From assembly GCA_017409845.1 (NCBI GenBank), contig JAFQRY010000033.1:1-64000 (forward strand): 64,000 bases of DNA, written 5' to 3'. Of the stretch, positions 1 to 64,000 are shown piece after piece; position 1 is the first letter of the stretch, and each line of letters starts with the position of its first letter. Under the pieces are notes generated by a model. The model ran no database searches, was not told the origin of the DNA, and worked only from the letters and a program-made list of their open reading frames with translations. The stretch comes from Clostridia bacterium (GTDB lineage Bacteria > Bacillota > Clostridia > Oscillospirales > Acutalibacteraceae). The translations under genes and the position numbers were made by a program.

Positions 1-86
1 ACATACTCAAATTAATCTTCAAGGGTTTTTCTTGAATCGTTGTTTAATTTTCAAGGTGCGTTTCTCTCCGCTCTCTTGCGGAGTGC
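1..86 (-). other. Leader of an rRNA operon (16S gene lies left of the window)
   Basis: Read on the - strand from the promoter at 93-121, this stretch contains a GC-rich hairpin (CTCCGC/GCGGAG, about 65-83) and then a CCTTGAAAATTAAACAACG-like segment. That segment resembles the 16S leader of many Clostridia and Bacilli, where a CTTTGAAAACT-type sequence precedes 16S rRNA. No mature rRNA sequence is inside the window, so the assignment rests on the leader and promoter only. Confidence 0.65.
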
Positions 87-92
87 TCGACT

Positions 93-121
93 ATAATATC
101 AAATTCATCCCCGTTTGTCAA
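93..121 (-). promoter_or_regulatory. Strong rRNA-type promoter with A-rich UP element
   Basis: On the - strand a perfect TTGACA (116-121) and TATTAT (93-98) are separated by exactly 17 bp. Upstream (122-150) is an A-tract-rich segment like an UP element. The start region reads ATATTATAGTCGAG, which is shared with the promoter at 22879-22907. Confidence 0.8.
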
Positions 122-449
122 CACTTTTTTTCAACTTTTTTCTTTCAGTTGTCAACCGCTCCGTGTGTTTCTCGATTGCCCCTCGCCCCGATTCCCTTGT
201 CTGTCAACGGGTTTTCCGTTGTCATCTTTTATTAAGATTATTATTTCTCCTTCAGTCCTACGGACAGCTTCCTCATCATAGGAAGCTCAAGGAGTAAACA
301 ATATTATACAGATAATATATGCCGGAGTAATCTGCGGTCGTCCTCAGGTTGACCCTACGGTGGGTGCTTCAGTTTGTATTACATTTATGTTTGTTTTTGA
401 AACGGTGGACGATTCACGGTTCGCATGAATACTTACGCATTCATCAATT

Positions 450-521
450 CTCAGTCTTGCTTCGCTCGACAGCGATTTGGCTCCCTCGTGAGGGAGCTGG
501 CGAGCGAAGCGAGACTGAGGG
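450..521. repeat. Modular palindromic repeat, copy 1
   Basis: Outer arms CTCAGTCTTGCTTCGCTCG (450-468) and CGAGCGAAGCGAGACTGAG (501-519) pair with one wobble. An inner hairpin GCTCCCTC-GTGA-GGGAGC sits at 480-497. The blocks GGCTCCCTCGTGAGGG and GCGAGACTGAGGGAGTTA recur at 58490-58593, so this is a dispersed element. Confidence 0.8.
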
Positions 522-625
522 AGTTAACAAAGGAGCCGATATTCAAAGCAACATTATATAAAATCGGAGCGAAGCAACCCTTGATTACACATTGCGAATT
601 GTGAATTATGCGTTTTATTCGAATC

Positions 626-647
626 GGGACGGCACATAGGCCGTCCC
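626..647. repeat. GC-rich hairpin repeat
   Basis: Perfect 8-bp arms GGGACGGC/GCCGTCCC are followed by CCTACG. A related hairpin ending in CCCTAC lies between acn and icd (2778-2797). It could be a relic of an intergenic mini-repeat. Confidence 0.5.
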
Positions 648-769
648 CTACGATTAAAACCTGCTGATATTTATGTTTTCGGCAAGCTACTGTGATATTT
701 CTAATTAATTATTGTATATTAAATTCAATATTTGTTATAAAAAAACATTATATTATGTCGCTTTTGCTC

Positions 770-799
770 TTGACTTATCCGACCATATTGCAATATAAT
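770..799 (+). promoter_or_regulatory. Promoter of acn-icd
   Basis: TTGACT (770-775), 18-bp spacer, perfect TATAAT (794-799). It would give a leader of about 30 nt before the acn ribosome binding site. Confidence 0.75.
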
Positions 800-836
800 T
801 TATTACATATTGTTTTATACACAGGAGGATAATATC

Positions 837-2771
837 ATGGGAATGACTATTGGTCAGAAGCTGATAAAGAGCCATCTTGTCAGCGGCGAAATGATCCCCG
901 GCACTGAAATTGGTCTTAAGATTGACCAGACTCTCACTCAGGATGCTACGGGTACAATGGCATATCTTGAATTTGAAGCAATGGGCGTTGAAAGAGTACG
1001 CACGGAGCTTTCTGTTTCATACATCGACCACAATACTCTGCAGAACGGCTTCGAAAATGCAGATGATCACAGATTTATTCAAAGCGTCGCAAAGAAAAGA
1101 GGTCTTCTTTTCTCAAAGCCCGGTAACGGCATCTGCCATCAGCTTCATCTTGAACGCTTCGGCAAGCCCGGCAAAACATTAATCGGTTCAGACAGCCACA
1201 CTCCCACAGGCGGCGGCATAGGTATGCTTGCAATCGGTGCAGGTGGACTTGACGTTGCTGTTGCAATGGGCGGCGGTACATATTATACAACAATGCCCAA
1301 GATGACACTTGTCCGTCTTTCGGGCAAGCTTTCACCCTGGGTAGGTGCAAAAGACATCATCCTTGAAGTTCTCAGAATTATGAGTGTAAAGGGCGGTGTC
1401 GGTAAAATCATTGAATACGGCGGAGAAGGTGTTAAAACCCTTTCTGTTCCCGAAAGAGCAACTATTACAAACATGGGTGCGGAGCTCGGTGCAACAACAT
1501 CCGTATTCCCCTCAGACGAAACAACAAAGGCATTCCTCAAGGCACAAGGCAGAGAAGAAGACTGGACAGAGCTTCTTCCTGATGCTGATGCCGAATATGA
1601 TGAAATCATTGATATTGACCTTTGCAAGCTTGCGCCCATGGCTGCTATGCCTCACATGCCCGACAATGTAAAGACAGTTGAAGAAATCGGCAATATCGAA
1701 ATCAGCCAGGTATGCATCGGTTCATGCACAAACTCATCACTTCTTGACCTTCTCAAGGTTGCAGCTATTCTTAAAGGTAAGAAGGTTGCTCCGAATGTGA
1801 GCCTTACCATTTCACCGGGTTCAATGCAGGTTCTCAACATGCTTTCACTCAACGGTGCACTTTCGGATATTCTCTGTGCAGGTGCAAGACTTCTTGAATG
1901 CTCATGCGGTCCCTGCATCGGTATGGGTCAGTCACCACAGTCAAAGGGCGTTTCACTCCGTACCTTCAACAGAAACTTTGAGGGTCGCTCCGGCACTGCA
2001 GATGCGGGAATTTATCTTGTAAGCCCTGAGGTTGCAGCTGCATCGGCTATCACAGGATATCTCACAGACCCCAGAACACTCGGCGAGATGCCCGAAATCA
2101 ATATGCCCGAGCGTTTTATCATCAACGACAACATGATTGAACTTCCCGCTTCGGTTGAAGAGGCTGACAGCGTCGAAATCAAATACGGTCCCAACATCAA
2201 GCCCTTCCCCACAAGCGTTGAGCTTCCCGAGGATATCGAAGCTCCCGCAATCCTCAAGGTTGGTGATAACATCACAACCGACCATATTATGCCTGCAGGT
2301 GCAAAGATTCTTCCCTACCGCTCAAACATCCCCTTCCTTTCAAACTTCTGCTTCAAGCAGTGTGACGAGCACTTTGCAGAACGCTGCAAGGCTGCAGGTA
2401 AAGGCTTCATCATCGGCGGTGCAAACTACGGTCAGGGTTCATCAAGAGAACATGCTGCACTCGTTCCTCTTTATCTCGGAATCAAGGCGGTTATTGCAAA
2501 GTCATTCGCAAGAATCCATTGTGCCAACCTCATAAACGCAGGCATCATGCCCTTCACCTTTGCAAATCCCGATGATTACGACAAGATTGACACCGATGAT
2601 ATGCTTGCACTCAAGGGAATCCGTGAAAGCATAAAGAACGGCTCGAAGGTTGTTCTTGAAAATCTCACCAAGGGTGAGAAATACGAGCTTGCATATGATT
2701 ATTCCGACAGACAGACTGCTATGATTCTTGACGGCGGACTTCTCAACTACACAAAGAATATCGGCAAATAA
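837..2771 (+). CDS. acn: Aconitate hydratase
   Basis: This is a 644-residue, 4Fe-4S-dependent aconitase that isomerises citrate to isocitrate through cis-aconitate in the cytosol. Visible family marks are the GSCTNSS motif with Cys297, the CSCGPCIG motif with Cys357/Cys360 as the other likely cluster ligands, and the C-terminal swivel domain with GANYGQGSSREHAA. The length fits the short aconitases of anaerobes rather than the roughly 900-residue AcnA type. The start was set at ATG 837, nine bases after AGGAGG; an upstream in-frame TTG lies before the ribosome binding site and is rejected. It is followed by icd after 49 bp, so the pair converts citrate to 2-oxoglutarate. No citrate synthase is in the window. 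Confidence 0.96.
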   Translation: MGMTIGQKLIKSHLVSGEMIPGTEIGLKIDQTLTQDATGTMAYLEFEAMGVERVRTELSVSYIDHNTLQNGFENADDHRFIQSVAKKRGLLFSKPGNGICHQLHLERFGKPGKTLIGSDSHTPTGGGIGMLAIGAGGLDVAVAMGGGTYYTTMPKMTLVRLSGKLSPWVGAKDIILEVLRIMSVKGGVGKIIEYGGEGVKTLSVPERATITNMGAELGATTSVFPSDETTKAFLKAQGREEDWTELLPDADAEYDEIIDIDLCKLAPMAAMPHMPDNVKTVEEIGNIEISQVCIGSCTNSSLLDLLKVAAILKGKKVAPNVSLTISPGSMQVLNMLSLNGALSDILCAGARLLECSCGPCIGMGQSPQSKGVSLRTFNRNFEGRSGTADAGIYLVSPEVAAASAITGYLTDPRTLGEMPEINMPERFIINDNMIELPASVEEADSVEIKYGPNIKPFPTSVELPEDIEAPAILKVGDNITTDHIMPAGAKILPYRSNIPFLSNFCFKQCDEHFAERCKAAGKGFIIGGANYGQGSSREHAALVPLYLGIKAVIAKSFARIHCANLINAGIMPFTFANPDDYDKIDTDDMLALKGIRESIKNGSKVVLENLTKGEKYELAYDYSDRQTAMILDGGLLNYTKNIGK

Positions 2772-2777
2772 AATATC

Positions 2778-2797
2778 GGCGGGTGCAATCCCCCGCC
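2778..2797 (+). repeat. Intercistronic hairpin between acn and icd
   Basis: GGCGGG/CCCGCC arms lie seven bases after the acn stop and 23 bases before the icd start. There is no T-run, so it is not a standard terminator. It may affect mRNA stability or be an inserted mini-repeat. Confidence 0.5.
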
Positions 2798-2820
2798 CTA
2801 CAATACAAGGAGAAATAAAC

Positions 2821-3984
2821 ATGACAGAATTACAGATTAAAGCTGCTGTTGAAAAGTTTGAGGCTCTTATCAGAGAGCAGGACGCAAGAAGCGAAGCTAT
2901 CAAGCAGCAGGGCGATTTTATTGATTATTCAACTCTCGACAAGCTCACAATCGGCGTTTGCGGCGGCGACGGCATCGGTCCCATCATCACAAACGAAGCT
3001 GCAAGAGTTCTTGAATTCCTTCTTAAGGAAGACGTTGAAGCAGGCAAGATTGAGTTCAAAACCATTGACGGTCTTACAATCGAAAACCGTGTTGCAGTCA
3101 ACAAGGCTATTCCCGATGATGTTCTTGAAGAGCTCAAAAAATGCCCCGTTATTCTCAAGGGACCCACAACAACTCCCCAGGCTGGCGATCCCTGGCCCAA
3201 CATTGAAAGTGCAAATGTTGCAATGAGAAAGGCTCTTGACCTTTTTGCAAATCTCCGTCCCGTTAAGGTTCCCGAAGAAGGCATTGACTGGACATTCTTC
3301 CGTGAGAATACAGAAGGTGCATATGCCGTAGGTTCAAAGGGCATCAACGTTACCGATGACCTTGCAATGGACTTTGTTGTTACAACAACAGAAGGCACTC
3401 AGAGAATTGCAAGACTTGCTTATGATTATGCAAGAAGAAACAAGAAAGAAAGAGTTTCAATCATTCAGAAGGCAAATGTCATCAAGACAACAGACGGCAA
3501 ATTCCTCAATCTCTGCAAGGAAGTGGGCAAGGAATATCCCGAAATCACAACCGATGAATGGTATATCGACATCACAACCGCAAAGCTTATTGACAAGAAA
3601 AGAAGAACAGACTTCAAGGTTTTTGTTCTTCCCAATCTTTACGGCGATATCATCACCGACGAAGCTGCTGAATTCCAGGGCGGCGTAGGCACCGCAGGCA
3701 GTGCAAACATCGGCAAGAAATATGCTATGTTTGAAGCTATCCACGGCTCCGCTCCCAGAATGATGAGAGAAGGCAGAGGACAGTATGCGGATCCCTGCTC
3801 AATGCTCCGTGCGGCTGTTATGCTTCTTTCACACATCGGCAAGCAGGCTGAGGCTGACAAGCTTGAAAGAGCACTTGACATCTGCATGTATGAGGAAAAG
3901 AAGCTTAAGATTACAGGCAGAGCAGACGGCGCAACATGCGAGGATTTCGGCAACTATGTTATGGAAACCCTCACAACTCTTTAA
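2821..3984 (+). CDS. icd: Isocitrate dehydrogenase
   Basis: A 387-residue member of the isocitrate/isopropylmalate dehydrogenase family that oxidatively decarboxylates isocitrate to 2-oxoglutarate. Visible features are the nucleotide-binding GDGIGP near residue 50, the substrate motif FFRENTEGAYAV, catalytic Lys/Tyr regions, NLYGDIITDEAA, and EAIHGSAPR near the C terminus. The residues after HGSAPR (MMREGRGQYADP) do not follow the usual NAD or NADP signatures, so I leave the cofactor open. The ATG at 2821 follows AGGAG. It probably shares a transcript with acn and ends at a strong terminator. Its product can feed the glutamate dehydrogenase at 42261. Confidence 0.93.
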   Translation: MTELQIKAAVEKFEALIREQDARSEAIKQQGDFIDYSTLDKLTIGVCGGDGIGPIITNEAARVLEFLLKEDVEAGKIEFKTIDGLTIENRVAVNKAIPDDVLEELKKCPVILKGPTTTPQAGDPWPNIESANVAMRKALDLFANLRPVKVPEEGIDWTFFRENTEGAYAVGSKGINVTDDLAMDFVVTTTEGTQRIARLAYDYARRNKKERVSIIQKANVIKTTDGKFLNLCKEVGKEYPEITTDEWYIDITTAKLIDKKRRTDFKVFVLPNLYGDIITDEAAEFQGGVGTAGSANIGKKYAMFEAIHGSAPRMMREGRGQYADPCSMLRAAVMLLSHIGKQAEADKLERALDICMYEEKKLKITGRADGATCEDFGNYVMETLTTL

Positions 3985-4009
3985 TTTATAATGTAATACA
4001 ATAAAGAAC

Positions 4010-4045
4010 GACCCCCGGGAAGGACAAAATCCTTTTCGGGGGTTT
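4010..4045. terminator. Bidirectional intrinsic terminator
   Basis: The stem ACCCCCGGGAAGGA pairs with TCCTTTTCGGGGGTTT, with T/A runs on both sides. It lies between the convergent icd and the small gene at 4056. Confidence 0.85.
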
Positions 4046-4055
4046 GATGTTTCAT

Positions 4056-4232
4056 TCAATTTACTATCGGTGTTACAACGGGTTTTCCGTCACGGTCAAG
4101 AAGCGGTGTCAAACCGCCTGCATATCCGCTCTGGCAGAAAAGATAATTGATTCCCGTTTCCTTATCAACAAGAATTGAAATACTTCCCAATTCCTGCGAA
4201 TACACTTTTTCAAATCTTTTTTCTTTTGCCAT
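4056..4232 (-). CDS. Small DUF6440-like protein
   Basis: A 58-residue soluble protein of unknown function. The core ILVDKETGINYLF, followed by QSGYAGGLTPLLD, resembles the DUF6440 family as I recall it. ATG 4232 is chosen because AAGGTG stands eight bases upstream; a GTG two codons earlier is too close to that site. The stop is just before the terminator shared with icd. It lies 12 bp downstream of the phosphoesterase gene and is probably co-transcribed with it. Confidence 0.75.
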   Translation of the reverse strand: MAKEKRFEKVYSQELGSISILVDKETGINYLFCQSGYAGGLTPLLDRDGKPVVTPIVN

Positions 4233-4244
4233 ATTCACTTCACC

Positions 4245-5390
4245 TTATTTCTTTTTGATAAGTGCCTTTGCAACACCCGCCGCAACGGTAGCTGCTGTTG
4301 CAACGGTTGCAAGAGCAGTATATTTCTTTTTCTCCAACTCATCTGCATCCCAGAAATAGCGTGCCTTTGCCGCAACTCCCCTGCCGCAAAGCTCGTCGTA
4401 ATTGAAGAAATAAGTCATGTATTCTTCAGGTGCTCTTTCGTCAAACTCAAAAATTCTTACTCCTCTTGTTTTATCACCGTAGCAACGGAAGGAAGCACAC
4501 GAGGACTGAATGAAATCAATCCCTTTATATTTGCCTTCGAAACAGTTTCTGTGGTCGTGGCCCGAAACAAAGCCTTTCACATCTCCGCACTCAAGAGCGG
4601 CATCAAAGAGTCCGCCGTCATCTTCAAGAACGCAGGGCAGCTCACCCATTGAACCTCTTGCAACATCGGGGCGTAGTCTGTAATAACCTCTGTGGGTTTT
4701 AACGGCTCCGATATCATTCTGTCCGCATTGCTCAACAAGATTATAAATCTGCGGAAGCGGAATATGTGCAAACACAAGCGAGGGCACGGGCTCTCCGCCG
4801 TTTTTTTCTTTAAGCTCCGCGGCGGTTTTTTTATACCATTCAAGAGTTTCGGGCTTTATTCCCTGATAGCATTTATCCTCTTTTTTGTCATACCATGCAC
4901 AGTCGAGCATCCAGAAATTGAAAAGAATCTTTTCTCCGTCAGATGAAAGTACGGGTATATTATATGTATCGCAGTCAACCTTGCCGTTTCTCGTATTCAT
5001 AGGCATGCACATGGGGCTCTGACGGTAAATATCCGCCTGCTCATCCTTGGAAACGGCATTCATATCGTCGTGATTTCCGTAAATCATTGCAAAGGGAATT
5101 TTTCTTTCATCGAGCGGCTTTGTTATATGGCGGATTGACTCCTTCATAATCTGAAGGGTCGCCGCCTTGCCGCTTGCAATCTGACGACTTCCGAATCTTG
5201 CATCAAGAAGATGGTTGCCGAGAATATTGTCACCCGTAAAAAGAACAAGGTCGGGTCTGAGCTTGTCATATGCCTTGTTTAGCATATTGACCATTGCCTT
5301 GCGGACATATTTCATATCCTGCGGGTCGCTGACCTGCATAACGATAAGCTTGCCGTCGGGTCTGAATTTTATTTCATTTGTGTTAAGCAT
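4245..5390 (-). CDS. Calcineurin-like metallophosphoesterase with hydrophobic C-terminal tail
   Basis: A 381-residue phosphoesterase with the full two-metal site: SDPQD (Asp22), FTGDN (53-55), YGNHDD (105-109), FAHIP (about 230) and GHDHRN (about 300). The substrate is unknown; relatives act on phosphodiesters or phosphoproteins. The last 28 residues, rich in Ala/Thr/Val and flanked by KKK, look like a membrane tail anchor, so the enzyme may sit on the inner face of the membrane. ATG 5390 follows AGAGGTG. A longer open frame runs back into the neighbouring gene but lacks a ribosome binding site. Confidence 0.88.
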   Translation of the reverse strand: MLNTNEIKFRPDGKLIVMQVSDPQDMKYVRKAMVNMLNKAYDKLRPDLVLFTGDNILGNHLLDARFGSRQIASGKAATLQIMKESIRHITKPLDERKIPFAMIYGNHDDMNAVSKDEQADIYRQSPMCMPMNTRNGKVDCDTYNIPVLSSDGEKILFNFWMLDCAWYDKKEDKCYQGIKPETLEWYKKTAAELKEKNGGEPVPSLVFAHIPLPQIYNLVEQCGQNDIGAVKTHRGYYRLRPDVARGSMGELPCVLEDDGGLFDAALECGDVKGFVSGHDHRNCFEGKYKGIDFIQSSCASFRCYGDKTRGVRIFEFDERAPEEYMTYFFNYDELCGRGVAAKARYFWDADELEKKKYTALATVATAATVAAGVAKALIKKK

Positions 5391-5436
5391 AATTACACCT
5401 CTAAAGTAACAGAGTGCACCCATGTGCACTCCGCTT

Positions 5437-5907
5437 TCAGTTGATAATTCTGAATTTGCCGATAATGGGAAGCTCCTTAGCTTTTCCGTTGTAAGCATTA
5501 AGAATTCCGATTATCATAAGAACGGTTGTAAAAATATTAATCAACGCACCGGCAAGCCAGCCGACATAGGGAATCGAAGTTAAGGCAACGCCGACAACCT
5601 GAACGATAAACAAAAGTATACCCTGATTGGCGTGGTATCTGGCAAACGGCGATTCCTTTGCCGCAAGAAGCGGAACAAGGAAAAGCAGGCTGAGATAAGA
5701 AAGAATTGCCATAACCTTATTTGCCGCAATATCTTCGGCAGTATATTCCGCACTTGTATCGGCGGTATTGGTAAAATCATTGACAAAATCTTCAACTTTT
5801 TTCTGTGCCGCGGAGCTGTCATTACCGTTTTCGGTTTTTGCACCGCAAACAGGACAGAACTTTGCATTTTCATCAATATGATTGCCGCACGAAGGACAAA
5901 TTTTCAT
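5437..5907 (-). CDS. Zinc-ribbon plus DUF4870-type membrane protein
   Basis: A 156-residue protein that starts with a CPSCG-x13-CPVCG zinc ribbon, then a polar linker, then a three-helix membrane domain containing ARYHANQGI. That motif is typical of DUF4870/Tic20-like small membrane proteins. The function is unknown; such proteins are usually predicted to be structural or regulatory. ATG 5907 has AAGGCGG upstream; a GTG two codons earlier is less well placed. The gap to the phosphoesterase gene is 46 bp. Confidence 0.85.
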   Translation of the reverse strand: MKICPSCGNHIDENAKFCPVCGAKTENGNDSSAAQKKVEDFVNDFTNTADTSAEYTAEDIAANKVMAILSYLSLLFLVPLLAAKESPFARYHANQGILLFIVQVVGVALTSIPYVGWLAGALINIFTTVLMIIGILNAYNGKAKELPIIGKFRIIN

Positions 5908-5940
5908 ATTCACACCGCCTTTCTTTTCGCTGTTTTCTGA

Positions 5941-6879
5941 TTACATTTTTGCAAGTCTTTCTTCTCTCTCTTTGAGGAATTTTGACTTTGCGGGCACAAC
6001 ATAGGTCATGCCCTTTTCCACAATTTCAAACGAGGTATCAGTCACATATTTGATTTCGCCGTCAACATTGACCGCAGCGGGTACATCGCTGTGGATAACA
6101 AGCTTTTTGCCTCTCTTGAAATTGGTGATATCCCAGTCAAGATGCTCACCTCTCTTATATTTATTGAGAAGTGTTGCAAGCTTGAGTCTGCTGACGCTTG
6201 CTTCAACAACAACAAAGTCGAGAAGTCCGTCATCAGGCTGTGCAAGGGGAGCTGCCATGAATCCGCCGCCGTACCATCTTGAATTTCCGCAGAAGCAGAA
6301 AAGACAGTCTTTGGTATATGCTTCATCGTCATCAATCTTAATTGTGAACTTATTATGGAATTTTCTCAGAAGTGCATAAAGGCATCCGATATAATATGCT
6401 CCCTCGCCGGTTACAAGAGGAAGCTTTTTGATTTTTCCCTGCATTGCACAAACCTCAGCATCCATACCCATCGAACACTGATTGATAGCAATCTCATCGT
6501 CACACTTGATAAGGTCAAGCTCAACGGGAACACCGTTGACAACATCATCAAGATTCATATAGTCTTCCTTTGTTCCGAAAAGACGGATAAAGTCATTACC
6601 CGAGCCAAGAGGAATAACTGCTACCTGAACATTCTTATTGCCGTATGCACCGTTGACAACCTCATAAAGTGTTCCGTCACCGCCGCATGCATAAAAGCGG
6701 AGCTCCTCTCCCGTCTTTGCTCTTTTCTTTACATAGTTAAGTCCGTCATTCTTCTCTTTGGTGATATAAAATTCATATTCAAGAGAATTCTTTTTGCACA
6801 CTTCCTCGATTTGGGGCTTGATAAAATCAAGAATCTTTCCCTGACCCGCATTGGGGTTGATAACAAAAATATGTTTCAT
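5941..6879 (-). CDS. Diacylglycerol/sphingosine kinase-like lipid kinase
   Basis: A 312-residue YegS/BmrU/DagK-type lipid kinase. Marks are INPNAGQGK near the N terminus, the ATP-binding GGDGT at 66-70, PLGSGNDF around 95, and the C-terminal beta-sandwich with VNVDGE. Proteins of this family phosphorylate diacylglycerol or related lipids at the inner membrane face; the actual substrate is not visible. ATG 6879 follows GGAG by nine bases. It begins 19 bp after the methyltransferase gene. Confidence 0.9.
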   Translation of the reverse strand: MKHIFVINPNAGQGKILDFIKPQIEEVCKKNSLEYEFYITKEKNDGLNYVKKRAKTGEELRFYACGGDGTLYEVVNGAYGNKNVQVAVIPLGSGNDFIRLFGTKEDYMNLDDVVNGVPVELDLIKCDDEIAINQCSMGMDAEVCAMQGKIKKLPLVTGEGAYYIGCLYALLRKFHNKFTIKIDDDEAYTKDCLFCFCGNSRWYGGGFMAAPLAQPDDGLLDFVVVEASVSRLKLATLLNKYKRGEHLDWDITNFKRGKKLVIHSDVPAAVNVDGEIKYVTDTSFEIVEKGMTYVVPAKSKFLKEREERLAKM

Positions 6880-6898
6880 AGCTTCTTTCTCCATCTGT

Positions 6899-8014
6899 TT
6901 ATTTAAAATACATAAACAACTGACACTTTATCATGCCGTTGTAAAGTTTTCTTCTTTTATCGGCTTTTCTTCCGAAAGCCTTTTCAAACTCCTCATCAGG
7001 GCTGATAATGCTGTATGACCAGCCTTTTTTCTGCTCGAAAACCCTGCCGAGAGTTTTATATATTCTCTCGCACTCGGAAATATCAAGCAGTCTTTCGCCG
7101 TAGGGCGGATTACAGATGAGCGTTCCTCTTTCCGTTGCGGGCACAAACGATGCAACATCGCCGACTCTGAAATTAATTCTGGAGTCAACACCTGCTCTCT
7201 GAGCATTAATCTTTGCAATTTCAATCGCCTTTGCATCTATATCGGAACCGAATGCCTCAAAATCGTTGGGTTCTCTTTCAAGGCTCCGTGCTCTCTCTCT
7301 TTCATCTTCCCAGATTTTTCTGTCAATAAAGCCGAAACGCTCCGCAGAGAATCTGCGGTTGATGCCGGGAGCTATGTTTGCCGCCATCATTGCGCCTTCG
7401 ATAAGGATCGTTCCCGAACCGCACATCGGATCATAGAATTTGTGATAGGGTCTGAGGTGCGACAGACTGCAGAGAGCCGCAGCAAGAGTTTCTTTTATAG
7501 GTGCATCATTTGCATCAAGTCTGTATCCCCTCTTGTGAAGTCCGTAGCCCGAGGTATCAATCAGAAGCGAAACCTTGTTTTTCATAATAGAAAACTGAAT
7601 CTGATGAACGGGACCCGTTTCTTCAAACCACTCAATTTTGTATTTTGATTTCAGTCTTTCAACAACCGCTTTCTTGATAATTGCCTGACAGTCACGGGTG
7701 CTGAAAAGGTCGGAATTAATGGAATAGCCTTTAACGGGAAATGCATCAAGTGAGCCTATCCATTTTTCCCATTCAAGAGCCTTTGTGCCCTGAAACAAAT
7801 CTTCAAAGCTGTGTGCCTCAAATGAGCCGACAAGAATCTGAACTCTTTCCGAAAAACGGGAGCAGATATTGACTCTTGCAAGAATGCTTTCGTCACCGCT
7901 GAAAAGAACTCTTCCGTTTTCGGCAACAACATCTCTTGCACCCATATCCTTAAGCTCGCCTGCGATGAGCGATTCAATTCCGAGCAGGCACGGTATAACA
8001 AAATTAATATCCAT
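6899..8014 (-). CDS. THUMP-domain class I rRNA (guanine-N2) methyltransferase
   Basis: A 371-residue RNA methyltransferase of the RlmL-N/YpsC type. An N-terminal ferredoxin-like and THUMP region (about 1-160) is followed by a Rossmann methyltransferase with DPMCGSGTILIEGA (SAM binding) and the catalytic NPPYGERL, which marks N-methylation of guanine. It probably modifies 23S rRNA. The ATG at 8014 follows GGGAG. The upstream hpf gene is on the same strand and 99 bp away. Confidence 0.9.
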   Translation of the reverse strand: MDINFVIPCLLGIESLIAGELKDMGARDVVAENGRVLFSGDESILARVNICSRFSERVQILVGSFEAHSFEDLFQGTKALEWEKWIGSLDAFPVKGYSINSDLFSTRDCQAIIKKAVVERLKSKYKIEWFEETGPVHQIQFSIMKNKVSLLIDTSGYGLHKRGYRLDANDAPIKETLAAALCSLSHLRPYHKFYDPMCGSGTILIEGAMMAANIAPGINRRFSAERFGFIDRKIWEDERERARSLEREPNDFEAFGSDIDAKAIEIAKINAQRAGVDSRINFRVGDVASFVPATERGTLICNPPYGERLLDISECERIYKTLGRVFEQKKGWSYSIISPDEEFEKAFGRKADKRRKLYNGMIKCQLFMYFK

Positions 8015-8113
8015 TGAGTTTCTCCCGTTAATCCAAAAATCTTTATTTACCAAAAAACAGGCGGGAACCGCATGATTCCCGCCGATATTCAGAGTGCTGC
8101 TAAATTCGACAAA

Positions 8114-8644
8114 TTATTCAATCTCAGGTGTGATGAGACCGTAGCCTCCGTCATTTCTCTTGTAAACAACACAAACCTCTCCGATGCTTTCTTCAACGAA
8201 AACATAGAAATTGTGGTCAACAAGATTCATCTGGAGAATAGCTTCTTCAACGCTCTGAGGCTTGAGATTTACCGATTTTTTTCTTACAAGGTCGTATTCA
8301 ACCTCTTCGATTACTGCTTCGGCTTCATCCTCAAAGGCATCAAAGCTTCCCGCACGCATTTTCTTTTCAACACGGGTCTTGTTCTTTCTTATCTGTCTGA
8401 TAAGGGTGTCAACACATTTGTCGAGAGCTTCGTTCATGTTTTCGGCTCTCTCCTGAGCTCTGAAAATCATTCCGTTGTTGTTAACGGTGATTTCAACCGA
8501 TTGTGATGACTTTTCAACAGTTACCGTAATTTTCGCCTCCACATCGGAGCCGAAAAAGCGCTCAATTTTGGCGAGCTTTTTTTCTGCGTGTTCCTTGAAG
8601 GATTCTCTTGGTGAGCACTTACGTCCTGTGATTGTGATTTTCAT
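8114..8644 (-). CDS. hpf: Ribosome hibernation-promoting factor, long form
   Basis: A 176-residue long HPF/YvyD-type protein. The N-terminal RaiA domain (about 1-100, MKITITGRK...) binds the 30S subunit. The C-terminal domain (about 120-176, VRKKSVNLKPQSVEEAI...) dimerises and joins two 70S ribosomes into 100S particles. The long form is typical of Firmicutes. ATG 8644 follows AAGGGG. It has its own AT-rich upstream region with a possible extended -10 promoter, consistent with growth-phase control. Confidence 0.95.
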   Translation of the reverse strand: MKITITGRKCSPRESFKEHAEKKLAKIERFFGSDVEAKITVTVEKSSQSVEITVNNNGMIFRAQERAENMNEALDKCVDTLIRQIRKNKTRVEKKMRAGSFDAFEDEAEAVIEEVEYDLVRKKSVNLKPQSVEEAILQMNLVDHNFYVFVEESIGEVCVVYKRNDGGYGLITPEIE

Positions 8645-8691
8645 ACAGTCATCCCCTTTATTTGCTATTGAAGTATCTTTACTTCGACTTA

Positions 8692-8700
8692 AGTATAGCA
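8692..8700 (-). promoter_or_regulatory. Possible extended -10 promoter of hpf
   Basis: On the - strand TGCTATACT (TG-n-TATACT) stands about 48 bases upstream of hpf. A -35 element is poorly conserved (TTTATT at 17 bp). Confidence 0.4.
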
Positions 8701-8766
8701 TATATAAACAAAAAAATAAAGGGTTTTGAAAAAGTTTTTATAAAAAATTACACAAAAATTCACAAA

Positions 8767-9609
8767 TCATATAATTATCTGAGCATGTCGGGTCACATGA
8801 CAGCCAACATTAAGGGCAACCGGCAGACCTGCAATATGAGTCGGGGCTGCTTCAATCGCAACGCTCAGAGCAGTTGTGTTTCCGCCGAAGCCCTGCGGAC
8901 CGATTCCGAGTGCATTGACCCTTTCAAGAATCTCCGCTTCCATGGAAGCATAATATTCATCGGGATTGCTTACACTTACGCTTCTGCAAAGAGCGGTTTT
9001 TGCAAGCAATGCACATTGCTCAAAGGTTCCGCCGATACCGATACCGAGCACCATGGGAGGGCACGGATTACTGCCTGCAGTTTTTACGGATTCAACAATA
9101 TAGTCTATTATGTTTTCTCTCGTTGCAGAGGGTGTAAACATCTTAAGACAGCTCATGTTTTCGCTGCCGAAGCCCTTGGGTGCAACGGTTATCTTTATTT
9201 TGTCTCCGTCAACTATTCTCGTGTGAATAACAGCCGGAGTATTGTCACCGGTATTGACTCTTCTGAGCGGATCCTTGACAACGGAGCATCTCAGGAAGCC
9301 TTCGGTATATCCTCTTGAAACACCCTTGTTGACCGCAGCCTCAAAGCTGCCGCCGGTCAGATGAACCTCCTGACCAACTTGTGCAAAAACAACCGCCATT
9401 CCCGTATCCTGACATATCGGAATATCAAGCTCCTTTGCCGCTCCGATATTTTCCTGAAGAGTTTTCATTATGCTTTGCGGAAGCTCTTCGCACTCGCATT
9501 CCGTGCAGCTGCATATTCTCTCTTCAAGGTCAGACGGCAATATTTTATTTGCTTTGATGCAAAGGTCACGCACCGCCTGCTCAATAATGCTGACATCTAT
9601 CTCTCGCAT
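8767..9609 (-). CDS. Class I fumarate hydratase alpha subunit (or tartrate dehydratase alpha)
   Basis: A 280-residue protein matching the N-terminal (alpha) part of oxygen-sensitive 4Fe-4S fumarases. Visible are PICQDTGMAVVF, GFGSENMS, PCPPMVLGIGIGG and FGGNTTALSV, and a natural end at HVTRHAQIII. It would interconvert fumarate and malate only with a beta subunit. No beta subunit is adjacent: hpf lies downstream and the S1 gene upstream. The two-subunit form is normal in Clostridia, but the pair is usually side by side. The start ATG lies 22 bp after a terminator-like hairpin that follows the S1 gene. Confidence 0.9.
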   Translation of the reverse strand: MREIDVSIIEQAVRDLCIKANKILPSDLEERICSCTECECEELPQSIMKTLQENIGAAKELDIPICQDTGMAVVFAQVGQEVHLTGGSFEAAVNKGVSRGYTEGFLRCSVVKDPLRRVNTGDNTPAVIHTRIVDGDKIKITVAPKGFGSENMSCLKMFTPSATRENIIDYIVESVKTAGSNPCPPMVLGIGIGGTFEQCALLAKTALCRSVSVSNPDEYYASMEAEILERVNALGIGPQGFGGNTTALSVAIEAAPTHIAGLPVALNVGCHVTRHAQIII

Positions 9610-9630
9610 ACAAATTTACTCCATCATATA

Positions 9631-9655
9631 AAAAACGGAGGCTGAGCCCCCGTTT
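9631..9655 (-). terminator. Intrinsic terminator after the S1 gene
   Basis: On the - strand AAACGGGGGC pairs with GCCTCCGTTT and is followed by a T-run. It ends the superoperon but stands only 22 bp before the fumarase start, so it may also act as an attenuator. Confidence 0.8.
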
Positions 9656-9663
9656 CAGTCAAA

Positions 9664-10131
9664 TTATTTTGTACCTCTGCGGGAATATCCGCCGCTGCCT
9701 CTTTTGGAATCGCTGGCTCTTTTGAGATCAGTCATCTTTTCATCGCTGACCTGCTTGAACCTCGCCATCATGTCTTCAAAAGATTGCTTTTCACCCTCAG
9801 CGGGAGCATTGCTCTTTTGTCCGTTCCAAACATTAGGAGATGAACGTCTTTCTCCTGCCGGCTTTCTGGGACGCTGAGGATGCTGCTCTCTGGGCTGCTC
9901 CTCAAGTCTTTTGATTGAAAGACTGATTTTTCCTTCGGGAGAAACCGTGATAACCTTTGCTTTTACTTCCTGACCGACAGAAAGATGTTCCTTTATATCT
10001 TTAACATAGTTGGAAGCAACTTCAGAAATATGTATCATTCCCGTTTTTCCGCCTTCAAGCTCAACAAATGCTCCGAAATCCGTTAAACCCGTTACTTTGC
10101 CGCTGAATATTGCACCTTCTTCAATCTGCAT
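9664..10131 (-). CDS. S1 RNA-binding domain protein (YabR/YugI-like)
   Basis: A 155-residue protein with one S1 domain at residues 1-75 (GKVTGLTDFGAFVELEGG, GMIHISE, ISLSIKR). A basic, low-complexity tail ends in SRRGTK. Relatives such as CvfD/YugI bind ribosomes or regulate translation. Its position after divIC matches yabR in Bacillus. The AAGGA site is about 13 bases upstream of the ATG, farther than usual. Confidence 0.88.
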   Translation of the reverse strand: MQIEEGAIFSGKVTGLTDFGAFVELEGGKTGMIHISEVASNYVKDIKEHLSVGQEVKAKVITVSPEGKISLSIKRLEEQPREQHPQRPRKPAGERRSSPNVWNGQKSNAPAEGEKQSFEDMMARFKQVSDEKMTDLKRASDSKRGSGGYSRRGTK

Positions 10132-10187
10132 AAAATATGCTGTCCTTCCCTAAAAAAATAATTTATAAAATCAAACTGAAAAACAGT

Positions 10188-10484
10188 TTATGATGCAGAG
10201 GAATCATAATAAACTCTTTCGTCGGGTTTAGCGTAGCCGTATTGCTCACGGGCAACCTTTTCGATGTAATCCGCTTCGTTGCCGTTTTCAATTATCATTT
10301 CAAGCTCGGCATTTTCATCAAGCTGCTGCTGATATGAGGTTTTTAAATCCTCAAGCGATTTTTCTTCTGCGCTGACTGTTGTCCGCAAGCTGATTAAAGT
10401 TGCAACAAAATAGCACACAAGGGCACAAAAAAGCACTCCGAGTATGATACTGTGTTTTCTGTTTTTGATATTCGTTGCAGCCAT
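10188..10484 (-). CDS. divIC: Septum formation initiator (DivIC/FtsL/FtsB family)
   Basis: A 98-residue bitopic protein: a short basic N terminus, one membrane helix (about 13-33), and an extracytoplasmic coiled coil (about 38-70). A conserved EKVAREQYGYAKPDE motif near the end is typical of DivIC/FtsB proteins. It would join the FtsL/DivIB complex at the division septum. Its ATG overlaps the yabQ stop by one base (TGATG), which implies translational coupling. The yabQ-divIC order is the Bacillus order. Confidence 0.88.
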   Translation of the reverse strand: MAATNIKNRKHSIILGVLFCALVCYFVATLISLRTTVSAEEKSLEDLKTSYQQQLDENAELEMIIENGNEADYIEKVAREQYGYAKPDERVYYDSSAS

Positions 10485-11011
10485 CAGTCATTTCCTTTTT
10501 TCTTAAAATTATATTTTCCAGTATAACCTATTAGATTATACACTATACCCTTATACTTTTGCAAGATAAATTTTTGTTTTTTATCGGATTTTCTTATATT
10601 TTTTTTACATTTTTTCATAAAACTCTCTGTTTTTCGGTTTATTTTTACACAGATGCGTTTTATCGGTAAAAAAACAGCCGAAAAAGCTTTTCTGAACGCA
10701 GAAACAACAGCATTACTTACCCGCACCGCAATCGCTCCGAAAGAAAAATAATACACAAGCCAGCCGAGAATTATTCCTGCGGCAACATAAGCACGGATTC
10801 TTCCGCTGTCAAATGCAAGAACAAAACAGAAGGTCAGAAAAGTGCATACCGCGGAATACAGCAAATCCATAATCAGAACAAAGCCTGCGGAGCCCGATAT
10901 AATCAACCTTACGGTCCTGAATATATCATAGAGAATACCGAGCAAAAAGCCGAAGCCGAAAGCATACAAAAAAATTTCCGTCTGTGCGGCAATCCCCTGA
11001 ATATAATCCAT
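10484..11011 (-). CDS. yabQ: Spore cortex biosynthesis protein YabQ
   Basis: A 175-residue membrane protein with about four predicted helices in the first 105 residues (ILYDIFRTVR between helices 1 and 2 is characteristic) and a long Lys-rich cytoplasmic tail. YabQ is needed for cortex formation in Bacillus spores, where it sits in the outer forespore membrane. It starts directly at the end of yabP and overlaps divIC by one base. Confidence 0.88.
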   Translation of the reverse strand: MDYIQGIAAQTEIFLYAFGFGFLLGILYDIFRTVRLIISGSAGFVLIMDLLYSAVCTFLTFCFVLAFDSGRIRAYVAAGIILGWLVYYFSFGAIAVRVSNAVVSAFRKAFSAVFLPIKRICVKINRKTESFMKKCKKNIRKSDKKQKFILQKYKGIVYNLIGYTGKYNFKKKGND

Positions 11012-11293
11012 TTATCTGAATACCTTGCTGAAAAATCCGCCGCTTTTGGGAGTCTCATCGGAATAAATCAATGCGGCAATATCGCCTTCAACGGTCAGCT
11101 CTCCCACCTCAACGCTCAGCCTGTTAATGTGAAGATTTTTTCCCCTTACCGTAAGCTCTCCGAGGTCGGTGAAAACTATAACCGTTTCTTCATCGAAGCT
11201 GTCCACATCTGAAACGCCCGACACGGTAAGCATTCTTCTGTCTTCAAGCACAAGATTATGCGGCATCGAATTCATTCTTTTTTCATCTGCCAT
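11012..11293 (-). CDS. yabP: Sporulation protein YabP
   Basis: A 93-residue protein of the YabP family: MPHNLVLEDRRMLTVSGVSDVDSFDE and LTVRGKNLHINRLSVE are typical. Its molecular role is unknown, though it is conserved in spore formers next to yabQ. ATG 11293 follows AAAGGAGG; a longer frame starting 30 bases earlier overruns that site. It abuts yabQ with no gap. Confidence 0.92.
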   Translation of the reverse strand: MADEKRMNSMPHNLVLEDRRMLTVSGVSDVDSFDEETVIVFTDLGELTVRGKNLHINRLSVEVGELTVEGDIAALIYSDETPKSGGFFSKVFR

Positions 11294-11348
11294 AACAAAA
11301 ACCTCCTTTTGCATTTCATTCAATGATATGCTTCGGGAGGTTTTGTTA

Positions 11349-11588
11349 TTACAGCTGTCTGAACATCAATGCAGCACTTTCTTTTGTTGCGTGCTCAGAA
11401 ACATTCAGAACTTCAAATTTACTTGTATTTGCACCGAAGGTGATTTCGATTATATCGCCCACCTTCACATCGTATGATGCCCTTGCAACCTTGCCGTTAA
11501 CCGTCACATGCTTTGCATCGCAGGCATCATTGGCAACGGTTCTTCTTTTGATAATACGGGAAACCTTTAAATATTTATCGAGTCTCAT
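11349..11588 (-). CDS. rqcP: RqcP/YabO S4-domain protein
   Basis: A 79-residue protein made of one S4 RNA-binding domain (MRLDKYLKVSRIIKRRTVANDAC...VTVNGK). RqcP works with RqcH in bacterial ribosome-associated quality control, supporting poly-alanine tailing of stalled chains. It lies between HU and yabP, as yabO does in Bacillus. Size and motif are full length. Confidence 0.93.
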   Translation of the reverse strand: MRLDKYLKVSRIIKRRTVANDACDAKHVTVNGKVARASYDVKVGDIIEITFGANTSKFEVLNVSEHATKESAALMFRQL

Positions 11589-11604
11589 TATCTTCAGTCC
11601 TTAA

Positions 11605-11637
11605 AAAATTCAAGGGCTGCAGTAAAGCAGCCCTTAT
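11605..11637 (-). terminator. Intrinsic terminator after HU
   Basis: AAGGGCTGC/GCAGCCCTT arms (11613-11621 and 11628-11636), followed on the - strand by GAATTTTTT. It probably makes most HU mRNA monocistronic while letting some read-through into rqcP. Confidence 0.8.
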
Positions 11638-11649
11638 GTGAAAAATAAC

Positions 11650-11925
11650 TTATTTTGCAACCTTTGCCTTAAGAGCTGCACCTGCTTTGAAAGCGGGAAC
11701 CTTTGTTGCTGCAACCTTGATTGTTTCGCCTGTTCTGGGGTTACGAGCTTCCTTTTCTGCACGCTCACGAACCTCAAAAGTACCGAAACCGATAAGCTGA
11801 ACCTTTTCACCTGCTGCAAGAGCATCTGAAATAGCAGCTACAACAGCGTTAACTGCCTTTTCTGCACACTTCTTTTCGATGCCTTCGTTCTTGGCAATAG
11901 CATTTACGAGTTCTGTCTTATTCAT
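11650..11925 (-). CDS. hup: HU-type DNA-binding protein
   Basis: A 91-residue HU histone-like protein: MNKTELVNAIA, GFGTFEVRERAEKEARNPRTGETI (beta arms with the RNPRTGE minor-groove contact), and a Lys/Ala-rich tail. It bends and compacts chromosomal DNA as a dimer. It sits inside the yab cluster, as in many Clostridia, with a strong terminator behind it. Confidence 0.97.
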   Translation of the reverse strand: MNKTELVNAIAKNEGIEKKCAEKAVNAVVAAISDALAAGEKVQLIGFGTFEVRERAEKEARNPRTGETIKVAATKVPAFKAGAALKAKVAK

Positions 11926-11989
11926 TTTTCTTACTCCAATCTTTTTTCTTTTTCTATTTTATGAAACACCCGAAAGCGTTCATATTCGA

Positions 11990-12790
11990 TTATAATTCTG
12001 AAGCCTTCGCTTCATCCCAAAGCTTATCAAGCTCTTCGAGCGATGATGAATTCATATCAATTCCCCTGCCGTTTGCAAGCTCCTCAACCCTGGTAAATCT
12101 CGCAAGGAATTTATCGCTTGCAGCGGTAAGAGCTTCTTCGGCATCCGTCTTTATAAATCTTGAAACATTGACGGCAGAGAAAAGAACATCGCCGAGCTCT
12201 TCGCTCATATTTTCGCGGTCGTTGTTTCCGATTGCCTGTCTGAGCTCCGCTATTTCTTCTTCGAGCTTATCAAAAGCACCTGAAACATCACTCCAGTCAA
12301 AGCCGACATCCGCAGCCTTTTTCTGAAGCTTGGTTGCTCTCATAAGAGCGGGAAGCTCTCTGGGAACACTGTTCATCGACTGAGTTGTTGTTTTCTGCCC
12401 TTTGGTTTTTCTTTTGATTGCATCCCAGTTGGTGAGAACATCGTCAACACCGGATATGCTGACCTCGCCGAAAACATGGGGATGGCGTTCGATGAGCTTT
12501 TTGCAGATTCCGTCGGTTATGTCATCAAAAGCAAAGCTGCCGCTCTCTTCTTCCATCTGAGCATGAAAAACAACCTGCATAAGAAGATCACCGAGCTCTT
12601 CACACATAAGCTCCTTATCATTTTTATTTATAGCCTCGATTACCTCGTAGGTTTCTTCGATAAGATTCTTCTTTATGCTTTCGTGTGTCTGCTCTGCATC
12701 CCACGGACATCCGCCGGGAGATCTGAGAATTTGCATGATTTTAATCAAATCCTGCATATCATAACTGTTTTTAAACTCAAAGTCAAGCAT
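11990..12790 (-). CDS. mazG: Nucleoside triphosphate pyrophosphohydrolase MazG
   Basis: A 266-residue tandem MazG protein. Two all-alpha domains each carry the metal-binding EExxE...ExxD pattern (EETYEVIEAI and EELGDLLMQVVFHA; EEIAELRQAI and EELGDVLFSAVN). It hydrolyses non-canonical or excess NTPs to NMP and pyrophosphate. It corresponds to the MazG half of Bacillus YabN; the methylase half is absent. ATG 12790 follows GGAG by nine bases, and eight upstream codons are rejected. Confidence 0.94.
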   Translation of the reverse strand: MLDFEFKNSYDMQDLIKIMQILRSPGGCPWDAEQTHESIKKNLIEETYEVIEAINKNDKELMCEELGDLLMQVVFHAQMEEESGSFAFDDITDGICKKLIERHPHVFGEVSISGVDDVLTNWDAIKRKTKGQKTTTQSMNSVPRELPALMRATKLQKKAADVGFDWSDVSGAFDKLEEEIAELRQAIGNNDRENMSEELGDVLFSAVNVSRFIKTDAEEALTAASDKFLARFTRVEELANGRGIDMNSSSLEELDKLWDEAKASEL

Positions 12791-12822
12791 TTTTTTCACT
12801 CCAAACGCATGCAAACTCTATT

Positions 12823-14646
12823 TTAACCTAAAAGTCCATATTTTTCAAGGGTTTTTGCAATTTTTTCTCCTTTTGGTAAAACTATCACATCTTCTTTGGC
12901 AATTCCTTTGATAAGAAGTAGTGAAACTGCATAAACAATAACCGCAAGACCGATTGAAATAACCGCGGATACGGTTCCCATATTCATAATACTCTGTGTG
13001 GGGTCATAGGGGAAGATTGTTGTCAGCAGACCGTTTGCCGCAAAAGCAGTGACACCGCAAAGGGCGGCACAGATGAAGGGCTTCACGAAAACGGATTTCC
13101 AGTTTACTTTTACGCCCGAAATCTTAAGGAGCGATGTAAAATTGCAAACAACGATAACGACATAGAAAAGAATCGTTCCGATTACCGCACCGTAAACATT
13201 TATTTTTGGATTGCCGACAAGAGCAAAGTTGCAGACAATCTTGACAATCGCACCGGCAATTGTGCTTTTTACGGGAATATCCGTTCTGCCGATCGCCTGA
13301 AGCATATTCATGGTAGGCGTTGAAATCGCCATAATCGGTGTTGCGAAGCCGTAAGCCGCAAGAATGGGAGTTACGCTCGGAATTGCATCGGAGCTGAGAC
13401 CTCTTGCATAGGCAACCTCAAGAATTGAACCCGAAAGTGCAGCCATGCCGATACCCGCAGGAAGTGCAACAAGCATTCCTATTCTGATAACCGTTTCGAT
13501 TGTTGATTTGGTTGCACCCTTATCCTTGACTGCCCATGCTGCAGCAAGGGCGGGAAGAGCACTTACGCCAAGCTGAATTGTTATTGTGGGAACAAGATTT
13601 TTGAAGTCAAGAGCGGTTCCGTAAACACCCCAGAGATAGCTTTTAACCTCTTTGAGGTCATTGAGATTAAGCCTTGAAAGTCTGACAGCTTCATTGAATG
13701 ACTCGGCATGCATCTGCATAACCGTGTTGAAATCCGTTTCGAGTGCCGTCATCAATCTTGACTGAATGGTCATGGTATCAACAAGATTTGTTATGTTAAG
13801 AACAAGTGCGCTGATGACCATGGGAACGGCAATTTTAATCATTTCTTTTGCTATTTCCTCAGAGGGGCGGGCTTTGGGTGAATTGACAAGCTGAGTGCGT
13901 GTAAAGCCGTCACCCTTGATTTTGTGGCATATGATAAGGAAAACATTGCTTGCAATCGAGCCGACCGTTACTCCGAGAACCGCACCTGCCGCAGCCCATG
14001 GAATAATAACGCTGTTGGCTTCAGTATCACTCATTACTTCGTTTCCGAAAACAACTGCAGAAACATTACCTGACGCAAGCATTCCGGCCTCATATTGACT
14101 CATTCCCACGGAAATGATTATTTTTGCAAGTGCAAGACCGATAAGAAGTTTGCCGAGAGCCTCGATAACCTGAGAAATTGCTGTGGGAGTCATATTACGC
14201 AGGCCCTCATAATAGCCTCTGTAGGCGGACATATAACAACAGAAGAATATTGACGGGGCAACACACAGAACGGCAGGAAGACTCTTGCTGCCCGCAACAA
14301 AATGCGTGTAAGGGTAAGCCGCAATGAGAAGAACGAGGGTTCCGACAAGACCGACTATAGTGAAAATTCTCTGAGAAACCCTGAAAACCATTCTTGCTTC
14401 TCTGTGTCTGTTGAGAGCAACATTTTCTGCAACCATTCTTGACACTGCTACAGGAAGACCCGCCATTGAAATTGCAAAAATAGGGGTATATACCTCGTAT
14501 GCCGAGTTGAAATATCCTCTTCCCGTTGCTCCGAGCATGTCGGTAAGCGGTATTTTAAACAATGCACCGATCAGCTTTACCAGCACAACTGCAAACATCA
14601 GCATCATTGCACCGTTAAGCACTGACTGTTTCTTTTCGGAAGCCAT
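12823..14646 (-). CDS. SpoVB/MurJ-type lipid flippase (YabM-like)
   Basis: A 607-residue polytopic membrane protein of the MOP flippase superfamily with about 14 helices (N-terminal ALFKIPLTDMLGATGRGYFNSAY is characteristic of the SpoVB branch). Members move lipid-linked precursors across the membrane; SpoVB acts in spore cortex synthesis. The context before mazG matches yabM. A long loop between about 240 and 360 distinguishes it from plain MurJ. ATG 14646 has AAAGGAGAG upstream. Confidence 0.88.
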   Translation of the reverse strand: MASEKKQSVLNGAMMLMFAVVLVKLIGALFKIPLTDMLGATGRGYFNSAYEVYTPIFAISMAGLPVAVSRMVAENVALNRHREARMVFRVSQRIFTIVGLVGTLVLLIAAYPYTHFVAGSKSLPAVLCVAPSIFFCCYMSAYRGYYEGLRNMTPTAISQVIEALGKLLIGLALAKIIISVGMSQYEAGMLASGNVSAVVFGNEVMSDTEANSVIIPWAAAGAVLGVTVGSIASNVFLIICHKIKGDGFTRTQLVNSPKARPSEEIAKEMIKIAVPMVISALVLNITNLVDTMTIQSRLMTALETDFNTVMQMHAESFNEAVRLSRLNLNDLKEVKSYLWGVYGTALDFKNLVPTITIQLGVSALPALAAAWAVKDKGATKSTIETVIRIGMLVALPAGIGMAALSGSILEVAYARGLSSDAIPSVTPILAAYGFATPIMAISTPTMNMLQAIGRTDIPVKSTIAGAIVKIVCNFALVGNPKINVYGAVIGTILFYVVIVVCNFTSLLKISGVKVNWKSVFVKPFICAALCGVTAFAANGLLTTIFPYDPTQSIMNMGTVSAVISIGLAVIVYAVSLLLIKGIAKEDVIVLPKGEKIAKTLEKYGLLG

Positions 14647-14673
14647 AAGGCTCACTCTCCTTTTCGGCCGTTT

Positions 14674-15591
14674 TCAGCCCGTAAACTCTCTCAGAAGAGA
14701 ATCTTCGGGAAGCAACGAATAATCTGTATTTTTAAATAAACCGAGTTTATTTATAAGCTGTTCCGATTTTTCAAAGTATTCGCCGTCGGTAATTTCTTTG
14801 AGCAAAGAAATTGCATTCACGGCAAAAATGCACGGTTCGCACGGATGAAACGAATTGATTTTTATATCCGCACGGTCTTTGAAAGGAAACAGATATCTGT
14901 CTTCCCCTCTCATAACGCTTTGCCATATTTCAAAAGTGCGTTCAACCGGAGTCGAGCGGAAGCGGCTGTCACGCACCGCTCTTCTCACAAAACGCAGATC
15001 ACGCTTTGAAAGAAAAACCTCTCCGCTTTCATCATAAACCCTTGAGGAAACGCTGATATAAATCTTCATCAGTTTCGCTTCATCAAGCGTATCCGTTATA
15101 ACCGGATTCAGAGCATGAAGACCCTCTACGATAATAATATCATTTTCGAGAAGCTCAATATTTTTTGCATTTTCCGTTCTCTCGCCCGTCACGAAATCAA
15201 AAACAGGCAGAGAAGCCTTTCCTGTTTCTGACAGCATGCTCAAAGAGGAATGCAGAAGCTCAAGGTCAAGAGCTTCAACACACTCATAATCGGGATTTCC
15301 GTTTTCATCAAGCGGATATCCCACAGCCTTAGGCAAATAAAAATCATCAAGCGAAACGGTATATGCCTTTCCGCCGAGCATACTTATCTTTTCGGAAAGT
15401 ATTTTTGCGGTAGTTGTTTTGCCCGATGAACTCGGACCCGCAAGAAGAACGATTTTTTTGCTCCTGTCGGCAAATATTTTTGCGGATACACCGCTTATTA
15501 TTGCGTGATATTCTTTATTGCATTCCGAAATAAATTCCTTCGGGCAGCACGCAAGAGCATTTATTTTCTGATATGTGTATTTTTCTGTCAT
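14674..15591 (-). CDS. Uridine-kinase-like nucleoside kinase
   Basis: A 305-residue protein with a P-loop (AGPSSSGKTTTA, about 53-64), SLDDFYLP (a base- or acid-binding motif seen in the uridine kinase/phosphoribulokinase family), an IIIVEGLHALNP segment like Walker B, and RDxRFRSTP. The N-terminal 45 residues differ from standard Udk. Related proteins are annotated as nucleoside kinases, but the substrate is uncertain. It begins 20 bp after hemZ. Confidence 0.8.
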   Translation of the reverse strand: MTEKYTYQKINALACCPKEFISECNKEYHAIISGVSAKIFADRSKKIVLLAGPSSSGKTTTAKILSEKISMLGGKAYTVSLDDFYLPKAVGYPLDENGNPDYECVEALDLELLHSSLSMLSETGKASLPVFDFVTGERTENAKNIELLENDIIIVEGLHALNPVITDTLDEAKLMKIYISVSSRVYDESGEVFLSKRDLRFVRRAVRDSRFRSTPVERTFEIWQSVMRGEDRYLFPFKDRADIKINSFHPCEPCIFAVNAISLLKEITDGEYFEKSEQLINKLGLFKNTDYSLLPEDSLLREFTG

Positions 15592-15611
15592 TTGTCATCA
15601 CCCTATAAAAT

Positions 15612-17081
15612 TTAGTATGACAAATAAAAGCTCTTTATTCCGTTTTTGCGTTCGCTGATTTTGTCAAAACCGGAAATATATTCATATGGATATTTATAAT
15701 TAAAAATGCGTTCGACATTGGTTGTGCCGGGCTCGCAAAGCTTTGTTACCGCACCTGCTCCGACCGCAATTACGGTGTGGCACTCCTCCATCATAAACAC
15801 ATTATAGAGGCACTCCTTGCCTTTTTTACACCAGCCGACATTTTCAAGGTTGCCTACGCACTTGCTCTGACGGTACATATAATAGGGTTCGTATCCGCTC
15901 TCCCTGAGGCGTTCGGAAGCATATTCAAGCATCTTCTTTGCAGCGTTGCCTCCCGAAACTTCGGTGCCCGAGGTGCCGAGATTTGAAGAACGCTTGAGTG
16001 CAAGAGTATGTACCGTTATATTTTCGGGAGAGAGCGAGATTGCGGTATCAACACTTGAACGGAAGTCCTCAAAGCTTTCGTCGGGCAGGCCTGCAATCAG
16101 ATCCATGTTGACACAGTCAAAGCCGTAGGCTTTCGCAAGCTGATAGGATTTGACCGACTGCTCAACGGAATGATTTCTGCCAATAAGCTCGAGCGTTTTC
16201 TGGTTGAAGGTCTGCGGATTAATACTGATTCTGCCGACATTGTGAAGTCTTAATATCCGCAGCTTTTCGGGAGTTACCGTATCGGGTCTGCCGACCTCAA
16301 CGGTATATTCCCTTACGGTTGACAAATCAAAAGATTTTTCGATTGCACCGAGAAGCCTGTCCATCTGAGGAGCTTCGAGCACTCCCGGAGTACCTCCGCC
16401 GAAATAAACGCTTTCAAGCTTCAGACCGAGCTCCGAGGCGATTCTGCCCGATATTTCTATTTCTTCGGCAAGCTTTTCAAGGTATTCCGGAAGTATTCTT
16501 TTGGCATTCGCATTATCAATAGAATGCGAAACAAACGAGCAATAGCTGCATCTTGAAGGACAGAACGGAATTGAAACATAAAGACTGAACGAATTGTTTT
16601 CGGAAAGATTTATGATTTTTTCTTCCGCGGATGCAACGGTATGGGCAAGAGCGGTTTTTTCTTCGCTGACAAGCAAATCCTCTTTAAAATAACGCAACGC
16701 TCCTTCAACACCCATTTCGTCAATAAGACGGAGCATAAGCTTTGAAGGACGCACTCCCGTCTGGATTCCCCACGGCGGAGTGTAACCCGTTATATCCGAC
16801 AGAGCCTCAAAAATAAGCTGACAAATCCTCAGCTCGCTTTTATCCGCAAGCTCCGCTTCATCAGCACAGACCTCTGCCGCAAGGCTGCGTTTTTCTTCGC
16901 CGATAACAGCATCAACCTCAACACGGTTTCCGCCGTTGAACGGAATGCAACGGGTGATAACGGTTCTTTCGTCTTCGCCGCTTTCGTCATAAACTATATT
17001 AATTTTTTCGTTTGGGAAATAAACCCTGCACAGACTTTCACATTCGTAGTGGAAATCGTGACCGAAAATTCTTAATATCAC
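15612..17081 (-). CDS. hemZ: Oxygen-independent coproporphyrinogen dehydrogenase-like radical SAM enzyme HemZ
   Basis: A 489-residue radical SAM protein with an N-terminal HemZ-specific region (about 1-165) followed by the cluster motif PFCPSRCSYCSF, then GGGTPG and a HemN-type C-terminal part. HemZ is assigned as a second HemN-like enzyme in heme synthesis, but the HemN family also includes heme chaperones. No other heme genes lie in the window, so the reaction is not certain. The start abuts the end of the MBL gene. Confidence 0.88.
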   Translation of the reverse strand: MILRIFGHDFHYECESLCRVYFPNEKINIVYDESGEDERTVITRCIPFNGGNRVEVDAVIGEEKRSLAAEVCADEAELADKSELRICQLIFEALSDITGYTPPWGIQTGVRPSKLMLRLIDEMGVEGALRYFKEDLLVSEEKTALAHTVASAEEKIINLSENNSFSLYVSIPFCPSRCSYCSFVSHSIDNANAKRILPEYLEKLAEEIEISGRIASELGLKLESVYFGGGTPGVLEAPQMDRLLGAIEKSFDLSTVREYTVEVGRPDTVTPEKLRILRLHNVGRISINPQTFNQKTLELIGRNHSVEQSVKSYQLAKAYGFDCVNMDLIAGLPDESFEDFRSSVDTAISLSPENITVHTLALKRSSNLGTSGTEVSGGNAAKKMLEYASERLRESGYEPYYMYRQSKCVGNLENVGWCKKGKECLYNVFMMEECHTVIAVGAGAVTKLCEPGTTNVERIFNYKYPYEYISGFDKISERKNGIKSFYLSY

Positions 17082-17723
17082 TTATTTAACCATCCTTCTG
17101 ATATACCAGTTGCGAGTTCTTTCTCTTTCAAGGGTTGTTTCTCTGTTGTGACCGGGCAGAACTCTGTAGTCGCCGTCAAGAGCGATAAGCCTTTTAAGAG
17201 AAGCAATCATAAGCTCGTCGCTGCCGTCGGCGAAATCCGTTCTTCCCGCTGTCATGCAAAAAAGAGTATCGCCGCTGATTATAACTCTGTCATCTTCAAG
17301 AATATAGCAGACTCCGCCCATTGTATGACCGGGAGTGTGCATTACTTTTATCTTACTTTCACCGATACTGATGATATCACCATCATCAACAAGGATATCC
17401 GCCTCAACGGGATTCTGAGGCTCTGGCATGTTGCCCTTTGCAAGACTTTTGCTTTCATCAAGCAGATGACCTGCATCGTTGCCGTGAATAACAACCTTTG
17501 CCCCCGTTGCCTCACGCAGACCGTAAACACCAAAAATATGGTCAAAATGTCCGTGAGTGAGCAATATGTATTTCAGATTTGCGTTATTTTCCGCAAGTAC
17601 GGTTTTAAAATTATCCGTATACCATGCAGGGTCAACCACTGCCGCATCGCCCGTTGCTTCGTCAACAAGCAGATAGCAGTTTGCGAATATTTCGTGACCG
17701 AGATCAAGCTGAGTTATTTTCAT
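17082..17723 (-). CDS. MBL-fold hydrolase (glyoxalase II-like)
   Basis: A 213-residue metallo-beta-lactamase-fold protein with THGHFDHIFG (metal ligands), HTPGHTMGG and SGDTLF motifs. The family includes hydroxyacylglutathione hydrolases; in Firmicutes the gene usually follows dtd and precedes hemZ, as here. The physiological substrate is unknown. Gaps are four bases from dtd and none to hemZ. Confidence 0.9.
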   Translation of the reverse strand: MKITQLDLGHEIFANCYLLVDEATGDAAVVDPAWYTDNFKTVLAENNANLKYILLTHGHFDHIFGVYGLREATGAKVVIHGNDAGHLLDESKSLAKGNMPEPQNPVEADILVDDGDIISIGESKIKVMHTPGHTMGGVCYILEDDRVIISGDTLFCMTAGRTDFADGSDELMIASLKRLIALDGDYRVLPGHNRETTLERERTRNWYIRRMVK

Positions 17724-17727
17724 TTAA

Positions 17728-18186
17728 TCATCCTTTACTCCAGATATCGGTATCCATAACAATTGTCACAGGGCCGTCATTCTCGATTTCAACCTTCATA
17801 TCTGCCGCAAAAACTCCCGTTTCAACCTTTGAAATCCCGTTTTCACGGAGCTTTGAACAGAAATATTCATAAAGTCTGTTTGCTTCGTCGGGAGGTGCGG
17901 AATCGGTGAATGACGGACGGTTGCCTTTCTTTATATCGGCACAGAGGGTAAACTGAGAAACAACAAGAATTTCTCCGCCGATATCCGTTATGCTTTTATT
18001 CATTTTTCCTGCTTCATCTTCAAAAACACGGAGCTTTGATACCTTCGCCGCAAGCAGCTCCGCCTGAGCTTCGGTATCACCGTTCATAACGCCGAGAAGA
18101 ATATTATATCCCTTGCCGACGCTGCCTTTTATTTCTCCTTCAACGCTGACGGAGGATTTATTTACACGCTGAATTACTGCTTTCAT
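17728..18186 (-). CDS. dtd: D-aminoacyl-tRNA deacylase
   Basis: A 152-residue Dtd that removes D-amino acids and glycine mischarged on tRNA. Visible are the SQFTLCAD segment with the conserved Ser-Gln-Thr core and the cross-subunit GPVTI (Gly-cis-Pro) motif near the end. Full length for the family. It lies nine bases after rel. Confidence 0.96.
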
Positions 18187-18195
18187 ATTTTCACC

Positions 18196-20406
18196 TTATA
18201 TACCGCTTCTCTCGATGCTGAGAACGCCGTCGATTTTATCTATCTTTGCAACAAGCGAATTGAGATGCTCAACACCGTTGACCGATACCGTTACCATAAC
18301 AATTGCTCTGCCGTCGGTTGTGTTTCTTGTGCTTATATCGTTAATCATGATTCTCATGCTTGCAAGCAGACTTGAAACATCTGCAAGAAGACCGATTCTG
18401 TTAAGACAGAAAAGCTGAAGGGTGCACTTGAAATCTTCCTTGACATTGGTATCCCAGTAAGCGGTAATCCATCTTTCGGGCTCACCTGCCTTGCTGATAT
18501 CGGCAGGCACATTGGTGCATTTCTTTGTGTGAATGGAAACTCCGTGACCCCTTGTGATAAAACCGATAATATCGTCACCCGGAAGAGGATTGCAGCAACG
18601 GGAGAATTTAATCAGACAATTGTCAATGCCTTCAACAATAACACCCTCGTTGCTCTTTGTTCTCTTTTTGACGGGTGCGGTCACGATAACGGGTTCGTCG
18701 GATTTTTGAAGCTTGCCGTAATCCTCCTTGATTCTCGGCATAAGACGCATAAGCGAAATTCCGCCGTAACCGATTGCGGCAAAGAAATCATCAAGCGATT
18801 TGCAATGCTGTCTTTCGGCAATTTTTATCAAAAATTCTTCATAGTTATCTTCCGTAAGACGGATAAAATTACGCTTGAATTCTCTTTCGAGCTGAGCCTT
18901 GCCTTCAATAATGTTTTCGTCGCGGCGTTCTTTCTTGAACCACTGACGGATTTTGCTTCTCGCCTGGCTTGTTTTTACTATATTGAGCCAGTCTCTGCTC
19001 GGACCCTTGCCCTGCTGAGACGAGGTCATAATTTCAATGATTTCGCCCGTTTTGACCTTATAATCAAGCGGAACAATTCTGCCGTCAACCTTTGCTCCGA
19101 CCATTTTATTGCCGACCGCAGAATGGATGGCATATGCAAAGTCAACAACGGTTGCACCCATGGGAAGACTGAAAACATCGCCCTTGGGAGTAAACACAAA
19201 TACTTCTTCGGGAACAAGGTCACTCTTGATTGTTGAAACGATATCTTCAACATTTTCATCCTCGCTCTGGTTTTCGAGAAGCTGTCTTATCCATGTCAGA
19301 CGCTCTTCGAACTTCGCCGTGCCGTTGATTCCGAGCTTATATTTCCAATGGGCGGCGATACCGAATTCTGCTGTATGATGCATTTCCCATGTTCTGATCT
19401 GAACCTCAAAGGGTATGCCCTCCTTGCCGAGAACGGTTGTGTGGAGCGACTGATACATATTGGGCTTCGGCGTTGAAATATAATCCTTGAATCTGCCGGG
19501 AATGGGCTTGAACATATCATGGATAACGCCGAGGCAATTATAGCAGTCAATAACGGTATCAACGATAATTCTGACTGCGTAAATATCATAAATCTGGTCA
19601 AAATTCTTATTCTGCATATACATTTTGCGGTATATGCCGTGAACGGATTTGATTCTTCCGTTTACCTGAGCACCGTTTACGACGCTCTTTATTCTTTCTT
19701 CGATTCTTGCCTTGGTTTCTTCAAGAAATTCATTTCTTGTTTTGCTCTGGTTTTCAAGAGACTCCTCGATTTCGCGGTAAGCAACGTGGTCAAGATAGCT
19801 GATAGAAAGATCCTCAAGCTCTTCCTTGATGGGTCGGATACCGAGACGGTGAGCAATGGGAGCGTAGATTTCGATTGTTTCAAGTGCAATCTCCCTGCGT
19901 CTTTGTTCGGGCTTGAACATAAGAGTTCTCATATTATGGAGTCTGTCGGCAAGCTTGATGATGATAACACGGATATCCCTTGACATCGCCATAAGCATCT
20001 TACGGATGTTTTCAGCCTGCTGTTCTTCCTTTGTCTGAAGAGGAACCTTGCCGATTTTGGTAACGCCTTCAACAAGCTCTGCAATTGTTTCGCCGAATTC
20101 CTTTTTGACCTCGGCATTTGTCAGCTTCGTATCTTCAACGGTATCATGCAGAATTGCCGCAATAATCGAAGCTTCATCCATGCCGAGACTTGCAAGGATT
20201 ATCGCAACGCTCAGCGGATGCATGATATACGGCTCACCGGAAAGACGCTTCTGACCCTCATGGGCATCTCTTGCAATCTGATAAGCTTTTTTGACATCAC
20301 AAAGCTCTTTGCCCGTGCAATTATCGCCTATAAGCTCCAGAAGAAGCTCCATGCATTTTTCGGGGTCCGAGCAGGTGCATACACTTGTTTTTTTGAATTC
20401 TTTCAT
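18196..20406 (-). CDS. rel: Bifunctional (p)ppGpp synthetase/hydrolase Rel
   Basis: A 736-residue long RSH protein that makes and degrades (p)ppGpp. Domain order: HD hydrolase (about 45-155, with LHDTVEDT), RelA_SpoT synthetase (about 235-345, YQSLHTTV), TGS (about 395-455), helical/zinc-finger region (CCNPLPGDDIIGF), and ACT (about 660-736). Both HD and synthetase motifs are intact, so it should be the single Rel of this organism. It is 14 bp from recJ; the apt gene that often lies between them is missing. Confidence 0.97.
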   Translation of the reverse strand: MKEFKKTSVCTCSDPEKCMELLLELIGDNCTGKELCDVKKAYQIARDAHEGQKRLSGEPYIMHPLSVAIILASLGMDEASIIAAILHDTVEDTKLTNAEVKKEFGETIAELVEGVTKIGKVPLQTKEEQQAENIRKMLMAMSRDIRVIIIKLADRLHNMRTLMFKPEQRRREIALETIEIYAPIAHRLGIRPIKEELEDLSISYLDHVAYREIEESLENQSKTRNEFLEETKARIEERIKSVVNGAQVNGRIKSVHGIYRKMYMQNKNFDQIYDIYAVRIIVDTVIDCYNCLGVIHDMFKPIPGRFKDYISTPKPNMYQSLHTTVLGKEGIPFEVQIRTWEMHHTAEFGIAAHWKYKLGINGTAKFEERLTWIRQLLENQSEDENVEDIVSTIKSDLVPEEVFVFTPKGDVFSLPMGATVVDFAYAIHSAVGNKMVGAKVDGRIVPLDYKVKTGEIIEIMTSSQQGKGPSRDWLNIVKTSQARSKIRQWFKKERRDENIIEGKAQLEREFKRNFIRLTEDNYEEFLIKIAERQHCKSLDDFFAAIGYGGISLMRLMPRIKEDYGKLQKSDEPVIVTAPVKKRTKSNEGVIVEGIDNCLIKFSRCCNPLPGDDIIGFITRGHGVSIHTKKCTNVPADISKAGEPERWITAYWDTNVKEDFKCTLQLFCLNRIGLLADVSSLLASMRIMINDISTRNTTDGRAIVMVTVSVNGVEHLNSLVAKIDKIDGVLSIERSGI

Positions 20407-20420
20407 ACTTCTTCCTCAAA

Positions 20421-22457
20421 TCAAAGAAAATTTCTCAGCCGCTTCATTATTTCCGAATCCTCAAGATTGACCTTTGAGGTGCTTTCGGGAACATATATCA
20501 TATTCTCTTCGGATTGGGCAAGAATACCCATTTCAAGCATACTGTCAATAACTGCGGTAACCTTCGCAAGCTTTCCGCCGTCATCGCCGAGTCTGACACA
20601 AAGAACCTCACATTCCTTATCCTTAAGCGGTTTTGACTTTATGGATTTGAAAACATCAACCTGAAGCTGTCTGTCGGGCAGAATATCCGCCGCTTCATCG
20701 GGAGTCAGCTTTTCATGCCTTGAAAATTTATCGTAAAGCTCAATTGCGGAAAGCACCTTTTCTTCATCTGTCAATGCGGGTCTTATTCCTCTGACGATAA
20801 CCGAAACTCTTGTTTCGCCGTTATAAACATTTCTGTCGAGATTAACCGCAAGGTCAACGGTATCGCCTTTTTCATAAGGAAATTTTTTCTCGGGCATTCC
20901 GAAGAAAACAACGCCCGTTCTTGCACCGTTTCTGGAAACAATCATTCTCATGTGTTTTCCGTCTGAAACCGAAGCAGTATCTTCTATTTTAACTCCGAAA
21001 AGCCCGAAGCACGGCTGCGGATTGCCTGCACCGAATGGCTCAAGATAACTCATTGCAGAAAGCATATCGAGGCTTATTGATGAAGGAAGCAATCGGCAAT
21101 CAATTTTCTGCTGAGCAAACGGCATCGGCATATCTGCGGCATATTCGTTTATTCTGCGTCTGAATTCTTCAATTCTCGAAGAATCAAGTCCGAGACCTGC
21201 AGCAAGGGTGTGTCCGCCGTAGTGGTCAAGGCAATCCGATACCGCTTCAATCGCATCATAAATCGAAAAGCCTTCTATGCTGCGGCATGAGCCTCTTGCC
21301 GTTTCGCCGTCACGGGAAATAACAATGCTGGGTCTGCCGTATCTTTCGGTTATTCTTGCAGCAACAATTCCGATAACACCCTGATGCCAGCCTTCGCCGT
21401 CAACAACAATAATCTTATCGTTTATTATTCCCGTTTCGGAATTTATCATTTCAACAGCATGCGAAAAAATCGAGGTTTCGGTCTGCTGTCGCTGAACATT
21501 CATTTCGTTGATAACATGTGCAATCTGCTCCGCGGCATCATCGTCATCGCACAAAAGAAGATCAAGTGCCTTTGATGCGGAGCCCATTCTGCCTGCCGCA
21601 TTGATTCTCGGGCAAACGGCAAACGCCGCAGTCGATGCCGAAAAAACCTTATCTGCAACACCGGCAATTTCCATAAGGGCATTGATACCCGGTCTCGGGC
21701 ATTCATTAATGAGACGGAGACCTCTGCGCACCATAACTCTGTTTTCTCCCGTCAGAGTAACAACATCACCTATAGTGCCAAGTGCAACAAGGTCGCCGTA
21801 TTCTTCGATAAGTATATCACCGTCATCGCCTTCAAGAGCACAAACAAGCTTGAAAGCAACGCCGACACCCGACATCTCTTTAAAAGTGCTGGGACAATCC
21901 TCACGGTGTGGGTCAACAACCGCAACAGCATCGGGAAGCACATCTCCGACCTTATGGTGGTCGGTAACAATCAGATCAATTCCGAGCTCTTTTGCTCTGA
22001 CGGCTTCATCAATCGCCGAAACTCCGTTATCGACCGTAACAATAAGCTTTACGCCCATTTCGGCAAGAGATTCGATTGCACCGATATTGAGACCGTAGCC
22101 CTCAGTCAGTCTGTCAGGTATATAACGGATTGCATTGGCACCTCTTGTTTCAAGATAAGAAAAAAGAAGTGCGGTTGCGGTAACGCCGTCGGCATCATAA
22201 TCTCCGAAAACGCAGATTTTTTCAAAATCATCAATAGCTCTGTTGATACGCTCTGCAGCCTTACCCATGTCGGCAATGGAAAACGGAGAAAGGCAAAGAG
22301 GTGCATCGGGATCAAAAAAATCAGCAATTTCATCTATATTGTCAAAGCCTCTTGAGGTAACGAGTAACGCTGCAAAAGGGTCTGTACTCAGCTCCTGAGC
22401 GAGCTGAGCTGCAAGATCCTTATCACCTTTTGTTACTACCCACTTTTTACGTCTCAA
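20421..22457 (-). CDS. recJ: Single-stranded-DNA-specific exonuclease RecJ
   Basis: A 678-residue 5'-3' exonuclease of the DHH family: GDYDADGVTATALL, VTVDNG, VTDHHK, an internal DHHA1 domain with GGHTLAAGLGL, and an OB-like C-terminal region. It acts in RecF-type repair and mismatch repair. No ATG fits; the start is TTG 22457, ten bases after AAAGGA, giving MRRKKW. A TTG two codons earlier is too close to the ribosome binding site. The preceding transcript (22533-22873) ends at a terminator just upstream. Confidence 0.95.
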   Translation of the reverse strand: MRRKKWVVTKGDKDLAAQLAQELSTDPFAALLVTSRGFDNIDEIADFFDPDAPLCLSPFSIADMGKAAERINRAIDDFEKICVFGDYDADGVTATALLFSYLETRGANAIRYIPDRLTEGYGLNIGAIESLAEMGVKLIVTVDNGVSAIDEAVRAKELGIDLIVTDHHKVGDVLPDAVAVVDPHREDCPSTFKEMSGVGVAFKLVCALEGDDGDILIEEYGDLVALGTIGDVVTLTGENRVMVRRGLRLINECPRPGINALMEIAGVADKVFSASTAAFAVCPRINAAGRMGSASKALDLLLCDDDDAAEQIAHVINEMNVQRQQTETSIFSHAVEMINSETGIINDKIIVVDGEGWHQGVIGIVAARITERYGRPSIVISRDGETARGSCRSIEGFSIYDAIEAVSDCLDHYGGHTLAAGLGLDSSRIEEFRRRINEYAADMPMPFAQQKIDCRLLPSSISLDMLSAMSYLEPFGAGNPQPCFGLFGVKIEDTASVSDGKHMRMIVSRNGARTGVVFFGMPEKKFPYEKGDTVDLAVNLDRNVYNGETRVSVIVRGIRPALTDEEKVLSAIELYDKFSRHEKLTPDEAADILPDRQLQVDVFKSIKSKPLKDKECEVLCVRLGDDGGKLAKVTAVIDSMLEMGILAQSEENMIYVPESTSKVNLEDSEIMKRLRNFL

Positions 22458-22532
22458 AAGCAATCATTCCTTTCAATATCCTGTTATTATAACACTATAA
22501 TAAGAATATTTCAAGAGAATTCGTTAATAAAT

Positions 22533-22562
22533 AAAAGAAAAAGACCATGCTGTTGCACGGTC
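22533..22562 (-). terminator. Intrinsic terminator of the 22.5-22.9 kb transcript
   Basis: On the - strand GACCGTGC-AACA-GCATGGTC is followed by TTTTTCTTTT. Confidence 0.9.
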
Positions 22563-22710
22563 TGATTTATGTAAATTCATTATTCAATTGTTTCTGTGCT
22601 CACAACCGCCGGTACCGACATATTCAACATTCAATTTGTTATAATTGCGGTTTAAACGGTTTTCACAGATCTGAATATTTATCTGAGTTTCACCTTTAAT
22701 TCCGCTGCAT

Positions 22711-22758
22711 TTATTTGTCGGATACGGCGGCTGCGAGCTGATGTTCTGCACTGTACAT
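22711..22758 (-). CDS. Possible 15-residue leader or microprotein
   Basis: An ATG at 22758 stands seven to eight bases after AAAGGCGG on the candidate transcript and encodes MYSAEHQLAAAVSDK. It lies within the GGCGGC/GCCGCC hairpin, so folding and translation would compete. A second frame that overlaps this one and extends past it (22584-22751, GTG start) encodes 55 residues with three Cys but lacks a good ribosome binding site. Confidence 0.25.
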   Translation of the reverse strand: MYSAEHQLAAAVSDK

Positions 22759-22878
22759 CGGGTATCGCCGCCTTTCTTTATTCACTTGGTTTTGACCTGT
22801 GTCCTATGATATATGGTCAAGAGGTTGAAAGGGAATTTATTTGTTTTGTTGATTTTCCCTGTTCCTTTCCTCGACTAT

Positions 22879-22907
22879 AATATAGCACATTTTTAGGTGG
22901 TTGTCAA
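22879..22907 (-). promoter_or_regulatory. Strong promoter of the candidate ncRNA
   Basis: Perfect TTGACA (22902-22907), 17-bp spacer, TATATT (22879-22884). The following ATAGTCGAG is identical to the start region of the rRNA promoter at the left edge. Confidence 0.85.
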
Positions 22908-22996
22908 TAGTTTTTTGCAGAAAAGTTTATAACTTTTGTAAGTTATGCACTCATTCGCATGGATTTTATTATTTCGGTCAAATACAGTTTTTTCTA

Positions 22997-23025
22997 TTGA
23001 CTAAAAGAGCTTTTGGAGTTAAAAT
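22997..23025 (+). promoter_or_regulatory. Promoter of the DUF1292 gene
   Basis: TTGACT (22997-23002), 17-bp spacer, TAAAAT (23020-23025), 35 bp before the start codon. Confidence 0.7.
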
Positions 23026-23059
23026 ATAGGAGCAGAAACAACGAAAGGAATCAAATCCG

Positions 23060-23359
23060 ATGAACAATGAAGAATACACTCCCGACATTGTCAGCATAGT
23101 TGACGAAGACGGAAAAGAACACATTTTCGAGGAGCTCGACAGAATAGAAACAGACACCGGAAGATATGTTGCACTTCTTCCTCTGCCCGAAACTCCCGAC
23201 AAAATAACCGAAGAAGACAATGAGCTCATCATTCTCAAGGTTGAGGAAGAAAACGGCGAAACCTTCCTTTGCCCTATCGAAGACGATGAAGAATTCGAAG
23301 AAGTAGGTCAGGCATTTGAAGAAAGACTTTCCGAAATGTTTGATTTTGAAGAAGAATAA
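23060..23359 (+). CDS. DUF1292 acidic protein
   Basis: A 99-residue, very acidic protein of the DUF1292 (YrzB-like) family; the pattern DEDGKEHIFEELDRIE, RYVALLP and a C-terminal Glu/Asp stretch is typical. The function is unknown. It has its own promoter and an AAAGGA ribosome binding site. The 6S RNA gene follows directly on the same strand. Confidence 0.82.
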   Translation: MNNEEYTPDIVSIVDEDGKEHIFEELDRIETDTGRYVALLPLPETPDKITEEDNELIILKVEEENGETFLCPIEDDEEFEEVGQAFEERLSEMFDFEEE

Positions 23360-23379
23360 TAATATTTTTTGATGATTAA

Positions 23380-23575
23380 CACCCTGCCTTGTGCGATTTA
23401 CTTGCAGTCTATATGTAACCCAACACACATTAATAGGGAGCCCGGCTCCGGTGGCGGATTGCAGACCTCCCGGTCAGATTCGGTCTGATTGGACGAAGGG
23501 AGCGTGAAAGCATCGGGCGGCACCCACCTGCTATAAGAGCAGGTTACAATCGGCTGCATACGGCTTGGCGGGGTT
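23380..23575 (+). ncRNA. ssrS: 6S RNA
   Basis: About 196 nt with the 6S layout. The closing stem is ACCCTGCC (23381-23388) with GGCGGGGT (23567-23574), continued by TGTGC/GCATA and GATT/AATC. There is a large central bubble and a terminal stem CTCCC...GGGAG with a TCAGA-TTCGG-TCTGA loop. In the 3' bubble strand is the small hairpin CCTGCT-ATAAG-AGCAGG set between CACC and GTTACA, as in E. coli 6S. It would mimic an open promoter and sequester sigma-A RNA polymerase. A T-rich tail follows at 23575-23585. Confidence 0.78.
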
Positions 23576-23603
23576 ATTTTGTCTTTTACGGAGGATTAAA
23601 GCA

Positions 23604-24275
23604 TTGCAAAAGCTTTTTAACGCAGATTTGCTTGATATCATACCTGTTGAACGCGGTTTCGTTTATGCCTGCAAGGAAAATCATCCCGACGGCGGCGAGG
23701 CTGTGGCTTTTTATATCTATAATCAGGAAATTGATATTTTTGAGAAAATCCCCGTACTGACTTACATAAATGCAAAATTCGGCGAAAACGGTGCCGACAT
23801 TGCAAAACGCCTCGGTGATTTTGTTACCTGTGATGTGGTTAATCTCACAAGCAACACAATGGCTGTCAGCTATGAAGACGGTACCCTTAAGATTATCGGC
23901 AGCATCGGTGAAACGATTTCTGAAAGCAAGGTTGAATATTTCGATAATCCTGCTTCCTCACCTGCCGTCAACGGTGCCGACTTATGGTTTGTTGTTCCCG
24001 ATTCAAATGCAATCATTAATTATTCCGTAAAACACAACAGAACCGAATTCAGAATAGGCAGCCCGAAAGAAAAAGCATTCTGTCATCCGACGGATGTTTC
24101 GGTTTATGATAATAAGCTGTTCATTTGCAATGCTTATTCATACAAAATAAGAACCATAAGCCTTGATAATTATACCGTTGCCGACTACTGCATTTTCAAT
24201 GAGCCCGTTCTGAAATATTTCAGAGTCAAGGATATCGAATATGCAGTCATGCGTTCGGGAGTATACAGTCTATAA
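23604..24275 (+). CDS. Hypothetical protein, possibly beta-propeller-like
   Basis: A 223-residue soluble protein that I do not recognise. It is rich in beta-type hydrophobic/aromatic alternation, and near the C terminus HPTDVSVYDNKLFICNAYSY resembles an NHL or WD-like blade, so a small propeller is possible. The best start is TTG 23604, nine bases after GGAGG; no ATG is suitably placed. It lies just 28 bp after the 6S RNA, perhaps read from the same promoter region. A perfect terminator follows. Confidence 0.75.
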   Translation: MQKLFNADLLDIIPVERGFVYACKENHPDGGEAVAFYIYNQEIDIFEKIPVLTYINAKFGENGADIAKRLGDFVTCDVVNLTSNTMAVSYEDGTLKIIGSIGETISESKVEYFDNPASSPAVNGADLWFVVPDSNAIINYSVKHNRTEFRIGSPKEKAFCHPTDVSVYDNKLFICNAYSYKIRTISLDNYTVADYCIFNEPVLKYFRVKDIEYAVMRSGVYSL

Positions 24276-24279
24276 ATTT

Positions 24280-24306
24280 CAGCAGGAGTTTTCCTGCTGT
24301 TTTTTT
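24280..24306 (+). terminator. Intrinsic terminator
   Basis: Perfect CAGCAGGA-GTTT-TCCTGCTG stem followed by seven T. Confidence 0.93.
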
Positions 24307-24344
24307 AATGTTACATTTTCAACAATAATTCTTGGTTTTATATA

Positions 24345-24373
24345 TTGATTTTTATTTAACATTGTGGTATTTT
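24345..24373 (+). promoter_or_regulatory. Promoter of the M28 peptidase gene
   Basis: TTGATT (24345-24350), 17-bp spacer, TATTTT (24368-24373). Confidence 0.55.
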
Positions 24374-24410
24374 ATTTATGTTAATTTATTCGCACCGGAG
24401 GTAAGCTAAA

Positions 24411-25664
24411 ATGAAAACAGCACTCGAATACAGCAACGGCTTTGACATAAAAAAGCTCGGTAAATACGCTGTAAAAAACATCACAAGAATCTGCAATGAA
24501 ATCGGACCGAGAAAGCCCGGTTCACCCGAAGAGCTCAAGGCTCAGAAGCTTATGTCAAAAGACCTTGAAAAGACCTGTGACGAAGTTACCATTGAGGAAT
24601 TCAAGGTTCACCGCCAGGCATTCATGGGATTTATCCCCTTCACGGTTGCATGTGCCATTGCAAGCGTATTTACATATGCATTTGCAAATCCCGTTATTTC
24701 GCTTATTCTTGTTGTTCTCGGATTCATTCCCCTTCTTCTTGAATTCGTTATGTATAAAAGATTTATAGACCCTCTTTTCAAGGGACATCCGAGTCACAAC
24801 GTTATTGCAAAAAGAGCACCCAAGGGTGAGCTTAAAAAGCGTTTTATCATCGTAGGTCACGCAGACAGCCAGTTCGAGTGGACTCTCAACTATCTTCTCG
24901 GCGGCGTGGGAATGAAATGCGTGCTCATCCCCGCTGTTGTAGGTCTTGTTGCTGATCTTATCATTGCAATTATCGGTATTATCTGTGCAGGCACAAACGG
25001 TGCACTTGAAGCAGCAGAGCCCCGCTGGCTTATGATTCTCGGCTTTGTTATCGGCTGCATCTTCATCCCCTTCCAGCTTGCATTCCTTCTTTTCCAGAAT
25101 CCGTTCAAAAGTGTTCCCGGTGCAAACGATAATCTTACCGGCTGCTATGTAGGCATGGCAGTGGCAAAGGCAATGGCAGAAACCGACACAAGACTCGAAA
25201 ACACAGAGCTTGTTGTTATCTGTTCAGGTTCAGAAGAATCAGGTCTCAGAGGTGCAAAGGCATATGTTGAAGCTCACGAAAAAGAGCTCAAGGATGTTGA
25301 AACCTGCGTTATCGGTGCAGACACATTCCGTGATCTTGACACAATGGCTGTTTACGACAGAGACCTCAGCGGCACCCTCAAGCATCACTGGGGAGCAAAG
25401 CATCTTGTTAAGAACGCAGGTAAAAACTGCGGCTATGACCTTAAGTTTGAATCAATCTATATCGGTGCCTGCGATGCTGCCGCATTCACTCAGAAGGGCA
25501 TCCCCGCAACAGGCTTTGCCGCTATGGATCCCACTCCTCCCCGCTACTATCACACAAGACTTGACAATGCAGACAATCTTGTTCCCGAAGCAATCGAGGC
25601 GGGCATTGAAATCATGCTTGAAGCTGCATGCATGTATGATAAGGAAGGTCTTCCCACAGAATAA
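24411..25664 (+). CDS. Membrane M28-family zinc peptidase
   Basis: A 417-residue protein with the M28 di-zinc site interrupted by membrane segments. Visible are GHADS (about 148), GANDNLTG (bridging Asp), GSEESGLRG (catalytic Glu), IGADT, and a late TRLDNADNL with the last metal ligand in YYHT. Hydrophobic segments occur at about 73-110 and 165-230, so the catalytic part is membrane-anchored. M28 enzymes are aminopeptidases or carboxypeptidases; substrate and sidedness are unknown. GGAGG stands 11 bases upstream of the ATG. It has its own promoter and terminator. Confidence 0.87.
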   Translation: MKTALEYSNGFDIKKLGKYAVKNITRICNEIGPRKPGSPEELKAQKLMSKDLEKTCDEVTIEEFKVHRQAFMGFIPFTVACAIASVFTYAFANPVISLILVVLGFIPLLLEFVMYKRFIDPLFKGHPSHNVIAKRAPKGELKKRFIIVGHADSQFEWTLNYLLGGVGMKCVLIPAVVGLVADLIIAIIGIICAGTNGALEAAEPRWLMILGFVIGCIFIPFQLAFLLFQNPFKSVPGANDNLTGCYVGMAVAKAMAETDTRLENTELVVICSGSEESGLRGAKAYVEAHEKELKDVETCVIGADTFRDLDTMAVYDRDLSGTLKHHWGAKHLVKNAGKNCGYDLKFESIYIGACDAAAFTQKGIPATGFAAMDPTPPRYYHTRLDNADNLVPEAIEAGIEIMLEAACMYDKEGLPTE

Positions 25665-25682
25665 AAACTGTAATATTAACCA

Positions 25683-25713
25683 AAAAACCGCTGAGAATTT
25701 CGGCGGTTTTTTT
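25683..25713 (+). terminator. Intrinsic terminator
   Basis: AAACCGC...GCGGTTT stem followed by a T-run, 18 bp after the peptidase gene. Confidence 0.85.
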
Positions 25714-25714
25714 A

Positions 25715-25743
25715 TTTACAAACGCATTGTTTTCATTTATATT
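25715..25743 (+). promoter_or_regulatory. Promoter of the DUF6054 gene
   Basis: TTTACA (25715-25720), 17-bp spacer, TATATT (25738-25743). Confidence 0.55.
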
Positions 25744-25765
25744 AATAAAGAAAGGAGAGATTTGA

Positions 25766-26104
25766 ATGGCTAAATACGAAGCTGAGCTCCGAGGAGATTT
25801 TTTTGAAATTCTTGAAAACATCAATGATGCGGTAATGAGCAACAGTTCCTCTGCCTCTCTTGAGGAAAAAAGTGATTTCAGCACGGCAAATTCCGTTTGT
25901 GCCGTTCGGGTTTACGAACGCTACAGCTATACGGGTCAGAACAGAGTGAGCATGAATGTGACACTCATAAAAAGTGATGACAGAATTTTCGTAAGCGTTA
26001 TTACCTCGGGCGGAAGTCAGGGAATTATTTTCAAAATCAACACCCTCGGTGAAAGCTCTTTTCTTGACACGGTAACTTCTGTACTGGATAAATACAGAAG
26101 TTAA
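25766..26104 (+). CDS. DUF6054-like small protein
   Basis: A 112-residue soluble protein resembling DUF6054: CAVRVYERYSYTGQNRVS, VSVITSGGSQGIIFKINTLGE and a C-terminal amphipathic helix. The function is unknown. AAAGGAG precedes the ATG by eight bases. A separate promoter is predicted for the mannosidase gene behind it. Confidence 0.75.
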   Translation: MAKYEAELRGDFFEILENINDAVMSNSSSASLEEKSDFSTANSVCAVRVYERYSYTGQNRVSMNVTLIKSDDRIFVSVITSGGSQGIIFKINTLGESSFLDTVTSVLDKYRS

Positions 26105-26114
26105 TCTGTTGTTA

Positions 26115-26143
26115 TTGATTTTTAAAATGTGTTTTGTTATTAT
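26115..26143 (+). promoter_or_regulatory. Promoter of the alpha-mannosidase gene
   Basis: TTGATT (26115-26120), 17-bp spacer, TATTAT (26138-26143), 29 bp before the start codon. Confidence 0.65.
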
Positions 26144-26172
26144 ATTTTTATACTTAGAAAAGGATGGTGTTT

Positions 26173-29100
26173 ATGCATACAATCAAACCGCATATACTCA
26201 AAGATGATATGTTCAAGCAGTTGAAAAACTACTGCATTCTTTACAAGAAAGATATTGACGTCTGGGAATATACAAAAGGCATATTCCTTGGCGAAGACGG
26301 ATATGAATATGAAGATTTCAAGGGTGAAATCAGAAGCGGCAACATCTGGTACGCAGGCTATGATTCCGCTCACTTCTTCAAAGCAAGCGTAACCGTTCCC
26401 GAGGAGATGGACGGTCTTGAGCTTCGTGCAAAATTTGCCGTCGGCGGTGAAGCACTCGTTAAATGCAACGGTCATTTCATTTCGGGCTGTGCATCAAGAG
26501 AAAGCATCCCTGACAGAACTGAGGTTGCTCTCGGCATTCACAAGGCAGGCGAAGTGCTTGAATTTGAAATTGAAGCAACTGTTGATTCCATGAGCTTCTG
26601 CGATGCTGCCATGGAAGGTGCAAAGCATGCCGAATGCCGTTTTGGCGAAACCTGCATTTTTGTTGCAGACAAGGAATGCGAAGGCTACTATATAGATCTT
26701 GAAGTTGCATTTCAGGCACTTGACTACATAAAAGACGAACACATCAACGCAAAGGTTTATGCCGCAGTAGATGACAGCATGCACATGGTTGACTATGATT
26801 TTGACGAAGCAAGAGTCAGAGAGTCAATCCATGAAGCAAGAAAATATTATCTTTCAAAGATTGCAGCCATAGATTGGTCTGCACAGAGCAAGGTTATTCT
26901 CACGGGCCACAGCCATATCGACGTTGCATGGCTCTGGAGAATTCAGGAAAGCATCAGAAAGAGTGCAAGAACATTTATGAATGTTACCTCTCTTATGGAT
27001 GTTTATCCCGAAATGACCTTTGGTCAGAGTCAGGCTGTTCTTTATCAGATGATGAAGGATCATTATCCCGAAATCTATGAAAAGATCAAAGAAAAGGTTG
27101 CTTCGGGTCAATGGGATATCTGCGGCAATGTGTGGGTTGAGGCTGACACAAACATTGCTTCTGGTGAAGCACTTATCAGACAGGTGCTTTACGGCACGGA
27201 ATTCTTCAGAAATGAATTCGGCAAGGTTTCAAAGACATACTGGCTGCCCGACTGTTTCGGTTTTACATGGGCTCTCCCCCAGATTATCAACGGATGCGGA
27301 ATGCAGAATTTCATCACATCCAAGCTTTCATATAATGATACAACCAAGTTCCCCTACAGCATGTTCATGTGGCAGGGCAACAACGGTGACAGGGTTTATG
27401 CTCACCTTATGCGTCCCGCATACAACTGCCACTACAATGTTGAGGAAATCATGACGGTTGACAGAGAATGCAACAACAAGAATGAGCTCAACACCGCAAT
27501 GAGCATGTACGGCTACGGTGACGGCGGCGGCGGTCCGACAAGAAACATGCTTGAAAGAGGCAGACGCCTTCAGAATTTCCCCGGTCTTCCCAAAACTGAA
27601 ATCGGTCACGTTGACGATTTCTTTGAGACCTTCAAGGGTCACGAGGATGAGCTCCCCGTATGGAACGGCGAAATGTTCTATGAAAACCACAGAGGTACCT
27701 TCACAAGCCAGGCGTTTGTCAAGAAGAACAACCGCAAGGGCGAATATCTTTTCACCAGAGGTGAAATGCTCAGCGTATTTGCTGAAAAGCTTCTCGGCAA
27801 GGAATATCCCAAGGAAGAGCTTGAAAAGGGCTGGAGAATCCTTATGACCAACCAGTTCCATGATATTCTTCCCGGCTCGTCAATCCACGAGGTTTTTGAG
27901 GATTGCCGCAGGGATTATGCCGTTATGAACAAAATCGGTGAAGACATCTTCAACGGTGCACTCAAGGCTCTTTCGGGTGCGGTTACAGCCGATAAGAACA
28001 GCATTACCGTATGGAATCTCACCAACGCAAGAAGCTATGAGGCAATTGAGGTAGAGGGTGTTCCCGAAGGAATGTACGCTGCAACTGCAGACGGTCTTTC
28101 GCTCCCCTGCACCTATGTTGACGGTAAATTCATCTTCCTTCCCGATGAGCTTGAACCCATGAGCTGCAAGACCTTCGTTCTCAAGGAAGGCGAATGCATC
28201 TATTCACCCGTTGAAGCGGAAACAAATCTTCTTGAAAATGCTGTTCTCAGAGTTGAGCTTGATGAAAACGGCATCATCACAAGTGTTTACGATAAGCTCA
28301 ATGACAGAGAGGCTCTTGACGGCAGAGGTAACATTCTTACCATCTCGCTTGACAAGTGCGTTCACGAAACCGCATGGAATCTTGAGCTCAACTATCAGAA
28401 GAAGATGTGGGAGCTCAAGGCTGACAGCATTGAGGTTATCGAAAGCAATGCCGTAAGAGGCGTTATCAGAGTTACTTATAAGTTCAACAAATCGGTTATC
28501 ACTCAGGATGTTATCCTTTATCAGAACGGCGAAAGCGTTGTTTTTGACACAACCGTTGACTGGCACGAGAGCGACAAGGTTCTCAAGGCAGGCTTTGATG
28601 TTTCCGTTATTGATACCGATGCAACATATGATATTGCACACGGTGCAACAAAGAGACCCACCCACTGGAATACTCTTTATGACCTCACAAGATTTGAGGT
28701 TGCCGCACATAAATGGGCTGACCTTTCTGAAGGCGGCTACGGCTGCAGCATTATCAACGACTGCAAATACGGCTATGATATCCACAACAGCCATATGAGA
28801 ATAACACTCATGCGTGCACCCACCTGCCCCGACAGAACGGGCGACCACGGCATCAACACATTCAAGTATGCATTCCACCCTCATGCTGAGGACTGGAGAT
28901 ATGATACGGTGCAGCAGGCAATCGCATTCAATGTTCCTCCCGTTGCGGTTTATAACGCAGAGGCAACCGAAGGCATTATCGACGGTGAAAAATGCTTTGT
29001 CTCGGCTCTTGAGGACAATGCTGCCATCGACTGCGTAAAGAAGGCTCAGGATGGCAGAGGATATATCATCCGTGTAGTTGAAGAGGAGCAGAGAAGAGGT

Positions 29101-29247
29101 CTCCGCTCAATCACACTCGGCTTTGATATCGAAAAAGTTTATGAGTGCAACATGATTGAAGAAGACAAGGCTGAAATCCCCTGCGACGGAAACAGCTTTG
29201 AATTCATGCTCAAGCCCTTTGAGGTCAAAACCTTCAGAGTTATCTAA
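26173..29247 (+). CDS. GH38 alpha-mannosidase
   Basis: A 1024-residue glycoside hydrolase family 38 enzyme. Marks are HSHIDVAWLWR (zinc site, about residue 246), YWLPDCFGFTWALPQ (about 359; the Asp is the likely nucleophile), a helical middle domain with TNQFHDILPGSSIHEV (about 560), and beta-sandwich C-terminal domains. There is no signal peptide, so it is cytoplasmic and probably trims imported mannosides, for example from host N-glycans. ATG 26173 follows AAAAGGA; an ATG three codons earlier overlaps the ribosome binding site. It is a single-gene unit with its own promoter and terminator. Confidence 0.95.
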   Translation: MHTIKPHILKDDMFKQLKNYCILYKKDIDVWEYTKGIFLGEDGYEYEDFKGEIRSGNIWYAGYDSAHFFKASVTVPEEMDGLELRAKFAVGGEALVKCNGHFISGCASRESIPDRTEVALGIHKAGEVLEFEIEATVDSMSFCDAAMEGAKHAECRFGETCIFVADKECEGYYIDLEVAFQALDYIKDEHINAKVYAAVDDSMHMVDYDFDEARVRESIHEARKYYLSKIAAIDWSAQSKVILTGHSHIDVAWLWRIQESIRKSARTFMNVTSLMDVYPEMTFGQSQAVLYQMMKDHYPEIYEKIKEKVASGQWDICGNVWVEADTNIASGEALIRQVLYGTEFFRNEFGKVSKTYWLPDCFGFTWALPQIINGCGMQNFITSKLSYNDTTKFPYSMFMWQGNNGDRVYAHLMRPAYNCHYNVEEIMTVDRECNNKNELNTAMSMYGYGDGGGGPTRNMLERGRRLQNFPGLPKTEIGHVDDFFETFKGHEDELPVWNGEMFYENHRGTFTSQAFVKKNNRKGEYLFTRGEMLSVFAEKLLGKEYPKEELEKGWRILMTNQFHDILPGSSIHEVFEDCRRDYAVMNKIGEDIFNGALKALSGAVTADKNSITVWNLTNARSYEAIEVEGVPEGMYAATADGLSLPCTYVDGKFIFLPDELEPMSCKTFVLKEGECIYSPVEAETNLLENAVLRVELDENGIITSVYDKLNDREALDGRGNILTISLDKCVHETAWNLELNYQKKMWELKADSIEVIESNAVRGVIRVTYKFNKSVITQDVILYQNGESVVFDTTVDWHESDKVLKAGFDVSVIDTDATYDIAHGATKRPTHWNTLYDLTRFEVAAHKWADLSEGGYGCSIINDCKYGYDIHNSHMRITLMRAPTCPDRTGDHGINTFKYAFHPHAEDWRYDTVQQAIAFNVPPVAVYNAEATEGIIDGEKCFVSALEDNAAIDCVKKAQDGRGYIIRVVEEEQRRGLRSITLGFDIEKVYECNMIEEDKAEIPCDGNSFEFMLKPFEVKTFRVI

Positions 29248-29257
29248 ATCATCACTT

Positions 29258-29300
29258 AAAAAAGCTCCCTGCGGTCAAAGCCGCAAGGAGCTTTCTTTTA
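29258..29300. terminator. Bidirectional intrinsic terminator
   Basis: AAAGCTCC-CT-GCGG pairs with CCGC-A-AGGAGCTTT. It stands between the convergent mannosidase and ACT-domain genes. Confidence 0.9.
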
Positions 29301-29304
29301 TGTA

Positions 29305-29733
29305 TTACAGTTTGAAAATTACATCTTCGCCTACAGTTTTGATTCCGGCACCTGCGAGCGCTGCCGCAGCAACCTTATTATCATCAACACGAACAACAAG
29401 ATAAACAATGTTATCTACCGTTGCAAGCTCGTAGACATATTCGATGGAAACATCAGCATCACGGAGTGCTTCAGCAATTATTGCGAGAGCACCGGCATCA
29501 TCTTTGACCGCTGCAACAAGAACATCTGTTATTGTTGTGAGATAGCCTGCTTCTTTGAGAACGGAATTGACATTTTCAACGTCCTCACAGATAAGACGGA
29601 GAATACCGAAATCCTGAGTATCCGCAATTGAAAGAGCTCTGATATAAATATTGTTGTCTGCAAGAAGACGCGAAACCTTTGCAAGTCTGCCTTTCTTATT
29701 CTGAATAAAAACGGAAATCTGCTTTACTGCCAT
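29305..29733 (-). CDS. Tandem ACT-domain protein
   Basis: A 142-residue protein with two ACT domains (ISVFIQNKKGRLAKVSRLLADNNI... and VLVAAVKDDAGALAIIAEALRDADVSI...). Such proteins bind amino acids, and in Clostridia and archaea they commonly follow phenylacetate-CoA ligase in operons for arylpyruvate oxidation. It is thus likely to sense an aromatic or branched amino acid. ATG 29733 follows AAAGGAG. It is the last gene of the aryl-acid operon. Confidence 0.9.
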   Translation of the reverse strand: MAVKQISVFIQNKKGRLAKVSRLLADNNIYIRALSIADTQDFGILRLICEDVENVNSVLKEAGYLTTITDVLVAAVKDDAGALAIIAEALRDADVSIEYVYELATVDNIVYLVVRVDDNKVAAAALAGAGIKTVGEDVIFKL

Positions 29734-29752
29734 ATGTAATTCTCCTTTCGTA

Positions 29753-31060
29753 TTAGTCGTGAAGCTTTCTCTTGTCAACAACTCTTACTGCCTTACCTTC
29801 ACTTCTTGTAATGGTTTTGGGGGCAACAAGGTGAACCTTGGGATTGATGCCGAGCATAATCTTGATTGCTCCTGCAAGAGACTTTTCTCTTGCCGAAATT
29901 CCCTTGACTGTATCCGAGAACTGCTCGGGAGTAAGCTCAACATAAATGTCAAGTGTATCGGTATTATGCTCTCTGTCAACCTCGATAAGGTAGTTTGAGC
30001 TGTAGCCTTCTTTGATAAGAACTGTTTCAATCTGCGAGGGGAATACGTTGACACCGCGGATAATCATCATATCGTCGCTTCTGCCCATGGGCTTTGACAT
30101 CTTGATGAAGGTACGGCCGCAGGAGCATTTCTTTCTCGAAAGAACACAGATATCTCTTGTACGGTATCTGAGAAGCGGGAATGCTTCCTTGTCAAGGCTT
30201 GTGAAAACAAGCTCACCCTTTGAACCCTCGGGAAGAACCTCGCCCGTTTCGGGATCAATGATTTCTGCGAGGAAGTGGTCCTCATTGATATGCATACCGG
30301 TCTGCTCTTCACACTCAAATGATACACCAGGTCCGCTGGTTTCTGTGAGACCGTAAATATCATATGCCTTGATACCGAGTGACTTTTCGATATCACGACG
30401 CATTTCTTCTGTCCAGGGCTCTGCACCGAAAATACCCGCCTTAAGGTCAATATCATCGGGAGTAAGACCCATTTCCTTGAGAGTTTCACCGATATATGCT
30501 GCATATGAGGGTGTGCAGCATATAATTGTTGAATGAAGATCCTGCATAAACTGAATCTGACGCTCTGTGTTACCTGAAGACATGGGGAGAGTAAGACAAC
30601 CTACCTTATGTGAACCACCGTTGAGACCGGGGCCGCCCGTAAAAAGACCGTAGCCGTAAGCGACCTGACAAACGTCACCGTTTGTACCGCCTGCAGCAAC
30701 AATTGCACGTGCACAGCATTCTTCCCAAAGGTCAACATCCTTCTGAGTGTAGAAAGCAACAACACGTCTGCCTGTTGTGCCGCTGGTTGACTGGATTCTT
30801 ACGCAGTTCTTAAGATCGGTACCGAGAAGACCGTAGGGATATGCATCTCTGAGATCTGCCTTGGTAAGGAAAGGAAGCTTGTATAAATCATCAATTGATT
30901 TGATATCATCGGGTGTAACACCCTTTTCATCCATCAGGTCACGGTAATACTTGACGTTTTCATAAACATGCTTGACCTGCTTTACAAGCTTTTCACTCTG
31001 GAGTGCCTTGATATCTTCAACCGACATGGTTTCGACTTCAGGCTGATAATACTTGCTCAT
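29753..31060 (-). CDS. paaK: Phenylacetate--CoA ligase
   Basis: A 435-residue adenylate-forming enzyme of the PaaK type: IQSTSGTTGRRVVAFYT (ATP-binding P-loop-like motif), YGLTETSGPGVSFEC, LRYRTRDI and MMIIRGVNVFPSQIE. It activates phenylacetate or a related aryl acid to its CoA ester with ATP. Beside iorAB it may instead run towards ATP or act on indoleacetate. ATG 31060 follows AAAGGAAG. The iorB gene is 31 bp upstream. Confidence 0.93.
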   Translation of the reverse strand: MSKYYQPEVETMSVEDIKALQSEKLVKQVKHVYENVKYYRDLMDEKGVTPDDIKSIDDLYKLPFLTKADLRDAYPYGLLGTDLKNCVRIQSTSGTTGRRVVAFYTQKDVDLWEECCARAIVAAGGTNGDVCQVAYGYGLFTGGPGLNGGSHKVGCLTLPMSSGNTERQIQFMQDLHSTIICCTPSYAAYIGETLKEMGLTPDDIDLKAGIFGAEPWTEEMRRDIEKSLGIKAYDIYGLTETSGPGVSFECEEQTGMHINEDHFLAEIIDPETGEVLPEGSKGELVFTSLDKEAFPLLRYRTRDICVLSRKKCSCGRTFIKMSKPMGRSDDMMIIRGVNVFPSQIETVLIKEGYSSNYLIEVDREHNTDTLDIYVELTPEQFSDTVKGISAREKSLAGAIKIMLGINPKVHLVAPKTITRSEGKAVRVVDKRKLHD

Positions 31061-31091
31061 TGTTAACACTTCCTTTTTTATTTTCTCCGGG

Positions 31092-31664
31092 TTAAATATT
31101 ATATCCCATTTCAAATGCCTTGAGATTGAGCTCAAGGAATTTTGCGGGAACGCTCGATTTAAGAGCGTCAATCCACTTTTCTTTTGACACTGCTGTCATA
31201 TTCTTTGCCATTGCACCGATAAGAACAACATTTACCGCCTTTGAGGTGCCTGCTTCAACAGCCATGGGGAGTGCATCAATTTCTTCAACATCCGCACCTG
31301 CAGCCTTAAGAGCATCAATAACACCTTCGGGATATTCAGCAGCACCCATAACAACGGGCATGGGATCAATCTGCTGAGTATTGACGATAATCTTACCGTC
31401 AGGCTTAAGAAACTCAAGCCATCTTGCAGCTTCAAGCTGTTCAAAAGCAAGAATTATATCTGCTTCGCCTTTTTCAATAATGGGAGAAGCAACATTTTCG
31501 CCGTAGCGTACATAGGTAACAACCGATCCGCCTCTCTGGCTCATGCCGTGTACCTCTGAAACCTTTACATCGTAGCCGCAGTCAAGAAGAGCTGCGCCGA
31601 GAATACGGCTTGCAAGCAGAGTGCCCTGACCGCCGACACCGACAATCATAATTGATTTATTCAT
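31092..31664 (-). CDS. iorB: Indolepyruvate:ferredoxin oxidoreductase, beta subunit
   Basis: A 190-residue gamma-type domain of 2-oxoacid:ferredoxin oxidoreductases (VGVGGQGTLLASRILG, SEVHGMSQRGGSVVTYVRYG). With IorA it decarboxylates indolepyruvate or phenylpyruvate to the aryl-acetyl-CoA and reduces ferredoxin. ATG 31664 has GGGGAGAG upstream. It lies 16 bp after iorA. Confidence 0.95.
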   Translation of the reverse strand: MNKSIMIVGVGGQGTLLASRILGAALLDCGYDVKVSEVHGMSQRGGSVVTYVRYGENVASPIIEKGEADIILAFEQLEAARWLEFLKPDGKIIVNTQQIDPMPVVMGAAEYPEGVIDALKAAGADVEEIDALPMAVEAGTSKAVNVVLIGAMAKNMTAVSKEKWIDALKSSVPAKFLELNLKAFEMGYNI

Positions 31665-31680
31665 ATGTCTCTCTCCCCTC

Positions 31681-33414
31681 TTATTCTTCGATTGCATCAA
31701 ATTTGCAAAGCTGACTGCAAACCTTGCAACCGAGGCACTGAGTAAAGTCAATGTGTGCCTTTCCGTCCTTCATGCTGATGGCGGGGCAGCCGATTTTCAT
31801 GCACATCTTGCAGGATCTGCATTTTTCGGCATTGACCTTAAGGGGCGGATTATGCTTGACTGTTTTGAGAAGAGCGCAAGGTCTTCTTGAAATAACAACA
31901 GCGGGGCCGTCGGTTTCAAGAGCCTTTTTGATGCCCTCTTTTGTTTCCGCAAGATTATAGGGATCAACAACGATAACAGTTTCGATACCGACAGCATTTG
32001 CAAGCTTTTCAAGGCTTACAGCATTCGCAGGCTCGCCCTTGATATTCTTGCCCGTTGTGGGATTCTGCTGATGACCCGTCATGCCCGTGATTGAGTTGTC
32101 AAGGATAATCACAACGGAATTTGTTGCATTATATGCTATGTTTATAAGTCCGGTTACGCCCGAATGGATGAAGGTAGAGTCACCGATAACAGCAACACTC
32201 TTCTTTGCATTTTCGGGGTCTGCAGCATTTCTGCCGTGAAGGGCTGAAACAGATGCACCCATGCAAAGAACGGTATCAATCATGCCGAGAGGCTGAGCAG
32301 AACCGAGAGTATAGCATCCGATATCACCGCTGACGGTAACATTGAGCTGCTTGAGTGCATAGAAAAGTCCTCTGTGTGGACAGCCTGCACAAAGCACGGG
32401 CGGTCTGGGAACGATGTTGACATCTGCTTTGAGGCTTTCGGTTTCTTTGCCGAGAATAACCTTTGAGATAAGGCTCTGTGAATATTCTCCCTGAAGAGTG
32501 AATGCATCCTTGCCGATAACTTCAATACCGTTTTTGCGGCAGTGAGTTTCAATGTAATCATCAAGCTCTTCGAGAACATAAACCTTTTCGCATTCAGCAG
32601 CAAAATCCTTTATGAGCTGAACGGGAAGCGGATAAACACAGCCGAGCTTGAGATAAGATGCATTTTCGCCGAGAGCTTCCTTTGCATATTGATAGCAGAT
32701 GCCCGAGGTGATAACACCGATTTTCTTGCTGTTATATTCAACCTTGTTGAGGCCGTTTTCAACAGCCTCTTTTTCGCAATAAGCTGTCTGGTCAAGTATA
32801 CGCTGCTCAACAGCAACATGCTTTACCTTTGCATTTGCGGGAACCATAACATATTTCTGAGGATTTTTTGTATATTCCTTAAGTCCGTTATCCACTCTTT
32901 CGGAAACGGGAGCAACACTTCTTGAATGTGCAACTCTCGTTGTGAGTCTGATAATAACGGGAGTATCAAACTTTTCGGAAAGCTCGAATGCTCTTTTTGT
33001 GAAATCAAGGCATTCTGCGGAATCTGAAGGCTCAAGCATCATGGTTTTCGAACCGAGAGCATAGTGCCTTGAATCCTGCTCATTCTGTGATGAATGCATC
33101 CCGGGGTCATCTGCAACAAGAATAACCATACCTGCATTAACACCAGTATATGATGCGGTGAAAAGAGGGTCAGCCGCAACATTGAGACCAACATGCTTCA
33201 TTGCACAGAATGAACGTGCACCCGCAACGCTTGCACCAAACGCAACCTCGCAGGCAACCTTTTCATTAGGTGCCCACTCGGAAAAAATTTCATCATATGT
33301 TGCCGCAAACTCCGTTACTTCCGTGCTCGGAGTTCCGGGATAGCTTGAAACGACACGGCAGCCGGCTTCATAAAGACCTCTTGCAACCGCCTCATTACCT
33401 AAAAATAACTTCAA
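31681..33414 (-). CDS. iorA: Indolepyruvate:ferredoxin oxidoreductase, alpha subunit
   Basis: A 577-residue subunit with the N-terminal pyrimidine-binding part (FLGNEAVARGLYEAG, SYPGTPSTE), the thiamine diphosphate site (GDIGCYTLGSAQP, GDSTFIHSGVTGLINIAYN) and a C-terminal two-cluster ferredoxin domain (CRSCKMCMKIGCP and CLGCKVCSQLC). The start is TTG 33414, seven bases after AGGAGG; an upstream ATG lies before that site. Full length for the family. A promoter and an AT-rich inverted repeat lie upstream. Confidence 0.95.
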   Translation of the reverse strand: MKLFLGNEAVARGLYEAGCRVVSSYPGTPSTEVTEFAATYDEIFSEWAPNEKVACEVAFGASVAGARSFCAMKHVGLNVAADPLFTASYTGVNAGMVILVADDPGMHSSQNEQDSRHYALGSKTMMLEPSDSAECLDFTKRAFELSEKFDTPVIIRLTTRVAHSRSVAPVSERVDNGLKEYTKNPQKYVMVPANAKVKHVAVEQRILDQTAYCEKEAVENGLNKVEYNSKKIGVITSGICYQYAKEALGENASYLKLGCVYPLPVQLIKDFAAECEKVYVLEELDDYIETHCRKNGIEVIGKDAFTLQGEYSQSLISKVILGKETESLKADVNIVPRPPVLCAGCPHRGLFYALKQLNVTVSGDIGCYTLGSAQPLGMIDTVLCMGASVSALHGRNAADPENAKKSVAVIGDSTFIHSGVTGLINIAYNATNSVVIILDNSITGMTGHQQNPTTGKNIKGEPANAVSLEKLANAVGIETVIVVDPYNLAETKEGIKKALETDGPAVVISRRPCALLKTVKHNPPLKVNAEKCRSCKMCMKIGCPAISMKDGKAHIDFTQCLGCKVCSQLCKFDAIEE

Positions 33415-33460
33415 CTGATTTCCTCCTATAAAATGCACAGCAAACGCCATACAACAATAT

Positions 33461-33521
33461 TCTATATTATATTATAATATTATAGAATTGGAATTACAAT
33501 ATAAAAATAGAACAAAATCAA
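33461..33521 (-). promoter_or_regulatory. Promoter and possible operator of iorAB-paaK
   Basis: On the - strand TTGATT (33516-33521), 17-bp spacer, TGTAAT (33493-33498). Immediately downstream, TTCTATA/TATAGAA arms (33461-33488) form an AT-only inverted repeat where a repressor could act. Confidence 0.5.
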
Positions 33522-33542
33522 ACAAAATTAGTCAATATTTTT

Positions 33543-35189
33543 TTACTTGCCGAGCTTCATTTCAACCTGAGAAGCAACAAGGCTTTCTCCGCAATAAATT
33601 TTGCGGAGCTTCGGTTTCTCGATTTTGCCCGTCGGATTTCTGGGAACCTCTGCAAAAATCAGCTTATGAGGACGCTTATATCTGGGAAGGTCACGGCAGA
33701 AATCATTGATATCATCCTCATCCGCTCTGCAGCCCTCTTTGAGCTCGATAATTGCAGCTGCAATTTCACCCAGACGTGCATCAGGAAGACCGATAACGGC
33801 AACATCCTTGATTGCATCATGCTTGCGGAGGAAATCTTCAATCTGAACGGGATAAAGATTTTCACCACCCGAAATAATAACATCTTTTTTGCGGTCAACA
33901 AGGAAAATAAATCCGTCCTCATCCTCCTGAGCCATATCGCCCGTAAAGAGCCAATCGCCGTGGAGAACTTCATTTGTTGCTTTTTCATCGTTGAAATAGC
34001 AAAGCATAACGCCGGGGCCTTTAACTGCAAGCTCACCGACCTCTCCCTTTGCAACCTCATTGCCGTTTTCATCAACAATCTTTGTTTCCCAGCCGTAGCC
34101 TGCCTTGCCGATAGCACCGACCTTATGAACATTCTCAACGCCGAGATGAACACAGCCGGGACCGATTGATTCACTCAGACCGTAGTTGGTGTCGTACTGA
34201 TGATTCGGGAATCTTTCGAGCCATCTCTTGATAAGGCTGGGCGGCACGGGCTGTGCACCGATATGCATAAGACGCCACTGAGAAAGATTATAGCGGTCAA
34301 TGTCAATATCTCCTCTGTCAATTGCATCGAGGATATCCTGAGCCCATGGCACAAGAAGCCATACTATTGAGCATTTTTCTTCGGAAACAGCTTTGATGAT
34401 CCACTCAGGCTTTGCACCCTTGAGAAGAACGGTTTTTCCGCCAACAAGGAGTGAACCGAACCAATGCATCTTTGCACCCGTATGATAAAGAGGAGGAATG
34501 CAGAGGAAAACATCATCCTTCGACTGCGAATGATGATTCTGCTCAACTCTGCAGGAATGAACGAGAGCCTTGTGGGCATGGAGAATTGCTTTGGGGAAAC
34601 CCGTTGTACCCGATGAAAAATAGATTGCAGCATATTCGTTATCGGTAACGGCAACATCGGGCTTTTTCGATGTGCAATATGTAACAAGCTTATTATAACT
34701 CTCTGCAAATGTGGGGCAGTCTGCACCGATATAGAATTTGAGTCTTACATCGGGAATTCTGTCACAAATCTGTTCCATACGACCGGTGAATTCGGGACCG
34801 AAAACAATTGCATCGCTCTCCGAAAGCTTGAGACAGTATTTGATTTCGTCTGCGGTATAGCGGTAGTTGAGAGGCACAACAAGTGCACCCGTTTTGAGAA
34901 TTCCGAAATAAATCGGAAGATATTCTATGCAGTTCATAAGAAGAATGGCTACTCTGTCACCCTTCTTGATACCTCTTGAAAGAAGGAGGTTTGCAAAGCG
35001 ATTGGCCCTCTTATCGAAATCAGACCATGTTATTTCACTTCTGCCGTTGCTGTATGCACCCTGTTCAATAAGTGAATACTCACGCCATGTCACACGGCTT
35101 TTTTCCTGAAGCTCAGGGTTGATTTCAACAAGAGCAATGTCGTCTGCATAAAGCTTTGCATTTTGTTCGAGAAATTCTGTAATAGGCAT
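33543..35189 (-). CDS. Acyl-CoA synthetase (class I adenylate-forming)
   Basis: A 548-residue AMP-binding enzyme: YFSSGTTGFPKAILHAH (AMP motif), YGLSESIGPG, WLFTGDMA, DRKKDVIISGGENLYP, and the catalytic C-terminal Lys in PTGKIEK. It activates a carboxylic acid to acyl-CoA. An insertion near residue 35-55 (EKSRVTWREYSLIEQGAYSN) duplicates the usual ITW entry motif. The context suggests an aryl or branched acid, but the substrate cannot be read. ATG 35189 is chosen because the TTG three codons earlier abuts the AAAAGG site. Confidence 0.9.
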   Translation of the reverse strand: MPITEFLEQNAKLYADDIALVEINPELQEKSRVTWREYSLIEQGAYSNGRSEITWSDFDKRANRFANLLLSRGIKKGDRVAILLMNCIEYLPIYFGILKTGALVVPLNYRYTADEIKYCLKLSESDAIVFGPEFTGRMEQICDRIPDVRLKFYIGADCPTFAESYNKLVTYCTSKKPDVAVTDNEYAAIYFSSGTTGFPKAILHAHKALVHSCRVEQNHHSQSKDDVFLCIPPLYHTGAKMHWFGSLLVGGKTVLLKGAKPEWIIKAVSEEKCSIVWLLVPWAQDILDAIDRGDIDIDRYNLSQWRLMHIGAQPVPPSLIKRWLERFPNHQYDTNYGLSESIGPGCVHLGVENVHKVGAIGKAGYGWETKIVDENGNEVAKGEVGELAVKGPGVMLCYFNDEKATNEVLHGDWLFTGDMAQEDEDGFIFLVDRKKDVIISGGENLYPVQIEDFLRKHDAIKDVAVIGLPDARLGEIAAAIIELKEGCRADEDDINDFCRDLPRYKRPHKLIFAEVPRNPTGKIEKPKLRKIYCGESLVASQVEMKLGK

Positions 35190-35227
35190 CGGTTTCAATC
35201 CTTTTCTTTGTTTTTTATCAGAAACAA

Positions 35228-35264
35228 CCGTAAACGGAAAGCCGTCAGAGCTAACCGTTTACGG
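35228..35264 (-). terminator. Strong hairpin between symporter and acyl-CoA synthetase genes
   Basis: Perfect 10-bp arms CCGTAAACGG/CCGTTTACGG. The T-run on the - strand is poor, so it may be a processing site or partial attenuator rather than a full terminator. Confidence 0.5.
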
Positions 35265-35272
35265 AAATTATT

Positions 35273-36823
35273 TTATTCAGCTTCGATTTCTCCGTTATAG
35301 AAAAATTCGGTTTCTTTTGCGTTGACTGTCTTTGTTACGGCACTGACAGCAAAGCAGAGTGCAAGAGAGGCAACCATTGCGATACATGCAAAAACGGGGC
35401 CCTTGCCTGCAAGCATGATAACGGTTTCGTTTGCTGTAAAGCTTGTAAGAATCTTTGCTGCTGCAGGAATAACAGCAATAAAGAAGCCGCCGAGAATACC
35501 TGCCCACGCACCCTTTGTGTTGATTCCCTTCCAATAAAGAGCAACAACATAAGGTGCAAGGAAGGAGCCCGAAATAATACCCCACGAATAGCTCATCATA
35601 TCAAGAATGGCCGTATCCGTGTTTGCTATTATGTAGGAACATATTACAAATATAACACAAAGTGCCTTTATTGTAAATGAGGATTTTTTATCAGAAAGGT
35701 CATTTTTGAAATGTTTTATAAAGTCGATTGTCAGAGTTGAGCTTGCGGTGAGAGTAACGGAGCAAAGAGTTGATACAGATGCTGCAATAAGAAGCACAAG
35801 GACAACACCGAGAAGAACCGAAGGAAGCTCTGACCGGGCAAGCATATTGGGAACTATATAGTCCTGAGCGATGTAGCCTTCCGCTGCAGGATCGTTGAGC
35901 TGAGCAAATGAGAAATATCTGTAGCAGAGAGAGCCGATGAAATATCCGCCGCCGGCAACAAGAAATGCAAAGAAGGTTGAAATAGCAATTCCTTTCTTTG
36001 CCTGCTTATCATCCTTGATTCCGAAATATTTCTGAACCATCTGAGGAAGTCCCCATGTGCCGAAGCTTGTCATAAGAACGGTTGCCCAGAGTGAAATCCA
36101 CTGAGAAGCATTGAGCTTGGGAAGACCGTTTGTTGCCGAGGGCTGAACACCGCCGAGCTTTGCATATTCCACAAGTCCTTCAAAACCGCCTACAGCCTTG
36201 CAGCGTACAACACATACAATAAGAAGAGCAACGCCGAACATCATTACGATACCCTGCATAAAATCCGCTCTTGCCTGAACAAGATATCCTCCGAAAACAA
36301 GGAGAAGAGCTGCCACAACGGCAATTATAATCATGCAGACATCAACATTTATTCCGAGAAGAACCTCCGCAACAGAAGCGAGTCCTTTGTAAACGGATGC
36401 CGAGTAAGGAATAAGGAAAATGAAAATTACCAGACATGCAAAAAGCTTCATCGCAGGACTTGTGTAACGTGCATCAAGAAACTGAGGCATCGTTTTAAGC
36501 TTAAGTCTTGCAGAAGCATCTCTCGTTCTTCTCGCAAGAACCTTCCATGCAAGCCACGAACCGAAAACGGCATTTCCGATACCTGCAAGGATACCCCACA
36601 TGGCATAGCCTTTACCCGTGCCGCCTGCATAGCCGACAAACATAACAGCGGAGAAATATGCTGTTCCGTAAGACAATGCAGAAAGCCATGCACCCGCATT
36701 TCTTCCGCCAACGGTAAGGTCGGCAATACTTTTTGCTTTTTTACCCTGTGTTATTCCGATAACCGCCATAAGCACGATATAAATCGCAATCGTTGCCCAG
36801 ATTGCAAGCTTATCCAACTTCAC
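35273..36823 (-). CDS. Sodium:solute symporter
   Basis: A 516-residue SSS-family (PutP/PanF-like) transporter with about 13 membrane helices. Visible are IYIVLMAVIGI at the N terminus, GRNAGAWLSALSYGTAYFSAVMFVG, a long AILVVLVLLIAASVSTLCS-type helix, and SYSWGIISGSFLAPYVVALYWKG. It couples Na+ entry to uptake of a solute, perhaps a carboxylic or amino acid given the downstream acyl-CoA synthetase. The start is GTG 36823 with AAAGGG five to six bases upstream. It has a good promoter. Confidence 0.92.
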   Translation of the reverse strand: MKLDKLAIWATIAIYIVLMAVIGITQGKKAKSIADLTVGGRNAGAWLSALSYGTAYFSAVMFVGYAGGTGKGYAMWGILAGIGNAVFGSWLAWKVLARRTRDASARLKLKTMPQFLDARYTSPAMKLFACLVIFIFLIPYSASVYKGLASVAEVLLGINVDVCMIIIAVVAALLLVFGGYLVQARADFMQGIVMMFGVALLIVCVVRCKAVGGFEGLVEYAKLGGVQPSATNGLPKLNASQWISLWATVLMTSFGTWGLPQMVQKYFGIKDDKQAKKGIAISTFFAFLVAGGGYFIGSLCYRYFSFAQLNDPAAEGYIAQDYIVPNMLARSELPSVLLGVVLVLLIAASVSTLCSVTLTASSTLTIDFIKHFKNDLSDKKSSFTIKALCVIFVICSYIIANTDTAILDMMSYSWGIISGSFLAPYVVALYWKGINTKGAWAGILGGFFIAVIPAAAKILTSFTANETVIMLAGKGPVFACIAMVASLALCFAVSAVTKTVNAKETEFFYNGEIEAE

Positions 36824-36879
36824 TTCATCCCTTTCAAATTTTAAAGCTTTAAAGCTTTTATGCGTTAAAGTGTAACGAT

Positions 36880-36908
36880 ATATTACATCATGTTTTGCGA
36901 TTTGTCAA
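36880..36908 (-). promoter_or_regulatory. Promoter of the symporter / aryl-acid operon
   Basis: Perfect TTGACA (36903-36908), 17-bp spacer, TAATAT (36880-36885). Confidence 0.8.
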
Positions 36909-36958
36909 TAGCATCAGAAAAATTTTTCAAATTTATTTTACTGTTATTCCGATAAAGA

Positions 36959-36995
36959 AAAACGGACCGTCTCCCGAATGGAGCAGATCCGTTTT
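36959..36995. terminator. Terminator after the dikinase gene
   Basis: AAAACGGA/TCCGTTTT outer stem with an inner CTCC/GGAG and T-runs on both strands. Confidence 0.8.
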
Positions 36996-37002
36996 TTTGT
37001 TA

Positions 37003-39372
37003 TTAAACCGATTCTTTTCTTCTTATTATTTTCACAACTCCCGTTGCACCGTCGAGCCTTACTGTATCACCGCTCTTAACGGTTGACATAAGATTATCTA
37101 TACCGACTACCGCAGGAATTCCAAGCTCTCTGGAGATAATTGCGGTATGCGAAAGCAGCGAGCCTTTTTCACTCACAACACCTTTTGCTTCGGCAAGAAG
37201 GAAAACCCAACCCGGGTCCGTCATCTTTGTTATCAGGATTTTATCTCTGACATTACTTGCCTTTTTGACATCGGTCACAACATAGGCTTCACCCTCAACA
37301 ACTCCGTTTGAGCAGGGCACGCCGAGCATTTCATCCTTTCCGCAATGTGAAGCCGCCATGTTGATGTTACGGTGATTTTTGTCAAACGCTTTTTCACTGA
37401 AAACTATTCTTGAATATGCAGGAAGCAAGGCAAACATTTCATATTTCTTTTTTCGCAAATAAACGGTTTCTTTCATATCGCACGGTTCATCCGCAAGCGA
37501 ACGCACTTCATCGAGAGTAAGGTAGAAAACATCTCTTGTTTCCTCAATATACCCTTTTCCGGAATATATTTTTCCGAGTCTGAGCACGGCTTCCCTGACC
37601 ATGCCGAAAATCCTGCTTCTGTTGAGACGCTGAATTTCTCTGTTGCTGATACCGAGCATGCAGTTTTTGCTGAGGAATTTTGTTAACGGGTCGTGCTTCA
37701 AATCAAATGCGTTTTCATGCCCCTGACCGTTAAGAAGCGGCAAAAGCTTTTCTTTATCACGGGCAAATTCGTTTATTTTTCCGTCAAAAAGATCAGGATT
37801 TGTTCTGAAGGTTTCTGTTTCAAGCTTAAGCTCCTCAAGGCATCTGTCGCCGTAAACATCAATATATTCCCCTGCTCTTTTCCTGTATTCATCATCTGTC
37901 ATGTGTTCTTTGTCAAGAGCAATACGGATCATTTCTCTGACGGGCTTCATGCTTTCGATATTAGAAATTCCCGAGATATAGGAATTGGCGATTTCCTCGT
38001 GGTTTTTATATTTTTTCTTCAGACGTGCTTTTATCAGTCCCGTAAAAATAAATGCATATGTATCATTAAGAAGCGTTATCCCCCAGCATGACAGAAGCTT
38101 TTCCTGAATTTTGTCAAAAAGCTCAAGTATCTCTTTTGCGGTCATTTCTTCTTCAAATCTGCGGTAAACATAATTCTTTATCTCAACAAAACTCTCGTTA
38201 AGCTTTTTCATATTTTTCGGCGTGTTGATAAGCTCATAAACCGTATTGAAATATACCGATGCCTTGACAAAAGGATTGATACCCGTTTCCTTTTCGTCGT
38301 ATTCCTTATACTTCACTCCGACAAGCTCCTGCCAGATTGCAATAATCTTTTTACTGAACGGCAAAAATTTGATTGCGGAATACCAGCTGTTGAGATTATA
38401 ATATATTCTTCCGTTGGCAACACCGACCGTATTTTCAAGAATATGATATTGCTTTCTGAGTTCTTTTTCGTTTTTCAGAAGTCTTCTTCCCGCATCCTTG
38501 AATACCCCCGCAAAAACCATTTCAACAAAAGAAGCGGTCAGCGGTGTGCTGAGCCCCGGATAGCTTTCAACGATATTGCTGTTATCAAACAAAACCGGAT
38601 TATTATCAGAAAGAGTTGTGATTGGTCTTGCCTGGAGAATATAAAGCTTTCCGTTTTCAACAGCAAATTCTATATCTGCATATTTGCAGATGCAGCCGCT
38701 GATTTTCTTTGATGTTTCAATGATTTCACGAACTTCGCCGTCGCTCAGCAGGTTTTCCTTACCGTCAAAATAATAGATATCATCAGTCAACGAATAATAA
38801 TATGATGTTGTATCTATCCTGTCCGAAACAACATTTTCTCCGAGACCTCTGCCTGCAACAATTACCGTTTCATTCAGTATCCCCTGAGGATTTGCCGTGA
38901 AAACAATACCCGAAACATCGGAATTGACCATTTTCTGAACGATAACATTCATTTTCAGCATTCCGATATCAAGCCCCGCCTGCTCCATATAAATCAGAAC
39001 ATTCTCATTATAAAGTGAGCAGACACACTGTGCAATTTTATCGGCAATGTCTTTTCGTTCAACATTCAGAAACGTGTCAAACTGACCCGCAAAGCTGTTT
39101 TCTGCCGAATCCTCAACACTCGATGACGAACGGACAGAAAACAACTCCCCTTCAAGATTAACCGCACCGCTTGTGATAACGGAAAGTCTTGCCGCCTCTC
39201 TGAGAATCCTGCTTTTTTCCGCAACAGTCTTTCCCTGTGCATTTATCAATGCCGATTTGATTATTTCTTTTGACGGAACAAGCTCATCAAACGAAAACAC
39301 CTCAAATTCAGGCACAGGCAGTCCTGCGTTTTTCATAATCTTCAGATTTTCGATTTTGCTTCCCAATGACAT
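37003..39372 (-). CDS. Rifampicin-phosphotransferase-like dikinase
   Basis: A 789-residue PEP-synthase-related enzyme. An N-terminal ATP-grasp part (RSSSSVEDSAENSFAGQ near 80-95; VIVQKMV; ILQARPITT near 250) is followed by a variable alpha-helical middle (about 265-690) and a C-terminal phosphohistidine swivel domain (KGSLLSHTAIISRELGIPAVVG, about 740-760). The PEP/pyruvate TIM barrel of true PEP synthases is absent. This is the layout of rifampicin phosphotransferase Rph, with the variable domain holding the substrate. The first 15-20 residues of Rph with GGKGANL are reduced to LGSKIENL. The substrate is unknown and could be an antibiotic or an endogenous alcohol. Confidence 0.85.
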   Translation of the reverse strand: MSLGSKIENLKIMKNAGLPVPEFEVFSFDELVPSKEIIKSALINAQGKTVAEKSRILREAARLSVITSGAVNLEGELFSVRSSSSVEDSAENSFAGQFDTFLNVERKDIADKIAQCVCSLYNENVLIYMEQAGLDIGMLKMNVIVQKMVNSDVSGIVFTANPQGILNETVIVAGRGLGENVVSDRIDTTSYYYSLTDDIYYFDGKENLLSDGEVREIIETSKKISGCICKYADIEFAVENGKLYILQARPITTLSDNNPVLFDNSNIVESYPGLSTPLTASFVEMVFAGVFKDAGRRLLKNEKELRKQYHILENTVGVANGRIYYNLNSWYSAIKFLPFSKKIIAIWQELVGVKYKEYDEKETGINPFVKASVYFNTVYELINTPKNMKKLNESFVEIKNYVYRRFEEEMTAKEILELFDKIQEKLLSCWGITLLNDTYAFIFTGLIKARLKKKYKNHEEIANSYISGISNIESMKPVREMIRIALDKEHMTDDEYRKRAGEYIDVYGDRCLEELKLETETFRTNPDLFDGKINEFARDKEKLLPLLNGQGHENAFDLKHDPLTKFLSKNCMLGISNREIQRLNRSRIFGMVREAVLRLGKIYSGKGYIEETRDVFYLTLDEVRSLADEPCDMKETVYLRKKKYEMFALLPAYSRIVFSEKAFDKNHRNINMAASHCGKDEMLGVPCSNGVVEGEAYVVTDVKKASNVRDKILITKMTDPGWVFLLAEAKGVVSEKGSLLSHTAIISRELGIPAVVGIDNLMSTVKSGDTVRLDGATGVVKIIRRKESV

Positions 39373-39423
39373 ATCTTTCGTCTCCTTTTCATGTGTTTTT
39401 TTACCCCGTTTAATTACGGTTTA

Positions 39424-39452
39424 ATTATAGCCTTGCGATTATTAAGATACAA
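39424..39452 (-). promoter_or_regulatory. Promoter of the dikinase gene
   Basis: Perfect TATAAT (39424-39429) with TTGTAT (39447-39452) at 17 bp. The weak -35 and the phased repeats just upstream suggest activator control. A TTGACA at 39456-39461 has no matching -10. Confidence 0.55.
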
Positions 39453-39462
39453 TCTGTCAACA

Positions 39463-39520
39463 CATTAAAAAGACATTAAGAAACATTAAGAAAAAACAAC
39501 AATTATTAAGAACAGATTAA
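39463..39520 (-). promoter_or_regulatory. Helically phased direct repeats upstream of the dikinase promoter
   Basis: Units of (C/T/G)ATTAAGA, or TCTTAAT on the - strand, start at 39463, 39474, 39484, 39504 and 39515. The spacings are 11, 10, 20 and 11 bp, so all face the same side of the helix. This resembles OmpR/PhoB-type response regulator arrays. Confidence 0.5.
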
Positions 39521-39523
39521 GAA

Positions 39524-39552
39524 CAAGAACGCCCCGTACCGGAGCGTTCTTG
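39524..39552 (-). terminator. Hairpin terminator after exported protein 2
   Basis: CAAGAACGC/GCGTTCTTG perfect 9-bp arms; the - strand tail is only moderately T-rich. Confidence 0.55.
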
Positions 39553-39564
39553 TTTGGATATTTA

Positions 39565-40803
39565 TCAGAAGTAATATTCAAGGAACTCTACAAAATTGCA
39601 GAAAATCTGAAAAACGGCATTTGTGCAGGCTCCGAAAATACCGGAAAGATATTCGAGTCTGTCGCCGACGGGCAATCCGTTTTCGGGACTCAGAGCCCTT
39701 CTGAGTCTGTAAACGATATCATTAAAAGCTCCCTCTACTCTGAAATCATTGTTATCATTGAGCTCGCCGAGGTTATCGCAGATATCTGCATCCTCTGTTT
39801 TTATTTCATGTCTCACATACTCTTCATCGGCAAAATACGCAGTAACATATATTTTATCCTCTTCACCGTAGTCATAACAGACATATGCATAATAGCTTTT
39901 TCCGTTGGGTGCATCAACCTCAAAGCTGAAATACTCATCGCCGTAGGTGTTCTCATAGGTTTTGCTGCTTCCGTCGGTAAACGTAACCTTCACTCCTGCA
40001 GGAACAGCTTCGGGCTCAAAGCTTTCGGTATAATAATTATATGCTGTGGTGCACTCTTCAAGATTGGTTATTTCCATGCTTTTTACGATATCGGTCGCCT
40101 TGCAGATACCAAGCTGCACGGGTTCTTTATAATCGAGATAGGTAATGAAGGTTTCTCCCGTTTCGGGATCGGTTTCAATTTCAACCCTGATATAGTCAAA
40201 CTCCATTTCAGTTTCGGAAAACTTAATGCATAAATCCTTTGCCTCAGCAACGGTAATTTTCTCTTCTTCATCCTGAGTATAATAAAAATTATAACCTTCG
40301 ATAAGTCCCGTGAAAGAATTTTCCGCATAGGTGATATCGGTAATTGCTTCACCGAGATATTCGATATTGAAGGGAACCGTCATTTCACCCTCGTCTTCAT
40401 AAAAGTAATAGCCCGTGCATCCGATTATATTTTCTCCTGCAGAAAGATGAAAAATTGTTTTTCCCGTGTATTCACTTTCTGCTGAACCGTATGCAATGCC
40501 GTCAACATAAGCTGTGGGAATCTTGCAGTCAAGCCATGTGTCAACGGTATAATATCCGCTCTTTCCGGCATCAAAAACATAATAGGTGCGATATGAATCA
40601 TAAGCAGAAACAACTATTGAATTTTCGCCTTCTTTGAGTTCTCCTGCATATTCATAATTGTAATAATAATACATGCCGCTTCCGTAATCATAATAATTCC
40701 ATTTAAGATCGCCGTGATTTTCTGCGGCTATCGCCGTAACCGAGCCAAAGCAGAGAATTGCTGCAAGAATGACTGCGGTAATTATTTTAAATGTGTTTTT
40801 CAT
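39565..40803 (-). CDS. Exported Tyr/acidic-rich protein (paralogue of 40837)
   Basis: A 412-residue secreted protein of no family I recognise. The signal peptide ends near ATAIAAEN (about residue 27). The mature part is rich in Tyr, Glu and Asp and predicted mostly beta: a sandwich with AGYYTVDT-like and SAGENIIG segments, then GVKVTFTDGSSKTYEN repeats. It ends in a more helical tail with FNDIVYRLRRAL. It shares layout and motifs (YAGELKEGENSI, EYLGEAITDI, EGYNF) with the upstream protein, so the two are diverged tandem duplicates. ATG follows AAAGGGGG. Confidence 0.85.
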   Translation of the reverse strand: MKNTFKIITAVILAAILCFGSVTAIAAENHGDLKWNYYDYGSGMYYYYNYEYAGELKEGENSIVVSAYDSYRTYYVFDAGKSGYYTVDTWLDCKIPTAYVDGIAYGSAESEYTGKTIFHLSAGENIIGCTGYYFYEDEGEMTVPFNIEYLGEAITDITYAENSFTGLIEGYNFYYTQDEEEKITVAEAKDLCIKFSETEMEFDYIRVEIETDPETGETFITYLDYKEPVQLGICKATDIVKSMEITNLEECTTAYNYYTESFEPEAVPAGVKVTFTDGSSKTYENTYGDEYFSFEVDAPNGKSYYAYVCYDYGEEDKIYVTAYFADEEYVRHEIKTEDADICDNLGELNDNNDFRVEGAFNDIVYRLRRALSPENGLPVGDRLEYLSGIFGACTNAVFQIFCNFVEFLEYYF

Positions 40804-40836
40804 TTTGATATCCCCCTTTTATTTGTTCATGTTAAA

Positions 40837-42081
40837 TTAATAGGTTATAAATGAACTCGCAAGGCAAGCGGTAAATTCGGAAACAAGCTCGGCAAGAATG
40901 TAAGGAATATTATTATTGATGTAGGAAACCCACACGCCGACTGCTCTGAGCTTATCCGCATTTGAATCTGCCATTTCTATCCTTTCATAGTACATTTCCG
41001 CATACCATGAAAAATTTCTGATGATATATGAGCATTCCTCTGCCATATGACTGAAGTTTTCGGAAATATCTGCCTTTCTGATTTCGCAGGGATATTCCGC
41101 AAATTTGCTGTAGCCTATCATCAATTCAACCGTAACACCGTTTTTGGTTTCGTTATAGTTGCGTGAAATATACATTTCTCTGTTCATTCCGGGCACTTTG
41201 AAATATTCTTCGCTTCCCGTCTGAATTGTTTCTCCGTTTGAGAAGGTCACATTATAAGTAACATTGCAGCCGAGATAAAACTGATCTCCGTTGTAATATT
41301 CAATGCCATAGAACTTTTCGGGGTCAACAGCCTCAATTTTTGTGATGTAGGTCTCGGGAGAGCTGACTCTGATATTCTTTTCAAACGACCTGTCGGCAAA
41401 GTGAACATTAACCGCATATTCGCCTTCGGTCACTTCCGTTTCAGAGCTGAAATAAAGACCCATGCTTCCGCTGTCTTCCATTCTGACCGATTTACCCGAA
41501 TCAAAAGTAAAACTGAAATCATCCGCGTAGAAATAATATGAATAACCGGGTGCCTCATATCTGTCCGGACTAAAATCATATCCCTGAATCATGGGGTAGT
41601 CAATACCCATTGAAAAATCAACATCGGTTATTTCCGCACCGAGGTATTCAGCGGTCACCTTCATCGCTTCCGAATTGTCGTTTGTTCTGATTCTGAAAAG
41701 CACTTCGCCTGCTTCCAGCTTAAAAAACAGGGTCATTCCTTCAGGCTTATAGATGTAAAACATATAGCTGTCATCATTATAATATGTGCCGTCACTCTGC
41801 TTCTCAAGACTTCTGAGCCAGTTCGAGGAATACCACTCGTCGTTTACGCTCATAAAAGTGTAATAGCCGTCTTTTTCCGCTGTGAATTCCACATAAGAAT
41901 AATCGGCATCGGGTAGAGTGATCCGGTTTTCACCCTCGGTAAGCTTGCCTGCATATTCAAGAACATTGCCCGTTGAATAAATAATGCTTTCTTTTTCTTC
42001 TGCGGCAAATGTACTGAGCCCTCCCGTTAACATTACAATTGCAAGAACTGCCGCAAGAATTTTTCTGAATGTTTTTTTCAT
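40837..42081 (-). CDS. Exported Tyr/acidic-rich protein (paralogue of 39565)
   Basis: A 414-residue secreted protein with a clear signal peptide (KKTFRKILAAVLAIVML...STFAAEEK, cleavage about residue 27). Conserved points with its neighbour are YAGKLTEGENRITL, KDGYYTFMS, LEAGEVLF, AEYLGAEITDV, IQGYDF and VTYNVTFSNGETI. It is probably a cell-surface or secreted beta-sandwich protein, with function unknown. It is first in a two-gene unit, 33 bp before its paralogue. AAAGGAGG precedes the ATG. Confidence 0.85.
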   Translation of the reverse strand: MKKTFRKILAAVLAIVMLTGGLSTFAAEEKESIIYSTGNVLEYAGKLTEGENRITLPDADYSYVEFTAEKDGYYTFMSVNDEWYSSNWLRSLEKQSDGTYYNDDSYMFYIYKPEGMTLFFKLEAGEVLFRIRTNDNSEAMKVTAEYLGAEITDVDFSMGIDYPMIQGYDFSPDRYEAPGYSYYFYADDFSFTFDSGKSVRMEDSGSMGLYFSSETEVTEGEYAVNVHFADRSFEKNIRVSSPETYITKIEAVDPEKFYGIEYYNGDQFYLGCNVTYNVTFSNGETIQTGSEEYFKVPGMNREMYISRNYNETKNGVTVELMIGYSKFAEYPCEIRKADISENFSHMAEECSYIIRNFSWYAEMYYERIEMADSNADKLRAVGVWVSYINNNIPYILAELVSEFTACLASSFITY

Positions 42082-42201
42082 TTTGAAAACCTCCTTTTAT
42101 TTGCTTTCAACTATAAGACGACTGATATTTCGGATTGGTCTAATAATTTTCCAAAAAATTTCAAAAAATTTTCAGAATTTTTCAAACAGTAGAAAAAAAC
42201 A

Positions 42202-42239
42202 AAAATACGGTGCGGTTTTCAAAAACCGTACCGTATTTT
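42202..42239 (-). terminator. Terminator of gdhA
   Basis: An 18-bp stem from AAAATACGGTGCGGTTTT to its near-perfect complement, with A/T runs on both sides. Confidence 0.9.
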
Positions 42240-42260
42240 CATATACATTAATAATTATAA

Positions 42261-43604
42261 TCAGATGAGACCCTGAGCCATCATTGCATCGGCAACCTTG
42301 ATAAAGCCTGCAATGTTTGCACCTGCAACAAGATCATAGCCGAGACCGTACTGCTCTGCAGCTTTTGCGGAATTATCGTGGATATTCTTCATAATCTGCT
42401 TGAGCTTTGCATCAACCTCTTCTGCAGTCCAGCTGTATCTCATTGAGTTCTGGCTCATTTCAAGAGCTGAAACAGCAACGCCGCCTGCGTTAACTGCCTT
42501 TGAAGGAGCAACAGCCTTGCAGTTTTCCTTAAGATATGCAAGAGCATCGTTTGTTGTGGGCATGTTTGCAACTTCAATATAGTAAGGAACGCCGTTTGCA
42601 ACAAGCTTCTCAGCTTCAGCCATATTGATTTCGTTCTGAGTTGCACAAGGCATTGCAACATCAACCTTAACACCCCAGGGCTTCTCGCCTGCATGGAATT
42701 CAGCACCGAACTTATCGGCATAATCCTGAACCTTATCTCTGCCCGATGCACGCATCTCAAGCATATAAGCAATCTTTTCGGGTGTGTTGATGCCGTCTGC
42801 ATCGTAAACATATCCGTCAGGACCCGAGATTGTTACAACCTTACCGCCAAGCTCTGTAATCTTCTCAACTGCACCCCATGCAACATTGCCGAAGCCGGAG
42901 ATTGCAAAGGTCTTGCCTTTGATTTCTTCGCCGAAATGCTTGAGCATTTCAACCGCATAATATGTTGCACCGTAGCCTGTTGCTTCGGGTCTGATAAGTG
43001 AACCGCCGTAAGAAATACCCTTACCGGTAAGAACACCGTTTTCAAAAGCACCTCTGATACGCTTATACTGACCGTAAAGATAGCCGATTTCTCTGCCGCC
43101 GACACCGATATCACCTGCAGGAACGTCAACATCGGGACCGATATGTCTGTAAAGCTCAGTCATAAAAGCCTGGCAGAAACGCATGATTTCAGCATCGCTC
43201 TTGCCTCTGGGATCAAAATCAGAGCCGCCCTTTGCACCGCCGATGGGAAGACCTGTGAGGCTGTTTTTGAAGGTCTGCTCAAAAGCAAGGAACTTCATAA
43301 TTCCGATATATACAGAGGGATGGAAACGAAGACCGCCCTTATAAGGACCGATCGCTCCGTTGAACTGAACTCTGTAGCCGGTGTTAACATTAACCTTGCC
43401 GCTGTCGTCAACCCATGTAACACGGAAAGAAATCTGTCTTTCAGGTTCAACCATTCTCTCGAGAAGAGAGTATTTCTCATATTCGGGATGCTGATCAATA
43501 ACGGGTGCAAGCGATTCAAGAACCTCTGTCACAGTCTGCACAAACTCAGGTTCATTTGCGTGCTTCTTAGCAACCGCATCAATTGTTCTCTTTACATAAC
43601 TCAT
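42261..43604 (-). CDS. gdhA: NADP-type glutamate dehydrogenase
   Basis: A 447-residue hexameric glutamate dehydrogenase making glutamate from 2-oxoglutarate and ammonia. Visible are the catalytic Lys region PIGGAKGGSDFDP, GGREIGYLYGQYKR, GSLIRPEATGYG, and the Rossmann motif FAISGFGNVAWGA. The length and the GGSDFDPRGKSDAEIMRF segment fit the biosynthetic NADP enzymes. ATG 43604 follows AAAGGAG; eight upstream codons are rejected. With acn and icd it links citrate to glutamate. Confidence 0.96.
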   Translation of the reverse strand: MSYVKRTIDAVAKKHANEPEFVQTVTEVLESLAPVIDQHPEYEKYSLLERMVEPERQISFRVTWVDDSGKVNVNTGYRVQFNGAIGPYKGGLRFHPSVYIGIMKFLAFEQTFKNSLTGLPIGGAKGGSDFDPRGKSDAEIMRFCQAFMTELYRHIGPDVDVPAGDIGVGGREIGYLYGQYKRIRGAFENGVLTGKGISYGGSLIRPEATGYGATYYAVEMLKHFGEEIKGKTFAISGFGNVAWGAVEKITELGGKVVTISGPDGYVYDADGINTPEKIAYMLEMRASGRDKVQDYADKFGAEFHAGEKPWGVKVDVAMPCATQNEINMAEAEKLVANGVPYYIEVANMPTTNDALAYLKENCKAVAPSKAVNAGGVAVSALEMSQNSMRYSWTAEEVDAKLKQIMKNIHDNSAKAAEQYGLGYDLVAGANIAGFIKVADAMMAQGLI

Positions 43605-43637
43605 TGTCTGACACTCCTTTACAGTCACTTGGGACTG

Positions 43638-43666
43638 ATTATAAAATACGGAATAATCCGTTTCAT
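43638..43666 (-). promoter_or_regulatory. Promoter of gdhA
   Basis: TATAAT (43638-43643) and ATGAAA (43661-43666) with 17-bp spacing. A CGGA/TCCG dyad lies in the spacer. The rest of the 365-bp divergent region (43605-43969) shows no gene. Confidence 0.55.
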
Positions 43667-43882
43667 TAATATAATTATGTTTGTTATTCTATACCATACA
43701 GCAGCAAAATGCAACAAAAAATATTTCAACTTTCATTATTTTGTAAGAATACATAAAAAACCACCCGATAATTGCCGTGTTTTGCAACGATTGACAACAA
43801 AACTTTCATGTTTTCCTGCATTTCGACAAGCAAATCCTGCATTTTTCTTCAAAAATATCTTCATTAAATTTTATCTTTTCAC

Positions 43883-43911
43883 TTGATTTGAAATGAAGCG
43901 TGTTATATAAT
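43883..43911 (+). promoter_or_regulatory. Promoter of the DUF1846 gene
   Basis: TTGATT (43883-43888), 17-bp spacer, perfect TATAAT (43906-43911). Confidence 0.75.
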
Positions 43912-43969
43912 AATGTTTAGTTATGTAAAACTCCGTCCGTTTGCGGCGGAACGAAAGGGTGTTTTGGAA

Positions 43970-45457
43970 TTGAAGAGAATCGGTTTTGACAATGCCGCAT
44001 ATATAAGCAGGCAGTCCGAGGAAATAAGAAAGCGTATCAACGAATTCGGAGGCAAGCTTTATCTTGAATTCGGCGGCAAACTTTTTGACGATTTTCACGC
44101 TTCCCGTGTTCTTCCCGGCTTTGCGCCCGACAGCAAGCTTCAGATGCTCAAAAGCATCGCTGAGAATGTTGAGGTAGTTATCGTTATAAGCTCCGGTGAT
44201 ATCGAAAGCAATAAAATCCGCCGTGACCTCGGAATAACCTATGATGCTGATGTTCTCAGACTCATAGATGCCTACAGAGCATCGGGTCTTTATGTCGGCA
44301 GCGTTGTTCTCTCTCAGTTCAGAGGCCAGCATGCCGCTCAGGCATTCAAGGAAAAGCTTGAGCAGCTCGGAATCAAGGTATTCATCCATTACCCCATTGA
44401 AGGATATCCTTATAATGTGTCACATATCGTAAGTGATGCGGGCTTCGGCAAAAATGATTTCATTGAAACAACAAGACCTCTTGTTGTTATCACCGCACCC
44501 GGTCCCGGAAGCGGAAAAATGTCAACCTGCCTTTCCCAGCTTTACCATGAAAACCAGAGAGGCAGCAAAGCAGGATATGCAAAATTTGAAACCTTCCCCG
44601 TTTGGAATCTTCCTCTCAAGCATCCTGTTAACCTTGCATATGAAGCTGCAACCGCCGACCTCAACGACGTTAATATGATTGACCCCTATCATCTCGAAGC
44701 ATACGGAGTAACAACCGTCAACTACAACAGAGATGTTGAGGTTTTCCCCGTGCTCAATGCAATTTTTGAAAAAATCGAGGGTGTAAGCCCCTATAAATCA
44801 CCCACCGACATGGGCGTTAACATGGCGGGATATGCCATCTGTGACAGCGAAGCCGTCAAGGCTGCTTCGGGCGAAGAAATAATCCGCCGCTATTTTGCAG
44901 CACTGTGCGACTGTGCAATGGGCAGAGGAAAGCAGGAAGCTGTTGATAAGATAGTAAGCCTTATGAACCAGGCAGGTGTCTGCGTTGAAGACCGCAAGGT
45001 AATCAAAGCTGCTCTCGACAGAAGCGAAGCTACCGAAGGTCAGCCTGCAGTTGCAATCGAGCTTCCCGACGGAAGAATTGTTACGGGCAAAACATCAAAT
45101 CTTCTCGGTGCATCAAGTGCCGCCCTTCTCAATGCGGCAAAAGCGATTGCCGGACTCCCCGAGGATTTGCTGATGATTGCACCGTCAATTATCGAACCCA
45201 TCCAGGAACTCAAAACAGGCATTCTCAAGGGTCATAACCCCAGACTCCATTCCGACGAAACTCTGATTGCACTTTCAATGAGTGCAAACACAAATCCCGT
45301 TGCAAAGAAAGCTCTCGAAGCAATTGAGCTTCTCAAGGGCTGCGAAGCACATTCAACCGTTATCCTTTCTCAGGTAGATTCGGATGTATACAGAAAAATC
45401 GGTATCAACCTCACATGCGAGCCCAGATATCAGACAAAAAAGCTTTATCATAAATAA
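43970..45457 (+). CDS. DUF1846 (UPF0371) protein
   Basis: A 495-residue cytosolic protein of the DUF1846 family, conserved in many Firmicutes and without an established reaction. Visible are KRIGFDNAAYISRQSEEI at the start, a VITAPGPGSGKMSTCLSQLYHE segment resembling a nucleotide-binding P-loop (about residue 180), NYNRDVEVFPVLNAI, and a C-terminal domain with GKTSNLLGASSAALLNA. The start is TTG 43970, ten bases after AAAGGG; the frame stays open upstream, but no site fits. Its length agrees with the family. It has its own promoter and terminator. Confidence 0.88.
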   Translation: MKRIGFDNAAYISRQSEEIRKRINEFGGKLYLEFGGKLFDDFHASRVLPGFAPDSKLQMLKSIAENVEVVIVISSGDIESNKIRRDLGITYDADVLRLIDAYRASGLYVGSVVLSQFRGQHAAQAFKEKLEQLGIKVFIHYPIEGYPYNVSHIVSDAGFGKNDFIETTRPLVVITAPGPGSGKMSTCLSQLYHENQRGSKAGYAKFETFPVWNLPLKHPVNLAYEAATADLNDVNMIDPYHLEAYGVTTVNYNRDVEVFPVLNAIFEKIEGVSPYKSPTDMGVNMAGYAICDSEAVKAASGEEIIRRYFAALCDCAMGRGKQEAVDKIVSLMNQAGVCVEDRKVIKAALDRSEATEGQPAVAIELPDGRIVTGKTSNLLGASSAALLNAAKAIAGLPEDLLMIAPSIIEPIQELKTGILKGHNPRLHSDETLIALSMSANTNPVAKKALEAIELLKGCEAHSTVILSQVDSDVYRKIGINLTCEPRYQTKKLYHK

Positions 45458-45469
45458 AAACAAATCTTT

Positions 45470-45504
45470 CCCGGCCGTTACATTTGTAACAGTCGGGATG
45501 TTTA
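45470..45504 (+). terminator. Intrinsic terminator after the DUF1846 gene
   Basis: CCCGGCCGTTAC pairs with GTAACAGTCGGG (two wobbles), followed by ATGTTTATT. Confidence 0.65.
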
Positions 45505-45507
45505 TTA

Positions 45508-45536
45508 TTGAATATATTTATAATATATGATAAAAT
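45508..45536 (+). promoter_or_regulatory. Promoter of the flavoprotein gene
   Basis: TTGAAT (45508-45513), 17-bp spacer, TAAAAT (45531-45536). Confidence 0.65.
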
Positions 45537-45563
45537 TACATAAAACTGACATGGAGGTTAGAT

Positions 45564-46883
45564 ATGGGTAAGAAAATTATAGTTGCAGGTCTCGGTCACG
45601 GCGGCATCGCAGCGGCAGCACTCATTGCAAAGCAAGGCTTTGATGTTACCGTTTACGAAAAGAAAAGCGAGGGTACTCTCGGTTACGACTGGACCGATAT
45701 TTTTGCACCCCAGGCTCTTGCTGTTGCCGGAATGAAAATGCCTCCGGAAGATAAATATGAATATAAGAAGGATATGACCTTCTTCAATCCTTCATTCACA
45801 AAAAAACTTCAGCAGCATGTTCCCGAAGACAAGCTTGAAATAAAAATGGAACGCCGTGATATATATGAGCATTTCATTAATCACGCCCTTGATTGCGGCG
45901 TGAAAATTGTTTATGACTGCGAAGTTAAAGAGCCTATCATTCTCGGAAACAGAGTTGTCGGTATCAGAACGGAGCAGGGTGATATTTACGGCGACCTTAT
46001 TATTGATGCCTGCGGTCTTAATTCTCCCGTAAGAAGCAACCTCCCCTCATATTTCGGAATAGACAAGGATGTTACGGATAACGAAAAAATTCGCATTTAC
46101 AGAGCGTTCTATAACGTTGCAAGCGAAGAAGAGGCAGAAGCGATATTCAAGGTCATGCTCTTCCCCGGCGGCATCAAAGGCATCGGCTGGATTGCATCCG
46201 AAGAAGACCACACCGACCTTCTTATCGGCAGATTTGAAGAATTTGATATGGATGAAGTAGAGCGTTTCTCGGATTTTCTTCGCGAAACCAATCCCCGTCT
46301 CGGCAAAGAAAAAATAAGAGGCGGTCAGTTTGTTGAAATTCCCGTTCGTCAGCCGCCTGCAATAATGATTGCTGACGGATACGCCGCTATCGGCGACAGT
46401 GCATTTATGACCGTTCCCCTCATCGGCTCGGGAATAGCAAACAGCCTTAAGGCAGCAAAGGTTCTCGCAGACACGGTTGCAGCAGATAAAGAAAGCATTT
46501 TCAGTGCTGAAACTCTGTGGAAATATCAGACAGGCTATTACAAAATTCTCGGCAACGGTCTTGCACCGCTTGCATGCATGAAGCTCATGCTTCTCACCCT
46601 CACACCCGAAGAAATAGACTATATTTTCGAAAACGAAATCATCAATGATGATCTTATCACAATCGGTGCGGATTTCACGGGTCTCGGCAGCGTTAAAATT
46701 GACCCCAAGGATCTTATCAACAAGGCAAAGCAGGTTTGCACCGACACAGAACTTCTTAAAAAGATTATCAACTGCGGCGTAAGAATCGGCAAGGTTTCGG
46801 CTGCATGCACAATGATGCCGAAAAAATGGAACGAAAGCCGTGTCAAGGCATGGGCAAAGGTTTATAATTATTCATTCAAATAA
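45564..46883 (+). CDS. FAD-dependent oxidoreductase (geranylgeranyl-reductase-like)
   Basis: A 439-residue flavoprotein. The N terminus has a dinucleotide fold (IIVAGLGHGGIAAAALIAKQGFDVTVYEK). Around residue 150 is LIIDACGLNSPVRSNL, and near 270 the second FAD motif GYAAIGDSAFMTVPLIGSGIANSLKAA. This is the pattern of the geranylgeranyl reductase/PHBH superfamily, whose members reduce isoprenoid chains or hydroxylate aromatics. The substrate cannot be read. GGAGG stands nine bases before the ATG. The glycosidase-like gene follows after 61 bp. Confidence 0.85.
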   Translation: MGKKIIVAGLGHGGIAAAALIAKQGFDVTVYEKKSEGTLGYDWTDIFAPQALAVAGMKMPPEDKYEYKKDMTFFNPSFTKKLQQHVPEDKLEIKMERRDIYEHFINHALDCGVKIVYDCEVKEPIILGNRVVGIRTEQGDIYGDLIIDACGLNSPVRSNLPSYFGIDKDVTDNEKIRIYRAFYNVASEEEAEAIFKVMLFPGGIKGIGWIASEEDHTDLLIGRFEEFDMDEVERFSDFLRETNPRLGKEKIRGGQFVEIPVRQPPAIMIADGYAAIGDSAFMTVPLIGSGIANSLKAAKVLADTVAADKESIFSAETLWKYQTGYYKILGNGLAPLACMKLMLLTLTPEEIDYIFENEIINDDLITIGADFTGLGSVKIDPKDLINKAKQVCTDTELLKKIINCGVRIGKVSAACTMMPKKWNESRVKAWAKVYNYSFK

Positions 46884-46944
46884 AACACAAAGCGAAATCC
46901 TGCGGAATCCGTGGGATTTTGTTTATAAAACAGGAGGCAGCAAT

Positions 46945-48891
46945 ATGCTCAGAAAAAGACAGGTTCATCTTGATTTTCATACCAATGGCACTCTTCCCGT
47001 CGGCAAAAACTTTTCCAAGGAACAGTTTCAGTCCGCATTGAAGGCAGGTCATGTTGATTCAATAACGGTCTTTTCAAAATGCCATCACGGATGGTCGTAT
47101 CACCCCACTCAGGTCAATGAAATGCATCCCGGGCTCGACTTTGATTTGCTCGGTGCACAGCTTGAAGCATGCAGGGAAATAAATGTCAACGCACCCGTTT
47201 ATATATCCGCAGGATTCGATGAAAAAGAATTCCTGAAACGTCCCGAATGGCGTTATCATTGCTCTCCCGATAAAAACGAACAGAAGAATTATGAAAACGA
47301 GGTTCATTTTCATCTTCTTTGCTTCAACACGGGGTATCTTGATTTTCTATGCAGTCAGATTGAAGAGGTTATGGTAAAATATAACCCCTGCGGAATTTTT
47401 CTTGATATTATCTCTCCCAAGGTATGCTACTGTGACAAATGCGTTGCGGATATGAAGGCTCTCGGGCTTGACATAAACAGCGAAGATGACCGCAACAAAT
47501 TTTCAATGATTACATTTGAAAAATACACCCGTGCGACTAACGCTGCTGTCAGAAAGCACAGCGAAACCGCAACGATTTTCCACAACAGCGGCCACATATT
47601 CAAAGGCGACTACGGCTTCATTGAAAGCAACACGCACCTTGAGCTTGAAAGCCTTCCCACGGGCGGCTGGGGCTATGACCATTTTCCGCTTTCGGCAGCC
47701 TATGTGCGTTCACTCGGCAACAAGGAATACCTCGGCATGACGGGCAAATTTCACCAGAGCTGGGGCGAATTCGGCGGCTTCAAGCATCCGAATGCTCTTA
47801 TATATGAAACCTCTCTGAGCATTGCAAACGGTGCAGGCTGTTCAATCGGTGATCAGATGCATAATCTCGGAGAAATGAACTCCGCAACCTACAATCTCAT
47901 CGGAAAGGCATATTCACTCGTTGAAGAAAAAGAGCCGTGGATTAACGGTGCAATCAACATAGCAGACATTGCCGTTCTCAGCATGGAAGCTGTCACGGGC
48001 AACCGTGATTCGAAAGCGGATGTCGGTGCAAACAGAATGCTTCTTGAAAACAATTATCTCTATAATTTCATTGATGAAACCATGGATATTTCGGGCTATA
48101 AGCTTCTCATTCTTCCCGACACGGCAGGAATATCAGATACCATGACCGAGAAGATAAAAGCTTTTATCGGCAACGGCGGCAAGGTTATCGCAAGCGCCGA
48201 AGCACCCATAAAAAACGGTAAGTTCATTTTTGATTTCGGAGCTGAATACAAGGGTAAAAATGAATTCACTCCCACCTACTTCATCCCCTGCTCCGAAACT
48301 GTCAACGGTAAAACGGAATATATCATGCGGTGCGATTTCCACAAATTCGAAGCAAAGGATTGTGAAACTGCCGCATACATGCAGAATCCTTATTTCAACA
48401 GAACACTCGAGCATTTCTGCTCACATATGCATGCACCCAACAATCCCGATGAAAGCTTCCCTGCGGCAATTATAAAGGATAACGTTGCATATATCGGATG
48501 GGATATCTTTACCGCTTATGCAACTCACGGTCATCTGTGCTTCAAGGAGCTTTTCAACGCAATAATCGAAAAGCTTATGGGAGACGAGGCAACCGTAACG
48601 GCAGAAATCCCCGACAGAGGCGTTGTAACATACACAAGGCAGGAGAAAGAAAAAAGAAACATTCTTCATCTGCTTTTTGCCCATACAACCGTCAGAGGCA
48701 GAAACACAGAGGTTATTGAAGATACCGTTCCTCTTTATGATATAAAATGCAGCGTTAAATGCGAATCGGAGCCAAAAAAAATCGTCCTTGCACCGTCAGG
48801 CGAAGAGCTTGATTTTGAATATAAAAACGGCAAAGCATTTTTCACCGTACCCAAGGTTGACATTCATCAGATGGTTGTTATTGAAGATTGA
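46945..48891 (+). CDS. Glycosidase-like protein (GHL6 / possible GH151 family)
   Basis: A 648-residue cytoplasmic protein with an N-terminal TIM-barrel part (RKRQVHLDFHT, DSITVFSKCHHGWSYH, GIFLDIISPKVCYCDKC around 145-165) and a C-terminal flavodoxin-like beta-galactosidase trimerisation domain (about 380-480, LLILPDTAGISDTM). This matches hypothetical glycosyl hydrolase 6; as I recall, GH151 alpha-L-fucosidases share this architecture. Four Cys in CYCDKC and CFNTG could bind metal. Candidate acids include Asp in FLDII and Glu in FIESNTH. ATG 46945 follows AGGAGG. Confidence 0.8.
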   Translation: MLRKRQVHLDFHTNGTLPVGKNFSKEQFQSALKAGHVDSITVFSKCHHGWSYHPTQVNEMHPGLDFDLLGAQLEACREINVNAPVYISAGFDEKEFLKRPEWRYHCSPDKNEQKNYENEVHFHLLCFNTGYLDFLCSQIEEVMVKYNPCGIFLDIISPKVCYCDKCVADMKALGLDINSEDDRNKFSMITFEKYTRATNAAVRKHSETATIFHNSGHIFKGDYGFIESNTHLELESLPTGGWGYDHFPLSAAYVRSLGNKEYLGMTGKFHQSWGEFGGFKHPNALIYETSLSIANGAGCSIGDQMHNLGEMNSATYNLIGKAYSLVEEKEPWINGAINIADIAVLSMEAVTGNRDSKADVGANRMLLENNYLYNFIDETMDISGYKLLILPDTAGISDTMTEKIKAFIGNGGKVIASAEAPIKNGKFIFDFGAEYKGKNEFTPTYFIPCSETVNGKTEYIMRCDFHKFEAKDCETAAYMQNPYFNRTLEHFCSHMHAPNNPDESFPAAIIKDNVAYIGWDIFTAYATHGHLCFKELFNAIIEKLMGDEATVTAEIPDRGVVTYTRQEKEKRNILHLLFAHTTVRGRNTEVIEDTVPLYDIKCSVKCESEPKKIVLAPSGEELDFEYKNGKAFFTVPKVDIHQMVVIED

Positions 48892-48917
48892 GTATAATAT
48901 TATAAATATAAAAATTT

Positions 48918-48947
48918 CGGGCAACCCCATCGGGTTGCCCGTTTTTT
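48918..48947 (+). terminator. Intrinsic terminator
   Basis: CGGGCAACCC/GGGTTGCCCG perfect stem followed by six T. Confidence 0.95.
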
Positions 48948-49035
48948 GATTATATTCAATTATCCGTCATTTTCTTGCGAAAATGCCTCATTCTTTGAAA
49001 AAAAGAGAAAAAGGATTCTGCTGAATATCTTATCT

Positions 49036-49971
49036 TTAAATTTCTGTTTCAGGAAATTCGTAATAAACCTCACTGATTACAGATTTACCCTTGTAGTATC
49101 TGAATTTGAAGGTTACGCTTTCTGTTGAAAAGCCCGTTCCTTCTGAATATTTCAATTCAATCTCCGTATGAGTATCATTAAGATTGATAACAGTTTTGTT
49201 CGGTGTCCCGAATTCATCAATTACATCCTCAACCGATGATTCAAATGAAATTGCATCATTGATCTTGATTTTAGTATACGAATCCCACTTTTCAAACTTT
49301 TTTTCATCAAAATTAAATCCATAACCTTCAAGTCTGATTGCATAGAAATCAACATCGGTAACGGGCTTGGAATAATCATCCGGATTTACAGAATAGATAG
49401 TTGCTGTTCCGCCGCCGGGTGCGTTGAAATACCAATTCATAAATGTGGTCTTTGCACTCTGCTCAGATTTTTCATTAACCATTGAACTTCCGAAAGTAAA
49501 GCCCATGCTCTTTAAGGTGTCATATTTTGTCGGGATGTCAAGAGACTTGCCATTCACCTTAAGACTGAAATCAAGAGTTGTTTCCTTATCTTCGTCATAA
49601 GACATCGAATAAGAATAAATATCATAGTCGCTATTACCGGAAGGTTGATTCTCATAACCGTCAAGATCAATTAATTTAGAAAGAAATTCATATACTTCAT
49701 CAAAACTTGAAAGAAGCTTTTCATCTTCTTTTTCTTCTTTATCCTTTTCGTTCTCTTCTTCTGTTTGCTCTTCTTTCTCTTCCTCTGTCTCTTCGTCTTC
49801 CTCGGTCTCTTCTTCCTCGTCTTCTTCAAACGCTTCTTCGTTTTCGTCGACTGAATCGGAAGCAACCTTTTCTTCATCTTTCTTTTCGATTGTTATTTCA
49901 TAGCTGCCGCAGGCTGCAAGCGAAAGCACCATCGAAAGTGCAGCAAGAATTGCAAGTATTTTTTTAAGCAT
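49036..49971 (-). CDS. Lipoprotein with acidic linker (paralogue of 49991)
   Basis: A 311-residue lipoprotein: signal peptide and lipobox LAAC (Cys21), then a Glu/Asp/Lys-rich linker of about 65 residues, then a mature domain of about 220 residues. I recognise no family. The segment VEDVIDEFGTPNKTVINLNDTHTEIELKY resembles one half of a repeated beta unit also found in the upstream paralogue. It is probably tethered outside the membrane, with the linker spanning the wall. AAGGAGAG precedes the ATG. Confidence 0.82.
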   Translation of the reverse strand: MLKKILAILAALSMVLSLAACGSYEITIEKKDEEKVASDSVDENEEAFEEDEEEETEEDEETEEEKEEQTEEENEKDKEEKEDEKLLSSFDEVYEFLSKLIDLDGYENQPSGNSDYDIYSYSMSYDEDKETTLDFSLKVNGKSLDIPTKYDTLKSMGFTFGSSMVNEKSEQSAKTTFMNWYFNAPGGGTATIYSVNPDDYSKPVTDVDFYAIRLEGYGFNFDEKKFEKWDSYTKIKINDAISFESSVEDVIDEFGTPNKTVINLNDTHTEIELKYSEGTGFSTESVTFKFRYYKGKSVISEVYYEFPETEI

Positions 49972-49990
49972 TATATTCTCTCCTTATAAA

Positions 49991-50917
49991 TCAGTCCAAG
50001 CTATACATGGGGATCTCATAAGTAAATAAATCATATTCTTCTTCCGTGAGTTCATAAATGATTTTTAGGCTGTTTTCTTCCCAATCAGTTTCACTTCCCC
50101 AATTCTGGTAGGTGAGATCCACATAAACACGTCCGTCATCAAAAAGTGTGTAATTGAGTTTATTGGGAGTACCGAATTCTTCAGCGATATCTTCAAGTGA
50201 AGAATTTTCGCCAATTCCGTTAAAAGAAAAATCAATCGGAGAACCCGATTGCGGATTGATGTCAATTCTTGTAACAAGGCAATCCGAAAGAGCTTTATTT
50301 TCATCACTTGTATTTAAAAATCTGACATTGAACGATTCTCCGTCAGAATTTTTCATTTTGATATCCCCGTATGTGTTTTTCTTAAATTCGGAATCTTCGT
50401 TATAAGTTGAATTAGCAAAATCAAAACCACATTCTTCAAGAGTTTCAAGATCCGTAGGCATAGTTATGGAATTGCCGTCGATAACAATTTCATAATCTAT
50501 ATCTGCATCCGCATAGCTCTCTTTATAGTAATACTTGTCATAATGACCGTATTCTTCCAAATCGTCTGACTCATCCTCCTCTTCAAACTCTTTGAAATCA
50601 AAAACAGTTTTGAGATAAGCTTCAAGAAGTTTCTTGTTCTTTTTCACATCCTTCGTGAAGGTAGGAACACCGTCAACAACGATTTCTTCTTCAGTTTCTT
50701 CTTCGCTGTCTTTATCTTCCTTATCCTTCTTGTCTTCCTTTTCCTTCTTATCCTCTTTTTCTTCCTCTTCGTCTTCGTCGTTATCTTTTTCGTCAATCGA
50801 ATCTACTACAGATTTTTCGTCGTCTTCCTTTTCTTTAAAGGTAATCTCATAATTACCGCATGCCGAAAGCGACAGGATTGTTGCAAGTGCAACGAGAATT
50901 GCAAGAATTCTTTTCAT
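49991..50917 (-). CDS. Lipoprotein with acidic linker (paralogue of 49036)
   Basis: A 308-residue lipoprotein with lipobox LSAC (Cys20), GNYEITFKEKEDDEK after it, a highly charged linker of about 50 residues (KEDKKDKEDKD-like), and a mature domain. It matches its neighbour in ITMPTDLETLEECGFDFANS and LEDIAEEFGTPNKLNYTL, so the pair arose by tandem duplication. ATG 50917 has AAAGGAGTG upstream; nine earlier codons are rejected. The gap to the paralogue is 19 bp, so they form one operon. A 17-bp dyad lies upstream. Confidence 0.82.
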   Translation of the reverse strand: MKRILAILVALATILSLSACGNYEITFKEKEDDEKSVVDSIDEKDNDEDEEEEKEDKKEKEDKKDKEDKDSEEETEEEIVVDGVPTFTKDVKKNKKLLEAYLKTVFDFKEFEEEDESDDLEEYGHYDKYYYKESYADADIDYEIVIDGNSITMPTDLETLEECGFDFANSTYNEDSEFKKNTYGDIKMKNSDGESFNVRFLNTSDENKALSDCLVTRIDINPQSGSPIDFSFNGIGENSSLEDIAEEFGTPNKLNYTLFDDGRVYVDLTYQNWGSETDWEENSLKIIYELTEEEYDLFTYEIPMYSLD

Positions 50918-50956
50918 TTTTTTACACTCCTTTTGGATTTTCATTGAAAACTGTTC

Positions 50957-50973
50957 TTAACATATATTGTTAA
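50957..50973 (-). promoter_or_regulatory. Dyad upstream of the lipoprotein pair
   Basis: TTAACA-TATAT-TGTTAA, 40 bp before the first lipoprotein start; a possible operator. Confidence 0.35.
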
Positions 50974-51300
50974 CGATAGTAGACAGTTTCAATTTATTAT
51001 ATTACTTTCAGGCTAAAAATTCCATATACACTAACACCAAAATATCATCTGCTTTTTCGACATTTTGCCTAAATTACAGATGTATCGGCACAGACCTCCT
51101 TTTTCCGATAATAACGGATTTTTCGCCTTATGAGTGAATTCCACTCAATAATATAGATACAGGATTCACGGCGGAGGTTCACGGTTTTGACAAAATTCGT
51201 CGATTTTACTAATACATATCTTGGAAAGTAAAAAGAAAGCAATATTGCAAAAAAGCCGGAGCGAAGCGATCCTCAATTATGCATCACAAATAATATAAAT
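50974..51300. other. Gene-free intergenic region
   Basis: No gene is seen here. It contains AT-rich promoter-like DNA for the lipoproteins and, at about 51258-51285, a CGGAGCGAAGC-containing stretch that resembles 564-600, another scrap of a dispersed repeat. Confidence 0.5.
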
Positions 51301-51332
51301 AACGGACTGATCGGTTATCCAATCAGTCCGTT
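51301..51332 (-). terminator. Terminator after the leucine-rich-repeat gene
   Basis: AACGGACTGAT/ATCAGTCCGTT perfect arms followed on the - strand by a T/A-rich tail. Confidence 0.8.
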
Positions 51333-51336
51333 GAAT

Positions 51337-52548
51337 TTATGCTCTTGTTGAATTATAAACAACATCCACACTCTTTTTGAAAAGCATGTAGTCATACTGG
51401 GGACGCCAGCTGTCGCCCGTTTCGACCTTTGATTTAAAATCATCCTCGGAAGCGGCAACCTCTATCTTCGCAACACCTCTGAGCTCATCGCCCTCTTTAT
51501 AAACGGTATCCCAGAACGCATGATGTCCGATATAAGTTACGCTTGAAGGAATATAAACATAGGTCATTGCCTGGTTATAACTGAATGCATCCGAACCGAT
51601 ATATTCAAGACCTTCGGGAAGCGAATTATATACTCTGCCGAGTGCTTCATCGGAAACATAATGTGAATCCGTCACAGCCGCTTCACACTTGTAGCTGTAA
51701 ACATTTTCAAGAAGCGGTATTTCAAAGAATCCGAGAGTTTCTATCACCCTGACACCTTCGGGAATATAAACCGTTTTCATGTTTGCATAGTTGAAGCAAA
51801 GCTGCCCGACCTTTTCAACCGACGAAGGAATGACAAAGGTCATTACATCTTTAACATACTGCTCATAATTCGCATCCTCGGGTGTCGGCTCAATTCTGCC
51901 GCCGTTTTCATCGTATTTCGCATGACCGTATTTTTCAGCAAGATAAGTGTCGTGATCGCAGGGACGGCAGATTATTTCTGTTTTATCCTTATTATAAAGA
52001 ACGCCGTCAATATCGCAGTAATTGGGATTATTTTCGTCAACCTCAATGGCACGCAGTGCCCAGCAGGAATAGAATGCCTTAGGGTCAACATAATCAACAC
52101 CTTCACCGATATTGATTACCTGAACCTTTTCGTCGCAGTTGAGTGCATATGCACCGACGGAGGTGACAGGCTTTGTTTCATCCTTTATGATATTGAAATT
52201 CGTGTTTACATCGGGGTTTTCACGGTCATATTCAAGACTTGAAACAAAGTCGATATCAAGTGTTGTTATAAAGCCCGTATTGCTGAACTTTGAAAGCTCG
52301 CAGCCCGACTCCGTCTGATCATATTCAAAGGTATCCTTCTGAACGGTTCTGACGCTGAAATAGCACGAAAGAGAAACCGCAATAATAATTACTATTGCAA
52401 AAATTACTTTTTTAAGTCCGTAGTGCTTATAAGGCTTGTTTATATGAGGAGCTGCAAGACCTTCAACTTTATAAGTCCAGATTTCATCTTCAGGAATATC
52501 GAGATGTATCGGCTCTTCAACAACGATTTTCTTTTCTTTTTTACTCAT
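51337..52548 (-). CDS. Membrane-anchored BspA-type leucine-rich-repeat protein
   Basis: A 403-residue bitopic protein: about 48 cytoplasmic residues, one membrane helix (VIFAIVIIIAVSLSCYF, about 49-65), and an extracellular part built of LRR_5/BspA-like repeats (MTFVIPSSVEKVGQLCFNYANMKTVYIPEGV..., YVYIPSSVTYIGHHAFW). Such repeats mediate surface binding. It is the second gene after the MFS/GPH transporter (12 bp), suggesting related function. The last 60 residues are non-repeat. Confidence 0.85.
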   Translation of the reverse strand: MSKKEKKIVVEEPIHLDIPEDEIWTYKVEGLAAPHINKPYKHYGLKKVIFAIVIIIAVSLSCYFSVRTVQKDTFEYDQTESGCELSKFSNTGFITTLDIDFVSSLEYDRENPDVNTNFNIIKDETKPVTSVGAYALNCDEKVQVINIGEGVDYVDPKAFYSCWALRAIEVDENNPNYCDIDGVLYNKDKTEIICRPCDHDTYLAEKYGHAKYDENGGRIEPTPEDANYEQYVKDVMTFVIPSSVEKVGQLCFNYANMKTVYIPEGVRVIETLGFFEIPLLENVYSYKCEAAVTDSHYVSDEALGRVYNSLPEGLEYIGSDAFSYNQAMTYVYIPSSVTYIGHHAFWDTVYKEGDELRGVAKIEVAASEDDFKSKVETGDSWRPQYDYMLFKKSVDVVYNSTRA

Positions 52549-52560
52549 ATTATCACCGCC

Positions 52561-54315
52561 TTATCCCTGATATCCGCCCGAAACGGAAATGCCTTCTTCT
52601 GCGGCTTTCTTTTCCGTTACTTCGGCACGGCGTTTGAGAACTTCCATAACCATATTCTGCTTTTTGCTGTCATAATCCCAGAAAAGATACGGAATTGTCA
52701 TAAGAGCAAAGCCGATGACATCAACGATGATGGGAATAACAATTATGTTTCTTCTTGAATCGTCAATAAAGAGAACATCCCAGTTGCTGTTGAAGCCGTA
52801 TTTGAGAAGCATGAGAGGAATAATAAGACCTACAAATGAAGTTATCGGACCCGTAAACCATCCGAAAACACCCGAAAAGCTTTCAAGGCGTTCACCCGAA
52901 AGATACATCTGATAGTCACCGATACGCACGCCCATATCATGTCCTGCAGTTGTGGGAACAGTCTTTGTCATTTCCATAAAGAACAGAACAGCGACGCAGA
53001 TTGTTCCGCAAAGGGTAAGATTATCACCGCAGAACCACATTGCACACGCAATAAGTCCGTTGCCGATCGCTCTTGTAAGCTGATAAAAAATCATTATCTG
53101 CTTATATGAAAACCTCTTGAGGAAATAGGGAGAAAGCAGATCGGGCGGTGTTCCGGCAAATGAAATGAGCATAACAATAAGGCTGTAGGGCAGACCGCTC
53201 AGACGGAAGGTATAGAAATAAAGAATAGTTACAAACGGAAGCATACCGTTACCGAGAGAGTCGATAAGGCCGACAATTGTATTTATAAGAAGGTATTTAT
53301 TATGGAGCACGCCGAACATGCCGTCCCAGAACTTAATCTGAACCTTCTTTTCAACGGGAGGCTGAGGAATTCTTTCCTTTACCTTGCCTGCAAAAATCAT
53401 GGTAAATGCGGCAAGAGTGCAGAAGGTTATGGGAATAACATATCTGTAAACGTTGATATCAGCCCATTCATATCTGAGCATACCGATGATTGCGGGCATT
53501 ATTATGCCGACAATCGTATTGAAGAAATGAGAAATCTTGACAGGATAGCTTCTCACAAGAATTCTTTCCTGAAGGTTGGGGCTGATGCTCTTTGTGCAGG
53601 TTTCAAGGTTGTTGGCAAAGCCGAAAACATTATAGGTAGCAAAAAGAAGGTTTGCAACCCAGACTCTGGTTGCAACATCGGGAATATTATAAACGGGAAG
53701 CCAACCTATAAGAATAACCATTATGCACTTGGGAACAACATCGCAATAGAGCGAATACTTATATCTGCCGAATTTCGGAAGGAGCTTTTTACGCCAGAAA
53801 ATGTTTCTCGCACCGACCCAGCCGGTGTAAAGAAAATGCGTTCCGAAGGTTTTGAAGCAAGCCGTTGCGTTCATTCCTTCAAGTCCGTTAAGATATGTAA
53901 TGAACGGGCTCGTCTGATCAAAAAGCCGCGAATAGTCAAACAGAATGGTTGAAATACCGAACAGCATCATCAGAAAATAAACCAGATAAAATTTACGTTC
54001 GGTTTTTTTCGGAAGAAAACCGAGATTATCACAAACAAACCACCACATAAGTGCCGAAATATAGCCAAGCGGCATATTCAGTATGCTTATGACAGAAAAC
54101 GTAAGATAAGGCAGCTTGTAATGGTGCATGATAAGATAACACGAGGAGAAAAAGCCTATGTATTCAAGCACCTTTGAGCCTGCATAGTTGCTGCCGACGG
54201 CAAAAACAACATCTCTGTATTCCTTATAGGGCACATATTTGCCCTCAGCAGGAGTATTCCAATGCGTTTTTATTTCCGTGAACAGCCATCTGACCTTGTC
54301 GAGCAAAGCATTCAT
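52561..54315 (-). CDS. MFS transporter of the GPH (glycoside-cation symporter) type
   Basis: A 584-residue transporter with about 12 helices. The region DMGVRIGDYQMYLSGERLESFSGVFGWFTGP is characteristic of Na+/H+-glycoside symporter relatives. It is longer than the 450-480 residues usual for MelB because of extended loops and a 35-residue N-terminal cytoplasmic segment. The substrate is unknown; a sugar or sugar derivative is likely. The downstream LRR protein is probably co-transcribed. Confidence 0.82.
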   Translation of the reverse strand: MNALLDKVRWLFTEIKTHWNTPAEGKYVPYKEYRDVVFAVGSNYAGSKVLEYIGFFSSCYLIMHHYKLPYLTFSVISILNMPLGYISALMWWFVCDNLGFLPKKTERKFYLVYFLMMLFGISTILFDYSRLFDQTSPFITYLNGLEGMNATACFKTFGTHFLYTGWVGARNIFWRKKLLPKFGRYKYSLYCDVVPKCIMVILIGWLPVYNIPDVATRVWVANLLFATYNVFGFANNLETCTKSISPNLQERILVRSYPVKISHFFNTIVGIIMPAIIGMLRYEWADINVYRYVIPITFCTLAAFTMIFAGKVKERIPQPPVEKKVQIKFWDGMFGVLHNKYLLINTIVGLIDSLGNGMLPFVTILYFYTFRLSGLPYSLIVMLISFAGTPPDLLSPYFLKRFSYKQIMIFYQLTRAIGNGLIACAMWFCGDNLTLCGTICVAVLFFMEMTKTVPTTAGHDMGVRIGDYQMYLSGERLESFSGVFGWFTGPITSFVGLIIPLMLLKYGFNSNWDVLFIDDSRRNIIVIPIIVDVIGFALMTIPYLFWDYDSKKQNMVMEVLKRRAEVTEKKAAEEGISVSGGYQG

Positions 54316-54431
54316 TGAATCAATCCCTTTCTCCGGATTTTGATTATATATTATAACATAAACTTTACCTCATTTCAACAAAAATAAAACAGATCTGTGT
54401 ATAATTTTTGTAAAAAGCTTAAAATATCAAA

Positions 54432-56303
54432 TCAGGCATCTTCTTTGGTTTCTGCATAATACTGTGCCTGAGCATTCCAGAGCTCGGAGTATTTTCCGTT
54501 TGCATCTTCGAGAAGCTCCTCGTGAGTACCCTCCTGAATAACTTCGCCGTTATCGAAAACAACGATTCTGCTGCAGAATCGGCAGGATGAAAGTCTGTGA
54601 GAAATATAAACGGCTGTTTTTCCTCCTGCGATATCATTGAATCTTGAATAAATTTCGCTCTCGGCTATGGGGTCGAGTGCGGCAGTGGGTTCGTCGAGAA
54701 TTACAAACGGTGCATCCTTATAGAGTGCTCTTGCAATGGCGATTTTCTGTTCTTCGCCGCCCGAAAGGTCAATGCCGTCTTTTTCATAGAGCTTATAGAT
54801 TGATTGCTTCAGCTTCTTCGGAAATTCTTCAACTCTGTCTTTTACACCTGCCATTTCAAGGCATTGCCACACTCTTTCTTCATCATAATCATCAGAACAG
54901 GCAACGTTTTCGCCCACGGGAAATGCGAGAAGCTTGAAATCCTGAAAGACAATTGCAAAAAGCTTTAAGTATTCGGCATAGTCAAACTCACGGATGTCAA
55001 TTCCGTTGAGCGTAATTTTCCCCTCTGTAGGGTCATAAAGACGGCAAAGGAGCTTTATCATCGTTGACTTACCGCTGCCATTCATACCTACAACCGCAAG
55101 CCTTTCACCCGACTCAATCTTCATACTGAAATTCTTTAATATCATCGGCTCGGTTTCGGGATAGGCAAAGGAAACGTCGTGAAATTCAAAAACAGACTTT
55201 GTAGGGTCGATGCCGTCAACGGTTCTTGTGCCGTTTTCCATATCGGAAACGAGATTAAGATATTCAATCTCCTGCTTTAACTGAGCATTGTTTGCATGCA
55301 GATAACCTGCGTTGCCCGCAATATCCGTGCATGCGGTTATCAGCTTTGTGATTGCACCGTAATATTCAACAACCTTGCCTGCACCGAATGCACCTGCAAG
55401 TGCTTTGAGTCCGACGAAAATATAAACGAGACCGCCGATCAGATTTGTTGAAATTGTGCTTATCTGACCGATGGTCGCCCAGACTCTGAAAGTATCTTTT
55501 CTCATCTTTGCGGTGGGATTATAAATCTTTTCGGTGATTTCTTCGTTGATAAGCCCTTTTTCGTTGAAAATTCTGACATCCTTGCCGCTTTCGTTTTCAT
55601 TGAGATATTTCTGATTATAGTATTCAAGAATCGGGTTGAATTTTACAACTCTGTTGAAAATATTGAACTGTTTTTTCTCACTCAGACTGTGATATTTAAC
55701 CGAAAGTGCAATCATAACAGCGGAGAAAACAACAAGCGTCATACCGAGCAGAGGCGAATCAACAAACGCCATAAATCCCGTGAGCGGTGCAGGTGATTTG
55801 CTGAAAACCATGCCTGAAATCATAACGATTGCAACAACAATTGAAAAAACGCAGGATATCATTTCTGCTACACATTCAGCAACCCATGTAAGACCGTTGC
55901 CGTTATTTGCATTTTCTTCGATTTTGCCGCGGAGCTCCTGAACAGACGAACTTTCCGCCTTTGCGTAGTCAAGCTCAAGTGCCTTTCTGGAGAGAAGTGC
56001 AGAATGCTTTTCCCAACAGCTGTTGAGCATTATCAGGGCTTTGCGGTTGATTGTTCGGATGATAACATCAATAACGAGTGTTGTGATTGTTGCGATGAGA
56101 ACGTATTTCAATATCTGCTCAAAGCCTTGCTTTTCGGTTAAAGCGGTGATGACAAGACCCGTGCAGTAAATTGTGATATAAGGCGAAACGGCACGGAGAA
56201 TTTTAACAATGAGATTGAGTGAAAAATAGTTTTTGCCGAGATAAATTTTAACAAGCTTCAGACCTTGCCTGATTATTTCAAAATCTTCTTTGAAGCTCTT
56301 CAT
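54432..56303 (-). CDS. ABC exporter half-transporter B
   Basis: A 623-residue fused membrane/ATPase subunit. A six-helix transmembrane domain (about 1-335) is followed by a nucleotide-binding domain with Walker A GMNGSGKST, LSGGEEQ signature, Walker B FVILDEPTAALDP and switch HRL. Its ATG overlaps the stop of the partner gene by four bases (ATGA), so the two are coupled and probably form a heterodimer. The substrate is not readable; context suggests a peptide linked to the two-component system at 58769-60782. Confidence 0.92.
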   Translation of the reverse strand: MKSFKEDFEIIRQGLKLVKIYLGKNYFSLNLIVKILRAVSPYITIYCTGLVITALTEKQGFEQILKYVLIATITTLVIDVIIRTINRKALIMLNSCWEKHSALLSRKALELDYAKAESSSVQELRGKIEENANNGNGLTWVAECVAEMISCVFSIVVAIVMISGMVFSKSPAPLTGFMAFVDSPLLGMTLVVFSAVMIALSVKYHSLSEKKQFNIFNRVVKFNPILEYYNQKYLNENESGKDVRIFNEKGLINEEITEKIYNPTAKMRKDTFRVWATIGQISTISTNLIGGLVYIFVGLKALAGAFGAGKVVEYYGAITKLITACTDIAGNAGYLHANNAQLKQEIEYLNLVSDMENGTRTVDGIDPTKSVFEFHDVSFAYPETEPMILKNFSMKIESGERLAVVGMNGSGKSTMIKLLCRLYDPTEGKITLNGIDIREFDYAEYLKLFAIVFQDFKLLAFPVGENVACSDDYDEERVWQCLEMAGVKDRVEEFPKKLKQSIYKLYEKDGIDLSGGEEQKIAIARALYKDAPFVILDEPTAALDPIAESEIYSRFNDIAGGKTAVYISHRLSSCRFCSRIVVFDNGEVIQEGTHEELLEDANGKYSELWNAQAQYYAETKEDA

Positions 56304-58108
56304 ACAACCGCCTCCTCTCTGTAATATCTGCTCTGTGTTTCAAACATTCCGGCATATTTGCCGCCGAGTTCAAGAAGCTCCTCGTGCGTTCCCATTTCGG
56401 CAATTTTTGCATCGTCAAGAAGTATTATTCTGTCGCAGAAACGGGTTGAGGAAAGTCTGTGGGATATATAAATTGCGGTTTTATCCTTTGTAAGCTCGCT
56501 GTATCTGAGATACATATCGTTCTCTGCAATGGGATCAAGTGCGGCGGTAGGTTCGTCGAGAATGATTATCGGTGCATCCTTGTATAATGCCCTTGCAAGC
56601 AGAAGCCTCTGAAGCTCGCCGCCCGAAAAAGCTACCGCACCCTCGTTAACTTCACGCACAAGCAGAGTATTTTCTTTCTGCGGCAGACTTTCAACCTTAT
56701 CAAGTATTCCTGCAAGCCTCATGCAGTCACTCAGCCTGCCACGGTCAATTTTGTTTTCCTCGCAGAGTGCAATATTCTTTGCAACCGTTGCAGGCAGCAA
56801 TGCACAATCCTGAAAGAGGGTTGAGAATAACCGGTAGTATTCGTCACGGTTGAAAAGCCGGCTGTCAATTCCGTTTATGAGAATCTGACCTTCCTGCGGA
56901 ACAAACAGACCGCAGATGAGCTTAACAAGCGTTGATTTGCCTGCACCGTTAACGCCGACAATCGCAATTTTTTCACCCTTATTAATTTTAAGGGAAACCT
57001 TGTCAACCGAAGGTTTTTCGGCTTCATCGTAAGAGAAAGTGAGATTTTTAAGCTCGATTTCGCAGGGCAAATCCTTGCCCGACGGCAGCCTTTCGCCCTT
57101 GCCGTTATTCATTTTATCCTCAATATCAATAAAGCTTCTGAAATCGCTGACATTGTGTGCACCCGAGATAATTTCGGAAATCGAGTCAACAAGCCTTGCA
57201 AGCCATTGACCGAATCCCGTTATCGCACCGAAATAAAGAGAAAAATCGCCGAGTGTCATCTCAGAATTGAGTTTGAGATAAATGAGATAAATATACGCAC
57301 CGAGGCTTACGCCGAATTTGAAGAAATCTTCAAGCATGCAGTTGATATAGTGACCGTTATTCCGCAGGATGTTCCACCAATTTGCATCGTCAAGATGCTT
57401 GTCGATTTTTCTCATAAGGAAGTCGGACATATTGTAAATGCGGACATCCTTTGCATTTGAGAAATCCTTTGAACGGTAGGTGACGTAGTGAAGCCGAAGG
57501 AAGATTTCTGCAACCTTATCCTTCATTTTATCCTTCCATTTCTGAAAAATCATCCAGCCTGCCATGCTGATACCGTAGCAGAGGATGAGAATGGGGATAA
57601 ACCACGGATTGCACTCAACGATAATTGCTGTGAATGCCGAAAAGCCGAAAACAGATGACACAAGCGATGCATTAAGTTCAATAAATCTTGCAACACTGCC
57701 CTCCCAGCCGTGAATTGCATTCCACGCTTTTTCACGCAGAACACGGGTTTCGTTGCAGGTGTAGTTGTTATAATCCATGCTCATAACCTTGTTGCAGATG
57801 AGTCTGTGGAGCATAATGTCACGGGTAAGCATTCTTCCCTGATAGCTTTTGTTATACAAAACATTATTGAGATATCCGAAAGCAACAAGTGCAACGGAAA
57901 GAATTCCGACCTTGAAAAGAAGCTCCGAAGCAGGTGTTTTGTTTTCAACGCAGTCGAGAACGATTTTCGGCAGATATGCCGCCACAACCGAGCTTACCGC
58001 ACCCAGCGGAGTCAGACCGACTTGCAGGATAACATATGATTTATCAAAATTCCAATGCTCCTTCAGCATAAATTTCAGATTGCTGAAATAATTATATTTT
58101 TTCTTCAC
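56300..58108 (-). CDS. ABC exporter half-transporter A
   Basis: A 602-residue partner of the downstream half-transporter. The transmembrane domain lies at about 20-320, Walker A GVNGAGKST at 385-393, signature FSGGELQR at 494-501, and Walker B IIILDEPTAALDP at about 514-526. Both subunits have a canonical Glu after Walker B. The start is GTG 58108, five or so bases after AGGAGGG, overlapping the stop of the 92-residue membrane protein by four bases (GTGA). Longer upstream frames run into that gene and are rejected. Confidence 0.92.
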   Translation of the reverse strand: MKKKYNYFSNLKFMLKEHWNFDKSYVILQVGLTPLGAVSSVVAAYLPKIVLDCVENKTPASELLFKVGILSVALVAFGYLNNVLYNKSYQGRMLTRDIMLHRLICNKVMSMDYNNYTCNETRVLREKAWNAIHGWEGSVARFIELNASLVSSVFGFSAFTAIIVECNPWFIPILILCYGISMAGWMIFQKWKDKMKDKVAEIFLRLHYVTYRSKDFSNAKDVRIYNMSDFLMRKIDKHLDDANWWNILRNNGHYINCMLEDFFKFGVSLGAYIYLIYLKLNSEMTLGDFSLYFGAITGFGQWLARLVDSISEIISGAHNVSDFRSFIDIEDKMNNGKGERLPSGKDLPCEIELKNLTFSYDEAEKPSVDKVSLKINKGEKIAIVGVNGAGKSTLVKLICGLFVPQEGQILINGIDSRLFNRDEYYRLFSTLFQDCALLPATVAKNIALCEENKIDRGRLSDCMRLAGILDKVESLPQKENTLLVREVNEGAVAFSGGELQRLLLARALYKDAPIIILDEPTAALDPIAENDMYLRYSELTKDKTAIYISHRLSSTRFCDRIILLDDAKIAEMGTHEELLELGGKYAGMFETQSRYYREEAVV

Positions 58109-58383
58109 ACGCTTTCCCTCCTGATAAGTGAAATGATTATTGAAACAATAACAGCACAAATGACAAGATAAATAAATGTGCCCGTTGATTCCCGGAGTGC
58201 CGCAACAGCACAGCTCAGCATAATCAAGCCTATGGCAACGAAATATCCGCCGAGAACTTTATATCTTTCGGAGTTTTTACACATTATTTTAACGAAGCCC
58301 TTGAGCTTATTGCGGCAAATTGAAATTCCGATTGCGGAATGAAGTGCCGCAGAAATCAAAGCAACTATTGAATAGTATTTCAT
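58105..58383 (-). CDS. Small three-helix membrane protein
   Basis: A 92-residue protein with hydrophobic segments at about 3-22, 43-62 and 66-87 and a basic loop (KNSERYK) after the first. I do not recognise the family with confidence. It is translationally coupled to the ABC exporter genes, so it may be an accessory or immunity-like subunit. AAAGGA stands 11 bases before the ATG. Confidence 0.75.
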   Translation of the reverse strand: MKYYSIVALISAALHSAIGISICRNKLKGFVKIMCKNSERYKVLGGYFVAIGLIMLSCAVAALRESTGTFIYLVICAVIVSIIISLIRRESV

Positions 58384-58417
58384 TTGATATCACATCCTTT
58401 GTTTTTGTTATAAAATC

Positions 58418-58674
58418 CCTCCGTCTTTTGACTTCGTCAAAATCCACCTCCCTTAAAAGGGAGGCAACAGAAGCCGGAAGCCTGAAACGGCTCCCTCGTG
58501 AGGGTGATTCCCCACAGTGTGGGGAAATGTCACGAAGTGACAAAGGGGACGGCCGCCGTCAGCGGCTGTCGAGCAAAAGCGAGACTGAGGGAGTTATTTC
58601 AGCTTTCGCGGAGCGATACATAATGCGTCGCAGACCCTTCACTCGCCGTCAGGCGAATATCACTTTTGCGAGGC
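58418..58674. repeat. Modular palindromic repeat, copy 2 (composite)
   Basis: A chain of palindromes: TTTTGAC-TTC-GTCAAAA, CCTCCC/GGGAGG, CTCCCTCGTGAGGG, CCCCAC/GTGGGG, TGTCAC-GAA-GTGACA, GCCGCCGTCAGCGGC, and GCGAGACTGAGGGAGTTA. Several blocks recur at 450-521, and the CTCCGT...CACCTCCC block recurs inverted at 63915-63955. There is no coding content. It separates the kinase gene from the exporter operon. Confidence 0.75.
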
Positions 58675-58705
58675 AAAAAATAAAGGCGGAAGCCTTGCCT
58701 CCGCC
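58675..58705 (-). terminator. Terminator of the kinase operon
   Basis: GGCGGA/TCCGCC stem followed on the - strand by TTTATTTTTT. It stands between the second LytTR box pair and the exporter operon. Confidence 0.85.
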
Positions 58706-58717
58706 GCTTCTGTATTA

Positions 58718-58746
58718 ATGATAAATTAAAAATCACACGATTGAAA
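58718..58746 (-). promoter_or_regulatory. Possible LytTR-dependent promoter facing the exporter operon
   Basis: TATCAT (58718-58723) with TTTCAA (58741-58746) at 17 bp, nine bases downstream of the LytTR box pair. The terminator at 58675-58705 follows immediately, so output would be short unless it is read through. Confidence 0.35.
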
Positions 58747-58755
58747 TACGCTCTG

Positions 58756-58785
58756 CAATAGTGTGGATTTAATGTTCAAAAGTGT
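58756..58785 (-). promoter_or_regulatory. LytTR-type direct-repeat pair B
   Basis: On the - strand ACACTTTTG and ACACTATTG are spaced exactly 21 bp start to start. Extended alignment to pair A (61051-61080) matches about 28 of 34 bases. It overlaps the last codons and stop of the kinase gene. Confidence 0.6.
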
Positions 58786-60070
58786 TGCAGATATTGATGC
58801 TCGTTGTGAATATATTTCCCTCGCAGGAAACAAAAACATCACCGCCGTATTTCTGTGCAATAGTCTTAATGCTTTTGAGTCCGTAGCCGTGGTTGAGCTT
58901 GTCGGCTTTTGCCGTACCGATACGCTTTGTGTCAACAGATGCTTCAACGGGATTCTCAACGGAAACAACTATTCTGCCTCCCATTGTAATAATGCTTGCA
59001 AAAATTGTTTTCTCCATACCATTACCGAGACCCTCTGCGGCTTCAATCGCATTATCAAGTGCGTTGCCGATAAGTACACCGAGTTCGAGCAGATCAACGT
59101 TGATTTTATCCGAAATCTTAACCGAATAATCGAGTGTTATTCCCTTGCTTCCGGCAATAGCAAGCTTGGATTGAAGAACGGCATCAACTGCGGGGTTGCC
59201 CGAATTTATAACGCCGTTGTTTGCTTCGTCAAGAAAATCCGCTTCGCCCTTTATTGCATCAATGGCAGACTGAATCTGACCGTCTGCGAGAAGTCCCGAA
59301 ACGGAGAGCAGTTTGTTTTTAATATCATGTCTGAAAGTGCGGATTTCGCTCTGATAGCGATAAAGCTCCTCATAGTGAGCAAGCTGATTTTTGATTTGTT
59401 CGTTGGCAAAACCGAGCTTTGCCTTTGATTCAACATAGTCCTTTTGTCTGTAAATAAGAAAGAGGGTAACGAGATTTGAAGCAATCATCAGAACAGCAAC
59501 AGCAGCATATAAAAATGTCGGAATACTGCGAACCTCGTATGTGCATTTATATATTACAATCGTAACAAAAACGGTTGCAATCGGCTGGATAAAAAGAAGC
59601 ACCGACTGTCCTTTTGAAACGCCTAAATCCATCTTCCCGATTTTCTTCGATATGAAATAAGTTATGATAAACGCAATAAACTTGCAGATAAAACCCATTC
59701 CTGCAAATATATAATCGTTCTCCATAAAGCTGAGTGTTTCTTCGCCCAATATAAATCCGGTTAAAAGAACCGCAATCATTTCAGAAGCACCTGCTATAAT
59801 CGTATAAACCACACCGCCGATTATCGCAAAAAACGGTTTTACTTTGTATGATAAGCCGAATGCAAGAGCGATAACCGTGCTCATAATAAGCATAGTCAAG
59901 CCTGTTCCGGTCAGAAAATAAGACGATAGAGCGTTCAGAACAATCGCTGCTGACATAACAAGAATATGGACTTTTCTTTCAAGCCTCTTTTTTGCAACGG
60001 CAGAGAATAAAACTTCTACTGCAAAAATTTCAAAGCAAGCAAAAAGGAAATGTGAAATTATTCTTACCAT
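58769..60070 (-). CDS. AgrC-type sensor histidine kinase (GHKL)
   Basis: A 433-residue kinase with six to seven predicted N-terminal membrane helices (about 1-210), then a coiled coil and phosphoacceptor region FRHDIKNKLLSVSGLL, and a GHKL ATPase domain with N-box GNALDNAIEA and G-box HGYGLKSIKTIAQKYGG. This is the layout of AgrC/ComD-like peptide receptors. It starts one base after the regulator gene stop, so the two are co-translated. Likely ligand: an extracellular peptide, possibly the product of 60896-60970. Confidence 0.92.
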   Translation of the reverse strand: MVRIISHFLFACFEIFAVEVLFSAVAKKRLERKVHILVMSAAIVLNALSSYFLTGTGLTMLIMSTVIALAFGLSYKVKPFFAIIGGVVYTIIAGASEMIAVLLTGFILGEETLSFMENDYIFAGMGFICKFIAFIITYFISKKIGKMDLGVSKGQSVLLFIQPIATVFVTIVIYKCTYEVRSIPTFLYAAVAVLMIASNLVTLFLIYRQKDYVESKAKLGFANEQIKNQLAHYEELYRYQSEIRTFRHDIKNKLLSVSGLLADGQIQSAIDAIKGEADFLDEANNGVINSGNPAVDAVLQSKLAIAGSKGITLDYSVKISDKINVDLLELGVLIGNALDNAIEAAEGLGNGMEKTIFASIITMGGRIVVSVENPVEASVDTKRIGTAKADKLNHGYGLKSIKTIAQKYGGDVFVSCEGNIFTTSINICNTFEH

Positions 60071-60071
60071 T

Positions 60072-60782
60072 TCACCAGCCCCACTTTCTGATAAAAATAT
60101 CGTATGCCTTCAATGCTTCCTGCTTCTTTCTAACACTTACGGCAACCTTTGAACCGTCGGTCAGTTCGACCTCGTTTGCATTGAAGCTTTTTATGTAGTT
60201 CATATTAACAATGAACCCCTGATGCACCCTCACAAATCCGTGCGGCTTCAGAATTTCATATATCTCTGAAATTTTACCGACAGCCTCATAAACTCCGCTT
60301 GCGGTATGCACGGTCAGATGTCTGCGGTAACCCTCAACATAGCTTATTTTGTTGATTGAAATTTTGTTCCGCACACTTTCCCATTTCAGAATAATGCTTG
60401 CATTTGCCGCAGTATATTTTTTCATCGCTCTTGTAAAAACTTCGCTGAATTCTTTTTCTTTAATCGGTTTAACAAGAAAATGAAGTGCCTCTATTCTGAA
60501 CGCATCGAAAATGTAGCTTGAATGGCTCGAAACAAAAATTATGATTGTTTCGGGAGCAAATTCTCTTATGGTTTCAGCGGCTTCAACGCCGTTGATTCCG
60601 CCCATCTCGATGTCGATGAACACTATATCAAAGCATCCGCCATTTTTATAAAATTCAATCAAATCTTCACCGCAGGAGAAATCGGAAATGTCAAAACCGT
60701 CGTCTTCGGTACGGAACGGTTCGAGCAGATTTCTGATTTCTCTGACGGAAAAGCAGTCATCATCGCAAACACAGATTTTCAT
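60072..60782 (-). CDS. LytTR-family response regulator (AgrA-like)
   Basis: A 236-residue regulator: receiver domain (1-120) with acidic pocket CDDD, phosphoacceptor Asp in FIDIEM and Lys in FLVKPI; then a LytTR DNA-binding domain (about 135-236) with GYRRHLTVHT, GFVRVHQGFIVNMNYI and the C-terminal VSVRKKQEALKAY. LytTR proteins bind pairs of about 9-bp direct repeats at 21-bp spacing, which are present at 61051-61080 and 58756-58785. GAGG precedes the ATG by five bases. Confidence 0.95.
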   Translation of the reverse strand: MKICVCDDDCFSVREIRNLLEPFRTEDDGFDISDFSCGEDLIEFYKNGGCFDIVFIDIEMGGINGVEAAETIREFAPETIIIFVSSHSSYIFDAFRIEALHFLVKPIKEKEFSEVFTRAMKKYTAANASIILKWESVRNKISINKISYVEGYRRHLTVHTASGVYEAVGKISEIYEILKPHGFVRVHQGFIVNMNYIKSFNANEVELTDGSKVAVSVRKKQEALKAYDIFIRKWGW

Positions 60783-60807
60783 ATTATCCTCACAATCCAG
60801 ATTCGTT

Positions 60808-60829
60808 ATTATATATCACAGATGTCTGT
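60808..60829 (-). promoter_or_regulatory. Weak promoter of the regulator-kinase operon
   Basis: Perfect TATAAT (60808-60813) on the - strand; the best -35 is TTGTAA at a short 15-bp spacing. Read-through from the peptide transcript could also supply expression. Confidence 0.35.
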
Positions 60830-60837
60830 TACAACAT

Positions 60838-60871
60838 AAAAAAAGACACCTCCAAAAAAACGGAAGTGTCT
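60838..60871 (-). terminator. Terminator of the small peptide gene
   Basis: AGACACTTCC/GGAGGTGTCT stem (one wobble) followed by seven T on the - strand, 25 bp after the peptide stop. Confidence 0.92.
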
Positions 60872-60895
60872 GAAAAATGCAGATAATTTATTCTG

Positions 60896-60970
60896 TCAGC
60901 TTATTAAGGCAGACAAAACGACACCCCGATTCAAAAAGCTCTGCATCACGTCATAAATTCTTCTTGTCAT
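60896..60970 (-). CDS. 24-residue peptide gene, candidate signal or PSM-like peptide
   Basis: A short open frame beginning MTRRIYDV and ending VVLSALIS. AGGTGG stands five bases before the ATG, a near-consensus promoter 34 bp upstream, a LytTR box pair just above that, and a strong intrinsic terminator 25 bp downstream. The peptide has a basic N terminus, one Asp, no Cys, and an amphipathic-to-hydrophobic helix-like run (Ile5, Val8, Met9, Phe12, Leu13, Val17, Leu19, Leu22). It lacks a Gly-Gly leader and is not AgrD-like in having no Cys. It may be a linear pheromone or a phenol-soluble-modulin-like peptide; translation is inferred, not shown. Confidence 0.65.
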   Translation of the reverse strand: MTRRIYDVMQSFLNRGVVLSALIS

Positions 60971-61003
60971 TTTATCCACCTGCCTTTCAATAAATTTTTC
61001 TAT

Positions 61004-61032
61004 ATTTTAACAATACGGATTTGATTTGTCAA
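61004..61032 (-). promoter_or_regulatory. Promoter of the small peptide gene
   Basis: Perfect TTGACA (61027-61032), 17-bp spacer, TAAAAT (61004-61009). Confidence 0.85.
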
Positions 61033-61050
61033 CCGTTTTTGCCGATTATG

Positions 61051-61080
61051 CAAAAGTGTTGATTTTAAATGCAAAAGTGT
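61051..61080 (-). promoter_or_regulatory. LytTR-type direct-repeat pair A
   Basis: On the - strand two identical ACACTTTTGCAT units are spaced exactly 21 bp start to start and end 18 bp above the -35 of the peptide promoter. ACAxTTxxG fits the loose LytTR/AgrA consensus, as does the 9 + 12 bp layout. Confidence 0.7.
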
Positions 61081-61104
61081 AGAAACAGGATTGCTTCTGC
61101 CGGC

Positions 61105-62298
61105 TCAGATGTCATATTTATCCGCATCATATTTTGTGCAAGGATAGTTTGCAACGCCGTTTTCATCGGGGAAAGGAGAAAGATTATCGTTTTCATAAAT
61201 CTTTCTTTCTTCCTCGTTTGAAAAATCGGGAATCTTGTATTCAGCTCCGTTGTGAAGACTGCTTCTCCAGCCGAGGATGGCAACGGCACTCATCGCACAT
61301 GAGCGATAAGCATTGAAATAAGGCTGTCTGCCCTCAAGAATGCAGCTTATGAATTCGTGTGCAACATAGTAGTCACCGCCCGAATGGCCGCACTGCCTTG
61401 CCTTATCCTTGTCAAAAGGATAACCGACGGTTGAAACCTTTTCTTTTTCAACACCTTCGGGAATTTCCCAATCATTGTAAACGATTCGGATTTTGCCCTC
61501 ATCACCTCTGACGGTTTCCGCACTGCCCTTTGCACAGGCAAAGCGGTACCAGTTGCCGTGACCGCCGAATTTTGCCCAGCCCGTGATTCTTGCAACCGCT
61601 CCCCTGCTCATTGTGCAGAGCATGATTGAAGCAACGTCTTTGACGGGTTCACCTTCACGCTCCTGACGCATGCCGTCGGTATAAATGCTTCTTGCATTAA
61701 CCGAAACGGGAATGTCGTTTGTAACCCTCATAAGCGGAGCAAACGAGTGGCTGAGATAGAAGCCTGAGGGCATGAGAGCACGCCAATGTGTTGTTGTGGG
61801 TGTGTAATGAACATACTCTTCATGGCTCATGGGATGAACATATTCACCTTCGCAGTAGAGTGCTTCGCCGAGGCTGCCTTCCTTATATATTTCGGTAAGC
61901 TTGCTTATAACCGCAAAATATGCATAATTTTCAGCAAGCATATAAATTGCACCGCTCTTTTCGGATGCACGGCATATGGCAACACATTCCGCCATTGTTA
62001 CCGCAGGCATTGTTTCGCTGAGAACATGAATTCCCTTTTCGAGAGCAATAACAGCATACTTTGCATGCTGATGAAAGAAGTTGGTAAGAACAACCGCATC
62101 CATGCCGCTGTTGATAAATTCATCAAAATCTGTAAAGAATTTTGTCTCTTCGCAGCAATATTTCCTGATATTTTCATAAGTTGATTCATCATAATCGCAG
62201 ACCGCACTGATATATGCTTTATCGGTGAGAGTAAGACCCTGCGAAATGCCGCAGCCTCTTCTTGCACCGAAAACGCCGATTCTGAGTTTCTTATCCAT
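61105..62298 (-). CDS. Gfo/Idh/MocA-family oxidoreductase
   Basis: A 397-residue NAD(P)-dependent dehydrogenase: Rossmann motif RIGVFGARRGCGISQGL, then LSETMPAV (equivalent of the EKP motif, with Thr-Met replacing Lys; the catalytic Lys is thus not obvious), and a C-terminal beta-sheet domain with GEYVHPMSHEEYVHYTP and GGHGNWYRF. Family members oxidise sugars or inositols, but the loss of the EKP Lys argues for an altered reaction. ATG 62298 follows GGAGG. A single gene with its own promoter. Confidence 0.85.
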   Translation of the reverse strand: MDKKLRIGVFGARRGCGISQGLTLTDKAYISAVCDYDESTYENIRKYCCEETKFFTDFDEFINSGMDAVVLTNFFHQHAKYAVIALEKGIHVLSETMPAVTMAECVAICRASEKSGAIYMLAENYAYFAVISKLTEIYKEGSLGEALYCEGEYVHPMSHEEYVHYTPTTTHWRALMPSGFYLSHSFAPLMRVTNDIPVSVNARSIYTDGMRQEREGEPVKDVASIMLCTMSRGAVARITGWAKFGGHGNWYRFACAKGSAETVRGDEGKIRIVYNDWEIPEGVEKEKVSTVGYPFDKDKARQCGHSGGDYYVAHEFISCILEGRQPYFNAYRSCAMSAVAILGWRSSLHNGAEYKIPDFSNEEERKIYENDNLSPFPDENGVANYPCTKYDADKYDI

Positions 62299-62331
62299 GA
62301 CCAACAACCTCCGTTATCATATAATAATTGA

Positions 62332-62360
62332 ATTTTACCACTGTTTTGAGTTTCAATCAA
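62332..62360 (-). promoter_or_regulatory. Promoter of the Gfo/Idh gene
   Basis: TTGATT (62355-62360), 17-bp spacer, TAAAAT (62332-62337) on the - strand. Confidence 0.6.
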
Positions 62361-62438
62361 TATTTTCTGCGAATAAAAATAAGATAATTTACATTTTTTT
62401 GTTTACCTTTGCACAGAGGATTCACGAATTTTATTATG

Positions 62439-62467
62439 TTGAAAATAACAGTTTGTTATGTTATGAT
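62439..62467 (+). promoter_or_regulatory. Promoter of the nitroreductase gene
   Basis: TTGAAA (62439-62444), 17-bp spacer, TATGAT (62462-62467). Confidence 0.65.
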
Positions 62468-62537
62468 GATAAATGAAGAATTGCTTTGCTGCATTACAGC
62501 ATTGCAAGCAGTATTCTGAATCAGACAAGGAGCCGTT

Positions 62538-63056
62538 ATGAACTTTTTAAAACTTGCAGCCGAAAGATATTCGGTCAGAAAATTCACAGATAAACCTCTT
62601 GAAAAAGATATTATCGACAAAATTCTTGAAGCGGGGCATATTGCACCTACCGGCTGCAACTATCAGCCTCAGAGAATTCTTGTTATTAACAATGAAGAAG
62701 CACTTACCAAGCTCAGAGACTGCACTCGCTGCCATTTTGATGCACCCTGTGCAATGCTTATCTGCTACAACAAGGACGAATGCTGGACAAGACCCTATGA
62801 CGGCAATCAGAGCGGTATTGTTGACGCAAGCATCGTTACAACGCATATGATGCTTGAAGCATGGGAGCTCGGCATCGGTTCAACATGGGTTATGCACTTC
62901 AATCCCTTCAAAATCCGTGAAGCGTTTGAGATTCCCGAAGCCATTGAACCTGTTGCACTTCTCGTTATGGGCTATCCTGCACCGGATGCTGTTCCCAACG
63001 AAAGGCACACGGTTTACAGACCGATGGAAGAAACTGTTTTTCTCAACAAATTTTAA
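62538..63056 (+). CDS. Nitroreductase-family FMN protein
   Basis: A 172-residue flavoprotein: ERYSVRKFTDKPLE (FMN phosphate site), GHIAPTGCNYQPQRI, and GIGSTWVMHFNP near 120. It is a short nitroreductase of the type found in anaerobes, reducing nitro compounds, quinones or similar acceptors with NAD(P)H. The true substrate is unknown. AAGGAG precedes the ATG. The protease gene follows after 52 bp and may be co-transcribed. Confidence 0.9.
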   Translation: MNFLKLAAERYSVRKFTDKPLEKDIIDKILEAGHIAPTGCNYQPQRILVINNEEALTKLRDCTRCHFDAPCAMLICYNKDECWTRPYDGNQSGIVDASIVTTHMMLEAWELGIGSTWVMHFNPFKIREAFEIPEAIEPVALLVMGYPAPDAVPNERHTVYRPMEETVFLNKF

Positions 63057-63108
63057 TCGGAAAAGAGGATAAAAATGCTGTTAAAAGCAGAAATCCGGAG
63101 CAAAAAAT

Positions 63109-63807
63109 ATGATCAAAAAATTATTTGAAAAGCACGAAACACCGATGTGCATACTGATTATAATTCTCTATGTTGCGGTCAATTCATTCTGCATGCAGAA
63201 TTTCGGCATTGAGGATTACAGAAGCACGATTATCAATACAATTTTTTCGGTTGTGCTGATAATCCTGATACTCAGTTTAAAAAGGGCATCGTATTACGGG
63301 CTTACAAGACCGGAGAACACAAAAAGCTTTTTATATTTTCTGCCTCTTATTCTGATTGTTTCGGTCAATCTGTGGTCAGGAATCAACATAAACAAAGCCC
63401 CCAAGGAGATTCTTTTTCACATTCTGACCATGCTCAACATCGGATTTATTGAGGAAATAATTTTCAGGGGCTTCCTGTTTAAAATGATGGAAAAGGACAA
63501 CACAAAAGCCGCAATTGCCGTCAGCTCGATAACATTCGGGGCAGGACATATCGTTAACCTGTTCAACGGTGCCGAGCTTTTGCCTACCCTGCTGCAGATA
63601 TGCTACGCCATGTCAGTCGGCTATCTGTTTGTTGTTATTTTCATTAAAAGCAAGTCGATTGTTCCTTGCATAATCGCACACTCGCTCAACAATTCACTTT
63701 CGGTATTCAACGAAGAAAACATGTTATCGGCGTATATTGCTCCGATTTTCCTTACCGTTTTCCCGTTGATTTATGCTGTGTATATCAATAAAAAAATTAA
63801 AAACTAA
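63109..63807 (+). CDS. CPBP-family intramembrane metalloprotease
   Basis: A 232-residue polytopic protein with about six helices and the three CPBP motifs: EEIIFRGFLF (Glu-Glu-x3-Arg), FGAGHIVNL and the late HSLNNSL. Related to CAAX prenyl endopeptidase Rce1; in Firmicutes such proteins process peptides or give bacteriocin immunity. Nothing here shows the substrate. GGAG lies nine bases before the ATG. A long hairpin follows the stop. Confidence 0.9.
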   Translation: MIKKLFEKHETPMCILIIILYVAVNSFCMQNFGIEDYRSTIINTIFSVVLIILILSLKRASYYGLTRPENTKSFLYFLPLILIVSVNLWSGININKAPKEILFHILTMLNIGFIEEIIFRGFLFKMMEKDNTKAAIAVSSITFGAGHIVNLFNGAELLPTLLQICYAMSVGYLFVVIFIKSKSIVPCIIAHSLNNSLSVFNEENMLSAYIAPIFLTVFPLIYAVYINKKIKN

Positions 63808-63810
63808 GTA

Positions 63811-63846
63811 AAACGGGCTGACTTTATTTCTGAAGTCAGCCCGTTT
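63811..63846 (+). terminator. Terminator after the CPBP gene
   Basis: AAACGGGCTGACTT pairs perfectly with AAGTCAGCCCGTTT; the T-run after it is short. Confidence 0.75.
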
Positions 63847-63910
63847 CAGCTTGTCGAAAAACTTGTTTTTCAGCAAGGTGGTGACTGTTGAGAAAGGACG
63901 CTGAATGGCT

Positions 63911-63957
63911 GCCTCCCCTTCAGGGGAGGTGCTGAACGAAAGTGAAGCGGAGGGGTT
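63911..63957. repeat. Modular palindromic repeat, copy 3
   Basis: CTCCCC-TTC-AGGGGAGG with a following GAACGAAAGTGAAGCGGAGGGGTT resembles, in inverted orientation, the CCCTCCGTC...CACCTCCC block at 58416-58465. It continues to the window edge without a gene. Confidence 0.65.
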
Positions 63958-64000
63958 AATCTTCGACCGAAAGCGTACAAAGGTACTCCGATGGGAGAAA

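Follow-up and report, generated by a model that had tools for sequence, protein, structure and literature searches.

A probable leader-peptide attenuator in front of a LytTR/GHKL operon in a member of the Clostridia

Introduction

A gene of only 24 codons, situated upstream of the genes for a response regulator and a sensor kinase in a Clostridia bacterium (Acutalibacteraceae), raises the question of what such a small gene could be for. The stretch of DNA which was analysed, here called the window, comprises positions 1 to 64,000 of GenBank contig JAFQRY010000033.1. In a previous inspection of the letters without database searches, designated below as the sequence-only reading, the small gene had been taken for a self-contained unit next to an AgrA/AgrC-like pair, and its product was likened to phenol-soluble modulins or linear pheromones. 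Short translated frames are also found in quite another role, since attenuation by leader peptides is itself well known. The locus was therefore compared with its relatives with respect to reading frame, RNA pairing, neighboring genes and regulatory sites.

Organization of the locus

On the minus strand, from 61080 to 60836, there follow in order a direct repeat, a promoter, AGGTGG, the 24-codon frame and a terminator. The direct repeat (61049–61080) consists of two perfect copies of ACACTTTTGCA and lies 16 nt 5' of the -35 hexamer; its spacing of 21 bp, about two helical turns, is what we take to be the mark of LytTR sites. With two direct repeats at this spacing upstream of the -35 hexamer, it is a candidate site of a LytTR-controlled promoter. 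The promoter itself (61004–61032; TTGACA at 61032–61027 and TAAAAT at 61009–61004, 17 nt apart) is of the sigma-70 type, agrees with the consensus at 11 of 12 positions and ranks first among 16 promoter-like sites between 59.5 and 64 kb, where shuffled sequences contained 10.2. The ribosome binding site AGGTGG (60981–60976) is followed by the frame MTRRIYDVMQSFLNRGVVLSALIS, 24 codons and a stop (60896–60970, with ATG at 60970 and the stop ending at 60896), and by an intrinsic terminator predicted from the sequence (60844–60871; a stem of 11 pairs, then a T run), which stands between the frame and the next gene. Promoter, AGGTGG, codons and terminator are thus all present where the sequence-only reading had put them; the perfect direct repeat, and a complementarity between frame and terminator which is described below, had not been part of it.

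The two genes named in that reading follow on the same strand. A LytTR response regulator (60072–60782; matches to Response_reg and LytTR) begins about 60 nt past the terminator, and a GHKL sensor kinase (58769–60070; HATPase_c_5), AgrC-like in its general layout only, comes next. A second LytTR-type direct repeat, detected with the repeat pattern (58754–58785), precedes an ABC operon which is headed by a frame of 92 aa (58105–58383; from the list of open reading frames and from relatives) and comprises two exporter halves recognized by domain matches (56300–58159, start codon uncertain, and 54432–56303), all on the minus strand. The stretch between the second site and the 92-aa frame (58384–58753) is longer in the window than in genomes G048, G050 and G051, possibly through a small inserted repeat; at the corresponding place, G016 carries a different insert.

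Distribution of the leader unit

The nearest orthologues of the regulator led to a second copy (L003), in which repeats, promoter, frame length and terminator were alike and the peptide was different. The repeat pattern alone, at up to 3 mismatches, occurred at 29 places in 17 of 45 genomes of the genus; the reversed pattern, used as a control, had no match in these 45 genomes. At 23 of the 29 places a leader layout followed, with frames of 18–41 codons, and the other six lay where the kinase gene ends, ahead of the ABC operon. A first covariance model was built from 22 of the 23 units, omitting L049, which is cut by the end of its contig. At E ≤ 0.01 it found matches in 29 of the 45 genus genomes and in 57 of 300 sampled genomes of the family; at E ≤ 1e-5, 32 of the 300 had matches, including the genome of the window and four of its genus. 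These matches precede unrelated genes, chiefly GNAT acetyltransferases. A second model, built from 88 matches, two of them weak and on the opposite strand, identified at E ≤ 1e-5 the element in 19 of 295 genomes of the order, 9 of 391 of the class and 1 of 398 of the phylum; these samples overlap, each contains the genome of the window, and the sole match in the phylum is that genome. It possesses three strong leader elements (C33, C5 and C19), and a fourth match at E 0.005 is probably due to chance. Scanning of named genomes with a pattern yielded at least 114 stretches with matches. The 80 loci listed are mostly titled as Clostridia or Clostridia families, many of them from animal guts; some of these records stand for genomes which the model searches had also covered.

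No family of Rfam 15 reached its gathering threshold for the leader unit, and the nine matches obtained with a stretch of 351 bases were weak, each far under the threshold of its own family. The sole Rfam match in the window above the gathering threshold was a 6S RNA at 23378–23578 (plus strand, 51 bits). Plasmids searched at blastn sensitivity contained no match to the leader region, and viral contigs no exact match of the leader pattern. Related leaders with the end TDKIILSALTF were observed in Paenibacillus ginsengarvi (L204) and in a Lachnoclostridium assembly (L220), and the genes of about 634 aa downstream are homologous, which suggests that leader and gene were transferred together.

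Since the unit of repeat, promoter, frame and terminator recurs in relatives, and the bodies of the leaders stay open (see below), the 24-codon gene is more than a chance arrangement and, by the measure of these comparisons, is a genuine short gene.

Evidence for translation of the frame

Named genomes were scanned with a pattern which was blind to the frame, allowing any spacing of 28–58 nt between the ATG and the conserved arm at the end of the leader. Among the matches listed, all 115, in 114 stretches, had a short frame that was open and in phase, and the distances from ATG to arm were solely 34, 37, 40, 43, 46, 52 and 58; three of them (L206, L209, L211; distances 40, 43 and 58) are chance matches within longer genes, which are also in phase because real genes read these codons too. 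At the 80 listed loci the proportion was 81 of 81. Of 111 distinct leader bodies all 111 were open, against a mean of 42% when each was shuffled; frames longer than 35 aa were excluded, and the bodies are related and hence not independent.

The elements from the model search were less uniform. A clear arm was present in 75 of 79, with 60 of the 75 in a common phase, at distances of 33–84 nt, and 15 outside it. Six of the latter stand before LytTR-only genes and three, which have their own phase, before one ABC family; the remaining ones are L079, L111, L114, L118, L135 (where the position of the arm may be one off) and L136, and include the copies of G024 and G309 in front of regulator orthologues. 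A CGGAGA-like motif, which changes frame in seven elements before LytTR-only genes, was at first taken as an argument against coding; this was given up, as the elements out of phase form a minority. Regulators consisting of a LytTR domain only, with a repeat and a leader-like element of varying frame phase, were encountered at L070, L073, L075, L076, L078, L080, L082 and L083; these may represent one-component forms related to the system.

Overall, the leader frame looks as if it had been kept for translation, as the short leader frame of a ribosome-mediated transcription attenuator would be; this judgment is drawn from sequences alone. The search for a short frame in relatives which the sequence-only reading had recommended came out in favor of a real short gene, its frame being kept in relatives and tied to the LytTR/kinase locus.

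RNA pairings

The RNA has two pairings which exclude each other. In stem P1, the 3' end of the frame can pair with the ribosome binding site and the start codon of the leader itself. In the window the 5' arm of P1 extends over 60968–60980 and the 3' arm, within the end of the frame, over 60908–60920 (both on the minus strand, derived from structure and covariation). Covariation was evident in an unfitted alignment of 22 units, where 90.5% of the cells of P1 and terminator were paired, compared with 84.4% after shuffling, and 32 cells had changed on both sides, compared with 10.7; none of 500 shuffles reached either value. A weaker measure, pairs changed on both sides (9 of 23), was reached by 15 of 500 shuffles, and further pair types were not above the shuffles in this alignment (146 of 500 reached them). 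In 88 rows fitted to the model, 96.3% of the cells were paired, compared with 88.0%, and 15 of 23 pairs had changed on both sides, with 184 cells as against 39, to which 0 of 500 shuffles came up.

Within the frame there is also a third segment, whose complement is found in the 5' arm and loop of the terminator; in the window this candidate antiterminator segment is GGGGTGTC (60920–60927, minus strand), which could pair with 60870–60863, including two G-U pairs. For assessment across the family, 157 parsed elements were reduced to 126 by removal of duplicates and of elements in which no terminator was called. Against shuffled leaders the mean z score of the 126 was -2.5; 73% were at or under 5% of the shuffles and 27% were not, and an element's own terminator scored better than the mean of up to 40 swapped ones in 101 of the 126, with 25 failing to do so. 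An alternative antiterminator pairing is thus found across the family; the window copy taken singly is weak and not significant (z -1.8, 7% of its shuffles), and the copies before regulator orthologues (L060, L065, L091, L106 and L147) are at -2.4 to -3.9. The complementary pairs vary by subfamily (CGGAGA/TCTCCG in L061, ATAAAATCA/TGATTTTAT in L203, TATACGAAGCC/GGCTTCGTATA in L214), which is what selection on pairing predicts.

When the RNA of the leader unit was folded with the leader free, P1 and the terminator formed. The antiterminator was seen only in nascent fragments in which the early leader was masked and the 3' arm of the terminator missing. Masking of the early leader did not keep the terminator from winning once the RNA was complete; a switch would therefore need to be kinetic and to operate during transcription.

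A frame in phase, P1 and the complementarity of frame and terminator together make up the anatomy of a ribosome-mediated transcription attenuator. Very probably, then, as far as can be judged from such features, the 24-codon gene encodes the leader peptide of an attenuator which gates the LytTR/GHKL operon. Its description as self-contained could not be upheld, with similar frames, stems and terminators preceding GNAT and other genes and with a frame complementary to its terminator.

An improbable alternative would be a free small regulatory RNA, driven by LytTR and consisting of two hairpins, in which the frame would be incidental or of secondary importance; it would account for the separate promoter, the two strong hairpins and the several copies per genome, but hardly for frames open and in phase far above chance, nor for the antiterminator complementarity. 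A non-coding RNA of this kind was set aside on the phase test. In addition, 58 of 71 elements had the called start of the downstream gene at 0–60 nt past the terminator stem (the median being 26 nt; starts were chosen automatically, and 8 of 79 elements had no called frame downstream), which leaves little room for a separate promoter.

Genes behind the attenuator

The downstream proteins of at least 100 aa, 133 in number after exclusion of three chance matches and with copies of one locus from G genomes and named genomes both counted, formed 92 clusters at 85% identity and 32 homology groups, with GNAT acetyltransferases foremost. The Pfam scan covered 51 of 54 representatives (60% identity; L176, L205 and L214, cut or short, were excluded) and assigned 16 to Acetyltransf_1, 9 to LytTR and 2 to ABC_tran; other families were scattered, e.g., HAD, histidine phosphatase, methyltransferase and GrpB. 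The single accessory genes behind the leaders may serve resistance or detoxification.

With respect to the regulator, orthologues of at least 44% identity in the genome of the window and 40 relatives drawn without regard to the leader had the element upstream in 4 of 6 cases (G000, G016, G021, G024); it was absent before the regulator of G012 and G020 (54% identity). In 50 genomes, mostly chosen for holding leaders, the figure was 12 of 14. The element is directly upstream of the regulator in G000, G016, G050, G191, G134, G244, G317 and G309, and a GNAT gene is interposed in G021, G048, G051 and G024.

An attenuator responding to one specific amino acid or charged tRNA, and not to general translation stress, would have an identical anatomy. 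It is nevertheless very improbable here: ahead of the pairing region no residue occurs in more than 81% of 108 leaders, the most frequent one (T) largely reflects the ATGAC start context, and the 25 of 53 Pfam families listed for the 51 representatives include no typical family of amino acid biosynthesis or uptake. Leaders without a shared control-codon residue argue against a single amino acid.

Comparison with known systems

With the agr system and the phenol-soluble modulins under AgrA the locus shares a LytTR regulator, a GHKL kinase and a direct-repeat promoter site; it differs in that AgrB was not found, the cut-offs for AgrA and AgrC were missed about tenfold, and the small gene reads as a leader. 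The regulator scored 40.3 bits (cut-off of the AgrA equivalog 400) and the kinase 38.8 bits (AgrC equivalog, 500), both far below; of the proposed AgrA/AgrC-like pair, the LytTR and GHKL domains were confirmed. The genome (95.8% complete) gave 0 AgrB matches in a search of uncertain sensitivity, as its 14 control genomes likewise gave none over the cut-off. The window peptide is free of Cys as had been stated, a property which several orthologues do not share (L060, L065, L091 and L106 end in Cys). Its supposed amphipathic character is borderline, the hydrophobic moment being reached by 9.5% of its shuffles, and in three orthologues it is at chance (54–84% of shuffles).

A secreted signalling peptide, either a linear pheromone to which the kinase responds or a modulin-like effector under the LytTR regulator, is the least probable explanation of all. 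In its favor one could cite a short, translated-looking, Cys-free frame behind a LytTR-type site and the proximity of an AgrC-like kinase and an ABC exporter pair. Against it speak like leaders before GNAT and other genes, a conserved peptide end which is the RNA-pairing arm while the remainder varies, the complementarity of frame and terminator in the family, for which a peptide gene standing by itself has no use, the terminal Cys of several orthologues, and G191 and G134, where regulator and leader are kept and no kinase match was present in the fetched stretch. Together with the AgrA/AgrC cut-offs, the AgrB search and the amphipathicity test this led us to reject the pheromone or modulin function.

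The attenuator reading brings other relatives into view. For resistance genes, the available excerpts of three papers describe a short translated leader and a terminator before the gene, with readthrough proposed upon stalling of the ribosome (PMC9226507, PMC6310831, PMC10314930). The attenuators of vmlR in Bacillus subtilis, hflXr in Listeria and msrD in streptococci share with the present one the translated leader, the terminator and resistance-type genes downstream. We would count bmrCD of Bacillus subtilis, too, among the closest ribosome-mediated attenuators. In contrast to all four, the leader sequence here is different, its end masks its own ribosome binding site, one kind of leader serves many unrelated genes, and the target is a two-component operon whose promoter has a LytTR-type site; we know of no resistance attenuator with any of the last three properties or with such a site. 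The uORFC motifs (PMC8632094), in the excerpted part of that paper, are upstream frames within structured RNA, preceding cysS, hflX and aroF, and those with a terminator are proposed attenuators; none of the motifs in that part matches the leader family of the window. Among the open-access papers which the searches listed, no title or beginning of an abstract described this kind of leader or a LytTR locus controlled by one. Leader-peptide attenuation as a principle is already known.

LytTR sites and candidate regulon

In the genome of the window the repeat pattern, loosened after the sites had been seen, matched at four places, of which three precede the strong leader elements and one the ABC operon; reversed, the loosened pattern had no match in this genome. 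Two of the four places are leader/GNAT units elsewhere in the genome. The site before the ABC operon is kept in G016, G021, G050, G191 and G134 (1–2 mismatches of 22) and weaker in G024 and G309 (4 of 22). In G191 and G134 the order is regulator, site, ABC pair. Behind the kinase of G012 and G020 there is a weak site, and what was fetched of them had no ABC match; near the regulator of G244 and G317 there was no kinase, ABC pair or LytTR site (up to 4 mismatches). At L264 and L265, from two other genera, the ABC pair and both LytTR sites accompany the regulator, but the fetched stretch gave no match to a kinase; perhaps they represent a kinase-free form of the system.

Repeats with up to 3 mismatches stand before 30 of 79 elements, as against a fraction of 6e-5 of 15,800 shuffled upstream regions. 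Leaders with other targets had a site in 7 of 10 cases where a close regulator was present, and in 6 of 49 elsewhere (Fisher p 4e-4, uncorrected for kinship; the regulator-operon elements L031, L041, L067 and L091 were removed by hand, and several genomes are incomplete and related). The frequency of LytTR sites within the genus is not free of selection, because the seeds of the model were found through that site. Outside the genus, leaders are mostly without the repeat; thus the attenuator is probably the core, and control by LytTR an addition in some lineages.

Proposed mechanism and significance

According to the proposed mechanism, ribosomes traversing the leader would allow the terminator to form, and transcription would end before the regulator; if no ribosome loads, P1 would form, and then the terminator, with the same result. 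A ribosome stalled near the start of the leader would cover the 5' arm of P1 and leave the later segment free for the terminator arm; pairing of the two would let transcription continue into the regulator. The switch probably confines synthesis of sensor and regulator to times at which protein synthesis falters. As inducer, an agent which slows translation is most likely, e.g., a ribosome-targeting antibiotic; it is not named by the sequence, because no residue is common to all leaders. The regulator, in turn, would bind the direct repeats at its own promoter, at the two leader/acetyltransferase units and at the operon of the ABC exporter which follows the kinase; output would then require regulator activity as well as translation stress.

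In its widest form the proposal is tentative, and we would put it at somewhat under an even chance: a leader-peptide attenuator family not described before would govern many genes of gut Clostridia and would be set before a two-component system and its targets, forming an AND gate of LytTR control and ribosome stalling. Should the gate be real, sensing at the membrane and at the ribosome would act together on a single regulon, made up of an ABC exporter and acetyltransferases, and a ribosome-gated two-component system would join two kinds of sensing which are usually studied separately. Short translated frames beside LytTR/kinase pairs, it should be cautioned, need not be pheromones. What appeared to be an orphan peptide would become the sensing component in a recurring RNA switch, and dozens of genes in gut Clostridia, as yet uncharacterised, would be marked as probably induced by translation stress.
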